From: Synechococcus sp. PCC 7335
GTDB lineage: Bacteria > Cyanobacteriota > Cyanobacteriia > Phormidesmidales > Phormidesmidaceae
Reading direction: 5' to 3'
Assembly (NCBI RefSeq): GCF_000155595.1
Contig: NZ_DS989904.1
Coordinates: forward strand, 4,048,786-4,112,785
Length of the DNA stretch: 64,000 bases
A program made the position numbers and the translations under genes. The notes beneath the pieces are model-generated. The model was given only the letters and a program-made list of their open reading frames with translations. It did not search any database and was not told the origin of the DNA. Shown here in pieces: positions 1-64,000 of the stretch. Each line of letters begins with the position of its first letter. Position 1 is the stretch's first letter.

Positions 1-357
1 CCTGCGCCGCATTTCGTTAAACTAATCCGTACAGAGCCTATGGCTGGTCTGTATATAGCAAAGCTGATCGCTAAACGTCTAAGACAAGTCAATCGCCGTC
101 TGCGCCTGCGCGAATCAGACAGTCAGTCTCGAGTTGCCGATGTCCTACTGTTCTTAGCCGAAGGTCAGGGGAAGGTCGCTGGTGAAGGGATGGTAATCCC
201 TAAATTACCTCACAAAGAACTTGGTGGACTTAGCGGACTTGCCAGAGAAACGGTTACTAGAGCGCTGAGTAAGTTAGAGAAAAGAGGCATCATTCAGCGC
301 GATCATAATATTCTTAAAATTACTGATATTGAAGCTCTTGAACAACTTCTGGTATAG
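1..357 (+). CDS. Crp/Fnr-family transcriptional regulator, C-terminal part (cut by window edge)
   Basis: The reading frame is open from base 1, so the gene starts outside the window. What remains is about 118 residues: the end of the dimerisation helix followed by a Crp-type winged helix-turn-helix. The recognition helix reads around RETVTRALSKLEKRGII, the usual Crp/Fnr arrangement (residues after an L-x-x-L-x-x-L segment). The cyclic-nucleotide-like sensor domain is not visible, so the effector cannot be named. It does not read like NtcA, whose recognition helix is different. The DUF2232 gene follows after 12 bp, which suggests cotranscription. The Met at base 40 is internal and should not be taken as the start. 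Confidence 0.8.
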   Translation, partial: PAPHFVKLIRTEPMAGLYIAKLIAKRLRQVNRRLRLRESDSQSRVADVLLFLAEGQGKVAGEGMVIPKLPHKELGGLSGLARETVTRALSKLEKRGIIQRDHNILKITDIEALEQLLV

Positions 358-369
358 CAATTCTCGCCT

Positions 370-1206
370 ATGACCGAGCCCAACCACGACCCGATACCAG
401 AGCAACTAAACGACGAGCCTTGGATATCCGATTCTTCATTACCTACCGCTCACGCTGCTGATCGCTACTCTGTTCAGTCCATCGATGCTGAGCGGAAAGT
501 CGATACTGAAGGCACAGTCGATTCCTATAACTCTCCTCTGCTATCGACTATGCCTGCTCGTTCCTTACCGCCTTCACCTTTGCCTCTAGTCGAAACCGCC
601 TTTCTAGCTAGCGCTGCTAGTCTTATGTGGCTAGTCAACGTATACTTTCCGCCCGGTCCACTACTACGAATACTCTTCCCGTTACCTATTACGCTGGTTT
701 ACTTGCGGTGGAATGCTCGTGCAGCTTGGATGGGAGCGACGGTATCAGGGTTGCTGCTTACCATCCTGTTAGGCCCTACTCGTAGTGTTTTGTTTGTGAT
801 GCCCTATGGCATCTTGGGTGTGCAGCTGGGGTATCTATGGCGTAGAAAAGCCGGATGGGGTATTTCTATTTTGACGGGAGGATTGCTAGTTACGTTTGGA
901 ACGTTTTTCCGAATTTGGCTGCTTTCTATCTTAGCGGGTGAAGATCTGTGGGGCTATCTAATTGCGCAGATCACTCAGTTTATAGATTGGAGCGTAAGAT
1001 TGCTGACAAACTGGGGCTTGATCGGACTAGGAAGATTTGGACAGCCAGATATGGAAATCATCGCGATCGCCGCTGTCTCTATGACCGTTTTTGCTAGCGT
1101 TGTCTACCTATTTACCGTACATCTTGCTGCGTGGCTCATTCTAGAGCGTCTTGGTATTGTCATGTCAGAACCTCCAAACTGGGTACAGGTGCTCATAGAC
1201 GAATAG
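370..1206 (+). CDS. DUF2232-like multi-pass membrane protein
   Basis: The protein has 278 residues. The first 75 are hydrophilic, rich in Ser/Asp/Pro, and the rest contains about six hydrophobic segments with short loops, as in the DUF2232/YybS-like membrane proteins of cyanobacteria (VYFPPGPLLRILFPLP near residue 95 is typical). Function is unknown; a transport or substrate-binding (S-component-like) role is only a guess. It lies between the regulator (12 bp upstream) and the CobT-like gene, whose ATG follows its stop after one base, so the three genes are very likely one transcription unit. Confidence 0.65.
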   Translation: MTEPNHDPIPEQLNDEPWISDSSLPTAHAADRYSVQSIDAERKVDTEGTVDSYNSPLLSTMPARSLPPSPLPLVETAFLASAASLMWLVNVYFPPGPLLRILFPLPITLVYLRWNARAAWMGATVSGLLLTILLGPTRSVLFVMPYGILGVQLGYLWRRKAGWGISILTGGLLVTFGTFFRIWLLSILAGEDLWGYLIAQITQFIDWSVRLLTNWGLIGLGRFGQPDMEIIAIAAVSMTVFASVVYLFTVHLAAWLILERLGIVMSEPPNWVQVLIDE

Positions 1207-1207
1207 G

Positions 1208-2305
1208 ATGATCAGACTTTGTGCTGAGACCAGTCCAGGAGCGAGTTACCGATGGCTCAACCACTACCGAGGTAAAAAGCCCCTATTCGTTTGCGTTCTT
1301 AGCTTTACAGAAACTGCGCTTATTCCTGGCATTTCAGCTGCTGGGGACAGCCAACAAGATCGACTGGGCGTCGCCGCCGCCGACGCTAACTACTTGCTCG
1401 CAGGAACCTCTCTCGTTCCTTTATCGGCTGGAATTTCTCCTGCTGTGATTACCAGGTCTATCTTGTGTGGACAGACTATTGACTGTCAGCTAATTAGCAC
1501 TGGGCTGCCAAAAGCGCTTAGCGTTCCTCATCTATCGCTACCTCAAACCATTGCCAAACCTATTCAAACAGGGCAGGCGATGACGATTGCCGAAGCGAAT
1601 ATGCTTTTTCGCCTAGGTCGAGATCTAGGCTGCCAGCTAGCTGATCAGCTAGCTAAGCAATGTCAAGCTAGCTACTTGGTTATTGGAGAATGTGTGGTCG
1701 GTGGCACGACGACTGCACAGGCCATCCTCACTGGCCTAGGCTATACCGTAATTAACCAGATGAGTAGCAGTTTGCGACTAGGCAATCACTTGAAAAAGCA
1801 AACCTTAGTCAAACAGGGACTAGCTAATTGGAAAACCCGTTGGAACCAGCCACAGGAGGCGTCAGCGATAGGGTTAGTCGCAGCTGTAGGCGATCCGATG
1901 CAGATTGTGGCAACAGGAATAGCACTATCGGCCAGTCAATCGTGCGGAGTACTTTTGGCAGGTGGCTCACAGATGCTAGCGGTCTATAGTCTGTGTAAGG
2001 CACTAGCGCAAGAGAAAAGAATTGTCTGGCAGCCTGAGCAAGTAGTCGTAGGCACGACCCGCTGGGTAATAGAAGATAATAGTGCAGATACAGTGGCGAT
2101 CGCGCACCAAGTAGGCGCTACCTATCTAGCCAGTGAAATCACCTTTAGTCAATCGCCCTATATGCAGTTGCGAGCTTATGAGCAAGGATTTGTAAAAGAG
2201 GGAGTGGGAGCTGGAGGATGCGTGATCGCCGCACACCTTTATGGTCAATGGACGCGATCACAGATTCGTCATGCCGTTGAAGCTCAGCTCCGGCTATCTA
2301 TCTGA
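1208..2305 (+). CDS. CobT-like nicotinate mononucleotide-dependent phosphoribosyltransferase (TIGR00303 type)
   Basis: This 365-residue protein matches the cyanobacterial/archaeal branch of CobT-related proteins. The segment VLSFTETALIPGISAAG near residue 32 and the Gly-rich VGGTTTAQAILTGLG near residue 164 are characteristic. CobT joins nicotinate mononucleotide and a lower-ligand base (dimethylbenzimidazole, or adenine in pseudocobalamin makers) to give the alpha-riboside phosphate for the cobalamin nucleotide loop. Most cyanobacteria make pseudocobalamin, so the base here is uncertain. The ATG lies one base after the previous stop, indicating translational coupling. No other cobalamin gene is nearby. 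Confidence 0.75.
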   Translation: MIRLCAETSPGASYRWLNHYRGKKPLFVCVLSFTETALIPGISAAGDSQQDRLGVAAADANYLLAGTSLVPLSAGISPAVITRSILCGQTIDCQLISTGLPKALSVPHLSLPQTIAKPIQTGQAMTIAEANMLFRLGRDLGCQLADQLAKQCQASYLVIGECVVGGTTTAQAILTGLGYTVINQMSSSLRLGNHLKKQTLVKQGLANWKTRWNQPQEASAIGLVAAVGDPMQIVATGIALSASQSCGVLLAGGSQMLAVYSLCKALAQEKRIVWQPEQVVVGTTRWVIEDNSADTVAIAHQVGATYLASEITFSQSPYMQLRAYEQGFVKEGVGAGGCVIAAHLYGQWTRSQIRHAVEAQLRLSI

Positions 2306-2413
2306 GGGTATCTTGAGGCCTTCAAAGCTAATTAAACGTAGGTAGCCCATTTTGGACTTGGCACTATCTTCTAAGCAGCGCTTATAGAGAGAAGCTTTCA
2401 AAAGCGAAGCCTT

Positions 2414-2791
2414 CTAATAAGAGCGGTAAGCCATAATCTGCTCCTCCAAAGCCGCTATACGGTTGTATGCAGCGGTCAGCTGAGCTGTCAACCGCTGAAT
2501 TTGGATCTCTGGCGATAGCGTTCTTGTGGTACTTGACGACTCTCCTTCTAAATAAGGATCATCGCTCAATACATCTTTATGCATCATTGCTGGGTTAGGA
2601 GAGCGACGCATAGCCGTTGGTGATAGATTAACCGCGTTAGCATCTGACAAAATCTCTCTAGTCGTCGAACGACCGTACCCATTGGTGATGCTAGCATCTA
2701 CCTTCTCAGTCAACTGCGCTATCAAGCCATGGAGCGAGTCAACTTTGTCACTCAGCTCAATTACCTGCTTTTCTAAAACATCCATAGCCAT
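2414..2791 (-). CDS. hypothetical coiled-coil protein
   Basis: This 125-residue protein belongs to no family I recognise. Residues 1-35 (heptads of I/L/V with K/D/E) and 95-122 (IQIQRLTAQLTAAYNRIAAL) are predicted coiled coils; the middle 60 residues are polar and probably disordered. There is no signal peptide and no membrane segment. It may be a small oligomeric scaffold, but this is inference from composition. Two in-frame Met codons (2791 and 2785) are possible starts and neither has a clear Shine-Dalgarno sequence. It is convergent with the cobT-like gene and divergent from petE. Confidence 0.55.
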   Translation of the reverse strand: MAMDVLEKQVIELSDKVDSLHGLIAQLTEKVDASITNGYGRSTTREILSDANAVNLSPTAMRRSPNPAMMHKDVLSDDPYLEGESSSTTRTLSPEIQIQRLTAQLTAAYNRIAALEEQIMAYRSY

Positions 2792-3173
2792 AAAGACAGT
2801 TGTGTTATTGAATTTTTCAATCCTATTAATAAGTGCAGTAACCGGCCCCCGAAATCACTAGATGATTTAACCTTTGCTATAAAAAATTTACAAATCCTCA
2901 GAATTCGAAAATTAAATTTCAATCTTTATCCGATGCGAACTGTTAAGTAGTTGTTCCTCAGGACTGTCTTTAACTCAAGTCATAGGGACTTTGGTAGAAG
3001 TATGATAGCTCTAGTAGTTGTGAGTACCTGGCATCTATGTACTTTACAGAACTGTTATATAACGTAGGTGTTCAAATCCGAACCTCTACAAAGCGTCAAA
3101 ATGCCCACTAGGCGATCTATAATTCTCAGCAAGTGTAAAGAAAGTACACGCACGTTTTAGTCCTAGAGGTCCT
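2792..3173. other. intergenic region between a divergent pair, upstream of petE
   Basis: 382 bp without a supportable gene. It must contain the promoters of petE (+) and of the coiled-coil gene (-). The part at 2860-2935 is A/T-rich. I could not identify a convincing -35/-10 pair or a metal-regulator operator by eye. Confidence 0.5.
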
Positions 3174-3581
3174 ATGAAATTTTTAGCAAAAGCATTCCGC
3201 AGCTTAGGTACTACCCTAATGATGGCTGCTCTGATTATTAGCAGTTGCGCGGTGCTTGCGACGCCAGCTCTTGCCGCTGACCAAACCGTCAAAATGGGTT
3301 CAGACGGTGGGTTACTTGTTTTTGAACCAGCAACTGTCACCGTTTCCAAAGGAGATACCGTCACTTGGGAAAATAACAAGATGGCACCCCACAACGTTAT
3401 CTTTGATCCAAACAACATTCCTGGTGGTAAGGAAGTAGCTGATAAACTGACTAATAAACAGCTGACTTTTGCACCTGGCGAGTCTTACTCTAGTACTTTT
3501 GATGTGGAGCCTGGCGAGTACACTTACTACTGTGCGCCTCACCGGGGTGCTGGTATGGTTGGCAAGGTAATTGTTAAATAA
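3174..3581 (+). CDS. petE: plastocyanin precursor
   Basis: Plastocyanin is the lumenal copper protein that carries electrons from cytochrome b6f to photosystem I or to cytochrome oxidase. The 135-residue precursor has a basic, hydrophobic signal peptide with a predicted cut after Ala34 (ATPALA-ADQ), which leaves a mature protein of about 101 residues, the usual size. All four type-1 copper ligands are visible: His73 (in APHNV), Cys120, His123 (YYCAPHR) and Met128. The gene is monocistronic: two strong hairpins follow it and the flanking genes are not related. In other cyanobacteria petE is copper-induced; no operator could be recognised here. Confidence 0.97.
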
Positions 3582-3620
3582 TCTTTGATCGGCTAACTTT
3601 TGAGAACAATTTATTACTAA

Positions 3621-3689
3621 GAGCTCTGTTAGAGATATCTAATGGAGCTCCTTTGTTTAAGACTCAATGACTTTTCGCCATTGAGTCTT
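3621..3689 (+). terminator. two consecutive terminator hairpins after petE
   Basis: First hairpin at 3621-3650: arms GAGCTCTGTTAGA and TCTAATGGAGCTC pair over 13 bp (two G-T wobbles) around a GATA loop and are followed by CTTTGTTT. Second hairpin at 3659-3689: perfect 11-bp arms AAGACTCAATG / CATTGAGTCTT with a 9-nt loop, followed by TCGATTATT. Together they should insulate the highly expressed petE. Nothing further was recognised in 3690-3972 apart from the promoter region of the next gene. Confidence 0.75.
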
Positions 3690-3972
3690 TCGATTATTGA
3701 AAGACGTCTATGCTCACTGCTTAGTCAGCAGTTGATACTTACTTTTGATGTTTAGTTCATAAGGTAAGCTTTTGGCTAACTGAGCTTTTGATAAAGCTAG
3801 TATCAGGTAGCAACTTTGCTAAAGCGTTCGTTTGTTATGTCCATAGCTGTTGGATGATAGATGTATACTTAGCAAGCTGTGCTACTAGCTATGCATAAGT
3901 TTCGTTCGTCCCAACTTTTATTCCAACTAACACGTAGATGTATCTATATAGACACAGTACATAAAACTGGAT

Positions 3973-4632
3973 ATGAAACTGGTTATTGGAAATAAGAATT
4001 ACTCTTCTTGGTCTTTACGGGCGTGGATGCTACTGGCCAAATTTGATCTTCAGTTCGAAGAGATTCAAGAATCTCTCGAACGTGAAAACTCACACGGAAC
4101 CCTCACAGAACGACTAAAGCAGTACTCGCCTACTGGTCGTGTGCCTGTTTTGATCGACCAGAAAACAACAGTATGGGACTCGCTGGCGATCTGTGAGTAT
4201 ATTTCTGAAAAGTATCTCTCAGGCGAAGGTTGGCCAGCTGATGAATCTCTAAGAGCTGAAGCGAGAGCTGTCTGCGCTGAAATGCATTCTGGGTTTATGG
4301 GTCTGCGTAGCGAGCTACCGATGAACTGTAGAGCGAGCCGACGGATTAATCCTTCAGCTACAGCTTATCAAGACATCGCTAGAATCGATGCTATTTGGTC
4401 AGGCTGTATGGCTCGAAATCCTGACACTTGGCTATTTGAAAGATTCTCTATAGCCGATTGCTTTTATGCGCCCGTAGTCATGCGCTTCAAGACCTACAGC
4501 ATTGTTCTATCAGAATTAGCCACACGATATCAGAACTTCTTTTTGGAAGATTTCACGCTAAAGAAGTGGGTTGATGCAGGTAAAGTGGAAACTGAAGTAC
4601 TTCTAGAAGAGGAAGTTGGAGAGCCTTGCTGA
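3973..4632 (+). CDS. glutathione S-transferase family protein
   Basis: This 219-residue protein has the N-terminal thioredoxin-fold domain of GSTs. The opening KLVIGNKNYSSWSLRAWMLL carries the Ser/Tyr-type glutathione contact region, and PTGRVPVLID near residue 52 has the cis-Pro. DSLAICEYISEKY near residue 67 is the glutathione gamma-glutamyl site, and an all-helical C-terminal domain follows. The SSWSLRAW opening is typical of a small bacterial GST subgroup. Substrates are unknown; detoxification by glutathione conjugation or thiol reduction is the family role. It is convergent with secA, 33 bp away. Confidence 0.85.
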   Translation: MKLVIGNKNYSSWSLRAWMLLAKFDLQFEEIQESLERENSHGTLTERLKQYSPTGRVPVLIDQKTTVWDSLAICEYISEKYLSGEGWPADESLRAEARAVCAEMHSGFMGLRSELPMNCRASRRINPSATAYQDIARIDAIWSGCMARNPDTWLFERFSIADCFYAPVVMRFKTYSIVLSELATRYQNFFLEDFTLKKWVDAGKVETEVLLEEEVGEPC

Positions 4633-4665
4633 TACACAAATAAGTACGCAAGAGTGCCATCGCCT

Positions 4666-7455
4666 CTAGACCATTTCAGATTGCTTAGCTGCAGGTTGAG
4701 GCTGGGGTTGGAATTGGAAGAGTGTATACACAACGTTGCGGCGGATACCTGTCATCATTTCTAAGAAAACTTCGTAGCCTTCGCTCTTGTATTCAATCAA
4801 GGGATCTTTTTGACCATAACCACGCAGGCCAACGGTCTCCCGTAGGGCGTCCATCTGCTGCAAATGCTCACGCCAGAGTGTATCGATCTGCTGAAGAATA
4901 AAGAATCGCTCGGCTTCCCTCATCAGACCAGGCTTGATCATATCAACCTGAGCTTCTTTGAGGTCATAGGCGATGCGAACCTGCTCCGCTAAGAAAGTTT
5001 TCATCTCGCCCATGGATAGATTCTCTAGCTGGTCTGGGGTCAAATCAGAGAGCAGGTAGACAAACTCTTGTACTTTGCTAACAACGCTAGCTAAATCCCA
5101 TTCTTCTGAAGGAAGTTCTGGATTAACGTAGGCTTCGACGATGTCGTCCATGGTCTGCACGGCATAGCCTAAGACAAGTTCTTTAAGCGCTTGACCCTCC
5201 AATACGCGATGGCGCTCAGCGTAGATAGCACGGCGCTGATTGTTCATCACCTCATCGTATTCGAAGACCTGCTTACGGATGTCATAGTAGTAGGTTTCAA
5301 CTTTCTTCTGGGCGCCTTCTAGTGAACGAGTAAGCATCCCGGATTCAATTGGCATGTCTTCTTCTACGCGGAAAGCATTCATTAGGCCTGCAACGCGATC
5401 GCCTCCAAAAATCCGCAGTAAATTATCTTCTAGACTCAAGAAGAACTTAGTCGAACCAGGATCGCCTTGACGACCTGCGCGGCCTCTAAGCTGGTTATCC
5501 ACCCGCCTAGATTCATGGCGCTCCGTGCCAATCACATGTAGACCACCTAACTGAATTACCTCGTCATGCGCAGCTGAGGTGATTGCTTCGTAAGCTTCTA
5601 GAACCTGGTTATGAACATCGCGTAGCTTCTGGATCACGGGTTCGTCAGAAGGTGCTTTCTCTGCGGCTACCGCGATCTTATCTTCTGCGGCTAGTTCCGA
5701 TAGGCTTTGCGCCCCGTATGTCTTGACTGCAAAATCGACGGCTTCTTTTAGGTTGTTCTTGATCTCAGGTGAGAGATCGGTTGGAAAGATCTGCGGAGCA
5801 ACTTTCCAGGTTTTGACCTTCTTCTTATCGGCAAATCCAGCTTTCTGACGACTGTTCTTAGCCGCAGATACCTGCGCCACACCAAACTTATCGTCGTCTT
5901 CATGCTTAACTAGCCTTGGCATAAAGTACTCGCGTACTTTTAGCCGCGCCATATAGTCGGCGTTACCTCCTAGGATAATATCCGTACCGCGCCCTGCCAT
6001 GTTGGTTGCGATCGTGACTGAGCCACTGCGACCTGCTTGGGCCACAATCTCTGACTCGCGTTCTACATTTTCTGGCTTGGCATTGAGGAGGTTATGAGGA
6101 ACTTTGAGATCACTGAGTAGTGCAGAGAGGACCTCGGATTTTTCGACGCTAGTCGTACCCACAAGGACAGGCCGACCCGTTTCATGCATCTCAGCGCATT
6201 CTTGGGCGATCGCATTCCACTTCGCATTTTCAGTCTTATAAACCACATCGGGCAGATCACGGCGTTGGGAAGGGCGATTCGTAGGAATGATCGTAACTTC
6301 TAGCTTATAGATCTTTTCAAACTCAGCTTCCTCTGTCTTTGCAGTTCCAGTCATTCCAGAAAGCTTTGGGTACAGCAAAAAGAAATTCTGATAGGTGATA
6401 GACGCAAGTGTCTGAGTCTCAGGCTGGATCTCGACGTGTTCTTTGGCCTCAATTGCCTGATGCAAGCCGTCACTCCAGCGACGACCAGCCATCACACGGC
6501 CAGTAAATTCGTCGACAATCACAATTTCGCCGTTGCGCACGATGTAATTGACATCCTTGGTAAATAGCTCTTTCGCCTTAATTGCGTTGAAGATATAGTG
6601 CGCCCAAGGGTCCTTAGGATCGAACAAATCAGTTACATTGAGCAGACTCTCTGCTTTTTCAAAGCCTTCGTCCGTTAGCAGCACATTACGAGCTTTCTCG
6701 TCGACTTCGTAATCAACCTCATCTCCTTCTAGCTGAGCAGCAACTTCAGCCGCCTTCGTGTACTTTTCACCCGGACGTTCTACCTGCCCCGAGATAATCA
6801 ACGGCGTCCTGGCCTCATCAATTAAGATAGAGTCAACTTCATCAATCACGCAAAAGTTGAAAGGACGCTGAACGACGTCTGTCATTTGCGTTGCCATATT
6901 ATCGCGCAGATAGTCGAAGCCAAACTCGCTGTTAGTGCCGTAGGTGATATCGCAAGCGTAGTTCTTTTTGCGCTCTTTTGGACTCATGCCCTGCTGGATC
7001 AAACCCACACTTAGCCCTAGAAATCGGTGAACTTGGCCCATCCATTCCGCATCGCGGCGCGCTAAGTAGTCATTGACCGTTACGATGTGAACGCCTTTTC
7101 CTGAAATTGCGTTTAGATAGGCTGGTAAGGTCGAAACAAGCGTCTTGCCTTCACCTGTTTTCATCTCAGCAATTTGACCATCGTGTAGCACCATGCCACC
7201 CAATAGCTGTACGTCGTAATGACGCATACCTAAAACTCGTTTTGCGGCTTCTCTAACAACAGCAAAAGCCTCTGTTAGAATGTCGTCTATCTCTTCGCCG
7301 TTCTCTAAACGCTGCCTAAACTCAGCTGTTTTACCAGCTAGCTCATTGTCAGAAAGTGCCTGCACTTCCTCCTCAAGCAGGTTCACCTCTTTAATATCGG
7401 GCTGATATCTTTTGAGCTTACGAGTATTCGGATCGCCTAGAAGTCTTTTTAGCAT
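4666..7455 (-). CDS. secA: preprotein translocase ATPase SecA
   Basis: SecA pushes unfolded preproteins through SecYEG in the plasma and thylakoid membranes. Walker A is at residues 98-105 (MKTGEGKT), and the DEAD-like Walker B reads [35 protein letters not shown] near the second motor domain is diagnostic. As in other cyanobacteria the C-terminal zinc-binding tail is missing, and the protein ends in a Gln/Pro-rich tail. I choose the ATG at 7455 (929 residues) because cyanobacterial SecA proteins begin MLK-x-LLGDPN; the frame stays open upstream to a TTG at 7485. It is monocistronic. Confidence 0.97.
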
Positions 7456-7685
7456 GTCGGGCTGGAGAAACGACGAGCGAGGCAAGTATAGGTCAGCCCC
7501 GGAATATTAATTCTACCTAATCTTATGGGGATAGCTGACCTGTAGGGAAGGGCCGAGCAGGTCGGGTTTCCCTACAGAGAAGTCTCATGTTCAGAGATGT
7601 TACCGCTTTAAAGATGTCACTGCAGATTGAACAATACGTGTCGAGATCTCGATTCCATCTGGATTCTCAGCCTTATCGTCTCGAT

Positions 7686-8231
7686 CTATCTATTCGGGTT
7701 CGAGATGATGTCTCGGTAGTTTTGGGTGGTAGCTGAGAGGTGGCAGCTTGTGCAAGTAAGTAAGTTGAGCGGCTGAGGAAGGTTGACTTGAGGATGAAGC
7801 GCTTGGAAGTAGTCCGAGTTAAAGAGTCTAAAGGGAGTTGGAGCGCTGCTTTTGTGAGGACGTGAGTAAGCTTGGAGGTAGTTGATGATTAGCTGCTTTT
7901 CAAAAGCGGTGATGTCACTAAGCGTCAGGCCGTAGTGTTCAGAGTCGACAACGAGGTGCTGCCAGGTCTGCGTAGGGAGAACAGCTGGCGGTAGAGCAAC
8001 GTGACAGGTAGCGCATTCGTTGAGATAGATGCGGTAGCTAGCTTCGAGCCGAGAATTAATGGGATCAACCATGCCATAGGAAGTATTGGCAGTTGTGAGG
8101 GTGTTGGTGGTACTTGCAGCGCGACCTGTATCAATCGCAGTGGCCATACCACTTCCTAGCAAGACGCTGATTGCAAATGCTAGGAAGCTTGCAATCAGCA
8201 TCGAGAGTTGAACTGGCCGAATAGGTTGCAT
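7686..8231 (-). CDS. diheme c-type cytochrome (DHC-like)
   Basis: This 181-residue protein has an N-terminal membrane/signal segment (residues 8-32) and two heme-c attachment motifs, CATCH at 73-77 and CTSCH at 160-164. The spacing and the central W-x-H-L-V...H-Y-G-L pattern resemble the DHC (diheme cytochrome c) family found in cyanobacteria and proteobacteria, in which the partner is often a membrane b-type cytochrome. No such partner is adjacent. It would be exported and act in the lumen or periplasm; the electron donor and acceptor are unknown. Confidence 0.75.
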   Translation of the reverse strand: MQPIRPVQLSMLIASFLAFAISVLLGSGMATAIDTGRAASTTNTLTTANTSYGMVDPINSRLEASYRIYLNECATCHVALPPAVLPTQTWQHLVVDSEHYGLTLSDITAFEKQLIINYLQAYSRPHKSSAPTPFRLFNSDYFQALHPQVNLPQPLNLLTCTSCHLSATTQNYRDIISNPNR

Positions 8232-8535
8232 AGAAAGCTCAGCTAGGATAAGCAGTTAAATGAAGTTATCTGATGGATTTTGTCCAAGATATGGCAGCTA
8301 TAGCTGTTGCAGAGCTGCTGGAGGCACTATCAGATGTTATAACCTTGTGCTGTAGAGAGGCACTCTAACTATGCCGGTGTTCTGATTCCATCAGCAGTTT
8401 ATACAGCTACAAAACAGCTACAGAACGTAAGTCATGAAAGCATCACTTTAGACTCAGTTAGTCCGAGACAGATTAGTAAGTGCGCATCTATATTGAAGAG
8501 TGAATTGTGTAAACAATTGTATTTTGGTGAGGTCT
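8232..8535. other. intergenic region without recognised features
   Basis: 304 bp between divergent genes. It probably holds both promoters, but no clear -10/-35, hairpin or small gene was seen. Confidence 0.4.
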
Positions 8536-9018
8536 ATGGACGGTCGGAATATTCAGTTTCGCTATATGCAAACGTTCTCGCCCTGTGAGCTTGAGCAGGT
8601 ATGTGATTTGTTTGAGCGAGCTGCATTTTGGGCTAAGACAAGAAAACCAGAAGAGATGGCCGTCGCGATCGCGCATAGCCATCCAGTCGTGATAGCATGG
8701 GCCAGCGAGCACCTGATAGGATTCGCTAGAGCAACATCAGACGGCGTATTTAGAGCTACCATCTGGGACGTTGTCATGCATCCTAACTATCAAGGGGCTG
8801 GGCTAGGTCGCAGATTAGTAGAGACTTTAATTGCCCATCCCCATATGAACAAAGTAGAGCGCACCTATCTGATGACTACCTATCAGCAGCGCTTTTATGA
8901 ACGAATTGGGTTTGAGCAGAACACCACCACTACAATGGTTCTACACAACCAATCAATCGGCCTGCTACAGCCAACAGAAATACAGCGAGCTGAGAAGGCT
9001 GAAACTGTAGATGCGTAG
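8536..9018 (+). CDS. GNAT-family N-acetyltransferase
   Basis: This 160-residue protein has the acetyl-CoA-binding motif A of GNAT enzymes: VVMHPNYQGAGLGRRLVETLI (V-x-P-x-Y-Q-G-x-G-x-G/R). It is followed by the C-terminal YERIGFEQ motif. GNAT proteins move an acetyl group from acetyl-CoA to an amine; the substrate cannot be told. I place the start at the ATG 8536, because GGTGAGG lies 6 bp upstream. The in-frame GTG at 8500 would add 12 residues without a ribosome binding site. Confidence 0.85.
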   Translation: MDGRNIQFRYMQTFSPCELEQVCDLFERAAFWAKTRKPEEMAVAIAHSHPVVIAWASEHLIGFARATSDGVFRATIWDVVMHPNYQGAGLGRRLVETLIAHPHMNKVERTYLMTTYQQRFYERIGFEQNTTTTMVLHNQSIGLLQPTEIQRAEKAETVDA

Positions 9019-9086
9019 TGGGCATTTAGCGCTCTTAGAGGAAGAGAATAAAGGAGTCAGCTAGCGTTCAGTACCTGTAGTTTCTA

Positions 9087-9335
9087 CTATCTAGCTTCTT
9101 CTGCCTCGATCTTTGTCCGAGATTCTCCCCAATAGGCGCTGTAAGTCCATTCTTCTTTAGCGCCTTTGTCTACGGTCTTCCATCGGTAGATGACCCCTTG
9201 ATTGGGGTTGACGCCGACTTCTAAAAGTTTGGCACCCATGTAGTATTCAGTTTGCTTGAGAGTGCGGCTGCGGAAAAACTCGCTCTCTCGCTTAGAAATC
9301 ATTTTAGTGATGTGGGCTTGAGTCGGCTTGGCCAT
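9087..9335 (-). CDS. small hypothetical protein
   Basis: This 82-residue basic protein has no signal peptide or membrane segment and belongs to no family I can name. It has a helical N-terminus (KMISKRESEFFRSRTLKQTEYY) and a C-terminal beta-rich stretch with several Trp/Tyr residues (VIYRWKTVDKG, WTYSAYWGES). The composition looks like a genuine, conserved small protein rather than a chance frame. It is divergent from the DPOR operon, with which it shares a 316-bp promoter region. Confidence 0.5.
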   Translation of the reverse strand: MAKPTQAHITKMISKRESEFFRSRTLKQTEYYMGAKLLEVGVNPNQGVIYRWKTVDKGAKEEWTYSAYWGESRTKIEAEEAR

Positions 9336-10938
<1,603 letters not shown>

Positions 10939-11037
10939 TATTGCTGAGCTAACGCCTACAGCTCACTGCTATAAAAGACGCCCTGCGAGCGACTTCGCTC
11001 AGCCAACATTATCTCTCTTAACTTCATCTCTTAACCT

Positions 11038-12714
11038 ATGGAATTGACTCTGTGGACTTATGAAGGCCCTCCCCATGTCGGGGCCATGCGCGTAGCCACC
11101 TCGATGGAAGGCGTGCATTATGTGCTCCATGCGCCTCAAGGTGATACCTACGCCGATCTGTTGTTCACCATGATTGAGCGCCGCGATCAGCGCCCGCCCG
11201 TCACCTATACCACTTTCCAAGCAAGAGACTTAGGCGGCGACACTGCTGAAATGGTGAAAACCTCTGTACGCGATGCCTATAATCGCTTTTCACCGCAGGT
11301 AATGCTGGTGGGCGAAAGCTGCACAGCAGAGCTGATTCAAGATCAGCCCGGTTCGCTAGCTGAGAGTATGAATCTACCGATTCCGGTGGTGAGCTTGGAG
11401 CTGCCTGCTTACTCTAAAAAGGAAAACTGGGGGGCAAGCGAGACACTCTACCACTTAGTTAGGAAGCTATTGCTCTCTAAAGCACTGCCGGCGGGTACAC
11501 AGCGACCTGAAAGAGATCTGGCCATTCGGCCCAAGGCAAATATCATCGGTCCGACCGCACTAGGTTTCCGCTGTCGTGACGACATTCAAGAAGTGCTAAA
11601 GCTGCTAGGGGAGATTGGCGTAGATGCCAATGTGATTGCGCCTTTGGGAGCAACGCCCGAGGACCTGATGCGGATTCCAGATGCAGACTTCAATATTTGT
11701 CTATATCCAGAAATCGCGCAGACTACCTGTGATTGGCTAAAGCGCAACTTTGCCCAGCCGATTGTGAAGACGGTGCCGATTGGCGTGGGGGCAACTCGCG
11801 ACTTCGTCGCTGAGATTGGCGAGGTGGCCGGAATCGATGTTAGCCAAGTGCTTAATCGCTCTAGATCGGAGACTTTGGGCAACTGGAATGTCTCGCGGGT
11901 GGCGTCTTCTGCGATTCCAGGTGCATCGCGGATGCCTTGGTACTCTCGCTCGGTGGACTCGACTTACTTAACCGGTAAACGAGTGTTTATCTTTGGAGAT
12001 GCGACTCATGCGATCGCGGCTGCTAGAATCGCGACAGAAGAACTCGGTTTCACATTAGTTGGCATCGGTACCTACAGCCGCAAGTTTGCTCGCCAGGTGC
12101 GTGAAGTCGCTAAGCAGCACGGCGTTGAAGCAGTGATTAGTGACGACTATCTAGCGGTTGAAACAGCGGTAGCTGAGGCTGCCCCTGAGCTGGTTTTAGG
12201 GACTCAAATGGAGCGTCATATTGCGAAGCGATTAGGAATTCCCTGCGCGGTCATCTCTACGCCGATCCATGTCCAAGATGTGCCCGCTCGCTACTCTCCT
12301 CAGATGGGTTGGGAAGGGGCAAATGTCATCTTCGATGACTGGGTGCATCCACTGATGATGGGCCTAGAAGAGCATCTAATTGGGATGTTTCGTGAGGACT
12401 TTGAATTTGCAGAAGGCCATATGAGCCATTTACATACAGCACCCCCTCAAGAGGGGAACGTTGACGGTGTAGCAGCACCTACAGATGAGCCTGTTGCTAG
12501 CAATGACGCTAAGCACAAATCCATGGCCGCAGCCCCAGATGCAGACGTAGACAGTATGGGCTGGAGCCCAGATGGTCTAGCTGAGCTAAAGAAGATTCCG
12601 TTCTTTGTCCGGGGGAAAGTAAAGCGGAATACTGAGAAATTTGCGAGCGATCGTGGTATTACTTCCATTACCGTAGACACCCTCTACGAAGCCAAAGCCG
12701 CGATTGGTAAATAA
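11038..12714 (+). CDS. bchB: light-independent protochlorophyllide reductase subunit B, purple-bacterial (BchB) type
   Basis: Subunit B pairs with N to form the substrate-binding catalytic component. The start [21 protein letters not shown] follows the BchB pattern; cyanobacterial ChlB begins LAYWMYAGPAHIGTLR. Asp36 (in [12 protein letters not shown]), the unusual non-Cys ligand of the NB cluster, is present. The C-terminal DPOR domain ([20 protein letters not shown]) is intact. The protein has 558 residues against about 525 in Rhodobacter; the surplus is a low-complexity Ala/Asp/Pro linker at roughly 463-505 before the C-terminal domain. It lies 99 bp after bchN. Confidence 0.92.
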
Positions 12715-12788
12715 GGTACGCCTGAGGATGTCCTTATAGGCACCAGACCTTTCAAGCGCTCGAAGAAAAATCATTAAACGTCAAATAA

Positions 12789-13730
<942 letters not shown>

Positions 13731-13828
13731 TCGGGTTTAAACAGCCTGAATTTGATCAGACTGATTTGACTAGACTGAGACTCGCGCCAAGGTCTAAAAG
13801 GTAGTTCATCGTTTGATAACTACGGAAC

Positions 13829-14785
13829 ATGACATACAAAGGGTTTGTTGGCAAAGCTAACAGACCCTTTACTCTTGAAAGCTATATGAATCTTGCTGCT
13901 CTATCTTCGCTTTTGACTGCGATACAGACTGCAAATGAAGGGCTGCTGGCTCAGCCTTCGCAGTCGCCTCTAGATGGCTGGTCTCTAGAAGATCGCGATC
14001 CGGCCGCATTACAGAGAGTGATGCAGTCAATGGAATGGTTCTACAAACATTACTTCAAGGTGGAAACAGACGGCTGGGAACAGATTCCAACCAATGAAGC
14101 CGTAATATTTGTGGGCTCTCATAATGGTGGACTGCCGGCGCCGGATCTGCACATGATGCTGTATGACTGGTGTTGTCGGTTCGGCGTTGAAAAACCGCTT
14201 TATGGCTTAATGAGCCCGAAGATATGGGATGTCTTTCCTTCTGTAGCCAAATTAGCGACACGGGTAGGCGCAGTGCAGGCGCATCCAAAAATGGCGATCG
14301 CAGCTCTCAACAGAGGAGCGAATATCGTCGTATATCCAGGCGGTATGCAGGACGTATTTCGCCCTTACTGGCAACGACACCAGATCTATTTTCATCAGCG
14401 CAAAGGATTCATCAAGCTAGCAATCAAAAAAGGTGTTCCTATCGTGCCGCTGATTTCTTGTGGGGCGCATTCTACATTTGTTGTATTAACCGATATTTAT
14501 CCAAAGATGAAGATGTTACACAAACTAGGGATGCCGTGGGCTTTTGGGGTCGATCCAGGAGTTTTCCCAATCTACCTAGGATTGCCTTGGGGTTTGTCGT
14601 TCGGACCGCTACCCCACATCCCACTTCCTACAAAAATCCATACGCGCGTTTGTGAGCCGATTCGATTTGATCGCTATGGTAGTAAGGCCCTTAAAGATAG
14701 TCGCTATATCGATGAATGTTTTGAGATAGTGAAAAGGCAAATGCAAAGGGCGCTTGATCAGTTAGTGCGCGATTACAGCGACTAA
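13829..14785 (+). CDS. lysophospholipid/diacylglycerol acyltransferase-like protein (LPLAT superfamily)
   Basis: This 318-residue protein has the PlsC-like core: GSHNGGLPAPD around His98 (the acidic partner lies at +8, as in MGAT-like members rather than the strict H-x4-D), VVYPGGMQDVFRP near residue 168 (acyl-acceptor site), and a later VPIVPLISCGAHST. The LPLAT branch resembles the cyanobacterial proteins linked to neutral-lipid or acyl-plastoquinol synthesis, but a glycerophospholipid role is equally possible. It follows bchL by 98 bp on the same strand and may be cotranscribed. An internal Met (13886) is an alternative start. Confidence 0.65.
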   Translation: MTYKGFVGKANRPFTLESYMNLAALSSLLTAIQTANEGLLAQPSQSPLDGWSLEDRDPAALQRVMQSMEWFYKHYFKVETDGWEQIPTNEAVIFVGSHNGGLPAPDLHMMLYDWCCRFGVEKPLYGLMSPKIWDVFPSVAKLATRVGAVQAHPKMAIAALNRGANIVVYPGGMQDVFRPYWQRHQIYFHQRKGFIKLAIKKGVPIVPLISCGAHSTFVVLTDIYPKMKMLHKLGMPWAFGVDPGVFPIYLGLPWGLSFGPLPHIPLPTKIHTRVCEPIRFDRYGSKALKDSRYIDECFEIVKRQMQRALDQLVRDYSD

Positions 14786-14857
14786 CCTAGGGGATGCTCT
14801 AGCTAAGCGGATAAGCTATGGCACTACAATAGAAGCAATCTCTATCGCTTCTACGAC

Positions 14858-15448
14858 ATGAAATTCTTTGAAAAACCCAGTACGGATTTAGCAGACCGTG
14901 TTCCGCCGGGCCAGCATTTGGCCAAAGGGTTTCCAGTCTTAACCTATGGTGATACGCCACTGGTTAAAACAGAAGCGTGGCAGTTCGCTGTTTCTGGTCT
15001 TGCTAGTTCTAAGACATTTTCATGGCAAGATTTCATGGATATGCCACAGACCGAGTTCACCGCAGATTTTCACTGTGTGACTAGGTGGAGCAAGCTAGAC
15101 GTAAAGTGGCGTGGTATCAAGGTTGTAGATTTCTTGAAAGAGATTGACGTAGACCCGACGGCTACCCACGTTATGGAGCAATGCTATGGCGGCTACACCA
15201 CTAATATTTCGATGGAAGACTTCGTCAAAGAAGAGAACTTTTTTGCGCATACACTCTTCGACGAACCGCTCCCAAGCGAGCACGGTGGCCCTATGCGGCT
15301 AGTGGTTCCACACTTGTACGCTTGGAAAAGTGCGAAGTGGATTAACGGTTTAGAATTTCTAGCAGATATGGAATTAGGATTTTGGGAGAAGAACGGCTAT
15401 CATCACCGAGGCGAACCGTTTGCGGAAGAAAGGTATAGTTCGCTGTAA
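14858..15448 (+). CDS. sulfite-oxidase-like molybdopterin oxidoreductase
   Basis: This 196-residue protein consists of the molybdopterin-binding domain of the sulfite oxidase family only. Cys73 in DFHCVTRWSK is the expected Mo ligand, and YGGYTTNI and PLPSEHGGPMRLVVPHLYAWKSAKW are the typical later blocks. No heme or dimerisation domain and no signal peptide are visible, so it is a short cytoplasmic YedY/SuoX-like enzyme. The substrate is unknown (sulfite, or oxidised Met/Cys compounds, are precedents). It lies 72 bp after the acyltransferase and is convergent with hpnG, the stops being 9 bp apart. Confidence 0.85.
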   Translation: MKFFEKPSTDLADRVPPGQHLAKGFPVLTYGDTPLVKTEAWQFAVSGLASSKTFSWQDFMDMPQTEFTADFHCVTRWSKLDVKWRGIKVVDFLKEIDVDPTATHVMEQCYGGYTTNISMEDFVKEENFFAHTLFDEPLPSEHGGPMRLVVPHLYAWKSAKWINGLEFLADMELGFWEKNGYHHRGEPFAEERYSSL

Positions 15449-15457
15449 AGGGAGTGA

Positions 15458-16120
15458 CTATTTCAAAAAAGCTCTGCGAGTCAGCTCTTCTAGCGCTTTT
15501 AATGCCGTTAGAGATCCACTAATCAATCGAATCGCTGCCTTTGGTTTTTGGATAAAACCTATTGCTAGTTGAACAGGTCTAAGAGAACCGTCCGGTGTGA
15601 TTGCATTCCCGATATCTGGCAGATCACTTTTACAATCATCACTAATCACTCTGACGATGCCGACGGCAGCGGATAGGGTCTTCAACAAGACAGCAGCTTC
15701 CATATCGACGACATCAGCGCTGTAAGTATCCCTTAGTTGCTGTTTTTCTGTTGCGGAAGTGATGATGCGATCGCAAGCCACTCCGATTCCGGCCTCTATC
15801 GTCAGTCGCTGCGCGAGCCACTGTGTTATCTCAGCATCACATTCAAAAATCTGTCCGGTAGCATGATTCCAGATTTTTTCTAGCGCGATCGCCTCTCCGA
15901 CCCTATATTTACTGACTAGGCTACCGCCTAATCCTATTAGCAGTAGGCCTTTGCCACCTAGTTCGGGCATTGACCAATCGCGTAGGAATGTCTCTAGCCC
16001 TTGTGGTCCTGCCGGAATAGCGACTAGCTGAGGCGCATGCTGTGCTTTGTCTAAACCGCGTTTTACTGCTCTGTATTCAGCGCCTGCGGGTACCAGTATA
16101 GTGTGAACCTTATCCTGCAT
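15458..16120 (-). CDS. hpnG: hopanoid-associated phosphorylase (adenosylhopane nucleosidase)
   Basis: HpnG removes adenine from adenosylhopane to give ribosylhopane in extended-hopanoid synthesis. The protein belongs to the nucleoside phosphorylase/MTA-SAH nucleosidase superfamily, with GLLLIGLGGSL near residue 60, DVVDMEAA in the catalytic region and a VRVISDDCKSDLP motif. I choose the Met at 16120 (220 residues): its ATG overlaps the last 11 bp of the upstream ABC gene, suggesting translational coupling. The frame also continues upstream to a start at 16168. The pairing with hpnA and hpnH in the same island supports the name. Confidence 0.8.
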   Translation of the reverse strand: MQDKVHTILVPAGAEYRAVKRGLDKAQHAPQLVAIPAGPQGLETFLRDWSMPELGGKGLLLIGLGGSLVSKYRVGEAIALEKIWNHATGQIFECDAEITQWLAQRLTIEAGIGVACDRIITSATEKQQLRDTYSADVVDMEAAVLLKTLSAAVGIVRVISDDCKSDLPDIGNAITPDGSLRPVQLAIGFIQKPKAAIRLISGSLTALKALEELTRRAFLK

Positions 16121-17774
16121 AGGCTTGAGGTGTAGGGGCTTGATCGAAAGTGACGCTACCGTAGTCAAGTTTGATAATGCGATCGGCTAAATGAAAGTAG
16201 CGATCATCGTGACTAATGACAAAAAGCGTTCTTCCTTTTGCCTTTAAATCAGTGAGAAACTGCGTGTAGAAAATATCCTTGAATGTGGGATCTTGATCGG
16301 CAGCCCATTCGTCGAATAGATAGATCGGCCGATCTTCTAGATAGGCACTAAGCAGGGTGAGGCGCTTTCGCTGGCCCTGTGAAAGGTTGGTAGTAGAAAA
16401 CCGACCTCGACTAATGCTGACTTTGTGGTCGAGCTGAAGTTTTGCTAGGTAGGCTTGAGCTTGGCGATCGTCACTGCTCTCACTAAAGCCAAGCAGCCGC
16501 TCAAACAGATAAAAGTCTGAAAATACAACAGAAAAGTGTTGACGATACCAATTTTGGTTCTGGGCTGTGATTAGCTGATCGTCTAGATGAATAGTACCGG
16601 ATTGAGGAGAGTAGAGGCCGGTCAGCAGCTTCGCAAGGGTTGATTTGCCACTGCCATTACCGCCGATGATAAAGATTAACTCGCCGGGGTGAACGGTGAG
16701 ATTAATTGGGCCGAGCGTGAATTCGCGATCGCCTTGGTCAGTCCGATAGGCGTGGGTTGTTTCTTTGAGCGTTAGCTGATGCCAGCTATCGGAAGCCAAT
16801 GGAGCAGTAGAACTTTTAACAACCGTTGAACCTGTAGCTAGTCTGGTGTTACTAAGGGTAAGTCCTAATGACTTTATTTTCTGGAGGGCGATGCTAGCGC
16901 GGCTGAGGAAAGGAATCTTGTTAACTAGGCTTTCCATCGGGCCAAGCACATAGGTAAAGGTGAGAAGATAGCCAAAGCGGGTCTCTAGGCTGATGCCAAT
17001 CCAATAAGGTAGCGCAAAGAGAATCAACCCAACTGCGAAGAAGTAAATAAACTTTCCCCAGCTATCGACCACCGCAAACTGACTCATGCCACGCTCATTA
17101 GCTTTTCGCAGCTGTAATGCAGTCTGTGAGAGATCAGCCTCTAAAAAGTCCTGCTGTCCAATAGGATGGAGCTTCAACTCTTTGATACCGTCAATCAGCG
17201 TACGAAAATGTTGAAAGAGCCGATCTTGATGTTCTCTTGCTTCATTCAGTCCGCGCCAGCCGGCCACTAAAAACCATCGACAGCTCACAGAAGCCACTAA
17301 AGTTAGAACAGCCACGAGTGCCAGCACCTGCCACGAAAGCCAGGAGATGTAGAGCATACAGCCTGCGGCACTGGCGATATTGATAATTAGCATAGGCACG
17401 ACGCCCGCTGCGGTGGCGATCGCCTGCACATCTTCTGTCAGCACTACCAAAAGTCTAGGTAAACCAATTGTTTCTAGTGGCTTAAGCTCAGTTGCTAGAA
17501 TCTGACGACTCAACTGCATTTGTAGCTCGAATACCGCCGACTGAGAGAAGCGAATCAGCAGAATACGAGACAGCATAGCAGTGAACAAAGCAACAATGCC
17601 TAGAGCCACAAAGAAGATAGCTAGAAGTCCTGGTGGCGTTCCAGGCTCTGCAGCCGTCTTACTAATCAGTGCAATTAAGCCCGCACTGCATCCTCCGCTT
17701 ACCACGCCTGTAAACAGAGCTATGGACAACGCTTTCCAGGAAGATTTGAACAAAAAGACGATGAGATCCATCAC
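16110..17774 (-). CDS. cyclic-peptide-type ABC exporter (fused membrane and ATPase domains)
   Basis: This 554-residue half transporter has about six membrane helices in residues 10-290 and an ATPase domain from about 325 on: Walker A GGNGSGKST, signature LSQGQRKRL, Walker B PIYLFDEW and switch His in VISHDD. The overall pattern fits the SyrD/PvdE group of cyclic-peptide and siderophore exporters. No nonribosomal peptide synthetase is in the window. It lies inside the hopanoid operon (hpnA 10 bp upstream, hpnG overlapping), so a lipid or hopanoid-linked cargo is worth considering; that is inference. Confidence 0.85.
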   Translation of the reverse strand: MMDLIVFLFKSSWKALSIALFTGVVSGGCSAGLIALISKTAAEPGTPPGLLAIFFVALGIVALFTAMLSRILLIRFSQSAVFELQMQLSRQILATELKPLETIGLPRLLVVLTEDVQAIATAAGVVPMLIINIASAAGCMLYISWLSWQVLALVAVLTLVASVSCRWFLVAGWRGLNEAREHQDRLFQHFRTLIDGIKELKLHPIGQQDFLEADLSQTALQLRKANERGMSQFAVVDSWGKFIYFFAVGLILFALPYWIGISLETRFGYLLTFTYVLGPMESLVNKIPFLSRASIALQKIKSLGLTLSNTRLATGSTVVKSSTAPLASDSWHQLTLKETTHAYRTDQGDREFTLGPINLTVHPGELIFIIGGNGSGKSTLAKLLTGLYSPQSGTIHLDDQLITAQNQNWYRQHFSVVFSDFYLFERLLGFSESSDDRQAQAYLAKLQLDHKVSISRGRFSTTNLSQGQRKRLTLLSAYLEDRPIYLFDEWAADQDPTFKDIFYTQFLTDLKAKGRTLFVISHDDRYFHLADRIIKLDYGSVTFDQAPTPQAYAG

Positions 17775-17784
17775 ATCAACGAGC

Positions 17785-18768
17785 TTATTCTACGTACCCG
17801 TTTGCAACATACCAATCTACCGATCGCTGTAGAGCTTTAGAGATATCTGTTTGCGGTAAGCCTAGTTCTTTCACTGCTTTTGAAGCATCGTAATACATCG
17901 TCTTTGTTCCCATTCTCACTCCGTCTAATGGAACAGATGGTGATTTTCCTAGCCGTGATAAGAAAGTTTCTTCAATCCAGGCAACCGTCAGCGGTACAGC
18001 AACAGGAATTGACTTTTCTGGCGCACTAATTCCGGTTAAGTTCTCCAAAATATCAAGCATGGACTTTAGCTTCATATCTTGGTTTCCTAAAATATATTGC
18101 TCACCCGAATGTCCTTTCTCAAGCGCTAGCAAATGTCCCTTCGCCACATCTTGCACATCAATTACATTCAGCCCAGTGTCTAGATAAAACGGCATTTTCT
18201 GACGTAAGAAGCGTAGAACAATATTGCCAGTCGGCGTTGGCCTAGCGTCCCACTCTCCAATTGGTGAAGTTGGATTGACAATCACAATATCCTGTCCGGC
18301 TTTAGCGGCTTTGAGTGCCTCTTGTTCTGCCCAGTATTTTGATTTTCTGTAGTGGCCGATTAACTCATCAGCCGCTGACTGATGGGTCTCATCTACAGGT
18401 GTTCCCTTCGGCCCTAGACCGATTGCCGCCGCCGAACTTGTGTAAACCGTTCGCTTAATGCCGGCTCGCTTAGCGGCAGCCAAACAGTTGCGAGTGCCGT
18501 CTACATTGCTGCGATAGAGCTGTTCTTTGTCCGATTGCCAGAGCGAATAAAATGCAGCGATATGAAACAGCGCCTCGGAACCCTGCATTTTTTCGTGAAG
18601 ATCAAGGTCGTTGAGAGTGCCGATGACTTTCTCAACGTCTAACCCTTCCAAGTTATCGAGATTACTGTCTTCTCTAACAAGTACGCGGACGGAATGATTT
18701 TCCTGAAGAAGTAGCCGGACAACATTAGCTCCAATAAATCCTGTGCCGCCCGTTAAGAATACCTGCAT
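17785..18768 (-). CDS. hpnA: hopanoid-associated sugar epimerase
   Basis: This 327-residue extended short-chain dehydrogenase has Rossmann motif GGTGFIG at residues 7-13, TSSAAAIG and the catalytic YRKSK. The block PTPTGNIVLRFLRQKMPFYLDTGLN followed by VQDVAKGHLLALEKG matches the HpnA subfamily almost word for word. HpnA is found in hopanoid clusters; its exact reaction (probably on a sugar nucleotide or the hopanoid side chain) is unsettled. The ATG lies 3 bp after the stop of the RND gene and the ABC gene follows after 10 bp, so RND-hpnA-ABC-hpnG is one operon. Confidence 0.9.
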   Translation of the reverse strand: MQVFLTGGTGFIGANVVRLLLQENHSVRVLVREDSNLDNLEGLDVEKVIGTLNDLDLHEKMQGSEALFHIAAFYSLWQSDKEQLYRSNVDGTRNCLAAAKRAGIKRTVYTSSAAAIGLGPKGTPVDETHQSAADELIGHYRKSKYWAEQEALKAAKAGQDIVIVNPTSPIGEWDARPTPTGNIVLRFLRQKMPFYLDTGLNVIDVQDVAKGHLLALEKGHSGEQYILGNQDMKLKSMLDILENLTGISAPEKSIPVAVPLTVAWIEETFLSRLGKSPSVPLDGVRMGTKTMYYDASKAVKELGLPQTDISKALQRSVDWYVANGYVE

Positions 18769-18771
18769 GGT

Positions 18772-21540
18772 TTATTTCTCGCTTCCCACTTTTTTCCATC
18801 CGTCTTCCAATAAACTGTACAGCACTGGCACCACAATCAAGCTCAAGAGCGTTGAGGTCAGCAGTCCACCAATAATAGCTACGGCCAGAGGTTGTCGTAG
18901 TTCTGAACCGGCTCCGAGCCCTAGCGCAATTGGAATCATACCGAGCACTGTAGAAGCTGTTGTCATTAGGATAGGACGCAGCCGCACCTGACCCGTCTTG
19001 ATAATTGCTTCAGTACGTTGCATTCCATCTCGCCGTAGCTGATTAGCATAGTCCATAATTAGCAACGCATTTTTATCTAGTAGCCCTAGCAAAAACAACA
19101 GACCTAGCACCGATACCAGGCCAAAGTCGCTTTGGGTAATCAGCAGCGCTAGCATAGCGCCTACTATCGATAAAGGTAAAGTGAGCCCAACTACAGCAGG
19201 CTCTAGCAATCGACCAAATGGTAGGAATAGCACCGTCAGCATACAGATAATAGCCAATGCTAGCGTTCTGCCAAAGCTCCCTAGGACTTCTCCAATCCGG
19301 GCAGAATCTCCACTAAGTCCTACACTCACGCTTTCTGGAATGATAGATTGGGCGATCTCTACAACCTGGTCGGTAGCATCTCCCAAAGCTTTCCCTTCCT
19401 CTAGATTGGCGCTAATAAAGGCAACGCGCTGACCGTTTTGATGGTTGATTTCAACAATATCTTCAGCAGTGTTGGCCGCTGCGGATCTGCGAACATCAGC
19501 AAAGCCTGGTCGCGTAGCAACTTCAGTTTGAAGTGCGATCACACTTTCATTTAGTACAGCTAAGTTATCTCCTAGCAAAGCCACCTGTAAGGGCTTTTCA
19601 CCGCCCGTATCGACAAACTGAATGTCTTCAACACTAGTGGTCACATTGTCTTGTTCGGGTAGATCTTCTCGGAGTTCAGACTGAACAGCAGCAGTGCTAC
19701 GAGTGCGATTGGAGGCTAATTTCACATAGATTCTGCCTTGATTGGGCTGGCCGCGATCGCCGACTGTCGTTAGCGCCGACTCTACTTCTGGCAGCTGAAA
19801 GATGGATTCTTCTAGTTCATCAGCTGCTAGAAGCGTTTGTTGTAGTAGTTGCTCTCTTGGATCAATCGCATTTGGATTAGGTTCACTTGGATCAAGTTCG
19901 TTTGGGTCAACCGCGCTTGGGTCAAGCGTCGGAGCTCTTGAAGCAGCGATCGCCGGGTCAATGGGTGAAGTTGCTAGTGGATTGGTACCTAGCTGGTCTG
20001 ATTCCGCCTGAATCCGATCGGGAATCGTCGCAGACGCTGAAGGGAGATCGACAGTGTAGTTCACATAAAACTCACCTCGATCGAGTTGAGGAATGAACCC
20101 CTGGGGAATCAGAGGAATGATCGCAATTCCAGCAATAAAACTAGCGATCGCAATACCAACAACACTCCAACGATGTCTCAAAGACCAAGCCAGCAAACGG
20201 CTATAGGATCGCTCTAGCCAAGACTTAGTAGAAGAGATAGAAGGCTGATCAGCTTCAGCTTGTAGTTTATTTTGAGAAGACTGCCTTGGCTTTAGCCAAT
20301 AAACGGCTAGGACTGGAGAGAGCGTCCTGGCCACTAGCAATGACACCAACACTGCTGCCGATACAGTTAGGCCAAAGGGCTTAAAAAATTGGCCGACAGT
20401 CCCACCCATAAAGGCTACTGGCAAGAACACTGCCGCGATCGTCAGCGTAGAGGCCGATACCGTCAGCCCAATTTCCTTAGTGGCCGCTAGCGCCGCTTGC
20501 CGAGGACTTTCCCCTAGTTCAATGTGCCGAATGATGTTTTCTAGCTCGACAATGGCATCATCTACTACAATGCCAATCACCAGTGCCAGCGCCAGCAGCG
20601 TAATCGTTTCTAGATTAAAACCGTAGTAGGCCATGACGATGCAGGTGCCTAGCAGCGAGAGCGGAATGGCAAGCGCCGTAATTAGCGTAGCCCTCCAGCT
20701 TCTCAAAAAGGCAAAGATTACTAGAATGGCGATCGCGATCGCGCCAACCAAAGAACTCACCGTCGCCCGCGTTGCTGCCTGAATATACTCTGCTTGAGTC
20801 GCCGCTAGCGCAAACTGAACCTGTGGCAGCTCCAACTGTAGCGTCTGGACGACCACATCCACCTGCTCGACTACTTCTAGCGTGTTCGCATCGGCCTGCT
20901 TGATGACTTGCACCGCCAACGCTGCCTGCGTGTCGAACTTTACTCGAGTCAGCGCTTCTCCAAGTAAATCTACGCGCAAAACGCCAGGTACCGATTGTAA
21001 AACTGGCAGAACCTCAATCTCAGCTAAATCTGCTAGCTCATCTAGCGATCTCGAGTCACTCAGCAAGGCATAGCTGACGGCTGTCGCCTCATTTAGGTTG
21101 AGCGGGATAATTTCATAAGTTGCTTCTGAAGGCAGGCTCGCTGCCTCTACAGCTTCCTCTACTGCAGCTGTTGCCTCTGTTAGTGAGGTTCCCACTCGAA
21201 ATTCGAGCGTGATCACTGCGCGACCAGCAACTGTAGAAGAACGACTACGATTGAGTCCGTCTATAGTGGATAGCTGGCTTTCAATAGGCGACGTCAACAG
21301 CGACTCAGTAGACTCCACGCTGCCGACTTCGCTCGCTTCTATATCCACAGTTTCTGTTGTCAAAGTGGCATTGACGACAACCACTGGAAAGGTGATGTCA
21401 GGAAAAAGAGCATATTTAAGCGAGCCGAAGGCGATCAGACCAATGGTTGCGATCGCTATCCAGCAGCAAATTGTCAGCCAGACGTTTTGAATGGCTAGGC
21501 GGGAAAGGTTAAGGCGATCGCGCCAAGAAATAGGAGTCAA
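18772..21540 (-). CDS. RND-family efflux permease
   Basis: This protein of about 920 residues has the AcrB-like plan: one membrane helix, a periplasmic loop, six helices, a second loop and five or more helices. The proton-relay motif VIGIVVDDAIVELENI is present. It is shorter than AcrB (about 1050) because the periplasmic loops are reduced. The second loop contains a low-complexity Asp/Pro/Asn stretch near residue 570. There is no adjacent adaptor (MFP) gene. Start uncertain: the frame reaches a GTG at 21588, but this lies inside a terminator hairpin, so I use the TTG at 21540. Its place in the hopanoid operon recalls HpnN, a different RND branch. Confidence 0.85.
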   Translation of the reverse strand: MTPISWRDRLNLSRLAIQNVWLTICCWIAIATIGLIAFGSLKYALFPDITFPVVVVNATLTTETVDIEASEVGSVESTESLLTSPIESQLSTIDGLNRSRSSTVAGRAVITLEFRVGTSLTEATAAVEEAVEAASLPSEATYEIIPLNLNEATAVSYALLSDSRSLDELADLAEIEVLPVLQSVPGVLRVDLLGEALTRVKFDTQAALAVQVIKQADANTLEVVEQVDVVVQTLQLELPQVQFALAATQAEYIQAATRATVSSLVGAIAIAILVIFAFLRSWRATLITALAIPLSLLGTCIVMAYYGFNLETITLLALALVIGIVVDDAIVELENIIRHIELGESPRQAALAATKEIGLTVSASTLTIAAVFLPVAFMGGTVGQFFKPFGLTVSAAVLVSLLVARTLSPVLAVYWLKPRQSSQNKLQAEADQPSISSTKSWLERSYSRLLAWSLRHRWSVVGIAIASFIAGIAIIPLIPQGFIPQLDRGEFYVNYTVDLPSASATIPDRIQAESDQLGTNPLATSPIDPAIAASRAPTLDPSAVDPNELDPSEPNPNAIDPREQLLQQTLLAADELEESIFQLPEVESALTTVGDRGQPNQGRIYVKLASNRTRSTAAVQSELREDLPEQDNVTTSVEDIQFVDTGGEKPLQVALLGDNLAVLNESVIALQTEVATRPGFADVRRSAAANTAEDIVEINHQNGQRVAFISANLEEGKALGDATDQVVEIAQSIIPESVSVGLSGDSARIGEVLGSFGRTLALAIICMLTVLFLPFGRLLEPAVVGLTLPLSIVGAMLALLITQSDFGLVSVLGLLFLLGLLDKNALLIMDYANQLRRDGMQRTEAIIKTGQVRLRPILMTTASTVLGMIPIALGLGAGSELRQPLAVAIIGGLLTSTLLSLIVVPVLYSLLEDGWKKVGSEK

Positions 21541-21562
21541 AGCTATTGCAAATGAGAAGGCC

Positions 21563-21602
21563 AAAAAGTGGAAATAGGGTCTTGTCACCCTATTTCCACT
21601 TT
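21563..21602 (-). terminator. Rho-independent terminator after the squalene-synthase-like gene
   Basis: Perfect 16-bp arms AAAGTGGAAATAGGGT (21565-21580) and its complement (21587-21602) enclose a 6-nt loop. Read on the minus strand, the hairpin runs directly into TTTTT. It sits 53 bp after the stop of the synthase gene and overlaps the longest possible frame of the RND gene, which argues against the upstream start of the latter. Confidence 0.85.
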
Positions 21603-21654
21603 AAATCAAGCAAACTTTCGATCAAAGTTAGTGAAACTAGCTTTTAGTTGCAAT

Positions 21655-22494
21655 TTAGCGGGCCAGCGTAGTCGCAATCTGTCCTTTCGTGATTTGACCC
21701 ACAATCGAGAGTACATCGCTTCGACTTAGCTTCTCTTTGCCCTGTGACAGCGCGTCTAGCGTACCGTGGGCCAGCGCTAATGGAATTCGACAAAAGGTCA
21801 AGGCAGGTCCTTTTGGCAGCGCATTTGTATAAGCATCTGCTAACGCCAAATTACGGCGAGCATACTGCTGCATATCAGCATCTGTCCAACCGGGAGGGTA
21901 AAATTCAACGCTTCGTACTTTATCTTCAGTATGATTGCGTAAGATATTCACCGATTGCAGCCCTCGCCCAAAGCCAATCGCCTCGGTCCGATTGCTAGGG
22001 GTGCCATCATGCCAGGCCCACAAATCTGACAGCATCAAGCCTACAGAGCCTGCCACACTAAAGCAATAGCGATCTAGATCAGCTTCGTTCTCGATTAGCC
22101 AGTTGCGCTCCGCCCAATACGCCATTCGGTCGGCCATTGCCGCTGTTGCATCCCAAATTCTTGGCGAGATAGTTTCGGGTGCTAGCAGAGCCCACTCCCC
22201 AATTCGTAAGGTAACTTCTTCCAAATCCGCGTCAAAAGCTTTCAGTCCTTGAGCGAAGTCAGCAGCGTTTGAGCTCTCTGTGCCTGCCTGTAAGTTTAAG
22301 CTGAGCTGTCTTAGCAGTTTAGACTTTAAGACAAAGTCCATATCGGGATGGTCTTCAATTTGGTCGATGGCTCTCATGCACAAATAGGCAGAGGCGACGG
22401 CCTCCTTCAATTCATTCGGTAAGATACTAATTGGAATGAAAAAAGTGCGGCTAGTTGCCTTGAGCAAAGCCAGCGCAGAATCAACAGACGGCAT
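21655..22494 (-). CDS. squalene/phytoene synthase family protein (probable squalene synthase)
   Basis: This 279-residue trans-isoprenyl diphosphate synthase would condense two farnesyl diphosphates head-to-head on the way to squalene, the hopanoid precursor. It has the first Asp-rich motif AIDQIED near residue 55 and the second metal site in SVNILRNHTEDKVR near residue 190. SGDL-like positions are replaced by a SVAGSVGLMLSDLWAW block. I choose the ATG at 22494, which has GAGGAGA 7 bp upstream; an in-frame codon at 22515 has none. Its position beside hpn genes favours squalene over phytoene. It diverges from hpnH and ends at its own terminator. Confidence 0.8.
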   Translation of the reverse strand: MPSVDSALALLKATSRTFFIPISILPNELKEAVASAYLCMRAIDQIEDHPDMDFVLKSKLLRQLSLNLQAGTESSNAADFAQGLKAFDADLEEVTLRIGEWALLAPETISPRIWDATAAMADRMAYWAERNWLIENEADLDRYCFSVAGSVGLMLSDLWAWHDGTPSNRTEAIGFGRGLQSVNILRNHTEDKVRSVEFYPPGWTDADMQQYARRNLALADAYTNALPKGPALTFCRIPLALAHGTLDALSQGKEKLSRSDVLSIVGQITKGQIATTLAR

Positions 22495-22646
22495 ACATTC
22501 TCTCCTCATATACATCGCAAATATGCGATGCTTTGTCTACAAAACAATTAATGCTTAATTAATTTTTTCGAAGTAAAATTTGTCACCATAGCTATTGCAG
22601 CTAAGTATGTAAGATAGCCGAAAACATCTAGAGGAGTAAATTAAGA

Positions 22647-23660
22647 GTGGGAATTCATTTGCAGCAGGCCGTTTCAGTCGGGCAGTACCTTGTCTCTCAA
22701 AGACTAAAAGGCCGTAAGCGCTACCCGTTAGTTCTCATGCTAGAGCCTTTGTTTAGATGCAACCTAGCCTGCTCAGGCTGTGGAAAGATCCAGCATCCTA
22801 AAGAAATTCTAAAACAAAACCTTTCACCTGAAGAGTGCTTTGCTGCTGTAGAAGAATGCGGCGCACCTGTCGTGTCTATTCCAGGGGGTGAGCCACTTTT
22901 ACATCCTCAGATTGACGAGATTGTCGAAGGCCTCATCGAGCGTAAAAAGTTTGTATATCTATGCACCAACGGCTTGCTGCTAGAGAAAAGTCTAGATAAG
23001 TTCAAGCCCTCTTCGTATCTCAGCTTTAGTGTGCATCTAGATGGATTGCAGGAACTACACGATGAATGCGTAGATCGCAAAGGGGTCTTTAAGACGGCTG
23101 TTAGCGCTATTCGAGCAGCCAAGGCCAGAGGGTTTAGAGTGACGACAAATACCACCGTTTTTGAAGGAACTGACCCTAAAGAGATTCAGGACTTGTTTGA
23201 CTTTCTCACCGATATTGGTGTGGACGGGATGATGGTCTCACCAGGCTATAGCTATGAGTGGGCACCCAACCAAGACCGATTTCTTAGAAAAGAGCAGACT
23301 CGGGCTTTGTTTAGGGAAATCTTAGCCCCATACAACGACGGCAAGAAAGGCTGGCAGTTTAATCACAATCCGCTATTCTTGGACTTCTTAACTGGCCAGA
23401 AAGACTATGACTGTACGCCTTGGGGGAGTCCTAGCTACAGCGTCTTAGGCTGGCAGAAGCCTTGCTATCTATTGAACGAGGGCCATTATAAAAGCTTCAA
23501 GGAGCTGCTAGAGGAGACTGAGTGGGATAACTATGGAGCTAAAAGTGGCAAGCCAGAATGCGTAGACTGTATGGTGCATTGTGGCTATGAGCCAACGGCT
23601 GCACAGGACTCACTACAGCCGAAGAATATGGCTAGATCATTTAGCAGTCTGTTTGGTTGA
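22647..23660 (+). CDS. hpnH: adenosylhopene transferase, radical SAM enzyme
   Basis: HpnH adds the 5'-deoxyadenosyl group to diploptene, the first step of C35 hopanoid (bacteriohopanepolyol) synthesis. The radical-SAM cluster motif C-x3-C-x2-C is at Cys38, Cys42 and Cys45 ([11 protein letters not shown]). The opening [11 protein letters not shown], the [14 protein letters not shown] block and the C-terminal [15 protein letters not shown] cysteines are typical of HpnH. The start is a GTG with GAGGAG 10 bp upstream. It diverges from the squalene-synthase-like gene over about 150 bp, so the hopanoid genes form two divergent units. Confidence 0.95.
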
Positions 23661-24012
23661 TTGATTTAGTTGATTGGTAGCTCAACTACGAGTGTGGGTC
23701 AGTCACTCTACGCGGCTAACCCACGCCTCTTGCCTGTAGTGCTTTGCTTATAGCGGCTTTAGAGTGCCTTTAGTCAGAGGTTGCCTTTGGTTAGAGCAAC
23801 AGCCAGTAATCTTGATCCCCCGCTAATATATCTGCAATGTATACACGGTAGTCTCTGCACGCATGGTAGTTTCAGTAAGGGAATATTGGACAAGGAAAGC
23901 TGCTTTTAGTTTGTAGCTTTAGGTACCAACATCTGTAAGATTGTAATCAAATTCTGTAAGATATCAACGTTCCAAGATATCAGCTCATAGAAATACAAGC
24001 ATCTATTATTTT
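23661..24012. other. intergenic region after hpnH
   Basis: 352 bp. One hairpin was seen at 23692-23726 (GTGTGGGT / ACCCACGC, 8 bp with one wobble, 19-nt loop) without a T-run; it may be a weak terminator for hpnH. The rest is A/T-rich and probably carries the promoter of the sulfotransferase gene. Confidence 0.4.
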
Positions 24013-25116
24013 GTGCCTTCTACCCAACCTCGTCTACTACACCCACTGATGGGTGCTAACTTAAAGACACTTGCAGCGCTACTGCGTGAAAACGGTCCAG
24101 GTCGCTATCCACTACATCTATTAATCATTTGGGCGACAGCAATAGCTCGCTTTCCATTTTCAACTTATGAACGCTGGCAGGTGAGGCGATCGCCTTACCC
24201 AGAAAGCAAACCTCCTATCTTCATCATCGGTCATTGGCGCAGCGGCACTACCTTTCTACACAGCGTCCTTAGCCAGTCACCTCAGTTCGCCTATACCTCT
24301 CCTCTAGCGGTCGGCCTACCCTGGGATTTCCTTACGCTAGGCAACGCCCTACGTCCTATTCTAGAAGGCGCTTTGCCAAAGGACCGATTCATTGATCGTG
24401 TGCCCGTCAACCCAGACTCTCCTCAAGAAGATGAAATTGCCTTAGCTAGTATGCAGCTCCTGTCATTTTATCAGGGGCTCTATTTTCCAAAACAATTTGC
24501 GAAGCATTTTAATGCCGGCATCTTTTTCGAAGGCTGCACTGATATAGAGATGACAGAATGGCAACAGGCCATGGTTCTCTTTTGCAAAAAGCTGCAAATT
24601 CAAAATCCTCATCAACAGCTACTGATCAAAAATCCGGTCTACACTGCTAGGGTGAAAAAACTGCGCGAACTATGGCCAAAGGCAAAATTCATTCACATCT
24701 ATCGCAACCCCTACATTGTCTATCGCTCTACGCTCAACTTCTATGACAAGCTTTTTCGTGAGCTGTCTTTGCAATCATTCGAGCAGGTACCCGTAGAAGA
24801 AATTGTTTTAGAAAGCTATCCTAAAATGATAGAAGCTGCCCAGCGAGAGACAAGGGCTCTGCCTACACAAGATTTTGTGGAGCTGCGGTTTGAGACTTTT
24901 GAGACAAACCCAGTAGAACAGCTAGAAAAGATATACGATCGGCTAGAACTAACCGGATGGGAAGAGGATTTACCCCATTTTCAGCGGTATCTAGAATCGC
25001 AAAAACACTATCGAAAGAATGACTATGCATTTCCAGCAGATATGATTGAGCGGGTGCGCGATCGCTGGCAGCCACTGTTAGATCGTTGGGGCTACGAACC
25101 GCCTGCTTCAGGCTAG
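24013..25116 (+). CDS. sulfotransferase family protein
   Basis: This 367-residue protein has the 5'-phosphosulfate loop of PAPS-dependent sulfotransferases near residue 74 (IIGHWRSGTTFLH). The 3'-phosphate motif is near residue 225 (FIHIYRNPYIVYRSTLNFY). It would move sulfate from PAPS to a hydroxyl or amine of an unknown acceptor (sugar, lipid or peptide). No signal peptide is evident, although residues 30-45 are mildly hydrophobic. The start is a GTG without a good ribosome binding site; an ATG at 24049 is an alternative. It is followed after 48 bp by acylphosphatase. Confidence 0.8.
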   Translation: MPSTQPRLLHPLMGANLKTLAALLRENGPGRYPLHLLIIWATAIARFPFSTYERWQVRRSPYPESKPPIFIIGHWRSGTTFLHSVLSQSPQFAYTSPLAVGLPWDFLTLGNALRPILEGALPKDRFIDRVPVNPDSPQEDEIALASMQLLSFYQGLYFPKQFAKHFNAGIFFEGCTDIEMTEWQQAMVLFCKKLQIQNPHQQLLIKNPVYTARVKKLRELWPKAKFIHIYRNPYIVYRSTLNFYDKLFRELSLQSFEQVPVEEIVLESYPKMIEAAQRETRALPTQDFVELRFETFETNPVEQLEKIYDRLELTGWEEDLPHFQRYLESQKHYRKNDYAFPADMIERVRDRWQPLLDRWGYEPPASG

Positions 25117-25164
25117 TCACTGGTCACCTTATGTCTAGAAGAATAGCTAGGAGATTGCCGCACC

Positions 25165-25431
25165 ATGGTTTGCTTTCGGGTACTCATCTCAGGCAAAGTA
25201 CAAGGCGTAGGATATCGCTACAGTACAAAAGAGAAAGCACAGTTCCTAGGGATAGTCGGTTGGGTCCGGAATTTACCTAATGGAAAGGTAGAAGCGCTGA
25301 TCGTTGGAAATCATAGGCAGATAGAGAGTATGATGGCCTGGTTCCACATCGGTCCTCCTGCTGCGAGCGTATCTACCGTAGAAGTTAAAGAGGAAAATCC
25401 TCAGAAGTTTGAAAGTTTCAATATTCTGTAA
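25165..25431 (+). CDS. acyP: acylphosphatase
   Basis: This 88-residue enzyme hydrolyses acyl phosphates such as acetyl or carbamoyl phosphate. The signature GKVQGVGYR carries the phosphate-binding Arg18, and WVRNLPNG carries the catalytic Asn36. The usual GFR is GYR here, a conservative change. The length and the alpha/beta pattern are normal for the family. Confidence 0.95.
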   Translation: MVCFRVLISGKVQGVGYRYSTKEKAQFLGIVGWVRNLPNGKVEALIVGNHRQIESMMAWFHIGPPAASVSTVEVKEENPQKFESFNIL

Positions 25432-25615
25432 TCACTCATATACCTGATAGAACCTTTGATGGGCTTTGTCCTTCAGCTCAGAGATTCGGACACTTCCTTT
25501 GAAAGGTTATCGTTATTATGCCAATTCAGACATACCCGCTACTGCTCCACAGTAAAGGCCGCTAGTAGTAACCTTTATTAGTGAACTCCATGGAATGAAA
25601 GTAACTTTATCTGAC

Positions 25616-26062
25616 CTATTGCTGGATTAAGATTGCCCCAGCGAGTAGTAGTAGCGTTCCTAGGATGCGAAGGGGACTCAAAGAAATTTGAGTAACTCCG
25701 AACGCGCCAGTCGTATCAAGAACTAGCGACATTATCACTTGGCCAGCAATGACCAATGAAAAGACAGAGGCAACGCCTATCCTAGGAATGGCCACTAGGG
25801 AAGAGACTAAGTAGTAGGCCGCAAAGATACCACCCAACCATGACCAAAGAGGAACAGAACTAAACGCGGGTAGCGATCCCCTTGCCGTAGTACCACTGAG
25901 CCATAGCAGGAGTAAAGAGGCCAAACTGACAATAAGGGAAACAATTGTTGTTAGCACTGGAGACCCAGTTGATAGTCGTAGCCGAGCATTCCAAGTGCTT
26001 TGAACAGCAAGTCCAGCTCCACCGAGCGTCACTAGAAGAAGTAGGAGAAGTTTGGGGAGCAT
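25616..26062 (-). CDS. DMT-superfamily membrane protein (YdcZ/DUF606 type)
   Basis: This 148-residue protein has five hydrophobic segments and the opening LLLLLLVTLGGAGLAVQSTWNARLR. That is the typical first helix and Q-x-x-x-N motif of the DUF606/YdcZ half-size DMT transporters, which pair into dimers. Later blocks (AIPRIGVASVFSLVIAGQVIMSLVLD and the GILLLLAGAIL-like last helix) agree. The substrate is unknown. The gene is single and convergent with acyP. Confidence 0.85.
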   Translation of the reverse strand: MLPKLLLLLLVTLGGAGLAVQSTWNARLRLSTGSPVLTTIVSLIVSLASLLLLWLSGTTARGSLPAFSSVPLWSWLGGIFAAYYLVSSLVAIPRIGVASVFSLVIAGQVIMSLVLDTTGAFGVTQISLSPLRILGTLLLLAGAILIQQ

Positions 26063-26320
26063 GGTATGACTTTACGGAAACCTATGGATTTCAAGTATAT
26101 GATTGTGAAGGCTTTAAGAGCTAGGCAGACAAAAACAAACGCCTCTATCTCTACTAAGCTGAATGGTTGTTGCCATATGAGCTATATGATTCGTTTCGAG
26201 TATGCTTGTCAACAACCTACCTTTTGATGAGTAAATTTGCACCTTAAGATAGAGTACAGCAGCTTACTTCATCTCCTATCGTAGCCAGACGTTATCAAAT
26301 ATAGTTGGAGAATACTCATT

Positions 26321-26503
26321 ATGGGTCTCGACGATAAGATAAAGAACACTGCCAAAGATATTGAAGGCAAGGTCCAAGAAGCCGCTGGTAAAGCAACGGA
26401 CAATAAAGAAGCTCAGGCAAAGGGAAAAGCGAAGCAGGCAGAAGCGTCTGTCCAGAAAGCAGGCGAGAATATTAAAGACGGTATCAAGGATGCCATCGAC
26501 TAA
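26321..26503 (+). CDS. CsbD family stress protein
   Basis: This 60-residue, highly charged protein is rich in Lys, Ala, Asp and Glu, with the repeated K-x-x-x-D-I-x-G-K-x-Q-E-A-A-G-K pattern of the CsbD family. These proteins are abundant under general stress in many bacteria; the molecular role is unknown. The gene is single, with GGAGAA about 8 bp before the ATG and a strong terminator 54 bp after its stop. Confidence 0.9.
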   Translation: MGLDDKIKNTAKDIEGKVQEAAGKATDNKEAQAKGKAKQAEASVQKAGENIKDGIKDAID

Positions 26504-26556
26504 TTCTGAACTCGGATGAATCCGACTCAATTGAATTATTTCTACTTCTCAACTGA

Positions 26557-26593
26557 CAAAGTGACTGAAATGCGATGCATTTCAGTCACTTTG
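26557..26593 (+). terminator. strong terminator hairpin after csbD
   Basis: A perfect 17-bp stem with a GAT loop (arms 26557-26573 and 26577-26593, ending CACTTTG), followed by TGATTTCGG. The T-run is weak but the stem is exceptional. Confidence 0.75.
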
Positions 26594-26981
26594 TGATTTC
26601 GGTTACTTTGCTTTCAGGCAGTGAACTCGTCCTAGTCACTCAATAGATGCTATAGCCCCTATCTACTTGACATCGATTATGCTCAGACTGCTGCTCAGTA
26701 TGATGCTTATCAAGATTGCCACCTGTCAGTACGCCGAACGGGTTTTGATCAACATATCAGTTCGAAACAAATCGCTCACGAACTCTCTGCCCCAGCCCTT
26801 CACCAAGGAAGCAGGAAAAAAGCTACAGTAATCTGTACTTAGCTTGCACCATCACCCAGAGCAACAACCCTTAATAGATAGAGCTAGTGTTTCGCGATCT
26901 ACTGTTGGCGCAGTCTTCTCAGAGAGTAGCGCTCAGCAGATAGCTATACAAGGAAGTAGCGTTTAACGAGCGTAGTTTGTC
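26594..26981. other. gene-free stretch, possibly decayed coding DNA
   Basis: 388 bp between convergent genes. A stretch at about 26641-26835 stays open for some 60 codons but has no start codon or ribosome binding site and matches nothing I know. It could be a gene relic; otherwise nothing was recognised. Confidence 0.3.
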
Positions 26982-27557
26982 TTAACCCTCTGTCAAGCGG
27001 TAGGCACCTCTGGCCCCCTTAAACCACTCTCCGTCGCGAACACCACCAGATAAGATGTTGGAAATTCGATTACGGGCTTTTAAGTACTGATTTTTCGGCA
27101 TATCTTCCTTGAAGAGGCCTGACATAACTTCCGCAATTTTGAAGTCTTCTTTTGGCTTAGTCGCCAAGATCAACTTTACCGCCTCTGGCATGGGCTGATC
27201 ACCTACGCCTGGTAATGTATACTTCTGCCAATCGGCTGTCCGACCATCCTTCTTCTTAGCTCTTCCCTTTGTTTTCGCCTTTGTTTTAGTTTTTGTCGTC
27301 GTCGAAGTAGATTTCTTCTGACTGCTAGATTCTTTAGCTTTAGCAGGAGGCGCTTCAGCCGAATCTTCGTCAGGCTCAGCTGACGCTGCAGTCTCAGTCG
27401 AAGACTTATCGCCAGTAGAACCGTCAAACATATCAATAACAGATAGGACTGCGTCCTTTCTAGTTTGTATGGCGGTTAATTGCGCAGTTAGGCTAGATTC
27501 TTCAGCCTCCAAGTCAGAAATAACTGCTTGCAGCTGAGGTAAAACGGTTTCAGACAT
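26982..27557 (-). CDS. hypothetical protein: coiled coil, Lys/Thr-rich linker, C-terminal winged-helix-like domain
   Basis: This 191-residue protein has three parts: residues 1-42 predict a coiled coil (VISDLEAEESSLTAQLTAIQTRKDAVL). Residues 45-110 are a disordered Ser/Glu then Lys/Thr-rich stretch (TTTKTKTKAKTKGRAKKK) resembling histone-like tails. Residues 125-188 look like a small helical or winged-helix domain (VKLILATKPKEDFKIAEVMSGLFK, ending GARGAYRLTE). A nucleic-acid-binding or nucleoid role is plausible but unproven. I choose the ATG at 27557, with GAAAGAG 5 bp upstream; a TTG at 27575 is in frame. Confidence 0.55.
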   Translation of the reverse strand: MSETVLPQLQAVISDLEAEESSLTAQLTAIQTRKDAVLSVIDMFDGSTGDKSSTETAASAEPDEDSAEAPPAKAKESSSQKKSTSTTTKTKTKAKTKGRAKKKDGRTADWQKYTLPGVGDQPMPEAVKLILATKPKEDFKIAEVMSGLFKEDMPKNQYLKARNRISNILSGGVRDGEWFKGARGAYRLTEG

Positions 27558-27773
27558 AAATACTCTTTCAATCAAATGTTTCAGTAAACGATACTAGCGC
27601 ATCTATCCAACTAATTGAAGTATCTCCTCAAAGATAAATGAATAAGGAGAGGGTGATAAACTAAGTAAGATAGAGCAAATGAAGATAAGTCAGTGCAAAA
27701 GAAGCTCTTTGGTGCAAAAGAAGTTCTTTGATTCGTTAACACCGAGAATTCTCCTGTATCTTACAGCATAGAA

Positions 27774-27812
27774 GCGATTTGAATACAATATTATTGTATT
27801 AACTTGAATCGC
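27774..27812. promoter_or_regulatory. nested palindrome upstream of the PKD-protein gene, candidate operator
   Basis: Inner perfect arms AATACAATA (27782-27790) and TATTGTATT (27792-27800) around a single T are framed by GCGATT (27774-27779) and AATCGC (27807-27812). It lies 80 bp before the ATG of the PKD gene. There is no T-run, so it looks more like a dimeric regulator site than a terminator. The region 27558-27891 contains nothing else recognised. Confidence 0.45.
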
Positions 27813-27891
27813 GCATCGGGCGTTTGAATGGCAAATCGGACATTAGCTTCGAGCAGACATCAACAAATGATAAGCATCATTCACTGAATAA

Positions 27892-30800
27892 ATGACTTTA
27901 AGCATTGTTCCAGTCAAAAGTTCTGTCTTTGTCGAAGAAGGTAACAGTATCGGCCTGACAGTCAAGACCGATGGCATAGAAGACGATCGGACTTTAACGT
28001 GTGAATGGGACTTTGGAGACGGTAGCTCTTCTATTCAAGGAGCAATGGTTATACATCGATATCATCTAGCTGGTCAATATCCACTCACGCTGATAGCCAG
28101 AGATGATAAAGGTACCGTCAGTATCATCAAAAGAACGGCAGTTGTTGAAATGGTGCCTTTAGTAATCAATAGCTTAGTAAGCTACGTTATTGATCACTCA
28201 AAAGGAATAGTAGCATTTGAAGCAACTGCCAAAGCGAGCTCAAACGATCTGAGCGGCAGCAACCAGATCATCGACAATTCAGGTGATAATTGCCCGGTCA
28301 TTAGTCGCGTATCTACTTATGTTTGGAATTTTGGCGATGGTAGTTGTTCTGCATTAGGGCAAAAAGCTATTCACAAGTTCAATCAAAGCGGAACTTATTT
28401 TGTTAGTCTGATTGTGTCTAGTCCCTCGGGTGCCACTGCCACTCAGGTCCATAAAGTTACTTTAGACGGTGTTATTCAAGATAGCCCTATAAAGAATAAC
28501 AAAGAAGTACTAGAAGGTTATCCTATCACCTTCAATAGTCCATACAAAGACAACCGCATTCTCGAGACTCATTCTATCTACTGGGACTTTGGGGACGGCA
28601 CAATTGTGAAAAATAAAGTTGCGCCTCAGCATGTCTACCGTAAGGCGGGAAACTATACCGTATCATTAGCAATTACCAATAAAAAAGGTGAAACTAGCAC
28701 GAACCAGATTCCCGTTGAGGTTGTCTCTGGTGCAGTTGAGATCCGTTCTCTTTCAGCTAGCAACCTCTCTAGAGGTCTTGCTCCAACAAAATTAACGGCT
28801 TTTGTCGATGCCCCTAATAAAGGAGCGCTGAACTACTCATGGAACTTTGGAGATGGTAGTCAAAAGTCATACATTAAGCAGCCTAAGAGCAATGCAGGCA
28901 AGGGCGACACCGTCCATCATACCTATAGTCGCGATGGGGTATATACCGTTACGCTAGAAGTCACCAATGAAACAGGAAGTCGCGCAGTAGAAGTCATACC
29001 GATTACCGTTGATAGTATTTTGCAGATTGAGAGTATTGCTTATCCGAGCACTCTCATTGTTGGTAGAGCAGCTAGTTTTAGCACCGTAGCATCCACTAGA
29101 CAAAAAGAGGGTCTGATTTATCAGTGGATGTTTGAGAGGACTGATAGGAACGCTTCTAGAAACGCCTCACAAAGAGCTAGTGAGAATACGGGGGTGAGTA
29201 AGGGTATAAATACTGATGAAAATACTCAACGGAAGATAGGGCAGGTAGTCTCTTCTACTTTTCTAGAAGCGGGCGCTTGGTCAGTTACGCTAGGGGTTAG
29301 CGACGGATCTAAAACAGTCACCGAAGGTTTCACAATTTTTGTGACACAGACAGAGCTGACAATCTCGATTCAGACGAAGGCACATGTTCTAGCTAAACAG
29401 CATACTGAATTTGTAGGCTCCGTAAACAATTCGACTAACCAATCTGCTTCGTCAGCAGATCTTAGTACCATCGAATGGGACTTTGGTGATGGGACGAAGA
29501 TAAAGAGTAAAACGCTAGCGGTATCTCACCAGTATCTCCATCCAGGTAACTACACGACGATCTTGAGGGTAATAGATACTTACGGTATCACGGCTACTAG
29601 TACCGTTTCTGTAAATGTGATCGAGTTGCCATTGATACTTATTGCGAGGGGCAAAGTTGTAGCTAGGTTGGCAGCTAACGAGTCAGTCGATGGAATAAGT
29701 GGAGGTGTAGATAAAGAGCTAACAGATAGGATTGAAGCGAGCCTGACCATACAGCCGGCGAATAACTTTTATCTCTATAGGGGCCAGATGCTGCGAGTTG
29801 AAGGCAAAGCTCTGATAGTAGTCCCTAAGATTGATTCTAGGACTATGACAATAGATACTGTAGATGCCATAGATGCGATCGCTTCTGCAGAAGAAGATCG
29901 ACAACCTCTAGAAAATCAAATGAGAGGCGCTCGTCAAAGAAACATCTATCCGGCAACAATTTCTTCGGTACAAGCGAATGATTCAGTTCAGTACCAAGAG
30001 AGGGGAGTGGTCTCAATCGAGGTACCACAGCACCGCGATCTAATAAATAATCTGCTCCTACAGACTTCGCCAATAGGGTACAGCCCGATTCAGCTCGATA
30101 TCAGAAAGTATAGAGAACAAATACAAACAACACTTGGTTGGAGTGAGATCTTTCTAGCTGGAGAAACCGCTGATCGTCCGACAGTAATTGAAATTCAGCG
30201 GGGGCCGTTGATCGTTCCTGGGGGTGTCACCTTAGAGAATATGGTGATTGTGGTTAATCGAGGCAATATTGTTCTACGAGAAAATTATTATACTATTGAT
30301 AATTTGACGCTTGTTGCCAAAGATGGCGGGGTTGAACTAGATGATATTAGCGCTAAAGCGATTAAAATCTTCGCTTCTAAAGCAATTCAAACAACTAAGC
30401 GATCGCGCTTTCGAGGAAATAGTATACTAGCCAGCCGGCAGTCCATCGTCTTTAACGGCGCCACGGTGGACGCAACCGATTGTCTGAAGATAGTTACCCA
30501 AAAAAGAATTTGCTTCAATGCCAGTGGGGCCGCGCGATCTCGAATCCTGGCAAAAGCAGACGTTGAGCTTTATCCAAACACAACGCTCGAAGGAAGTGTT
30601 CACTCCCTAGGAAATGTTATTTTCAACGAAGGAGCTACCCTAAGAGCGGCCACGCACTTAACCATTGTTGAATCGCACAAAACGGTCACTCTCCCAACAT
30701 CTGACTTCGCGAACGGTTTAAACATTCGCCTCCCCCAAGGAGTTGACGATGCCCATCATACTATTTTTGTAGTTGACATTCCGCCTGATAGCAGCGGCAC

Positions 30801-31353
30801 GCTTCAATTAGCCGATGGTAGTGTACTCTTTCCCGGCAAACAGCTGACCTGCGCTGAGCTAGAACAAACGAGTTTCTTTCCAACACCAGCAGCAGCCGAA
30901 GATACTAGCTGCTTTGTATATGCCATAGAAGACAGCTGGGATACTCCGATTAATCAGACTATCAATATTTGTTTTGAGTCCCCAGCGACTTTCGCTGATC
31001 AGGCGGATGGTTTGACCGCACAGCCCTCAACCCTGTGGCCCCCTGAACATCAGATGGTAGAAGTAAAGATCGAAAGCTTGGTGACTATCGAATCTGACTT
31101 CACAGTCACTCTAGAGTCGATTGCCTGTAGCGAACCTATTGGGTCTAGAATCGAAGGCGGCAGCGATTATGATTATGAGATTATTGAAGACGATCGAATT
31201 TTGCTGCGTGCTGCAAAGTTAAGAAACGGAACTGCTCGAGTATACCAACTAACCTATCGGATGGAGGATAAGTTAGGAAATGTAGAGTACTCGAGACTTG
31301 ATGTTCCAGTCGCGCTGTCTCTAGAGATGTACCAAATTCAGGGATATGCGTAA
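27892..31353 (+). CDS. large PKD-repeat protein with beta-rich C-terminal half
   Basis: This 1153-residue protein has at least five PKD domains in residues 1-590, each marked by W-[DN]-F-G-D-G followed about 25 residues later by H-x-Y/F (WDFGDGSS, WNFGDGSC, WDFGDGTI, WNFGDGSQ, WDFGDGTK). A less clear sixth unit lies at about 380-490. Residues about 740-960 contain regularly spaced N/G/V-rich strands suggesting a right-handed beta-helix. The last 130 residues include a TLWPPEHQMVEVKI block seen in bacterial surface proteins. PKD domains are extracellular adhesion or scaffold modules, yet no N-terminal signal peptide is visible. The gene appears monocistronic. Confidence 0.8.
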   Translation: MTLSIVPVKSSVFVEEGNSIGLTVKTDGIEDDRTLTCEWDFGDGSSSIQGAMVIHRYHLAGQYPLTLIARDDKGTVSIIKRTAVVEMVPLVINSLVSYVIDHSKGIVAFEATAKASSNDLSGSNQIIDNSGDNCPVISRVSTYVWNFGDGSCSALGQKAIHKFNQSGTYFVSLIVSSPSGATATQVHKVTLDGVIQDSPIKNNKEVLEGYPITFNSPYKDNRILETHSIYWDFGDGTIVKNKVAPQHVYRKAGNYTVSLAITNKKGETSTNQIPVEVVSGAVEIRSLSASNLSRGLAPTKLTAFVDAPNKGALNYSWNFGDGSQKSYIKQPKSNAGKGDTVHHTYSRDGVYTVTLEVTNETGSRAVEVIPITVDSILQIESIAYPSTLIVGRAASFSTVASTRQKEGLIYQWMFERTDRNASRNASQRASENTGVSKGINTDENTQRKIGQVVSSTFLEAGAWSVTLGVSDGSKTVTEGFTIFVTQTELTISIQTKAHVLAKQHTEFVGSVNNSTNQSASSADLSTIEWDFGDGTKIKSKTLAVSHQYLHPGNYTTILRVIDTYGITATSTVSVNVIELPLILIARGKVVARLAANESVDGISGGVDKELTDRIEASLTIQPANNFYLYRGQMLRVEGKALIVVPKIDSRTMTIDTVDAIDAIASAEEDRQPLENQMRGARQRNIYPATISSVQANDSVQYQERGVVSIEVPQHRDLINNLLLQTSPIGYSPIQLDIRKYREQIQTTLGWSEIFLAGETADRPTVIEIQRGPLIVPGGVTLENMVIVVNRGNIVLRENYYTIDNLTLVAKDGGVELDDISAKAIKIFASKAIQTTKRSRFRGNSILASRQSIVFNGATVDATDCLKIVTQKRICFNASGAARSRILAKADVELYPNTTLEGSVHSLGNVIFNEGATLRAATHLTIVESHKTVTLPTSDFANGLNIRLPQGVDDAHHTIFVVDIPPDSSGTLQLADGSVLFPGKQLTCAELEQTSFFPTPAAAEDTSCFVYAIEDSWDTPINQTINICFESPATFADQADGLTAQPSTLWPPEHQMVEVKIESLVTIESDFTVTLESIACSEPIGSRIEGGSDYDYEIIEDDRILLRAAKLRNGTARVYQLTYRMEDKLGNVEYSRLDVPVALSLEMYQIQGYA

Positions 31354-31422
31354 CAAAGATGATCTAGATGCACCAATCCTCAAATCCTAAGGCATATGTT
31401 TAAATCTTCGAATTGCTCATTC

Positions 31423-32793
31423 CTATTGTGGAGTTGGTAGAAGATCGCTTTTCGCCCAAAGCTGAGGACGCTTTTCATCTAACTGCCGTGACCGCTGAGT
31501 CCCAATCATAGCCACCTTACCCGTCAAGACAAAGCTGGTGAAGCTAGAAATGACAATGACTGGTAGCATTGCTGTCCCCGACAGTACGCTAAGAATGATG
31601 CTAGTACTAATCGGCGTTTTGGTAACCGCTACATTGACCGCTGCCATCAGACAGACCATGCCGACGGTGGGATGAACTTGGGGCACTGCAAGGGCGATCG
31701 CTAAACCTACATTGGCGCCGATGAAAAACAGTGGAAAGATGAATCCGCCCAAAAAGCCTGAGTGCAGCGTAAAGCTAATTGCAAACATCTTAGCAACTGC
31801 AATAATCAACAGCATAGTGACGCCTAGCGTTGATCCAGTCTCAATTACGGTATGGATTTGTTCTTCACTGAAAAATAGTGTTTGCGGCACAAAGAAAGCA
31901 ATTAAACCGATGCATAGTCCACCTAATGTCGCTAAGGCTATTAGGTTATGCTCTAACGGTTCTAAAAGCTGTCCAATTAGCCGAAAAACATAGATGAACA
32001 TTACGGCAACACCTGCGCCAACTGCACCTAAGACAAGCCCTTCGAGTAAGTTCATTGGAGTTAACTCCGGCACAGACTCAAAATGGTAGAAGCCGCCGAT
32101 GGTGATTCCAGTACTGATCCTAAAAACAGCAAAAGAGAGGATCGCCGAAATTACCGCTGGCGCGACGGCTTCATAATATTCCAATCCGCGACGATGGGGG
32201 ATTTCTAGCGCAAAAAGTGCTGCGCCAATGGGTGCACCAAAGAATGCGCCTAAAGCTGCGCTCATTCCACAGAACGTCAGCACGCGGACATTGTTTTTCT
32301 CTAGCCTAAGGCGATCGCCTAGCCAGCTCCCGAAGCTGCCATTTACCTGAACAAGTGGTGCTTCTGGGCCGGCGCTACCGCCAGCTGTGATCGCTACTAG
32401 CGAGGCAATAACCATTGCAGGCGTTTTATGAATATCGATCCGACCAGGATTATGAACGTTGTCAACCACCTGAGCCATTTCACCCGGTAATCCCATGAAA
32501 TAGAGCACTAGCCCCACACAAAAGCCACCAATCGTTGTTGCTATCCAAACGTAGTTGCTAGTAGGTAGCCAAGTTGGGAAGTGGGGTTCTATCCAGTCTG
32601 GTAACGTATGCCAGACGCCGTGCATCATGGTTTCTAAAACAAAGTAGTAGCAGGTCGCAACTAAACCTCCTACAACCCCAATAGTTACAGCACACAACAC
32701 TAGCTGTGGATAGGTGAGTAGACGGGGGTCTAATGAGTTTTGATCAGGTGTTGTCTGCGTATCTGACGAGGCTAGATCAGTTTGAGTAGTCAC
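31423..32793 (-). CDS. ClC-family chloride channel/transporter
   Basis: This 456-residue protein has 10 or more membrane helices and the ClC fold landmarks: GGSAGPEAPLVQVNGSFGSWLG (in place of GREGPxVQxG), GMSAALGAFFGAPIGAALFALE and SGFLGGFIFPLFFIGANVG. It would move chloride or another anion. The position of the gating Glu (GREGP) reads GSAGP, as in a divergent prokaryotic subgroup, so channel-like behaviour or altered coupling is possible. There are no CBS domains at the C-terminus. Single gene, convergent with the PKD gene. Confidence 0.85.
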   Translation of the reverse strand: MTTQTDLASSDTQTTPDQNSLDPRLLTYPQLVLCAVTIGVVGGLVATCYYFVLETMMHGVWHTLPDWIEPHFPTWLPTSNYVWIATTIGGFCVGLVLYFMGLPGEMAQVVDNVHNPGRIDIHKTPAMVIASLVAITAGGSAGPEAPLVQVNGSFGSWLGDRLRLEKNNVRVLTFCGMSAALGAFFGAPIGAALFALEIPHRRGLEYYEAVAPAVISAILSFAVFRISTGITIGGFYHFESVPELTPMNLLEGLVLGAVGAGVAVMFIYVFRLIGQLLEPLEHNLIALATLGGLCIGLIAFFVPQTLFFSEEQIHTVIETGSTLGVTMLLIIAVAKMFAISFTLHSGFLGGFIFPLFFIGANVGLAIALAVPQVHPTVGMVCLMAAVNVAVTKTPISTSIILSVLSGTAMLPVIVISSFTSFVLTGKVAMIGTQRSRQLDEKRPQLWAKSDLLPTPQ

Positions 32794-33121
32794 TAAGCTC
32801 AGTCCTTAATAATAAAAGGAAGATCAGCAACTGCATATCAACATTTCAAAACTTTAGTTGTAGTCGGATCGCCTTTTGAAGGATTGCCTAGGCTATCTCC
32901 AAAATATTACCGAGCTCAAGAATCAACTAATTAAGTGCTTACTGTCTTGAAATGAATGCTTTTGCTGGTGGCTAAGTTACCAAGGTAGATCGATAGCTTT
33001 TGTTCATGTTGCTACAAATTATCTATTAAATAATGAAAGCTGCATACACACTATGCAACTCCTCTATAGGCGTAGCCTTCCTCTAGAGTATGCATCCAGT
33101 AAGTGGAATAATATCCTAACG
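32794..33121. other. intergenic region without recognised features
   Basis: 328 bp between the ClC gene start and the end of the ebo cluster. It is A/T-rich. A short frame at 33053-33238 on the plus strand lacks a ribosome binding site and runs into eboF, so it is not supported. Confidence 0.4.
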
Positions 33122-34504
33122 TTAGCGATCGCGTACAAGCAAATGGTCCAATATGATGTCGCAAACATCTACTGCTTCAATTCTATCCGAAGCTATATAT
33201 TGGGTTTGTTGAGAGATAAGCAGTGGTCCCTCAGCTAAGTTTGTATTAAGTGCGCCGTGTGAGCCTTTAACTAAGCTGGCATCTAGCGGCGTGAACTCCA
33301 TAAGTGTGCGAAAGCCTAGTTTTTTCTTAAGTAGTGTCCCTGCAATCTTGGGTTTGGCCAGTGTAATTGTCGGATCAATGAACATTTCGGCTGGATCATA
33401 GCCTGGTTTACGATGAATATCGACGGTGCGAGCAAAATCAGGCGCACGGCTATCATCTAACCAGTAGTAATAGGTAAACCAGGCGTTAGGCTCAGCAAGC
33501 GCAATGAGTTCACCTGAGCGAGGATGATCGAGGTGATAGTTTTGTTTACCTTCTTCATCTAGTACCTGGGAAACACCATCAACAGTTTCTAAAAGTGCTT
33601 GGACCTGAGAAACCTCTGACGGGTTATCAACGTAGATATGAGCAATCTGATGGTCAGCTACTGCAAACGCTTTACTCGCTCCAGCATCTAATAGCTCTTT
33701 ACCTAGTTCTTCTCGAACAGCAATGAATCCTTTTTCTCGCAGAATGCGATTGAGATGAACTGGTTTTGAAACCGGTTGAATACCATACTCTGAAAGCACG
33801 ATCACCTGCGCTCCTCGCGCTTCGTAGTAGTCAATGAGATCACCGCAAACCTGGTCAATCTCTTGTAGGTCAGTTTCGATATGCTCGGGCCTGCTACCTA
33901 CTTTCTGACAGCAGTAATCTAGATGGGGAAGATAAACCAAAGTCAACGTCGGATTGTGTTGGGCGTCTACCCATTTAGCAGACGCTGCAATCCATTGGCT
34001 AGATTCGATTGAGGTGACCGGGCCCCAAAACTTGAAAAGCGGAAACTGTCCAAGCGTTTCTTGTAACTGGGGGCGAAGGCTAGCTGGTTTGGTGTTGATA
34101 TCAGGAAGTTTTCGGCCATCTGCTGGGTACATTGGACGCGGCGTTACCTCATAGTCAGCCGTCGAGTACATGTTGTACCACCAGAACATATTGGCACAGG
34201 TGAAAGTAGGATCAATCTCTCTGGCTATATCCCAAATTTTAGGTGCTTGGACAAGCTTATTCGACTGCCGCCAAAACTTTACCTCACAGTCATCGCGAAA
34301 GTACCAACCATTAGCAACAATGCCATGTTCATCAGGATATTTTCCGGTCAGATAAGTAGATTGAACCGTACAGGTTACTGCGGGAAGCACTGGCTCAATC
34401 GCAACCTGCTTGCCTTTAGTCAGCCAGTGAGATAAATACGGGGTGTACTGACCAATCAGATCTTTAGTCAGGCCAACAACATTAAGAACAACAGTTTTTT
34501 GCAT
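33122..34504 (-). CDS. eboF: EboF-like phosphodiesterase/nucleotide pyrophosphatase (alkaline phosphatase superfamily)
   Basis: This 460-residue protein begins with the alkaline-phosphatase-superfamily strand KTVVLNVVGLTKDLI. The expected catalytic Thr lies in LPAVTCTVQSTYLTGKYPDEHGIV near residue 42; metal-binding Asp/His residues follow in YLPHLDY, VLSEYG and VKGSHGAL. There is no signal peptide. As the last gene of the minus-strand run eboA-B-C-D-E-F it matches the sixth ebo member. The ebo genes are needed in Nostoc for moving scytonemin precursors to the periplasm and occur with several secondary-metabolite pathways. The natural substrate is unknown. Confidence 0.8.
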   Translation of the reverse strand: MQKTVVLNVVGLTKDLIGQYTPYLSHWLTKGKQVAIEPVLPAVTCTVQSTYLTGKYPDEHGIVANGWYFRDDCEVKFWRQSNKLVQAPKIWDIAREIDPTFTCANMFWWYNMYSTADYEVTPRPMYPADGRKLPDINTKPASLRPQLQETLGQFPLFKFWGPVTSIESSQWIAASAKWVDAQHNPTLTLVYLPHLDYCCQKVGSRPEHIETDLQEIDQVCGDLIDYYEARGAQVIVLSEYGIQPVSKPVHLNRILREKGFIAVREELGKELLDAGASKAFAVADHQIAHIYVDNPSEVSQVQALLETVDGVSQVLDEEGKQNYHLDHPRSGELIALAEPNAWFTYYYWLDDSRAPDFARTVDIHRKPGYDPAEMFIDPTITLAKPKIAGTLLKKKLGFRTLMEFTPLDASLVKGSHGALNTNLAEGPLLISQQTQYIASDRIEAVDVCDIILDHLLVRDR

Positions 34505-34621
34505 GGATTAGAGGAGTACTTTATGCACAAAGACTTGAAAGATTATTTGATATAACGAGTGAAGAATGTGTACTCAAGACTCAGCTTGGCCTAAGTAGGT
34601 GAGTTAGCTTTTGCTCTACTG

Positions 34622-34649
34622 TAGGTAGATCTGTTATAGGTAGATCTGT
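34622..34649. repeat. short tandem repeat between eboE and eboF
   Basis: TAGGTAGATCTGT occurs at 34622-34634 and again at 34637-34649 (15-bp period). It lies in the 253-bp gap between eboE and eboF. Function unknown; it may be replication slippage or a regulator site pair. Confidence 0.5.
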
Positions 34650-34757
34650 GGGTGAAGCCGCCCTTTACTAGCTACTATTGTTTGAAAATAAGCATGGGCT
34701 CGTCTGTGCAGGAATAGCTATAGGCTAAGGCAATTTACAGACGGTGCCAGATAGCTG

Positions 34758-35993
34758 CTAGGTAGCCAAGGCCTTTAGCACCCATTCATACTCTCGCTGA
34801 ATGGAAGTGAGCATATCGAGTTTCATATCGGGGGGCAATACGTCCCAAGTGTAGGTCTCGATCTCAAGATGAGAGCAGCCTGCATGACTTTTCAGAGCTA
34901 ATAAGAAGGTAGAGATATCAGCTTGGGTAGATTGAAAGGCTTGATATCGATCGACAAAGATAGGCACATGAAAGTGAGTGCGCCATTCTTGGGCGTCACT
35001 GCTGATGAAATGAGGGAGTGCCTGCTGCAGATCGGCATGTTGTTTTAGATCGCCACTGCTGCTACGTTCGATTACTTGATGTAGGTAAGTTGATTCGGCA
35101 AAAGTCTCAAGCTGAGCGGCCATCCACTGACGTTTTTCTACATCACTGGGTAATTCAATTCGTAGGGCCGCGCTTAGCTGACCTTTGCCAATCTTGATAC
35201 CAGCCGCCTGAAACTGTTCAAATACCTGCTGAGGTTGCTCATATTCAACTGCAAAGTGACAGGTGTCATAGCAAATTTGAATATGATTTAGCAGATGTTG
35301 CTCTGCCTGCGTTTGGGAGATTCCTAGCTCTTCTCTTAGCCAGGCACCGCCGATAGGTAGCAGCCAATCATTGAAATAGGCAATGACTTCAGTCGCGTTC
35401 TCTAAGAGCCCATCGGGTTCGGGCTCAAGATCAATGTGTAAGCGTTGATTTTTGCATTGTTCTATCGCGACCAACTTAGCAGTGACTTGAGCTAGCTGCT
35501 GCGTGCTAACAGCAAATACGATTTCACGCGCTTCTTGGTCATCTACCCACCATGGCTTGTAAGAGAGTGGAACGGTAGAGATGCCGCCGTCCATGCCACT
35601 AGGTAAAAGAGTAGAAAGAATGTCTATCAAGCGTAATGTATAGTCTAGCCGTTCGGGTTTTGACCAGTCAGGTGCATAGACATTGTCTTTTACTACCTGA
35701 TGATGAAATCCCCCATAGGGAAAGCCATTGATAGTAAAAACGTATAGGTTTTCTGACTCTAGCCAAGCTTTGAATGTATCTAGTTGATCTCCTGCTAGGA
35801 TTTCTCGGGAAGCTAGATCTGATAGCCTAAGGCCAATGCCAAAGGATGATTGTGCACAGAGCCTCTGTTTTAGTGGGGGTAAATAGGTTTCAAGATTTTG
35901 CCTGACTTCTGCCCAAGTTTCACCCGGATGAATATTAGAGCAGTAGGTGAGGTGCAAGGCCTGGTCGTCTTCTGTAGAGTAATTAACTTTCAT
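34758..35993 (-). CDS. eboE: metabolite traffic protein EboE (xylose-isomerase-like TIM barrel)
   Basis: This 411-residue protein fits the EboE family: LTYCSNIHPGETWAEV at residues 14-29 is its hallmark. The remaining sequence has alternating strands and helices with acidic/His residues (IDLEPEPDGLLE, CYDTCHFAVEYE, HVPIFVD) as in AP-endonuclease-2/xylose-isomerase-like barrels. The ATG directly follows the eboD stop codon with no gap, implying translational coupling. The reaction is not known. Confidence 0.88.
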   Translation of the reverse strand: MKVNYSTEDDQALHLTYCSNIHPGETWAEVRQNLETYLPPLKQRLCAQSSFGIGLRLSDLASREILAGDQLDTFKAWLESENLYVFTINGFPYGGFHHQVVKDNVYAPDWSKPERLDYTLRLIDILSTLLPSGMDGGISTVPLSYKPWWVDDQEAREIVFAVSTQQLAQVTAKLVAIEQCKNQRLHIDLEPEPDGLLENATEVIAYFNDWLLPIGGAWLREELGISQTQAEQHLLNHIQICYDTCHFAVEYEQPQQVFEQFQAAGIKIGKGQLSAALRIELPSDVEKRQWMAAQLETFAESTYLHQVIERSSSGDLKQHADLQQALPHFISSDAQEWRTHFHVPIFVDRYQAFQSTQADISTFLLALKSHAGCSHLEIETYTWDVLPPDMKLDMLTSIQREYEWVLKALAT

Positions 35994-37178
35994 CTAGGAC
36001 TCCTGCAACAGTGCGATCGCCTGGCGATAGACATCAAAGTCTACCTCATGCACCTCAAAGCCCAGGCCGATTGCCTTTAGCAACATGATCGTTAGCTCAC
36101 CCCCTAGATGCTCTCTAAACTCGCTCAATCCTCGAAAGATAGAGTCAGAATGATCTGGCTGTTCGAGATAACTACTTAGTTCAGGCGCATAGAGTGTAAA
36201 GCCTAGTCGTTTGAGCGTGTTGAGTATGCGCTGCCAGTCACTGGCCTGAAGGTAGCCCTGGAGGTAAGAATAAGTGCTATCTAACGCAATCCCAATAGCA
36301 ACTGCTTCGCCGTGACGTAGTCCATAGTTGGTTAGGTGCTCTAAACGGTGAGCTGCCCAGTGCCCAAAATCAAGCGGACGTGAGGAACCCTTCTCGAACG
36401 GATCTCCATATCCACCGATATGCTCTATGTGGTGCTTAGCGCAGCGATAGACTAATTCTTTCATCGCTTCCATATTGCGTCTATCGAGTGCTGAAGCCGA
36501 TGTTTCAATAAAGCTGAAGAAATCTGCATCTTTGATCAAGGAAACTTTCACTGCTTCTGGAATGCCTGATCGCCAGTCGCGATCGCCTAAAGCTTCTAGA
36601 AAAGTGAAATCATTGAACACCAACGTCGGAGGTGCAAAAGTACCTAGAAAATTCTTCTTGCCGAAGGCATTAATTCCATTTTTGACGCCAACACCAGAGT
36701 CATTTTGAGCCAATACAGTCGTGGGTACACGAATTAGCCGCACCCCACGATGGGCCGTTGCTGCCGCATAGCCAACCATATCTAAAACAGCGCCGCCGCC
36801 GATAGCCATCACATAAGAGTGTCGACAGATCGCTGTTCTATTGACCGCCGCTTGAATCTTCTCTACCCACTCGGCACTCTGTTTGACAAACTCTCCGCCG
36901 GGTACCATCAACGGCTCTGCCACTAGCGTGATCGCCTCTGAATAGCGCTCTGCATAGGCGGTTATTTGGTCGATGAGCTGAGGATAAGCTTGCAATACCC
37001 CCGAATCCACTACCACAAAGATCTGCGTTGATGACGTTTTGCTCTGTATCAACACATCTGCTAGAAGGGGATTGTTAGGGCGAAATAGCCCTTCTGTAAA
37101 ATGTACGTCGTAGGTGAAGCGCACGCTGAAATCTTGTTGAAGCGGTTTGAGCTGCGTAGGAGCGATAGTGAGTGTCAT
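35994..37178 (-). CDS. eboD: EboD, 3-dehydroquinate-synthase-like sugar phosphate cyclase
   Basis: This 394-residue protein of the DHQ synthase superfamily has the NAD-binding VMAIGGGAVLDMVGYAAATAHRGVRLIRVPTT block. The metal ligands are a Glu (GIPEAVKVSLI) and two His in LDFGHWAAHRLEHL and YGLRHGEAVAIG. The sequence differs from housekeeping AroB and fits the sugar phosphate cyclases of ebo clusters; whether the product is dehydroquinate, a valiolone or something else cannot be told. It is fused by position to eboE. Confidence 0.85.
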   Translation of the reverse strand: MTLTIAPTQLKPLQQDFSVRFTYDVHFTEGLFRPNNPLLADVLIQSKTSSTQIFVVVDSGVLQAYPQLIDQITAYAERYSEAITLVAEPLMVPGGEFVKQSAEWVEKIQAAVNRTAICRHSYVMAIGGGAVLDMVGYAAATAHRGVRLIRVPTTVLAQNDSGVGVKNGINAFGKKNFLGTFAPPTLVFNDFTFLEALGDRDWRSGIPEAVKVSLIKDADFFSFIETSASALDRRNMEAMKELVYRCAKHHIEHIGGYGDPFEKGSSRPLDFGHWAAHRLEHLTNYGLRHGEAVAIGIALDSTYSYLQGYLQASDWQRILNTLKRLGFTLYAPELSSYLEQPDHSDSIFRGLSEFREHLGGELTIMLLKAIGLGFEVHEVDFDVYRQAIALLQES

Positions 37179-37311
37179 ATTCGATGATTGGTTAGTGAGA
37201 TATCCAGAAAGGTTTTGGTAAGTTAGCGTGGTCTATAGATAGTCCAAAGTAAGGCGATTTGATTGCTATCGGTCACGATCTTGTTAGCCGGTATTAGCCC
37301 AGCTATGCCTG

Positions 37312-38241
37312 CTAAGTCACAGCAAAAAGCTTGGCCAATCCTCTTGAAATCGGCAGCAAAGAGAGAACGCAAAGTCCATAGATCCAATTAGTAAATCCAG
37401 AGGCGATCGCCGCATCTAGAATAATTAGACAGATGATGCCAGCTTTGACCGCGGCTCGGATCTGCTCAGCAGTAGGCGCGATCGTAGCTTGAACAAACTT
37501 AGGTAGTACTAAGACAACAAACAATAGAGCAAAAGGAAGACTGCCTAGCCCCCCATAGGTAGGTAGAAGAGTCAGACCAGCGATACTAGCAATCACTAAA
37601 CCCAGCAGCAACAGCGCAACGATGCCTGTCGATCGATTACCGCCATGAACTTCACCTCGGCTAATAGTCGTAATTCCCGCGATATAGAGAACAGGAATTA
37701 GCGCTAAGAACCAATAAGATTCAACAGCAAGCGGCATAGCACTCACGCCTAAAAGCAAATTTGCCCCCCGGCAAAGACCCATGTTCAGCGGGCCAAGTAG
37801 GGAATGATGCTTGGCTATCGCATCATAACTAAGCGCAGTCACTGCGATGAATACACTCAGTAGCGCACTTAATAGAGATACCTGAGCTGCAGCCATCACT
37901 CCAACCAACAACAGAATAGAGCCTAAAGCAATAGCTTCTTGCTTAGTAGCTCTACCCGAAGGGATAGGACGTTCTGGTCGTTCTTCAGCATCTAGATCAG
38001 CATCAAATACATCGTTGAAGACGACACCACCGCCGTAAAGCCCCGTGGTAGCAAGCAACAGCCAGCCTAAAGAAGCTGAAGTCGCCACGGATGTAGCCGC
38101 TGTTAGAGTGAATAGGCTTGAGGCTGCACCTGAAGCAGCGTAGCCTAAGAGAATATCAGCCCAAGCAGTGAGGATATTGGCAGGCCGCATCATTTGTAGA
38201 TAGGCTACAAGGGTAGAGTCGTGAGAAGACGTTGCACTCAT
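37312..38241 (-). CDS. eboC: UbiA-like prenyltransferase EboC
   Basis: This 309-residue integral membrane protein has about nine helices and the UbiA first Asp-rich motif NDVFDADLDAEERPERPIPSG near residue 78. The second motif region (LSYDAIAKHHSLLGPLNMGLCRG) lies near residue 138. UbiA enzymes attach a prenyl chain to an aromatic or polar acceptor in the membrane; in ebo clusters EboC may build a lipid-linked intermediate from the EboD product. It follows eboB after 148 bp containing a hairpin. Confidence 0.88.
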   Translation of the reverse strand: MSATSSHDSTLVAYLQMMRPANILTAWADILLGYAASGAASSLFTLTAATSVATSASLGWLLLATTGLYGGGVVFNDVFDADLDAEERPERPIPSGRATKQEAIALGSILLLVGVMAAAQVSLLSALLSVFIAVTALSYDAIAKHHSLLGPLNMGLCRGANLLLGVSAMPLAVESYWFLALIPVLYIAGITTISRGEVHGGNRSTGIVALLLLGLVIASIAGLTLLPTYGGLGSLPFALLFVVLVLPKFVQATIAPTAEQIRAAVKAGIICLIILDAAIASGFTNWIYGLCVLSLLPISRGLAKLFAVT

Positions 38242-38359
38242 GGTTGGTCTGAGTAAAGTTGTTCGGTTTCCTTGCTGAGGTCGTTCTTTAAGTTAGGTTG
38301 TGCGAGCAAATCAATTGGATTAATTGAACAGTTCTAATCCAATAGGTCTACTGATCTAT

Positions 38360-38390
38360 GATCTATCTAACGAGATCTTCTAGATAGATC
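38360..38390 (-). terminator. intercistronic hairpin between eboB and eboC
   Basis: Perfect 10-bp arms GATCTATCTA / TAGATAGATC with an 11-nt loop directly at the eboB stop codon. No T-run follows, so it is more likely an RNA-stability element or attenuator than a full terminator. Confidence 0.45.
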
Positions 38391-39328
38391 TAATCGATTA
38401 ATAGTGAAGCCAGCTGCTTTGAATCAGTGATCGGTTGTTGCCCTCGCAGAACAGAATTACCGTCGTAAAGCTGCCTTTGATCTACTGCTGGTGGATTGGT
38501 CCAATCGGTTTCTTTCATTTCGCCACTTTGTCCATAGGCGCTTAGAGCGTTTTCATAACAAACCTTGCGGATATGATCGGCGGGGATACCCATCTGCTCC
38601 ATCAGCTGAGCGGTTTTAGGAACGGCTAGTGGATCGCTCAAACCCCAGTCAGCGGCGCTATCAACAATAATGCGATTACAGCCATACTGACGCACCAGTT
38701 CTACCATGCGCTTATTCCCCATTTTTGTCTTAGGATAGATCGAGAAAGCTGCCCAAAAGCCTCGGTCTAGAACTTCTTTGGCCGTTTCTTCATTCGCATG
38801 GTCGATGATGACCTTAGAGGGATCTACACCATATTCTGCGCAAACATCCATACTGCGAGAAGTGCCTTCTTTCTTATTGCGATGAGGCGTATGAACCAGC
38901 ACAGGCTTGTCGACTTCTTTGGCTAGCTCCAGCTGTAGACCAAAATACTTGTCTTCGGCTGGGGTCATCTCGTCGTAGCCAATCTCGCCGATAGCAACCA
39001 CGCCTTCTTTACACGCAAATAGCGGTAACAGGTCCATGACTTCATCAGCGATATCTGGATTGTTGGCTTCTTTGGGATTAAGCGAAATGGTGCAATAGTG
39101 ACGAATGCCAAACTGAGCTGCGCGGAAACGCTCCCAGCCTACCAAGCTACTGAAGTAATCTTTGAAGCTGCCTGCGCTCGTACGCGGTTGACCCATCCAA
39201 AAAGAGGGTTCAATGATGGCGACCACACCGTATTCTCTTAGCACCATGTAGTCGTAGGTGGTGCGAGCAGTCATGTGAATATGCGGATCAATAAAGGTGG
39301 CCGTGCTGATATCGTTTGTTTTAACCAT
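38390..39328 (-). CDS. eboB: TatD-family metal-dependent hydrolase EboB
   Basis: This 312-residue amidohydrolase-fold protein has the metal site DPHIHM (H-x-H) near the N-terminus, a Glu in GEIGYDE, later His in LVHTPHRN and IDHANEET, and an Asp in IIVDSAADWG. It is the TatD-like member of ebo clusters. The frame continues to an ATG at 39412, but homologues start close to the FIDPHIHM strand, so I choose the Met at 39328 (MVKTND); neither has a clear Shine-Dalgarno sequence. The substrate is unknown. eboA lies about 118 bp upstream. Confidence 0.85.
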   Translation of the reverse strand: MVKTNDISTATFIDPHIHMTARTTYDYMVLREYGVVAIIEPSFWMGQPRTSAGSFKDYFSSLVGWERFRAAQFGIRHYCTISLNPKEANNPDIADEVMDLLPLFACKEGVVAIGEIGYDEMTPAEDKYFGLQLELAKEVDKPVLVHTPHRNKKEGTSRSMDVCAEYGVDPSKVIIDHANEETAKEVLDRGFWAAFSIYPKTKMGNKRMVELVRQYGCNRIIVDSAADWGLSDPLAVPKTAQLMEQMGIPADHIRKVCYENALSAYGQSGEMKETDWTNPPAVDQRQLYDGNSVLRGQQPITDSKQLASLLID

Positions 39329-39446
39329 GATTTTGTAGATGGATGAGCTGATGTTGTACAAATTGAATGATGCTCGTGAAGCCAAGTCGAAGATAACTGC
39401 TCCAAGAGTCATAATCTCTAGATACAGAGTCTTATAAAGGCTTTAG

Positions 39447-40352
39447 CTAAGCTGCTAGGTACTGTTGACTATACTTGTCCCAATCAAGCTGATAATCTAC
39501 GATTTCGGCTTTTACAGCAGGATACTGAGACAAGAGCTTTTGAGCCGAAGGTAGCGAGGACTGAATGCAGGCGATCGCTGCCGCTAGCTGTTGCTCTTTT
39601 CTAGACGTGTCTAGCGCGCGTTCTAGATCGCTTAAAAATTGATCGTTTAAGAAAGGACCTATCAGTCGCCAAAGTTCAGGTGTGACCTCGCGCTTAGCAG
39701 CCCAGCGTTCGTGAGCATAGTCTGAGAGCATACGAGCTAGCTCGGGATTGGCCCGCTGGTCAAGCTGTTGAATCAGATGCAGCGGACTATCAACAAATAC
39801 CGCCTTGAGCACCATTTGATTCCAAGTAAGTCGTTCGAAATAGTCACCTGGGAAAGGGTTATTAAGCGCGATCGCATTGAAGACTGCCGTTATGCTAGTC
39901 CGTAGCCCTTCAGCCGCCCTGGCAACAAACAGGTGAGGATGAGGCAGCAGCGGCAAACTTTGATAGAGTGCAATTTGCTCGCTAACATCAGCTGCGCTAA
40001 AAAGCTTTTCAACTAAGGTGTGGTATCGCTGGGCATCATGAGTTGGTAATGATAAAAGTATTAAGCTCCGTCCAGCTTGATCAAGACTCCAACCACTAGG
40101 TACCCAGCCTACTCGGATAGAGTTAGCTTCTCGTACATCAGAATCTGCCAGCTTTAAGTCAGCCTTGGTAGTGTAGCGAGGCACTGAACTAAAAGTTGTG
40201 AACAGTAGACGTTCTGAGACATCCTTCTTATTTAGCTGTTCTAGCTTATCTTCTAACCAAGCAAGTTGCTCAGAAGACGTCTGCTGCTCAAGCCATTGAT
40301 ACAGCAGCGCTTTAGCTTCTTTAGCTTGTAAAATGTTCGTAGAAGAAGTCAT
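39447..40352 (-). CDS. eboA: EboA family metabolite traffic protein
   Basis: This 301-residue soluble helical protein without known catalytic motifs has a composition and blocks (LLYQWLEQQTSSEQLAWLEDKL; RVGWVPSGWSLDQAGRSLILLSLP; FPGDYFERLTWNQMVLKAVFVD) that fit EboA. It is first in the minus-strand run and so defines a complete eboABCDEF order. The probable role is structural or substrate handling in the export pathway; no enzymatic activity is known. The promoter should lie in the 514-bp gap shared with the chromatic acclimation kinase. Confidence 0.85.
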   Translation of the reverse strand: MTSSTNILQAKEAKALLYQWLEQQTSSEQLAWLEDKLEQLNKKDVSERLLFTTFSSVPRYTTKADLKLADSDVREANSIRVGWVPSGWSLDQAGRSLILLSLPTHDAQRYHTLVEKLFSAADVSEQIALYQSLPLLPHPHLFVARAAEGLRTSITAVFNAIALNNPFPGDYFERLTWNQMVLKAVFVDSPLHLIQQLDQRANPELARMLSDYAHERWAAKREVTPELWRLIGPFLNDQFLSDLERALDTSRKEQQLAAAIACIQSSLPSAQKLLSQYPAVKAEIVDYQLDWDKYSQQYLAA

Positions 40353-40866
40353 TATGAGATTTGGTTAAAGCGTGGTGTTTACAGGATGCTGTATTTATTT
40401 ATCGAAAGGGTTCAGTCCAAAGAGAGAGAACTTTGCAGCGGTTAGATCAACAGTTGATTTTTCTAACTGCCTTGAGAGTAACTAACTTGTCTAATCAAAG
40501 TTTGTTGCAGCGTCGTTGCAAAAAGGATCTTAATCAAGATATGAAAAATTGGTGAATAGCTTGATTTATGGCAGAAAGTTATGGATAACGCCGTATTGAA
40601 GAATTGAAACCTTTCAGCGGCGTTACCCAGTAGGACCAAGTGGTACGGGACTAGTGGATATATCAGATCAGTCTGTAGCCGAAATGGCTAGTAGATGCGA
40701 ATAACTAAGCACAAAAAAGCTCTGTAACGATAGCTGTTTAAAACTTTAATAATCAAAACAGTTTTGTAACGGATGTAGTAGATATCTCATACCTTTGAAG
40801 TAGGATAAGCGGCTTTCTTCAAGGGTCGCTATCCCTTGAACCCTTTACGGTCGGAGTCCTGAGAAG
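40353..40866. promoter_or_regulatory. divergent promoter region between eboA and the RcaE-like kinase
   Basis: 514 bp. It contains a hairpin at 40820-40838 (CAAGGG / CCCTTG, 7-nt loop) in the probable leader of the kinase gene and two copies of TGTAACG (about 40722 and 40764). A plus-strand frame at 40361-40555 has no ribosome binding site and unnatural composition. No L box (TTGCACA pair) was seen here. Confidence 0.4.
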
Positions 40867-43155
40867 ATGTCAGCTATTTCTAAGGTGGCCCCTTCGCTGA
40901 GCATAAATTCTCTGTATTGGCAGGGGATGATAGATGTTAATCCGCTGACAGCCTCTAGCCAAACTCAGCTAGCAAAGGTCTTGGCACGCTTGAACTCTCA
41001 TCCAGCAGCGGGCTGCATCTTGGCTGTCTATCGGCGTAAGGTTGTAGGGATTGCTACTCGTCAAGATCTGATGAGTGCTTTAGCACAAAATCCTAAGTGG
41101 GCTAGCATGCGGCTTGCTCAAATAGTGACTCGTCCGGTAATTACTGTAAAGCGCTCGGCAATCACTCATGTCACGCACGTCATAGATTTGTTAGAACAGC
41201 ATCAAATAAGCTATCTGCCCGTGGTCGACGACAATGACTGTTTACTAGGTCTGATCGACCAAACTCGCCTGCTAAGAGCATTACAAAATCAGTTCACCCA
41301 TCACTCACCCGAACAGTCAGGACGAGCTCAAATTTTTGCAGATATTACACTCAAAATTCGCCAGTCTTTGCAGCTCAAAGACATTTTGCAAACGACCGTT
41401 GACGAGATTCAGCATCTGTTGAATGCGGATCGGGTATTGATCTATCAAGTACTGCCTGATGGCACTGGGAAAGCCGTAAGTGAAGCGGTACAAGCACCTT
41501 ATCCTTCTATTATAGAAATTCCTTTTCCTGAAGAGGTGTTTCCAGAAGACTACCAGGCGCTCTATGCTGAAGGACGCATACGCGCTGTCACTGATGTGCG
41601 TAGCCCAAAGGCAAACATTGCCGAGTGCCTAGTTGAGTTTCTTGCCCAATGGGATGTTCGATCAAAGCTGATTGTTCCGATTGTTCGCCCGATTAGCCCT
41701 GCAATTAGTCCTTCTACCAACAGTGCTGAAGATACCGTGCCTGTGCATAAGCATCTTTGGGGACTGTTGATTGCTCACCAGTGCCGCCAGCCTCGCCAGT
41801 GGTCAGACCTTGAGCTAGATCTGATGCAGCAGCTTGCCGGGCAAATTAGCCTAGCACTTTCCCAAGGTCAGCTGATGGAGTATTTAGAAGAGCGAGTTAA
41901 GTTGCGTACTACCGAGCTGACTCAAGCGAACAATGCTTTGCAGCAAGAAATTCAAGAGCGCAAGCAGATAGGCAAAGCGCTGCGTCAAAGTGAAGCTCAG
42001 CTTCGATTAATCACTAACAATTTGCCAGTGCTCATTGCTTATATAGATTGTCACCAACGCTATCAGTTCAACAATTTGAGCTATGAGCAGTGGTTAGGAT
42101 TTTCACCAGTGGATATGGCTGGAAAAACGATTCAACAAGTAATAGGCGCTGCTCACTATCGGAGCATTCAACCTCATATTGAGACAGTACTCTCCGGTCA
42201 ACAGGTAACGTATGAGAGTGAACTAACTTTTCGAGATGGACGCGATCGCTCGGTAAGCGTTACCTACATTCCTCACATAGAAACCGCTAAGGAACCAAAA
42301 TCTTCACAAGCATCTGATTCAGATGAGCACAAACAGAATAATCGGCGAGATTCAAGACAGGTTAAAGGCTTTTTCGCTCTGACAACTGATATTAGCGATC
42401 GCAAAGCGATTGAGCGGATGAAAGATGAATTTATTGCCGTCGTCAGTCACGAGCTACGTACACCACTGACCTCTATTCATACTTCTCTTAAATTGCTGGC
42501 AACAGGGCTACTTGGCCAACTACTTGCAGAAGGTCAGGAAATGCTAACTGTTGCCGATGAGAATACCGATCGGCTGGTGCGCCTAGTCAATAACGTTCTC
42601 GATCTGCAGCGTATAGAATCTGGTGAAGTCACGCTTGATGCGCAGGAATGTGAGGCGGCTGAACTGTTAGATGAAGCCGTTGAGAGTGTGCTGACCATCG
42701 CGCAGCAGCATAATATTAGAATAGAGGCCCACGCAGAGTCGCTTTCTATCTGGGCCGATCCAGACTACATTGTGCGGGCGCTGACAAATCTGCTTGGCAA
42801 CGCGATTAAATTCTCTCCTGCAGGCGAGGTCGTTTGCCTCACTGTCAAAGCTGTTAGTTCGTCTTTAGAAAAACCTAGCACAGATCAAGAAATGGCCTTG
42901 TTTTGCGTTCAAGATAACGGACAAGGCATTCCCCACAACAAACTCGACAGCATCTTTGAGCGTTTTCAGCAGGTCGATTCTTCTGACTCTCGTAAAAAAG
43001 GAGGGACAGGATTAGGCTTGACTATCTGTCGAAAAATCGTAGAACAGCATGGAGGTAAAATCTGGGCAGAGAGTCAACTAGGTAAAGGCAGCCGCTTTTC
43101 CTTTACCGTACCACTTGCGCCTCTTTTGAAGGAATCGTCCGCTCCAGTCTCCTAG
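40867..43155 (+). CDS. rcaE: RcaE-like photoreceptor histidine kinase (CBS-GAF-PAS-HisKA-HATPase)
   Basis: Domains of this 762-residue protein: a CBS pair (about 18-143), a phytochrome/cyanobacteriochrome-type GAF (155-340), a coiled coil, PAS (378-500), HisKA with His528 in [10 protein letters not shown], and HATPase with DNGQGIP and GGTGLGLTI. Cys254 of the GAF ([12 protein letters not shown]) lies where the bilin-binding Cys sits, but the usual next His is Leu. There is no PHY domain, so it is not a canonical phytochrome or RfpA. With the RcaF- and RcaC-like genes next to it, it is the likely light-colour sensor. Bilin type and colour range cannot be read from sequence. The ATG has GGAG 11 bp upstream. 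Confidence 0.75.
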
Positions 43156-43184
43156 AACTGTTCCTAGAACTATCTTGTAGAACT

Positions 43185-43568
43185 ATGCACTCACCAAAAC
43201 GTATCCTCATTGTCGATGACGAGGAATCTATTCAAAAAGTAGTGAAACTCAGCTTAAAAATTGAGGCTAGTTGGGAGGGAGTGACAGCCTCTTCTGGTGA
43301 GGAGGGCATTCGTCAGGCGCAAAGCCTTCAGCCGGATGCTATTTTGCTCGATGTGATGATGCCAGATATGGACGGAATCGCTACCTTTGCTGCCCTAGAG
43401 AGAAACCCGAAAACGCGAACGATTCCAGTTATTTTACTAACGGCAAAAACACAGGCATTCGAGAAGCGACTTTTTCAAGAAATTGGTGTTGCTGGTGTGA
43501 TTACAAAGCCCTTTGAACCCCTATCTTTGGCCAGCAAGATCGCACAGCTACTGCACTGGACTCTTTAG
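43185..43568 (+). CDS. rcaF: RcaF-like single-domain response regulator
   Basis: This 127-residue receiver domain stands alone: acidic pair Asp11-Asp12, phospho-acceptor Asp56 (AILLDVMMPD), Thr in LLTAKT and Lys in ITKPFEP. In chromatic acclimation type 3, RcaF is the small receiver thought to relay phosphate from the kinase to the HPt domain of RcaC. It starts 29 bp after the kinase stop, so the two are cotranscribed. RcaC follows after about 295 bp and probably has its own promoter. Confidence 0.8.
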   Translation: MHSPKRILIVDDEESIQKVVKLSLKIEASWEGVTASSGEEGIRQAQSLQPDAILLDVMMPDMDGIATFAALERNPKTRTIPVILLTAKTQAFEKRLFQEIGVAGVITKPFEPLSLASKIAQLLHWTL

Positions 43569-43863
43569 CACCAATGTCTGTATAGGTGAACAGGCCTGTA
43601 GATGAACAGCCAAAAGGATACATTGATAGGGGAGCGAATAGGTGAAACGAACAGAAGTATTGAATGAACGACTTCAAATAGCGTAGATAAAACAAGAATA
43701 CATTCTCACTTACACATCTCACTGTCTCAGTTAACTTGACTGTCGTCGCTTAAGGCGTCACCTGTGGTTTTCCAAGAATATACATCGTTCTCACTGACTT
43801 GCCAGATACAATGGATATAAGTGCATAGCAAAACCAGATTGACAGTGCCATTACAAAGGTTAT

Positions 43864-45774
43864 ATGAGAGTTCTATTAGTAGATGATGACAATGCACTGG
43901 CCTCGCTGCTCACTTCTCAGCTAGCAGCGCACAACTATATTGTTGATCACGTTGCGGATGGGGAAACGGGATGGGCCTATGCCTCTACTTTTGACTATGA
44001 TCTAGTTGTTTTAGATTGGATGTTGCCTCAGTTGAGCGGGGTTCATTTATGTCAGCGCCTACGTAGGCAAGGCTGTGGCGTGCCAATTCTTCTATTAACC
44101 GTAAAGAATGAGCAAAGAAATAAAATAGAAGGCTTAGAGGCAGGTGCAGACGATTACGTCGTTAAACCGTTTGATATGGACGAGCTACTTGCGAGAATTC
44201 GAGTACTGCTAAGACGAACGCCTCACGAAACGGAACCAGTTTTAATCTGGGGCAATTTACAGCTCGATCCTATTAGCACTCAGGTGCATTATTCTGGGCA
44301 GCTGGTCACACTGACGGCCAAAGAGTATTCTCTTTTAGAACTTTTTTTACGCTCTCCCCATCAGGTATACAGTGCAACGGTTTTGCTAGGTAAGCTGTGG
44401 TCCTCTCAAGAATTTCCTAGTGAAGCAACAGTGCGATCGCATCTTCGGCGACTACGGCAAAAGCTCAGTCAAGCAGGAGCTGCGCCCGATTTAATCGAAA
44501 CAGTCCATGGGCTAGGCTATCGGCTCAAATCATTGGTGATTGATGCAGCGCCCACAGCGGCCAATACCGATGTTCCTGATCAGCGCGCAGCACGCTACCT
44601 AGAGGGCCTGACTCAGGCCTGGAAAGCCCATAAGGGAGAAAGTTTGGCTCGCTGGCAAACACTCCTAGAGATTTCTCAGACGCTACAGATGAAAGAACTT
44701 AGCGAGCAGCAGCGAACTCAGGCAATGCAGATTGCTCACAGCCTAGCAGGCACATTGGGTACTTTTGGCTTGATGGAAGGATATCGACTCTCTCTACAGG
44801 TAGAGCAACTATTGCTACGCTCAGGCGATCGCTCTAGAGTGAGTTTTTCAACTGCTGAAGCTGCTCAGTTTCATACGATTGTGACTACGCTTGGACATAC
44901 GCTAGACGAAGCGCCTCGGCTAGTTTGTCCTGTCGACAATCCACCAAATGCGCCTAAGGCAATGATGATAGATGTCAACGGCATGTCTTATGTTCAGCAG
45001 CTGATGGCGATGGGTATTGCTCAGGGAATAGAGATGAGCGTAATTGCATCTGTAGAAGCAGCGTCACACTCACTGTGGCTTGATCGGCCGCTGAAAACAG
45101 CATCAGAATTTCTTACGTCACTGCCTGATATGGTTCTGGTAAATCTGGTAGCAGGGGAAACGAACCCAGTGCTAGATGAGCCAATTTTACAGAAGCTGTT
45201 GTACTTTATCCAACAGGTTTCAGAACGTTGGCCGCAGATCAAGATAACAGTAATTACGCCTCAGGCCGACTTTGGCAATCGGTTAGACTTGGTCCGTCGC
45301 GGCGGTGTGCTGATATTAGAGTATCCTGTTGTCCCTGCAAAGGTTCTAGAGATAATGTGCCGAATGCTGGAACTAAACGCTCGCCCGAGTAAGATCATGA
45401 TTGTAGATGACGATGCTCACTATCTTAAGCAGGTAGTTCAACTGCTGCATCCATGGAACTTTGAAATCACGCCTTTAACCAACCCACAGCGGTTTTGGAC
45501 ACTATTCAATCAGGTGCTGCCTGATTTAGTCGTGTTCGATGTTGAGATGCCCCAAATTAATGGATTTGAGCTTGCTAGAGTGTTGCGTAGCCATACTAAG
45601 TGGCAGCATCTACCGATTGTGTTTCTAAGTGTGCATGGCGATGCTGCCAAACAAGAACAGGCCTTTGCCATAGGCGCAGACGACTACATTACTAAACCTG
45701 TTCATGGAAAGGCCTTCGCTACTAGACTGTTAAACCGCCTTAACCAAACAGCCGATATTCGTCGCCCAGCTTAA
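43864..45774 (+). CDS. rcaC: RcaC-type response regulator (REC - OmpR/PhoB DNA-binding - HPt - REC)
   Basis: Domain order in this 636-residue protein: receiver 1 (1-116, phospho-Asp51 in VVLDWMLPQ), OmpR/PhoB winged helix (about 126-222, LTAKEYSLLELFLRS and EATVRSHLRRLRQKL), and HPt (about 235-345, His in IAHSLAGTLGTFG). A degenerate receiver-like segment (about 370-510) and receiver 2 (about 515-632, VVFDVEMPQ and YITKP) follow. This unusual four-part order is the mark of RcaC, the master regulator of type-3 chromatic acclimation, which binds L boxes at cpc2 and pcyA promoters. Two L-box-like sites follow this gene. Confidence 0.9.
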   Translation: MRVLLVDDDNALASLLTSQLAAHNYIVDHVADGETGWAYASTFDYDLVVLDWMLPQLSGVHLCQRLRRQGCGVPILLLTVKNEQRNKIEGLEAGADDYVVKPFDMDELLARIRVLLRRTPHETEPVLIWGNLQLDPISTQVHYSGQLVTLTAKEYSLLELFLRSPHQVYSATVLLGKLWSSQEFPSEATVRSHLRRLRQKLSQAGAAPDLIETVHGLGYRLKSLVIDAAPTAANTDVPDQRAARYLEGLTQAWKAHKGESLARWQTLLEISQTLQMKELSEQQRTQAMQIAHSLAGTLGTFGLMEGYRLSLQVEQLLLRSGDRSRVSFSTAEAAQFHTIVTTLGHTLDEAPRLVCPVDNPPNAPKAMMIDVNGMSYVQQLMAMGIAQGIEMSVIASVEAASHSLWLDRPLKTASEFLTSLPDMVLVNLVAGETNPVLDEPILQKLLYFIQQVSERWPQIKITVITPQADFGNRLDLVRRGGVLILEYPVVPAKVLEIMCRMLELNARPSKIMIVDDDAHYLKQVVQLLHPWNFEITPLTNPQRFWTLFNQVLPDLVVFDVEMPQINGFELARVLRSHTKWQHLPIVFLSVHGDAAKQEQAFAIGADDYITKPVHGKAFATRLLNRLNQTADIRRPA

Positions 45775-45793
45775 TCCTTACGTCTAACTGGGT

Positions 45794-45811
45794 TTGCACA
45801 AGGTCTGCACA
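45794..45811 (+). promoter_or_regulatory. L-box-like RcaC binding site upstream of pcyA
   Basis: TTGCACA-AGGT-CTGCACA: two heptamers differing at one base, exactly 4 bp apart, 209 bp before the pcyA ATG. A direct repeat of TTGCACA-like heptamers with a 4-bp spacer is the described RcaC L box. Confidence 0.75.
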
Positions 45812-45821
45812 GCAGGTATAG

Positions 45822-45847
45822 CAAAGTAAGCATGCATGCTTACTTTG
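45822..45847. terminator. 26-bp perfect palindrome after rcaC, terminator or regulatory hairpin
   Basis: Arms CAAAGTAAGCATG and CATGCTTACTTTG abut with no spacer. It lies 48 bp after the rcaC stop and 11 bp downstream of the L box. It is followed by TCTTGATATG, so the T-run is weak. It may end the rcaC transcript, or sit at the start of the pcyA transcript. Confidence 0.55.
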
Positions 45848-46019
45848 TCTTGATATGCATTCCCTAGTGCCGGACAACGACGCGGGGTCTCACCGCTGCT
45901 AGCTATGTTGCTTGTTGTTTCATTGGGTTTTTGGCTAGTGAGAGTGTTCTAAGCAACTCGACAGATGCCGTATAGGCCAAGGTAAGAAGCAGGAAAATCG
46001 CCAAGGATCTTGAAAAGTC

Positions 46020-46772
46020 ATGGTTCAGCTCACGCATAAGCCTATTTTGAAACAGCACCCTGCAATTTCTCAACTAGCTACGACGATCAAAAATATTTGG
46101 CACAAGCAATTGATGGTGTTTCCCTACGAGGTACCAACCGAATTGGGCTATGTCGAAGGTAGCTTAGAAGGGGAACAGCTAGTTATCCAAAACCTTTGCT
46201 ATCAGACTCTACAGTTTCGCAAGCTTCACTTAGAACTCGCTAAGGTCGGCAGCAATCTTGATATCTTGCATTGCGTCATGTTTCCCCATCTCTGCTTTGA
46301 TTTGCCCATTTTCGGGGTAGATATTGTGGTTGCCAGAGGCCACATTACTGCTGCTATTGTGGATTTGTCGCCGGTTTCGCCAGATGGCACCCTCCCTGTT
46401 AGCTACCGGCAAGCGCTGGAAGAAATCCCTGTCCCTCAATTCTCCAGTCCCAGAGCGCTACCAGAATGGGGAAGCATCTTCTCAAATCACTGCTTGTTTG
46501 TGCGTATAGAGACTCCTCAAGAAGCAATGAGCTTCTTGAATCAGGTGACACAGTACTTAGTGATACACTGCCGACTCGCCTGCGAATCTACTAAAGTTGA
46601 AGATACAGCGCGAGCCTCCATATGGGCAGGACAAAAGCACTACTGCCAACAGCAACAGAAAAATGATAAGACCCGCCGAATTCTAGAGCGAGCTTTTGAT
46701 AAGAAGTGGGCTCAGCGCTATTTGGAGACTATGCTATTCGATTGCGCTAGTCCAGACACCTTTTCTCCTTAA
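46020..46772 (+). CDS. pcyA: phycocyanobilin:ferredoxin oxidoreductase
   Basis: PcyA reduces biliverdin IXalpha to phycocyanobilin in two ferredoxin-dependent steps, supplying the chromophore of phycocyanin and of bilin photoreceptors. The 250-residue protein has the family blocks LGYVEGSLEGEQL, FRKLHLELAKVG, LDILHCVMFP and LPIFGVDIVVARG; these contain the conserved catalytic Glu, His and Asp. Its place between rcaC and cpcBA, behind an L box, points to light-colour control. It may be a second, regulated copy; the rest of the genome is not visible. Confidence 0.95.
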   Translation: MVQLTHKPILKQHPAISQLATTIKNIWHKQLMVFPYEVPTELGYVEGSLEGEQLVIQNLCYQTLQFRKLHLELAKVGSNLDILHCVMFPHLCFDLPIFGVDIVVARGHITAAIVDLSPVSPDGTLPVSYRQALEEIPVPQFSSPRALPEWGSIFSNHCLFVRIETPQEAMSFLNQVTQYLVIHCRLACESTKVEDTARASIWAGQKHYCQQQQKNDKTRRILERAFDKKWAQRYLETMLFDCASPDTFSP

Positions 46773-46989
46773 TCTGAAAGCTAACCACCTCATGGCAAAA
46801 CTACAGGTGGCGATTGTGTGCCAGTGACTTCGAAATTGCTGCGCTTGTGGTCGTGAATTTTGAAGATGAGACATCCTGACAGATGTAACCAATTGTAACT
46901 TTAATGAGAACAATCGTAATGTTTAGAAAGACCTGAAAAGCTTTTTGTAGAAGAGGTTTAGAGCTTTGTAACCGGATAGATACAAACTT

Positions 46990-47007
46990 ATGCACAATAT
47001 CTGCACA
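46990..47007 (+). promoter_or_regulatory. L-box-like RcaC binding site upstream of cpcB
   Basis: ATGCACA-ATAT-CTGCACA: heptamer direct repeat with a 4-bp spacer, on the same strand as cpcB and 420 bp before its ATG. Together with the site at 45794 it shares TGCACA-N5-TGCACA. Confidence 0.7.
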
Positions 47008-47376
47008 AGCAAATTGATTAAATCAAAGCATTGGTTCGAGCTACCTAAGTCTGTCGGTAAACCCGTCTGGAAATATTCTTTTTGGTCTTTTTTGTTTTTG
47101 CGATGTGTGTAATTTCTGTAGCGGATTGATTACTACTTTGGGGGCCAAGTCCTTCACAGAAGGTTTTATTCATAAACATTCTGTTAGGGATAGTCTCTAA
47201 GCGGTAAGCTATCTGCTCTTAGCTGTTTGGGAAAACATTTATTCACAACGCAACAGCATCTGTAGAGAGGACTGTGAAAAGAGATTGTGGTCGAGCTATG
47301 TCGATTGAGCAAGCAGTCAAGGAAAGCTTAGGTTTTCCTGGTTTATCTAATGTTTGCTTCAACGAGGTCTAACTGT

Positions 47377-47398
47377 CAGATATCTGTTAGATATCTGT
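47377..47398. repeat. tandem AGATATCTGT repeat in the cpcB leader
   Basis: AGATATCTGT at 47378-47387 and 47389-47398 (11-bp period); the first copy is part of the palindrome CAGATATCTG. It lies just upstream of the cpcB ribosome binding site (AGGAGAG) and could affect translation or mRNA stability. Confidence 0.5.
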
Positions 47399-47427
47399 GT
47401 TTTTGAGAAGTAGGAGAGCAATTCCAC

Positions 47428-47946
47428 ATGTACGATGTTTTTACGAAAGTGATTTCCCAGGCTGATGCGCGAGGCGAATACATTGGCGAGGACAAACTTG
47501 ATGCTCTAAACAAGCTGGTGTCAGAGGGCAACAAACGGATTGACACTGTCAACCGCATCACTAGCAACTCCTCTGAGATTGTGTCGAGTGCAGCCCGTTC
47601 ACTGTTTGCCGAACAGCCGCAGCTAATCGCCCCAGGTGGCAATGCCTATACCTCTCGCCGCATGGCTGCTTGTCTGCGAGATATGGAAATTATTTTGCGC
47701 TATGTCACCTACGCCATGTTTACCGGAGACGGTAGTGTCTTGGACGACCGTTGCTTGAACGGTCTGCGTGAAACCTATACCGCGCTGGGCGTCCCGGGCG
47801 GCTCTGTGGCTGCTGGGGTCGACAAAATGAAGGATACGGCGATCGCAATTGCCAATAATCGTGAGGGCATCACTCAAGGCGACTGTAGCTCTTTGATGGC
47901 CGAACTAGGTGGCTATTTCGATAAAGCTGCCGCCGCTGTCGGATAA
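47428..47946 (+). CDS. cpcB: phycocyanin beta subunit
   Basis: This 172-residue globin-fold antenna protein has chromophore cysteines Cys82 ([17 protein letters not shown]) and Cys153 (GDCSSL), and the methylated Asn72 in [10 protein letters not shown]. The block identity with phycocyanin ([13 protein letters not shown]) excludes phycoerythrin, phycoerythrocyanin and allophycocyanin beta chains. It is the first gene of cpcB-cpcA-linker-linker-cpcD and binds two phycocyanobilins. AGGAGAG lies 12 bp before the ATG. The L box and the neighbouring rca genes suggest an inducible copy like cpcB2 of type-3 chromatic adapters. Confidence 0.97.
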
Positions 47947-48017
47947 AATTTCCCGTCTCCGCTAATTACTCGTCTAAATCGTCCATTTTCATACATTTTT
48001 CCAAGAGAGATTCCAAC

Positions 48018-48506
48018 ATGAAAACTCCCATGACTGAAGCGGTCGCAGCCGCTGATTCTCAAGGCCGTTTCCTCAGCAGCTCAGAACTACAGGTCGCCTT
48101 TGGCCGTTTTCGTCAGGCTCAGGCCGGACTATCTGCCGCTCAATCGTTGACTAAAAACGCTGATAGCTTGGTTAATGGCGCAGCTCAAGCCGTTTATCAA
48201 AAGTTTCCATACACCACCCAGATGCAGGGCAGCAACTTTGCTTCTTCATCTACTGGAAAAGAGAAGTGCTCAAGAGATATTGGTTACTACCTGCGGATGG
48301 TGACGTACTGTCTGATTGCAGGCGGTACTGGCCCAATGGATGAGTATCTTATCTCTGGCATTCAAGAGATCAACACAACGTTTGATCTTTCTCCTAGCTG
48401 GTATGTGGAGGCGCTTAAGCACATTAAGGCTAACCACGGTCTTAGTGGTGATGAAGCAGCTGAAGCAAACTCCTACTTTGACTATGCTATCAATTCGCTA
48501 AGCTAA
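48018..48506 (+). CDS. cpcA: phycocyanin alpha subunit
   Basis: The 162-residue alpha chain pairs with CpcB in trimers and hexamers of phycobilisome rods. The single chromophore Cys lies in [22 protein letters not shown], and [19 protein letters not shown] at the N-terminus is standard. The gap to cpcB is 71 bp, as in other cpc operons. A long hairpin follows it before the linker genes. Confidence 0.97.
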
Positions 48507-48564
48507 CAGCTCACTGCAACAATTTGCTGAGCTGATACCTTCCTGAATGAATCAGCATAGCTGA

Positions 48565-48665
48565 TTGCTAAGCCCTCGTCTCAGGGTTTCTCTCGAAAGA
48601 ACCTAACGCTAGGAAACCTGAAAACAAAGGTCTTCAGTAGGAAAATGAGCACGAGGGCTTAGCAA
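48565..48665 (+). promoter_or_regulatory. long-stem RNA structure between cpcA and the linker genes
   Basis: Perfect 15-bp arms TTGCTAAGCCCTCGT (48565-48579) and its complement (48651-48665) are extended by 4 bp across a C bulge; the loop itself holds the smaller inverted pair CAGGGTTTC / GGAAACCTG. No T-run follows. It probably acts as a partial terminator or mRNA-stability barrier giving more cpcBA than linker mRNA, as known for other phycobiliprotein operons. Confidence 0.65.
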
Positions 48666-48762
48666 AACAATCAAATGCGAGTCCTTATCCTCCACGAAAG
48701 ACTAGGGATATCAGCATTTTCAGGCATGTTCTAGGCCAAGACGACAAGGAGATGTGATCAAC

Positions 48763-49581
48763 ATGACGAGCGAAACTTCTGCAAGATTATTAGGATTCGA
48801 GCCCTTTGTACAATTCACCCCGGTAGAGCTGCGCCACAATGCTTCTGAATCCGACATTCAAGGGATAATTTGGGCGACTTATCGACAGGTGTTAGGCAAC
48901 GACCATGTGATGAGCGCAGAACGATTGATCAGTAGCGAGTCTTTGCTTAGACAAGGTCATATCAGAGTCTGTGATTTCGTTCGGACGCTGGCGCTATCTG
49001 AACTTTACAAGGAAAAATTCTTTTATAGCACGCCTAATGTACGTTTCATTGAGCTGAACTTCAAGCATCTATTAGGCCGTGCACCTTACGATGAATCAGA
49101 GATCACTGAGCATGTCAATCTCTATATCCAACAGGGCTATGAAGCAGAAATCAATAGCTATATAGATTCGGCTGAATACCAAGATAATTTTGGTGAACAG
49201 ATCGTGCCTTACTACCGAGGCTTTGCAACCCAAAGAGGACAAAAAACGGTCGGATTTGGCCGGATCTTTCAGCTCTATCGGGGAGTAGCTAGTAGCGATC
49301 GCGCCCGTGTCAACCACAAAAAAGGCACTCTAACCACAGAATTAGCTCGCAACTCAGCTAGCCCAGTTCGAGCGGCTAACACGAGTAAAGAACTACAAGG
49401 GGTGACTGGAGGTAATCGTGAGCAGCTATATCGCATTCGAGTGTCACAATCGGCCAGCCAGCGACGACCTCAGGTCCGCTTAGGTATGCAGGAATACGTT
49501 GTCTCCTATGAGCTGCTTTCCTCGACGCTGCAGCGACTCAACCAAAGAGGGTGTCGAATTATGGATGTTTCACCAGCATAG
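48763..49581 (+). CDS. cpcC: phycobilisome rod linker polypeptide (CpcC/CpcH type)
   Basis: This 272-residue protein has a PBS-linker domain (about 15-180: [13 protein letters not shown]-like region, [29 protein letters not shown]) and a C-terminal CpcD-like domain (about 215-272, YRIRVSQSA ... [22 protein letters not shown]). It organises phycocyanin hexamers in rods. In the inducible cpc2 operon of chromatic adapters the equivalent genes are called cpcH and cpcI. I choose the ATG at 48763 because AAGGAG lies 11 bp upstream; a GTG at 48754 is too close to it. Confidence 0.92.
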
Positions 49582-49669
49582 CCTGCTGTAAGTGCCCTCC
49601 CAAAGTAGCCTCTCGATCACGATTGCCCCGTTAAAAATTTCAATATCACATTACTAGGAGAAACGATCA

Positions 49670-50545
49670 GTGTCCATTACAGCCGCCGCTAACAGGCTAG
49701 GAACCGTCCCCTTTACCGACCAACAGCCCGTAGAAATGCGGCCAAAGGCTTCTTCAGACGATGCCCAAGCTGTTATCTATGCCGCTTATCGGCAAGTCTT
49801 AGGGAATGACTATTTAATGCGATCAGAGCGTTTATCTGCATTAGAGTCTCTAGTCACCAATGGGACACTGAGCGTTAGAGATTTTGTTCGAGCGATCGCT
49901 AAGTCCGAGCTGTATAAAACAAAGTTTTTGTACCCTAATTTTCAAACCCGCGTGATTGAGCTTAATCTCAAGCATCTTCTAGGTCGTGCGCCCTACGACG
50001 AATCCGAAGTGATTGAACATCTCGATCGCTATCAGAATGAAGGATTTGAGGCTGATATTGACTCCTATATTGACTCAGAGGAGTACGAAACCAACTTTGG
50101 CGATAGCATTGTGCCTTACTGTCGCGGCTTTAGCACTCAGAATGGCCAGAAGATAGCGGGTTTTACGCGCATGTTCAGCCTATATCGGGGCTATGCCAAT
50201 AGCGATCGCGCCCAAATCGCTGGTGCACCCTCCCGCTTAGCTCAAGAGCTGGCTCAAAATAGCATTTCAGCCGTGGTTCCTCCCTCGTCTAGCAGTGATA
50301 ACAATGGTTGGGCCTATCGCCGTGCCAAAAACTCTACCAACAATAATCGGGCCTTTGCCAGACCTGGTTCTACCACAGGTCGCGACAGCTTGTATCGGAT
50401 CGAGGTAGCAGGACGACGGCGTCCAGGCTATCCCAGCATTCGACGCAGCAACCGAGTGCTGATTGTTTCTTACGAGGCACTTAATGAGACCCTCAAGAGA
50501 ATAAGCCAAAGTGGTGGTCGTATTGCCAATATCACTAAAGCGTGA
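49670..50545 (+). CDS. cpcC: phycobilisome rod linker polypeptide (CpcC/CpcI type)
   Basis: This 291-residue paralogue of the preceding gene has the same two domains: PBS linker (about 10-185, [30 protein letters not shown]) and CpcD-like (about 235-291, YRIEVAGRR ... [21 protein letters not shown]). A longer Ser/Asn-rich hinge at about 200-235 separates them. The start is a GTG with AGGAGA 9 bp upstream. Two rod linkers imply rods of at least three hexamers when CpcD and CpcL are counted. Confidence 0.92.
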
Positions 50546-50615
50546 GCGTTCAAAAGCTTTTCTCATATAGCAGTTTCTCAATCTATCCTCTTTATTCCAT
50601 TACTAGGCACTTATC

Positions 50616-50927
50616 ATGTTAGGACAGAGCGCTACCAGTACCGCCTCTAGCGTAGATAATCGAATTTTCGTTTATGAAGTGACGGGCCTAAGCCAAAACG
50701 AGCTGACTGCTCGCCAACGCTCACCCATACGCAGCAGTCAAAACCAATTTGTTCAGGTACCTTTCCATCGTATGAATCAGGAAATGCGACGGATTACGAT
50801 GCTAGGCGGAGAGATTGTTAGGATTTTGCCGCTAGGGGACAGTACAAAGGCTAGTCCTACTCCCTCAGAGTCTGAGAGTCCAAATGAAACCCGTAGTGAT
50901 GAAGCTACGAAGAGTTCTGCCAATTAG
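50616..50927 (+). CDS. cpcD: phycobilisome small rod-capping linker
   Basis: This 103-residue protein has a CpcD domain in residues 14-75 (RIFVYEVTGLSQNE ... FVQVPFHRMNQEMRRITMLGGEIVRI) that caps the distal end of the phycocyanin rod. A Ser/Thr/Glu-rich tail of about 28 residues extends beyond the usual length of about 80. Last gene before a very strong terminator, so it ends the cpcBA-linker operon. Confidence 0.93.
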   Translation: MLGQSATSTASSVDNRIFVYEVTGLSQNELTARQRSPIRSSQNQFVQVPFHRMNQEMRRITMLGGEIVRILPLGDSTKASPTPSESESPNETRSDEATKSSAN

Positions 50928-50996
50928 TGAGCGTTTAGGATTCTCTCCTACTATATACCCACCATAGATAATACCCATCATAGATAATGAGCTAAT

Positions 50997-51041
50997 AAAA
51001 AATCTATGTCTGCTATAGGCTATAGCAGACATAGATTTTTT
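50997..51041. terminator. strong bidirectional terminator between cpcD and cpcL
   Basis: A perfect 21-bp stem with a GGC loop (arms 50997-51017 and 51021-51041), beginning with AAAAAA and ending with TTTTTT. It should stop transcription after cpcD, making cpcL a separate unit. Confidence 0.9.
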
Positions 51042-51153
51042 AAATGAGCAGATTCTCTTGAAGAGAGAAACGGATTTCCTCATGGTAATTGTTTCTTTTT
51101 CTTAAACTTCCGTAGTCTCTGGTCACGAAACTTTTATCCTTATGAATTAAGAT

Positions 51154-51175
51154 AGATAAGTATAAGTACTTATCT
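51154..51175. promoter_or_regulatory. inverted repeat in the cpcL upstream region
   Basis: Perfect 9-bp arms AGATAAGTA and TACTTATCT with a TAAG spacer, 32 bp before the cpcL start. It may be an operator or a 5'-leader hairpin that sets cpcL translation. Confidence 0.45.
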
Positions 51176-51207
51176 GTTGAAAGAGAGTGTTTATAAGGAG
51201 AATGTCT

Positions 51208-51951
51208 GTGTCTTTGCCGTTGCTAAGCTATCCTGTTTCTAGTCAGAATCAGAGAGTGCCAGGGTTTGAAGTGCCTGGTGATGAACAACCTTATCAGTAT
51301 TCAACTGATCGGCTGCTCTCAGGTCAGGAACTAGACAACCTAATTTTGGCTGCCTACCGTCGTATCTTCAACGAACAGCAGGTATTAGCCAGTACCCGAG
51401 AGCGTTCTCTTGAATCTCAGCTTGCGGGTAAACAAATTACGGTTAGAGATTTTATCAAGGGATTATTACTCTCTGATACATTCCGTCGCCGGAATTACGA
51501 GTGCAACAATAACTATCGCTTTGTGCAAATGTGCATTCAGCGGGTGCTAGGTCGCGATGTGTACGACAATCGCGAAAAGTTAGCTTGGTCTACGGTGCTG
51601 GCAACAAAGGGATTAGAAGGCTTTGTTACAGAACTATTAGAAAGCGATGAATACTTAGATAACTTCGGGCTAGACACCGTACCTTATCAACGACGGCGTA
51701 TACTCGCTCAGCATACAACTGGTGAGCTTCCTTTCGAGCGGATGCCCCGCTATGGCCAAGATTATCTAGCTCAACTAGAGGCGTTGGGCAATGACTTCTC
51801 AAGCGATCGCCAGGTTGTAGAAGCACCCTATCTGCGTCCATCGGCAACTGTTCTACAGATTGCCGGCTGGTTGACAAAAGCAGGTGGGGTGGCGCTAGCA
51901 GCTCTCGTGCTGGCGGTTGTACTTTCTTGGTTTGGCTGGATCAGTCTCTAA
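51208..51951 (+). CDS. cpcL: rod linker with C-terminal membrane helix, CpcL (CpcG2) type
   Basis: This 247-residue protein has the start SLPLLSYPVSSQNQRVPGFEV and a PBS-linker domain (about 15-185) of the CpcG family. The last 30 residues (GVALAALVLAVVLSWFGW) form a hydrophobic helix. CpcG1 proteins, which join rods to the allophycocyanin core, lack this helix; CpcL has it and anchors core-less phycocyanin rods to the thylakoid, feeding photosystem I. CpcG-family proteins begin M-x-LPLL, which places the start at the GTG 51208, 6 bp after AAGGAGA. Own promoter likely, because a strong terminator lies upstream. Confidence 0.92.
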   Translation: MSLPLLSYPVSSQNQRVPGFEVPGDEQPYQYSTDRLLSGQELDNLILAAYRRIFNEQQVLASTRERSLESQLAGKQITVRDFIKGLLLSDTFRRRNYECNNNYRFVQMCIQRVLGRDVYDNREKLAWSTVLATKGLEGFVTELLESDEYLDNFGLDTVPYQRRRILAQHTTGELPFERMPRYGQDYLAQLEALGNDFSSDRQVVEAPYLRPSATVLQIAGWLTKAGGVALAALVLAVVLSWFGWISL

Positions 51952-51978
51952 GTTCGATCCTTTGTTTTAGGAGTTTTA

Positions 51979-52006
51979 GGAAAAGTATATTTCGCTATAC
52001 TTTTCC
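51979..52006. terminator. terminator between convergent cpcL and alaS
   Basis: Arms GGAAAAGTATA and TATACTTTTCC (11 bp) with a 6-nt loop. It is followed by TTTCGC on the plus strand and CTAAAAC on the minus strand. Confidence 0.7.
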
Positions 52007-52043
52007 TTTCGCAGCTCAACGTAACAACCTCAAGCAAGTGTTT

Positions 52044-54707
52044 TCAGCTATTGAGTATCTCTTTTATCTGGTCTTTAGCTACTTCTAGAGCTTCAGGTAG
52101 CTTTGTTGCGTCGCGTCCACCCGCCTGAGCAAAGTGAGGCCGACCACCACCACCACCGCCAGTCAGTTTGGCAATACCACCGATAAACTTACCTGCTTGT
52201 AGCCCTTTACTAATCACTGGCTTACTAAAAGCAGCGACCAAACTGACTTTGCCCTCAGTAGGAACAGACCCTAACACGACGGCGCCATCGCCCAGCTTTT
52301 GCAGCAGTCTTTCAGCGGCTGTCTTTAGCGCATCAGCTTCTACAGCCTCTAGATTCGCAACAATGATTGGAATTCCGCCTATGGCTTCCGCCTTGTTCAA
52401 AAGCTGATCAGATTTCGCCAGGGCTAGTTCCGACTTGAGCGCAGCTAGGTCTTTCTGAGCATTTTTGAGTTCGGTTTGTAGAGCAGTGACGCGATCGCTA
52501 ATCTCTTCTGGCTTGGTCTTGAACCGGGCACTAAGGTCTCTAACGATGCGATCGCGCACTTCTAAGTAGTCTAAAACCGCCGGTCCGGCCACTGCTTCGA
52601 TACGTCTGATGCCAGCGGCGATACCCGTCTCAGAGATAATTTTAAACACGCCAATCTCAGCAGTATTGCTCACATGCGTACCGCCGCATAGCTCCATCGA
52701 AACGCCAGGATAGTCAATCACCCGTACTTCATCGCCGTATTTTTCACCAAACATCGCCACTGCGCCTTTAGCCTTAGCTTCCGCGATCGGCATAGTTTGC
52801 ACGTCGGCGTCATGAGCTTCGGCAATCCAGCTGTTCACCTGTTTTTCTACCTGCTGCAACTGCTCTGGTGTTAGCGCCTGCGGACAGTGAAAGTCGAAAC
52901 GTAACCGATCAAAATCAACTAGAGAGCCTGCTTGTGAAATTGACTCATTCACTAAACTCTTTAATGCCGCCTGAAGTAAGTGAGTGGCCGTATGGTTGGC
53001 CTGAGCACGGCGACGGCAAGCCCGATCGATCTGGGCGCTTACTTGACTATCAACCGTGAGACTGCCGCGCTCAACTTTACCGAAGTGGACAAAGAAAGCC
53101 CCTTCCTTTTTCACATCCTCGATGCGAATAACAACGGTATCACCCGATAGATAGCCGCGATCGCCAATCTGCCCCCCCGACTCTGCATAGAAGGGCGTTT
53201 GATCTAGGACTATCTGCACATCATCGCCGGTTTCAGCTAGGTCAACCGACTCTCCATTAATCAAGATCGCTTCTACCCGACTTTGACTGTTTAAACGCTG
53301 ATAACCAATAAACTCAGTAGAGTCAATCTGCTCAGCTAGCGTGTCCAAGCTGCTTTGAACGGTAAGGTCAATTGTTTCATGCGCTGCCTTTGAACGCTCT
53401 CGCTGTTGGGACATCTCTATCTCAAAGCGTTCAGTATCTACTGTGATGCCACTTTCTTCCGCAATTTCTTGCGTCAACTCTAAGGGAAAGCCATAGGTGT
53501 CATATAGCTCGAACGCATCTTTACCTGACACCTGCTTAGGCTGCTCTGCCAAGATATCGGCTAGTCTCTTTTCACCTCTAGCGAGTGTCTGTAGAAACTG
53601 GGTCTCTTCTCTATCTAGCTCGTTCTTGATTGCGGTCTCACGAGTGCGTACTGCTGGATAAGCGTCTTCAGTAAGCGCTATTGAGCGTTCAGCGACTTCA
53701 GTTGTGAAAGGCCGATCAATGCCTAGTAATCTACCGTGACGTACCACGCGGCGAATTAATCGGCGCAACACATAGCCTCTGCCCACATTAGAGGCGCTAA
53801 TCCCATCGGCGACCATATGCATCACCGCCCGCACATGATCGCCAATCACCTTCAGTGATACTTTCTGCGCATCAGTTGCTTGGTGGTAGTCGAGATTCGC
53901 GATCTGGGCTGCCGCCTGAATGATTGGCAAGATTAGATCAGTCTCGTAGTTATTTGGTACGCCCTGCAAGATCTGAGCCATCCGCTCTAGCCCTAGACCC
54001 GTGTCAATGTTCTGTGCCTGCAGGGGTTCTAAATTACCTTCTGCGTCGCGATTGTACTGCATGAAGACAAGGTTGTAGTACTCAATAAATCGGGTGTCGT
54101 CTTCAAGATCGATAGTATCGTCGCCGCGTTCAGGATGAAAGTCATAGTAAAGCTCTGAGCAGGGACCGCAGGGGCCGGTCGGACCAGATTTCCAGAAGTT
54201 ATCTGCTTCGCCCATGCGAATGATCCGATTTTCGGGGATGCCAATTTCGTCTCGCCAAATCGCAAAGGCTTCGTCATCGTCTCGAAAGATACTAGGAACA
54301 ATGCGATCAGCAGGCAGCTTAAAGATCTCTGTTGAAAGTTCCCAAGCCCATGCTATTGCTTGCGCTTTGAAATAGTCACCAAAGCTGAAGTTGCCTAGCA
54401 TTTCAAAAAACGTATGATGGCGAGCGGTGCGCCCAACATTCTCGATATCGTTGGTGCGAATACACTTTTGTGAGGTGGTTGCTCTATCAAACTCTACCGA
54501 GCGCTGACCTAGGAAGATGGGCTTAAAAGGGAGCATACCCGCGATCGTTAGCAGCACAGTTGGATCTTCGGGCACAAGTGACGCGCTATCGAGGATTCTG
54601 TGGCCTCTAGCTTCATAGAACGACAAAAACTGCTTGCGTATGTCGGCGCCGCTTAGGAAAGGAAGCTGTGGAGAATTGGACTTTGAGTTTGAAGTGGTAA
54701 CAGACAT
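52044..54707 (-). CDS. alaS: alanyl-tRNA synthetase
   Basis: The 887-residue class II synthetase has the aminoacylation core in residues 15-260 (GRTARHHTFFEMLGNFSFGDYFK, FWKSGPTGPCGPCSE). Its editing domain has HTATHLLQ and CGGTH zinc/deacylation motifs near 580-690, and the C-Ala domain ends in GGGGGGRPHFAQAGG. Full length. The first two or three residues of the start are followed by a Ser/Asn-rich stretch, but ATG 54707 is reasonable. Housekeeping gene, not related to the phycobilisome genes it faces. Confidence 0.98.
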   Translation of the reverse strand: MSVTTSNSKSNSPQLPFLSGADIRKQFLSFYEARGHRILDSASLVPEDPTVLLTIAGMLPFKPIFLGQRSVEFDRATTSQKCIRTNDIENVGRTARHHTFFEMLGNFSFGDYFKAQAIAWAWELSTEIFKLPADRIVPSIFRDDDEAFAIWRDEIGIPENRIIRMGEADNFWKSGPTGPCGPCSELYYDFHPERGDDTIDLEDDTRFIEYYNLVFMQYNRDAEGNLEPLQAQNIDTGLGLERMAQILQGVPNNYETDLILPIIQAAAQIANLDYHQATDAQKVSLKVIGDHVRAVMHMVADGISASNVGRGYVLRRLIRRVVRHGRLLGIDRPFTTEVAERSIALTEDAYPAVRTRETAIKNELDREETQFLQTLARGEKRLADILAEQPKQVSGKDAFELYDTYGFPLELTQEIAEESGITVDTERFEIEMSQQRERSKAAHETIDLTVQSSLDTLAEQIDSTEFIGYQRLNSQSRVEAILINGESVDLAETGDDVQIVLDQTPFYAESGGQIGDRGYLSGDTVVIRIEDVKKEGAFFVHFGKVERGSLTVDSQVSAQIDRACRRRAQANHTATHLLQAALKSLVNESISQAGSLVDFDRLRFDFHCPQALTPEQLQQVEKQVNSWIAEAHDADVQTMPIAEAKAKGAVAMFGEKYGDEVRVIDYPGVSMELCGGTHVSNTAEIGVFKIISETGIAAGIRRIEAVAGPAVLDYLEVRDRIVRDLSARFKTKPEEISDRVTALQTELKNAQKDLAALKSELALAKSDQLLNKAEAIGGIPIIVANLEAVEADALKTAAERLLQKLGDGAVVLGSVPTEGKVSLVAAFSKPVISKGLQAGKFIGGIAKLTGGGGGGRPHFAQAGGRDATKLPEALEVAKDQIKEILNS

Positions 54708-55061
54708 AAGCGAGGGCTGCAGGCTTTAGAGAAGCTCGAATTTTGACAGAGGGCAAAATTCCCTAGATTTGATCAATGTTGCCACACTCTAGGATGTTCT
54801 ATGGCATTTTGTCCTAACAAGTTTGAATCCGGTTGGTTCGTAGCTTAATAGCAACAACAAACATCGGTAGGCTCCTTTAGCTTTGGAAGCTCAACATCTT
54901 TATGGATAGCACTCTGTTGATCTAGATGAAGCTACTCGCATAGAGCGGGTTAAATTAGCTGAAGGTAAAAGCGCATCTTGAGCGCTATCAGGTAGCTAGC
55001 GGCGTAAACATATGACATTGCCATTCTAAGGTTAACCTTGTACGAATCGCGAGCGCTTTGC
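54708..55061. other. intergenic region without recognised features
   Basis: 354 bp between alaS and the peptidase gene, both on the minus strand. It probably carries the alaS promoter. No hairpin, small gene or known motif was recognised. Confidence 0.4.
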
Positions 55062-55796
55062 CTAAGCTCTAGACGATGGCTGAAACGGCTGAGGACTATC
55101 GGTCTTGCTTACTTCAACTCTATTCGTCTCAATAACCTGTAAGCAACTTTCTACGGATGATCCTTTAGACATCGCTTCTACCAAAGCATCGTAAGCCTGC
55201 TTTTGTTTTTCTAGCAGCGTCTGAGCTTGTAGTAGCGCCCAACGAATCTGAGTCTCGGCAGCACTAGCCGTTCGCTGTGTCTGTTTCCAGAGGAGTCTGA
55301 GTTTTGTCTGGTCGTCTTCACCGCCTTCTGCGCTGCCATAGATTTGAGTTTCAGCGGCAATTCCGGCCATCCATAAGATGCAGTAGCGGTTAACCTGCTG
55401 GGCTGAGATCGTGCCGGTCGCCAAATCATTTTCTATAGCGGCTGTATCTAAAACCACACCCCCTAGTCCGGGTACGCCAGCTTTGGTGGCTTCCCAGGCG
55501 CTGAGGGTATAGCTTTGTACCGGAATATCTAGCAGGTGAGCAACCAAAAAATGTCCAGCTTCGTGATGGAGAATCCGCTGACGATATTCTGAAGACTGGC
55601 GGGAGATTAGATCGATGAGAATGTTGCCACCCCTACCTTGAGCTCCAAAACGATCAATGGCAATGACACCAGCAATGCTGGAGAGCGCGATCGCCACCGC
55701 ACCAGGCGAAATGTTAAACAGTGGTCCCACTAAGCTCAGCATAGTGAAGCCGAATACAGAGACCGCGAGTAGATTAAGCGTGGTGGGGTTCATCAA
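55062..55796 (-). CDS. membrane-bound M41-like zinc peptidase without AAA domain
   Basis: This 244-residue protein has two N-terminal hydrophobic segments (residues 7-26 and 31-47), followed by the zinc motif HEAGH at 78-82 (LHHEAGHFLVAHLLDIP) and a Gly-rich GVPGLGGVVLD. A third metal ligand region (AEGGEDDQTKLRLL) follows. This is the peptidase half of FtsH (M41) without the AAA ATPase half. Similar FtsH-peptidase-like proteins occur across cyanobacteria and plastids; the substrate and the need for a partner ATPase are unknown. Confidence 0.75.
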   Translation of the reverse strand: MMNPTTLNLLAVSVFGFTMLSLVGPLFNISPGAVAIALSSIAGVIAIDRFGAQGRGGNILIDLISRQSSEYRQRILHHEAGHFLVAHLLDIPVQSYTLSAWEATKAGVPGLGGVVLDTAAIENDLATGTISAQQVNRYCILWMAGIAAETQIYGSAEGGEDDQTKLRLLWKQTQRTASAAETQIRWALLQAQTLLEKQKQAYDALVEAMSKGSSVESCLQVIETNRVEVSKTDSPQPFQPSSRA

Positions 55797-55923
55797 AGGC
55801 GATTAGAAAAGAATTTACGGTCTATAGTGGCTGTTAGATCTATGGGTAAGTAGAGCTATAGGCATCGCGATTCGCGATATATGAATTCAGTCGCATACTG
55901 CTATATAGCTACTATCTATAGAA

Positions 55924-56907
55924 CTATCTATAGAACAATTCTAGACTTTCTTGGTTACCTACGTATCGCCAGTGCCAGGGCTCATAGGTTACGGCGCCAT
56001 TATCTTTGGGAAAGGACATCTCAAAATTGTAGAACGGTGCATTGGCTACTAGCCATTTGTAGGCTGGCGTCGTCTCGAAGCTTTCTTCTAAAAAAGTATC
56101 TGGTTGGCTCTGGTCAACAAAGTCAACAGCGTAGCCTGTATGGTGCTCGCTGTACCCTGGGGGAGCACTAACCTCAGCGCGGACTTTAGCACTTTCGCCA
56201 CGCTCAGCCTTTACATCAAAATAGAGATAGTTTTGGTCTTCTATTGTCCGGAAACCGGAGATAACCCCTAATCGTACGCCGCTGGCGTTGGCATCAGCGA
56301 GCATCGCACTGAGCTTAGCCTGTGCTTCTGGCTGAAGAAGGATGTCGCTACCTGACGATAGGGGCACTAACTGGCCGATATCAGCAACGTCGTAACGGCG
56401 ATGATTGAGCAGCCGATCAGGCTGGCGACTGCTAGCTGTCGTTGTTGGGTCCTCTATCAAGGTTCCGATCGACTTGTCTGCTAGTTCACTTGAATCGCCT
56501 GTTGCATCAACAGGTAGACTGGCCACATGATCAGTGCTCTCTCCTAACTGATCGGCTTGGTTACCCTGATTGGCGCGGTTGCCTGTAGATTTGCTAACAC
56601 CCTCTTTCCACCGCAGAATCGTCTTTTGGCTATAGGTAGCCGCAGTGTTGATATAGAGAAAGGTCCGTTCTTTCTGCCAAACCGCAACCCCCCCTAGTCC
56701 TGCAAAGCTCACAAGGACCAGTGAAAGCAGCATGGCTCTACTAGATGACTTATGCTGAAGGTCGGCGCTTTCGACCTCTGCTAGCGAAACTTCTACTGAT
56801 TCTCGACGAGCAACAGGAATCTCGTTGGAGGATGGATCGACAGGTAGCTTACTCACAGCAGCAGGTTGGCTTTGAGTGACGGGGTTTAGTGTATAGCATA
56901 GAGGCAC
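55924..56907 (-). CDS. D-alanyl-D-alanine carboxypeptidase, M15B (VanY/DdcY-like)
   Basis: The protein has 327 residues: a cytoplasmic N-terminus of about 57, one membrane helix (58-75), a Ser/Asp-rich linker and a C-terminal peptidase domain (about 175-325). The zinc and catalytic motifs are SGFRT, SEHHTGYAVDF and EPWHWRYVG. It trims the terminal D-Ala of peptidoglycan stem peptides in the periplasm. Nothing nearby suggests vancomycin resistance; a housekeeping wall-remodelling role is likely. Confidence 0.9.
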   Translation of the reverse strand: MPLCYTLNPVTQSQPAAVSKLPVDPSSNEIPVARRESVEVSLAEVESADLQHKSSSRAMLLSLVLVSFAGLGGVAVWQKERTFLYINTAATYSQKTILRWKEGVSKSTGNRANQGNQADQLGESTDHVASLPVDATGDSSELADKSIGTLIEDPTTTASSRQPDRLLNHRRYDVADIGQLVPLSSGSDILLQPEAQAKLSAMLADANASGVRLGVISGFRTIEDQNYLYFDVKAERGESAKVRAEVSAPPGYSEHHTGYAVDFVDQSQPDTFLEESFETTPAYKWLVANAPFYNFEMSFPKDNGAVTYEPWHWRYVGNQESLELFYR

Positions 56908-56939
56908 AATGCAACCATCTGTACCATCAGATGAGTTGA

Positions 56940-57593
56940 TTAGTCAGTTACCGCAGCCGTCTTCGCGACCTCAGCATTCTGGACTAAGCTTTGAGCTAAT
57001 AGGTTCCAGTCCATGTCCTCATACTTTTCGAAAGGCTGATGAATCCAAGGATTGCTCTGTAGGTAATGAACAGCGTAGTCAGGTTCAATTACCGAACAAT
57101 CTTTGTGCCAGAGAACGGCAGTGCGGATCTCATCAATGTAAAAACCGTATCTGTGCTGTAACCAAGAGATACTACGTTTTAGACTCTGACCAGAATCAAC
57201 GAGATCGTCGACTAGTAAAATGCGTGATCCCAAATTGGCTGTTGTCATGCTTAGGTCTTTAGAGAAGGTAAGCGAGCCGCGAGTTCGATTGCCCTCGCCT
57301 CCGTAGGAGGCGGTTGAAAGAATTGCCAGTGGCTGATTGGACATACGGCAAAGAATATCGCCAATACGTAGACCGCCTTTAGCAAGACAGACAATCTGAT
57401 TAAACTGCCAACCAGAGCGGTGTACCATCAATGCCAATTGTTCGATGCTTCGATGGTAATCTGACCAAGTTACGTAGAGATCTGAGGGTTGAAGATCTGA
57501 GTTCTGAAGGTTTGAGGTCTGAGAGCCTGAGGGTTGAATGTTTGGAGGTTGAGGAGTAGGGACTTGGAGATCTGACATTGGAAAATTTGGCAT
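56940..57593 (-). CDS. phosphoribosyltransferase family protein
   Basis: This 217-residue protein has the PRPP-binding motif ILLVDDLVDSGQSL near residue 126 and the type-I PRT core (IVCLAKGGLRIGDILCR; ILSTASYGG). Members of this group act as xanthine/hypoxanthine phosphoribosyltransferases or orphan PRTs. The first 38 residues are a repetitive Gln/Pro/Ser/Leu-rich segment (SDLQ, SNLQ units) encoded by degenerate 15-bp DNA repeats. Met 57593 or 57578 may be the start. Divergent from the transporter gene 60 bp away. Confidence 0.8.
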   Translation of the reverse strand: MPNFPMSDLQVPTPQPPNIQPSGSQTSNLQNSDLQPSDLYVTWSDYHRSIEQLALMVHRSGWQFNQIVCLAKGGLRIGDILCRMSNQPLAILSTASYGGEGNRTRGSLTFSKDLSMTTANLGSRILLVDDLVDSGQSLKRSISWLQHRYGFYIDEIRTAVLWHKDCSVIEPDYAVHYLQSNPWIHQPFEKYEDMDWNLLAQSLVQNAEVAKTAAVTD

Positions 57594-57654
57594 CTTGCCT
57601 GCGATTGCTGCTGCCGGGCTACACCACGGTTATCTATTTATACAAGGTTTTCTC

Positions 57655-59085
57655 ATGGCCAACTTAGAGCCACAGCCACAGGCGACGGTGAACTATCCGT
57701 TGCCTAAACTAACGCTACCAGTAAAGTTAGCTTATGGCGCAGGTGATATAGGCGCAGGGCTAACATCTCAGTTTCTATCTTTTTTTCTACTGATTTTTTT
57801 AACAGATGTGGTAGGGATGCGCCCTGTTGTGGCAGGTTCTGTGCTGGCGGTTGGTAAGGTATGGGATGCTGTTAACGATCCACTGGTGGGGTTGTTTAGC
57901 GATCGCATCAACACTCGCTGGGGCCGCCGATACCCGTGGATGTTCTTAACTGCGATTCCTTTTGGCCTATCCTACTGCTTGATTTGGATAGTACCGGGGT
58001 TTGAGAAAGAGTGGATGAGCTTTTGGTACTACGTGGCCATCACCTCGATTTTTCAGCTGTTCTTTACTACCACTAACCTGCCGTACAGCACACTGACCGC
58101 AGAAATGACGCAGGATTACGACGAGCGCACCTCGCTAACTTCTTTCCGGCTATCTTCTTCTATTATCGGGGGTCTATCGATCCTAATTGCAGCGGGTGTC
58201 CTCTCTGCGGTGATCGAAGACGAAGGCCAAAGATACCTCTTGCTTGGGATATTGGGGGGTGTCATTTCAATTGTGACTTTGTACCTGTGTATCTTTGGCA
58301 CCTATGGCTACATGCTTAAGAAAGCAACGGCAGCCGGTATGGCGCTAGGCGATATAGCAGAAGAAGAACCAGAGTCTTTTGCACAGCAGCTAAAAGTGGT
58401 TGTTCGCAATCGACCTTATTTGTTTGTGGTAGGAATCTATCTATTTTCTTGGCTAGCGCTACAGATCACAGCAGCGGTAATTCCGTTTTATGGCAAGTAT
58501 TGGATGGATGTAGATGGTAGCCTGCTAGCGCTGATAGTGCAGGGGGTGGCGATCGCGATGATGTTTGTCTGCGCCGCGTTGAGCAAGCGTATCGGTAAGA
58601 AAAACCTGTATTTTTTAGGATCGGGAATTTGGATTCTGGTGCAGGTGGCCCTGTTCTTCTTGCAACCAGGACAGACAGGCATTTTGTTCGGACTATGTGC
58701 GCTCGCAGGTTTTGGAGTTGCGACAGCATACGTCGTCCCATGGTCTATCTTGCCGGATGTGATTGAGCTAGACGAACTGAAAACCGGACGTCGCCGAGAA
58801 GGAACGTTCTATGCTTTTATGACGCTGCTACAGAAGATTGGTCTAGCCTTAGGTATCTACCTGGTAGGTCTAGCGCTAGAAGTCTCTGGCTTCGATCAGA
58901 ACTTGGCTGAACAGTCCGAATCAGCGCTAAGAGCTATTCGCTTCTTTGCCGGTCCAGTACCACTAGTTCTACTTATTTGTGGCATGGTGCTGGTGTATTT
59001 CTATCCTTTGACAAGGGAGATGCACGCAGAAATTATGTTGAAATTAGCTGAGCGCAAGCGACTAGAGAAGCAAGAAGGCGCCTAA
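57655..59085 (+). CDS. GPH-family sugar:cation symporter (MFS superfamily)
   Basis: This 476-residue, 12-helix transporter has GPH (glycoside-pentoside-hexuronide) landmarks: LAYGAGDIGAGLTSQFLSFFLLIFLTD in helix 1 and DAVNDPLVGLFSDRINTRWGRRYPWM in the cytoplasmic loop 2-3. PYSTLTAEMTQDYDERTSLTSFR and ILPDVIELDELKTGRRREGTFYAF follow. The last carries the MelB-like cytoplasmic signature. The cargo is a sugar or glycoside of unknown kind. I choose the ATG 57655 (AAGG 8 bp upstream); a TTG at 57595 is in frame without support. Confidence 0.88.
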   Translation: MANLEPQPQATVNYPLPKLTLPVKLAYGAGDIGAGLTSQFLSFFLLIFLTDVVGMRPVVAGSVLAVGKVWDAVNDPLVGLFSDRINTRWGRRYPWMFLTAIPFGLSYCLIWIVPGFEKEWMSFWYYVAITSIFQLFFTTTNLPYSTLTAEMTQDYDERTSLTSFRLSSSIIGGLSILIAAGVLSAVIEDEGQRYLLLGILGGVISIVTLYLCIFGTYGYMLKKATAAGMALGDIAEEEPESFAQQLKVVVRNRPYLFVVGIYLFSWLALQITAAVIPFYGKYWMDVDGSLLALIVQGVAIAMMFVCAALSKRIGKKNLYFLGSGIWILVQVALFFLQPGQTGILFGLCALAGFGVATAYVVPWSILPDVIELDELKTGRRREGTFYAFMTLLQKIGLALGIYLVGLALEVSGFDQNLAEQSESALRAIRFFAGPVPLVLLICGMVLVYFYPLTREMHAEIMLKLAERKRLEKQEGA

Positions 59086-59159
59086 CTTCTATGGGCAATG
59101 CCTATAGTAGATATCCCGCTCTACGTAGATATTTTGCTCTACATAAACTCTATACAAAA

Positions 59160-59195
59160 AGAGCAGACAGATAGTTAGGCTCATCCGTCTGCTCT
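59160..59195. terminator. bidirectional terminator between the transporter and the lipoprotein gene
   Basis: Arms AGAGCAGAC (59160-59168) and GTCTGCTCT (59187-59195), extended by GAT/ATC after one mismatch. It is preceded by AAAAA, which serves as a T-run for minus-strand transcripts. Confidence 0.7.
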
Positions 59196-59282
59196 AAACT
59201 TAAGTCATACTACTTAGGCTGTACTAAAGGGATACAGAATTATGATTGATTCTTTACCTTCGTTTTTTCTACTGAACTTGAG

Positions 59283-60095
59283 TTATTCAGGGACTGCTGA
59301 TGGGTAGACCGTATCCGCAACAAAGACAGGCTTGGTTTCATATTCAGCTTCAATGGTCTCTTTGACAGAAAGATCCCATTGCAAATCGTAGTCCCTTTCG
59401 AATTCAGCCGTGATATAGGGTCTGAGTACACCGGTCGCTGTCACAAACTCTCCATCTTTGACAGGGGAGACTAGGTCACCAGGAATCACTAATAAGTCGT
59501 CTCCGCCAAATAGCTCCTCTTCGTCCATTGTAAAGAGACCAGATTCGAGGATATCTTCGACTTCACCTTCTACTGCAATCCTCTTGTTGTAATAAATCTC
59601 CGGGTTTTCCGTAATCTCACCCGGATCAGGGGCAAGCGCAATTGACTCGGCGATAATAACTGGCTGATCCTCATACTCGCTATACAGGTCCGCATCTAAG
59701 GTCAGACCATACTCAGTCGAAACAGCCGTCATTGCGAAAGTTTCTACCTGACCGGTGACCTGCACTTCAGTTTCACCGACATCAGGGACAACGAAAGGCT
59801 CTGAGGAGGCATTGATGACTAAGATACCTTCTCCATCGAAGTAGTCATCATCTGCCATCAAGAAAGCAGTCTCGTCAACGGTATCTTCTACTTCAGCTCG
59901 AATGGTAATTTCTTCGCCTACGTAGCTAGCGGTGTCGTCAACGAGTTCTTCACTAGTAACATTGGCTTCTTCAGCGGCGGTGTCGTTGCTCTGAGGTGAT
60001 GCACATGCCGGTAGCAAGAACAAAGAAGCTGCTGCCAATAGCTTCAACGCAGTTGCGTTACCGCTCGGTTTATCATTCACTGGTTTAGTTCTCAT
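59283..60095 (-). CDS. acidic lipoprotein with two tandem similar domains
   Basis: This 270-residue protein has a lipoprotein signal with lipobox LPAC at Cys31. The mature part is very acidic and contains two similar halves, about 45-120 and 155-225: each reads Y-x-G/N-x-x-I-x-x-x-x-E-V-E-D...F-x-M-x-D/E...G-x-x-L-L/V-V-I. The pattern is that of OB-fold-like beta barrels. Periplasmic or lumenal anchored protein of unknown ligand; no enzyme motif. The ATG has GAGGAG 7 bp upstream. Confidence 0.7.
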   Translation of the reverse strand: MRTKPVNDKPSGNATALKLLAAASLFLLPACASPQSNDTAAEEANVTSEELVDDTASYVGEEITIRAEVEDTVDETAFLMADDDYFDGEGILVINASSEPFVVPDVGETEVQVTGQVETFAMTAVSTEYGLTLDADLYSEYEDQPVIIAESIALAPDPGEITENPEIYYNKRIAVEGEVEDILESGLFTMDEEELFGGDDLLVIPGDLVSPVKDGEFVTATGVLRPYITAEFERDYDLQWDLSVKETIEAEYETKPVFVADTVYPSAVPE

Positions 60096-60310
60096 GTTTT
60101 ATCTCCTCAGTTTATGTAATGTTTCCCACCTCATTAATGTAAGCAGCTCTACACAAGCACGGGATTCTCTCCTGCGGCCTAACTTTTTGTATCCTAAGAT
60201 ACATATTTTTGTACAAAGACAGATAGAGATTTCCTTGGCTCTACGCCCACCGTCGTAACTGCCTCATTGCCACCTTATATATTCGACTATATTCGACGCT
60301 GCTCTGTCAT

Positions 60311-61378
60311 ATGACTCTTTTTTCAAACTTAGAACCTAGCGGCACCCGACTAAAACACAGACCAGGCAGCGTATTCGATAGTGCTACTTTGATCGCCGGA
60401 ACAACAGTCGGAGCGGGCATTCTGGCATTACCGCTGGTGACTACCCCTGCAGGGCTGCTGCCTTCGACTGTGTTGATGATACTATCGTGGCTGTATATGC
60501 TGATCTCTGGCCTGCTAATTGCAGAAGCCAACCTGCAGGTTATGCAGCGGCTGGGTCGATCTCAAGTAGGTCTTTTAGCAACGATTCAAAATAGCTTAGG
60601 TCGGCGTGGTGCGATCGCCTCTGGAGCCGTCTATATCTTCATTCACTACGCGCTGCTTGTGGCCTATGTCTCTAGGGGTGGCAGCATTCTCACCGCCGCG
60701 CTGAAAAATTCGTCCTTGTCCTTTTCGATTCCTACACTTTCGACTGCCTGGATGGGTCATCTTCTTTTCGTCTTGATTTTTGGTGGCATTCTCTTTTGGG
60801 GAAGTGAGCGCTTTGTCACTGGATTGAACAATATCTTGGTGGCGGTTGTCATAGCCTCTTTTATGCGGCTGCTGTGGCTGACCGTAGAGAAAGTGGAGAT
60901 TTCACGCTGGGCCAATCAGCATTGGGATGCGGCAGGCGCTATCATTCCGGTGCTGTTTGTCGCTTTTGTCTATCAAAATGTGGTGCCCGTTGTCACTCAT
61001 CAGCTAGAAGGAGACAAACGGCGAGCGCGATGGGCAATTGTCTTGGGCTCTCTGGTACCACTGGTGATGTTTGCCATCTGGAACGCGGTGATTCTAGGCA
61101 GTGTAGACTGGCGAGGCGGATGGCTAGACGGGCTAGAGCCGACTGAATTGCTAAGAGGCGGCCTCGGTCGACCCGGGATACGGACGGCAGCGTCAGTATT
61201 TTCCGAATTTGCGATCGCGACTTCTTTTATTGGGTTTGCGCTAGGTCTATTCAGTGTCTTTGAAGATGTTTTCAGAGACTTTAGGCCCAGTAGTCTTATC
61301 CTAAGAAAAGTGTTGTTTTATACCCTGATTCTGCTGCCGCCACTTGCGCTATCGGCTCTCAATCCGAATATTTTTTGA
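60311..61378 (+). CDS. aromatic amino acid permease, N-terminal part (frameshifted)
   Basis: These 355 residues match the tyrosine/tryptophan permease family (AAAP). Helix 1 reads ATLIAGTTVGAGILALPL, and nine or so helices follow (FVYQNVVPVVTHQLEGDKRRARWAI is typical). The frame ends at a TGA directly after a run of six T (61371-61376), in the middle of the conserved NPNIFF-x-A-L block. The natural continuation lies in the -1 frame from 61375. Either the gene is inactivated, or slippage on the T6 tract restores it, or the run is a sequencing error. Confidence 0.75.
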   Translation: MTLFSNLEPSGTRLKHRPGSVFDSATLIAGTTVGAGILALPLVTTPAGLLPSTVLMILSWLYMLISGLLIAEANLQVMQRLGRSQVGLLATIQNSLGRRGAIASGAVYIFIHYALLVAYVSRGGSILTAALKNSSLSFSIPTLSTAWMGHLLFVLIFGGILFWGSERFVTGLNNILVAVVIASFMRLLWLTVEKVEISRWANQHWDAAGAIIPVLFVAFVYQNVVPVVTHQLEGDKRRARWAIVLGSLVPLVMFAIWNAVILGSVDWRGGWLDGLEPTELLRGGLGRPGIRTAASVFSEFAIATSFIGFALGLFSVFEDVFRDFRPSSLILRKVLFYTLILLPPLALSALNPNIF

Positions 61379-61674
61379 GCGCGGTTAGTTGGGCAGGCGC
61401 TTTTGGTAATTCCGTCTTGTTCGGAATAATACCAGCGCTAATGATGTGGAAACTCCAGGGCGATAGGCCAGATGCTCACTTTGACGATCGACGGAACGAG
61501 AAAATCAGCAAAAAGTCAGGCGATTCCAGCAAGAAATCAAGCAAAAACCTAGTGATTGCATCTTTGCCCTTCTGTAATCATCGAGTCTTATATCGAGCTT
61601 TACTCACCGTGATGATAGGAATTGCTCTCCTCGTAATTGTCCAGAATGCTCTACTGAAACTAGGTCTATGGTAG
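61375..61674 (+). pseudogene. aromatic amino acid permease, C-terminal part in the -1 frame
   Basis: These 99 residues continue the permease: SWAGAFGNSVLFGIIPALMMWK is the expected penultimate helix, a Lys/Ser-rich loop follows, and ALLTVMIGIALLVIVQNALL is the last helix. It has no start codon or ribosome binding site of its own. Joined by a -1 shift at the T6 run, the two parts give one complete permease of about 453 residues. Confidence 0.7.
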
Positions 61675-61807
61675 CTCTAACGCCATCGAATCTATGTCAT
61701 TAAGGTGAGGGGGTCTATCTCCATTGTTAGAAGCTTTTTGCTCAGCCACAGCACTATGCTGCTAAAGAAGAGATTAAGTTAGAGAGATCAAGGGAGACTA
61801 CTTTTTT

Positions 61808-62194
61808 ATGTTTAGAGCGACCACTCACGCTGTGATGACATTTGTTCGCCAGCTAAAGCAACTTCAAATTGGCCAGCGGCTACAGAGCTTTGTTGCGATC
61901 ACCTTTGTAGGTCTGTTTTTGCTCACTACCAGTGTGGATAATTCTAGCCTAAATAGCAGCACCAAAGCTATGCTCAATGATATGATTGCTCGCGGTGAGG
62001 CAGACGGACGCCCCGTTACCACTGCCCAATGGCGAGGTGAGAACAAGGAGTTAAAAGGTAATCCTGGAGAGCGTATAAACCGCATTGCTGAAGAGACTGG
62101 GGATGCCGTTGAAAATATGGCTGAGATCTATCCCGGCAATGCTAAGAGCGTTCTGCCTGGGATGTCTAATGATTCTTTAGAGCGAGACGATTAA
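61808..62194 (+). CDS. small membrane-anchored hypothetical protein
   Basis: This 128-residue protein has one hydrophobic segment at about 27-42 (FVAITFVGLFLLTTS) and a polar C-terminal part of 85 residues with helix-forming repeats (GERINRIAEETGDAVENMAEIYPG). The latter recalls cyanobacterial low-temperature- or stress-induced small proteins. I do not recognise a specific family. The segment MIARGEADGRPVTTAQWRGE is probably the conserved core. A terminator follows. Confidence 0.55.
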   Translation: MFRATTHAVMTFVRQLKQLQIGQRLQSFVAITFVGLFLLTTSVDNSSLNSSTKAMLNDMIARGEADGRPVTTAQWRGENKELKGNPGERINRIAEETGDAVENMAEIYPGNAKSVLPGMSNDSLERDD

Positions 62195-62338
62195 GTTGAA
62201 CTGTTTTAGGAAAACTGTCAAATCGTTCTAACTAGTCATTCGCTAGCTAGTCATCAAATCGACGAACTAGTGGATATCATGTTCTAGTAGGGATCATTTG
62301 AAACATCCCGCTAGAAATAGCGAATAATAGAAACAGTC

Positions 62339-62375
62339 AAAAGCCTCGGCCATCTTAATGACGACCGGGGCTTTT
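62339..62375. terminator. terminator between convergent genes
   Basis: Arms AAAAGCCTCGG and CCGGGGCTTTT (11 bp with one T-G pair) and a 15-nt loop, with A- and T-tracts on both sides: a classical bidirectional terminator. Confidence 0.85.
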
Positions 62376-62437
62376 AGCATGAATAGAAAGGCACTTCAGG
62401 GCAATAGGACACTTTGTAGCCGGGCACTTATGAAAAC

Positions 62438-62956
62438 CTATTCCACTGTAACCTCGATTTTCTCTGAGAGAACCGGGTTGTCGTGGGGTATATGGCTGTA
62501 ATTGCCTAGTAGCAACTGAAGCGTATGCTCACCAGGAGGCAGCTCGAGGGTTGTTTCTGTTTGTCCACCACCAAAGTGTTTGATCTGCGTGGTCGATGGT
62601 AAAGGATCTTCTAAACTAGGTAGCTTGTCTACGTCAATCAACAGATGGTGATGCCCAGTGCCCGGTTTGTCAATGCCAGCAGGAGCAACGCCCATACCAG
62701 AGAGTCCGAACTTAACCGTGAATTCTGGAGAGACGGTTTGACCGTCAGCCGGAGAAATGATGTAGGCTTTTGCCTCGGCGGGTGCATGCGAAGGTGCGGC
62801 AATCGCGCTAGGCACAGCTATACCTAAACTCATCAGGCACACGGCAGATAAACACCATATAGAACCTATCCATTGCCCTATCAAACGGAATAAACACCAT
62901 ATAGAACCTATCCATTGCCCTATCAAACGGAATAGAGTAGGTACCACGCAATTCAT
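62438..62956 (-). CDS. DUF4399 periplasmic protein with duplicated signal-peptide segment
   Basis: This 172-residue protein has a mature part that is a DUF4399 domain (SPADGQTVSPEFTVKFGLSGMGV, GTGHHHLLID, HFGGGQTETTLELPPGEHTLQL). Its conserved His cluster GHHHL suggests metal binding, though no function is established. The signal peptide is odd: 14 residues from FRLIGQWIGSIWCL are repeated exactly, making an export signal of about 53 residues. An internal Met at about residue 42 could start a normal-length signal peptide. Confidence 0.8.
   Translation of the reverse strand: MNCVVPTLFRLIGQWIGSIWCLFRLIGQWIGSIWCLSAVCLMSLGIAVPSAIAAPSHAPAEAKAYIISPADGQTVSPEFTVKFGLSGMGVAPAGIDKPGTGHHHLLIDVDKLPSLEDPLPSTTQIKHFGGGQTETTLELPPGEHTLQLLLGNYSHIPHDNPVLSEKIEVTVE
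62848..62931. repeat. perfect 42-bp tandem duplication
   Basis: Two identical 42-bp units at 62848-62889 and 62890-62931, in frame within the DUF4399 gene. Identity at every base suggests a recent slippage event or an assembly artefact. Confidence 0.95.
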
Positions 62957-62990
62957 GTTGAATCCTCTTGACGAGACACATCGTCAATTA

Positions 62991-63037
62991 TTGTACCGTT
63001 CAATACAGCTCAGATATAACTGTATTGAACGGTACAA
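62991..63037. promoter_or_regulatory. long perfect inverted repeat upstream of the DUF4399 gene, candidate operator
   Basis: 18-bp perfect arms (TTGTACCGTTCAATACAG and complement) separated by 11 bp. Each arm is itself a TGTA-N8-TACA half-palindrome. It lies 34 bp before the DUF4399 start and 12 bp after the stop of the DoxX-like gene. No T-run follows, so it looks like two regulator sites; a terminator role is possible. Confidence 0.55.
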
Positions 63038-63049
63038 CTAATGGCTTCT

Positions 63050-63490
63050 CTACTCAATCGTCGCACGCGTGTCCAAATCCCTAAGGTAGTAGAGAGCAAA
63101 GCAAGCTGCTAGCATAGGCCAAGCTGCATAGAACAAGATATTGGCAGATTCGAACGGTGCTAGATACTTTGGAAAAGAGATTACTGTTGAAGCAGCATGC
63201 ATTAGCAGCACTAGACCATAAGTAATCCGCTTTTGAAAGCCGATAAAAAAGCCGATCATTACCAACAGTTGGACAATCCCTAATGCGTATGAGGCGATCG
63301 CTCCGACACCGCTAATACCGTAGAAAGATTCAAACACAGCGGCAACATGCTCTGGTCTAGCGAACTTATCTATAACCCAAATAGACATGGCGATAAAGAC
63401 ACTAATTCGAGTAAATAGCAGAACTAAGGATACTCTTCGAGTGATCGGCGTGCTGACGACTGTGTGACTATCTATGTTCATTTCAACCAT
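63050..63490 (-). CDS. DoxX-like small membrane protein
   Basis: This 146-residue protein has four hydrophobic helices. The composition and layout (VSLVLLFTRISVFIAMSIWVIDKFARPEH, GIVQLLVMIGFFIGFQKRITYGLVLLMHAASTVIS) match DoxX/DUF417-like proteins, some of which work in redox stress. I choose the ATG at 63490 (AAAGGA 7 bp upstream); ATG 63499 directly abuts the ribosome binding site. It may be cotranscribed with the DUF4399 gene. Confidence 0.65.
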   Translation of the reverse strand: MVEMNIDSHTVVSTPITRRVSLVLLFTRISVFIAMSIWVIDKFARPEHVAAVFESFYGISGVGAIASYALGIVQLLVMIGFFIGFQKRITYGLVLLMHAASTVISFPKYLAPFESANILFYAAWPMLAACFALYYLRDLDTRATIE

Positions 63491-63675
63491 GGCAATCATC
63501 CTTTAATCAATGCAGGTTTTCTGTGATTTATTCTGGTGCGATCACTTGGTTGGCAGATGAGAGCATTCTAAGAAACTTCTAAAAACTGCTGTCGTTAGGC
63601 GAATGCGATCGCCACTGACGATAACGTATAATTTGCCTACTTAAGGTAAAAAGACGATTATCCAGCGGGCTAGTT

Positions 63676-64000
63676 ATGTTTTACGACCTACTGACCGTTC
63701 AAAATAGAGCACTAGTCTTACGCTTCTACAAAGCCTTTGACGACCGTCATTTGCAAACTGGCCTTTCTTTGTTGTCGCCAGATCTAGTCGCGCATATGGC
63801 TGGAATAGAAAAACCCCTCACACAGTCTGAATTTGCCGCGCTTGGCACGCAAGTGTATAACGCTTTTCCAGATGGTCGTCATCATTTTAGTCAAACCGTT
63901 GCCCGCAAAGACAAGGTTACTACCTGTGGCATATTCACGGGCACCCACCTTGGCAGCTTTAAAGGAATTCCTGCTACGGGTAAGAACGTGAGCTTTAGCA
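63676..64000 (+). CDS. SnoaL-like/ester cyclase family protein (cut by window edge)
   Basis: The open frame runs from ATG 63676 to the end of the window (108 codons seen). It has the SnoaL-like alpha+beta pattern: NRALVLRFYKAFDDRHLQ helix, FPDGRHHFSQTVARKDKVTT strands and the diagnostic G-x-H-x-G-x-F-x-G-I-P-A-T-G-K block. Such proteins are small cyclases or hydrolases of unknown substrate in most bacteria. The C-terminal 25-30 residues should lie beyond the window. It is divergent from the DoxX-like gene. Confidence 0.8.
   Translation, partial: MFYDLLTVQNRALVLRFYKAFDDRHLQTGLSLLSPDLVAHMAGIEKPLTQSEFAALGTQVYNAFPDGRHHFSQTVARKDKVTTCGIFTGTHLGSFKGIPATGKNVSFS

Follow-up and report, generated by a model that had tools for sequence, protein, structure and literature searches.

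Does the rod-membrane linker gene cpcL that lies directly behind a light-colour-controlled phycocyanin operon in Synechococcus sp. PCC 7335 belong to that switch? The question is raised by a 64,000-nucleotide stretch of this genome, called the window. At 40867-51951 it carries ten plus-strand genes in the order rcaE, rcaF, rcaC, pcyA, cpcB, cpcA, two rod linkers, cpcD and cpcL (Table 1). Reading frames together with domain and family matches confirmed this order and strand as the first-pass annotation had given them, and PcyA, CpcB, CpcA and CpcD all score above their NCBIfam cut-offs.

Table 1 Features of the island and its putative control sites (window positions unless a contig is given)
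Feature	Position	Strand	Basis or remark
rcaE, RcaE-type green/red cyanobacteriochrome kinase	40867..43155	+	domains, PDB match, residue columns
rcaF, single receiver	43185..43568	+	domain match
rcaC: receiver, OmpR-type DNA-binding (winged helix), Hpt, receiver	43864..45774	+	domain match
L-box 5' of pcyA, TTGCACA-AGGT-CTGCACA	45794..45811	+	motif search; same 18 letters in G217 (L048)
pcyA, phycocyanobilin:ferredoxin oxidoreductase	46020..46772	+	NF002760, 333 bits against a cut-off of 206
L-box 5' of cpcB, ATGCACA-ATAT-CTGCACA	46990..47007	+	motif search; same 18 letters in G217 (L048)
cpcB, genome's second copy	47428..47946	+	TIGR01339 above cut-off
cpcA, genome's second copy	48018..48506	+	TIGR01338 above cut-off
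Rod linker, PF00427 + CpcD domain	48754..49581	+	domain match
Rod linker, PF00427 + CpcD domain	49670..50545	+	domain match
cpcD, rod-capping linker; taken as final gene of the L-box operon	50616..50927	+	NF058509 above cut-off
22-bp perfect hairpin between cpcD and cpcL, stem with runs of A and T; likely terminator	50996..51042	+	folding energy
9-bp perfect inverted repeat AGATAAGTA-TAAG-TACTTATCT upstream of cpcL	51154..51175		32 bases before likely start
cpcL, rod-membrane linker, probably its own unit	51187..51951, start more likely GTG 51208	+	PF00427 only, hydrophobic C-terminus
Reversed L-box, ~165 bases 5' of pebA	G000:C1:483438-483454	opposite orientation	exact motif search

The sensor kinase has the domain order CBS-GAF-PAS-HisKA-HATPase, and alignment places its phospho-acceptor histidine at position 528. 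When its GAF part was compared with solved structures, the best match was 8k9o, labelled only 'histidine kinase' (E = 2.4e-65), followed by RcaE itself (7ckv, E = 6.5e-57); these two entries have identical letters over the stretch displayed. Identity to RcaE is 58% across a 102-residue block. E223, C254, L255 and K267 align with the RcaE glutamate, cysteine, leucine and lysine that underlie green/red switching. The cysteine and these residues are common to 19 of 21 RcaE-like proteins of relatives (the exceptions are L060, a fragment, and L072) and are also present in 11 of 11 CcaS proteins, so they are not by themselves specific to RcaE. Domains and structure matches, with an RcaF receiver and an RcaC of receiver, DNA-binding, Hpt and receiver parts alongside, nevertheless bear out the original call of an Rca-type sensor with two regulators. 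Elsewhere in the genome, at L079:9322-16408 (G000:C2), a second RcaC-like regulator (36%) adjoins a 1186-residue RcaE-similar kinase, with a receiver nearby.

We searched all 5.97 Mb of the genome for the exact L-box pattern, TGCACA-N5-TGCACA, using the pattern read backwards as a control. Three exact sites emerged (before pcyA, before cpcB and, reversed, at pebAB) versus none for the control; at no more than 1 mismatch in 12, there were 16 sites versus 4. A looser scan of the window, allowing 3 mismatches in 14, gave 9 matches against a chance mean of 6.86, which is about what chance yields; the two best, with 1 and 2 mismatches, are the only ones to be relied on. The exact sites agree with targets already published. 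In red light, according to PMC8256508, citing Li et al. 2008, RcaC of PCC 7335 activates pcyA and cpc2 by binding L-boxes, and an L-box of opposite orientation serves it to repress pebAB. Because the scheme and its L-box targets are in print for this strain, the island is known and a reading of it as new is ruled out. The first-pass annotation was thus correct in placing pcyA and cpcBA under an Rca-type pathway, a point already made in that paper.

The remaining pigment genes of the genome further define the setting. Its far-red ApcE2 shows no difference over 783 residues from chain K of PDB 8UHE, a complex from Synechococcus sp. PCC 7335 (PMC10810746), and its two ApcE, one CpcG and one CpcL equal the counts given for the strain in Table 1 of Wang and Chen 2022. 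Outside the island lie cpeB, cpeA, pebA and pebB, all above NCBIfam cut-offs, as well as another cpcBA (its cpcB above the NCBIfam cut-off) and a far-red cluster. Three further rod linkers at 489795-492772, to which no model gives a name, were taken for phycoerythrin linkers because they lie near pebAB. PCC 7335 is described as a phycoerythrin strain performing type-III acclimation, with a red/green change of phycocyanin and phycoerythrin reported from white versus red light (PMC4390838). It had been noted at first that phycoerythrin genes were lacking; that holds for the island and fails for the genome, where cpeBA and pebAB make the absence local only, and the role to be expected of the island is ordinary type-3 acclimation. 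At G000:C1:2789864-2792517, separate from the far-red cluster, a pair of allophycocyanin-like genes precedes a chlorophyll-binding antenna gene of IsiA/Pcb type; this set resembles the so-called low-light cluster.

What then of cpcL? The protein has PF00427, no CpcD domain and a C-terminal hydrophobic stretch with a Kyte-Doolittle value of 2.27 over 19 residues, versus 0.82 in the genome's CpcG (the linker at 1451554, which has no such C-terminal helix). This stretch identifies it as CpcL, as had been proposed. Its start is more likely the internal GTG, which yields MSLPLLSYP and matches relatives. The gene lies on the same strand as cpcD and begins ~260 bases behind it, a gap similar in size to the ~250 bases that separate cpcA from the first rod linker inside the operon. 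Between cpcD and cpcL, however, stands the hairpin of Table 1, with a folding energy of -31.4 kcal/mol against a mean of -12.4 and a lowest value of -17.0 among 30 shuffles; a consensus scan that wants T after the stem did not list it. Of 13 relatives, 5 (L049, L056, L064, L065, L074) have a hairpin behind cpcD that is more stable than every one of 30 shuffles and the other 8 do not, so a terminator at this place is no fixed feature of the operon.

Candidate regulators of cpcL were sought in its surroundings. Control by RcaC through a weak L-box was rejected, as none lies near cpcL at up to 3 mismatches in 14, and none of the 16 genome-wide sites at up to 1 in 12 is at cpcL; with a terminator predicted after cpcD, cpcL has no L-box of its own and probably lies outside the L-box operon. 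Control by CcaR was likewise rejected, the window scan having found no G-box near cpcL at up to 1 mismatch. The sole exact G-box in the window (54257) is inside alaS. With 1 mismatch allowed the count is 13, below the 21.2 expected by chance; one of these sites lies before pcyA (45995, minus strand). Searching the whole genome with CcaR of G103 revealed no orthologue: the best match is 59% identical, as is a paralogue within G103 itself, versus 91% in G383, which has CcaSR. No sigma-70-like site turned up upstream of cpcL in a consensus scan, nor on the plus strand upstream of pcyA or cpcB. We also discarded the idea of an inserted repeat carrying cpcL, as in a genome search the 280 bases upstream match only their own inverted repeat.

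We then asked how common the arrangement is. An RcaC search of 388 genomes of the class returned matches at E <= 1e-60 in 283, many of them surely paralogues, and we read the surroundings of the best 32 non-own matches, 31 of which contain an rcaC reading frame (it is cut in L061). A cpc operon follows rcaC on the same strand in 18 of these 31 loci. All but two of the 18 (L066 and L070) have an L-box with at most 1 mismatch in 12, a motif expected by chance 0.11 times per 20 kb (mononucleotide shuffles, ten loci). The arrangement that had been thought possibly undescribed is thus common as regards rca and cpc, and its targets in PCC 7335 are in print (PMC8256508). Membrane-type CpcL is absent from all 17 of the cpc-operon loci with at least 1 kb readable beyond the last detected cpc gene, among which L054 ends inside its operon and L066 has only weak cpcB-like matches (46-47%). 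One locus, L050, has a second cpcBA set that ends in CpcG. In G236, G353 and G347, rcaE has an exact L-box on its upstream side (L056:1190, L057:2868, L058:1940), placed before a rod-linker set that in G347 includes a second cpcBA; next to it is a divergent CpcG from a clade of its own (5 rows, 100/100), and a CpcG set under Rca control is possible there.

The nearest relative, G217, has alaS directly after cpcD, 98 bases on, with no cpcL between. Among relatives, the cpcD-alaS place itself is visible only in this genome: the sequence of G071 ends 1.2 kb after cpcD, with neither cpcL nor alaS within that stretch, so that a gain of cpcL in PCC 7335 and a loss in G217 cannot surely be told apart. 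Across the seven genomes of the genus, a linker with a hydrophobic end occurs in the genome of the window, G103 and G383, the latter two having CcaSR with theirs; the remaining linkers found, including those of G217, G071, G046 and G287, have no hydrophobic end. The window CpcL groups with 10 lone CpcL genes (95/84), mostly of Leptolyngbya-like relatives and apart from CcaSR-linked CpcL, although the inner forks of this set are weaker (88/67).

Surveying from the side of cpcL, we found no full rcaC within up to 10 kb in the best 80 of 458 CpcL loci, many of which are shortened by contig ends and from which the genome of the window may have been left out. Many of these 80 lie near pebAB or cpcBA. 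This result does not fit easily with Wang and Chen 2022, who state that CA3 strains have most of their cpcL genes in RcaE-modulated operons or near bilin-synthesis genes; the samples differ. A cpcL near rcaC does have a parallel in the Rca/Cca hybrid locus L068:787-7244 (G270:C52), with rcaC-rcaF beside ccaR, cpcL and ccaS, but there cpcL comes with its own CcaSR. Another CpcL setting appears in L145, L188, L194 and L222, where the gene is directly behind three chlorophyll-binding IsiA/Pcb-like genes and forms its own clade (100/100).

Because of the hairpin, the missing L-box, the cpcD-alaS junction of G217, the lack of CpcL in the 17 loci and the grouping with lone CpcL genes, cpcL most probably forms a unit of its own beside the island, with its own promoter. 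The same hairpin, missing L-box, cpcL-free junction and kinship leave the light-colour switch for a photosystem I antenna, as first proposed, unsupported. The island is the known CA3 system of PCC 7335, and we consider it probable that the cpcL next to it is separate from it. In red light, following the published scheme, represented here by its genes and L-boxes, RcaE would phosphorylate RcaC through RcaF; phosphorylated RcaC would bind the two L-boxes, turning on both pcyA and cpcBA-CC-D, the second phycocyanin operon, and would hold pebAB down through the reversed L-box. Green light would undo this state. The neighbouring cpcL, whose type stands alone in relatives, would be transcribed from its own promoter. 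Provided that it is made in both lights, a change in the surrounding phycobiliproteins would be enough to recolour CpcL rods, with cpcL itself unswitched. No rod linkers other than the two of the island operon were found beside phycocyanin genes in the genome, and we infer from this that constant CpcL rods would be phycoerythrin-rich in green and phycocyanin-rich in red light.

A form of this explanation in which cpcL is regulated instead of constant, answering from its own promoter to another signal (far-red light, nitrogen or light intensity), is conceivable but less probable. Such control might act through the perfect 9-bp inverted repeat upstream of the likely start, whose exact copies occur only at this same place in the loci compared, and the genome does contain a far-red cluster. 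Against it, the repeat was not found upstream of six lone CpcL relatives, whose start codons are uncertain; these six stretches yielded no shared operator, and L150 has a different inverted repeat. We regard as unlikely that cpcL is instead read through from the L-box operon, which would raise it in red light and place CpcL rods on photosystem I with a sign opposite to that of CcaS/CcaR. The shared strand, the short distance from cpcD and the lack of a recognizable CcaR orthologue favour this, as does the suggestion by Wang and Chen 2022 of shared control for CA3 strains generally, and the hairpin may leak toward cpcL; the strength of that hairpin, the absence of a nearby L-box and the failure to find CpcL behind cpc genes in the relatives read all speak against it. 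Slightly more doubtful still is the evolutionary version, in which the L-box operon acquired cpcL at its downstream end and red-light read-through now expresses it, giving red-induced photosystem I rods. A new photosystem I antenna switch in a strain without phycoerythrin, the first-pass annotation taken in full, draws on gene order only and is exceedingly improbable, being refuted as to phycoerythrin by cpeB, cpeA, pebA and pebB and by the standing of PCC 7335 as a known phycoerythrin-making type-3 acclimator (PMC4390838).

With the island accounted for as type-3 acclimation and cpcL a likely separate unit, interest narrows to a small but testable question: whether a cpcL beside an Rca operon follows light colour at all, and with which sign. 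The same question of RcaE-controlled cpcL has been raised for type-3 strains generally (Wang and Chen 2022), and the literature surveyed (titles and abstract starts, outside the main specialist papers) contains no report of PCC 7335 cpcL under different light colours. Red-induced CpcL rods, if real, would run opposite to the CpcL systems under CcaSR control that have been described to date.

The locus can be compared with several known systems. It resembles the CcaS/CcaR-cpcL system (CA1) in having a green/red cyanobacteriochrome system beside cpcL and the same green/red residues in the sensor. In CcaS/CcaR systems CpcL is made in green light; here there is no CcaR orthologue to be seen and no CcaR box near cpcL, and the CpcL is from another branch. 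Otsu and colleagues are said to have described in 2022 a hybrid in Pleurocapsa PCC 7319 in which Rca governs phycocyanin in red light, as here, and cpcL is under CcaSR, a regulator whose CcaR has no orthologue seen in PCC 7335. The lone CpcL proteins of Vasconcelosia, Leptolyngbya PCC 7375, Adonisia turfae and Leptothoe are the closest among the best 80 of 458 (63-67%), with no rcaC frame in the flanks examined, unlike here. For Rca type-3 acclimation, described in Fremyella diplosiphon and PCC 7335, the introduction of PMC8256508 makes no mention of the cpcL that adjoins the island, and the strain and the three L-box targets are the same as those found here.
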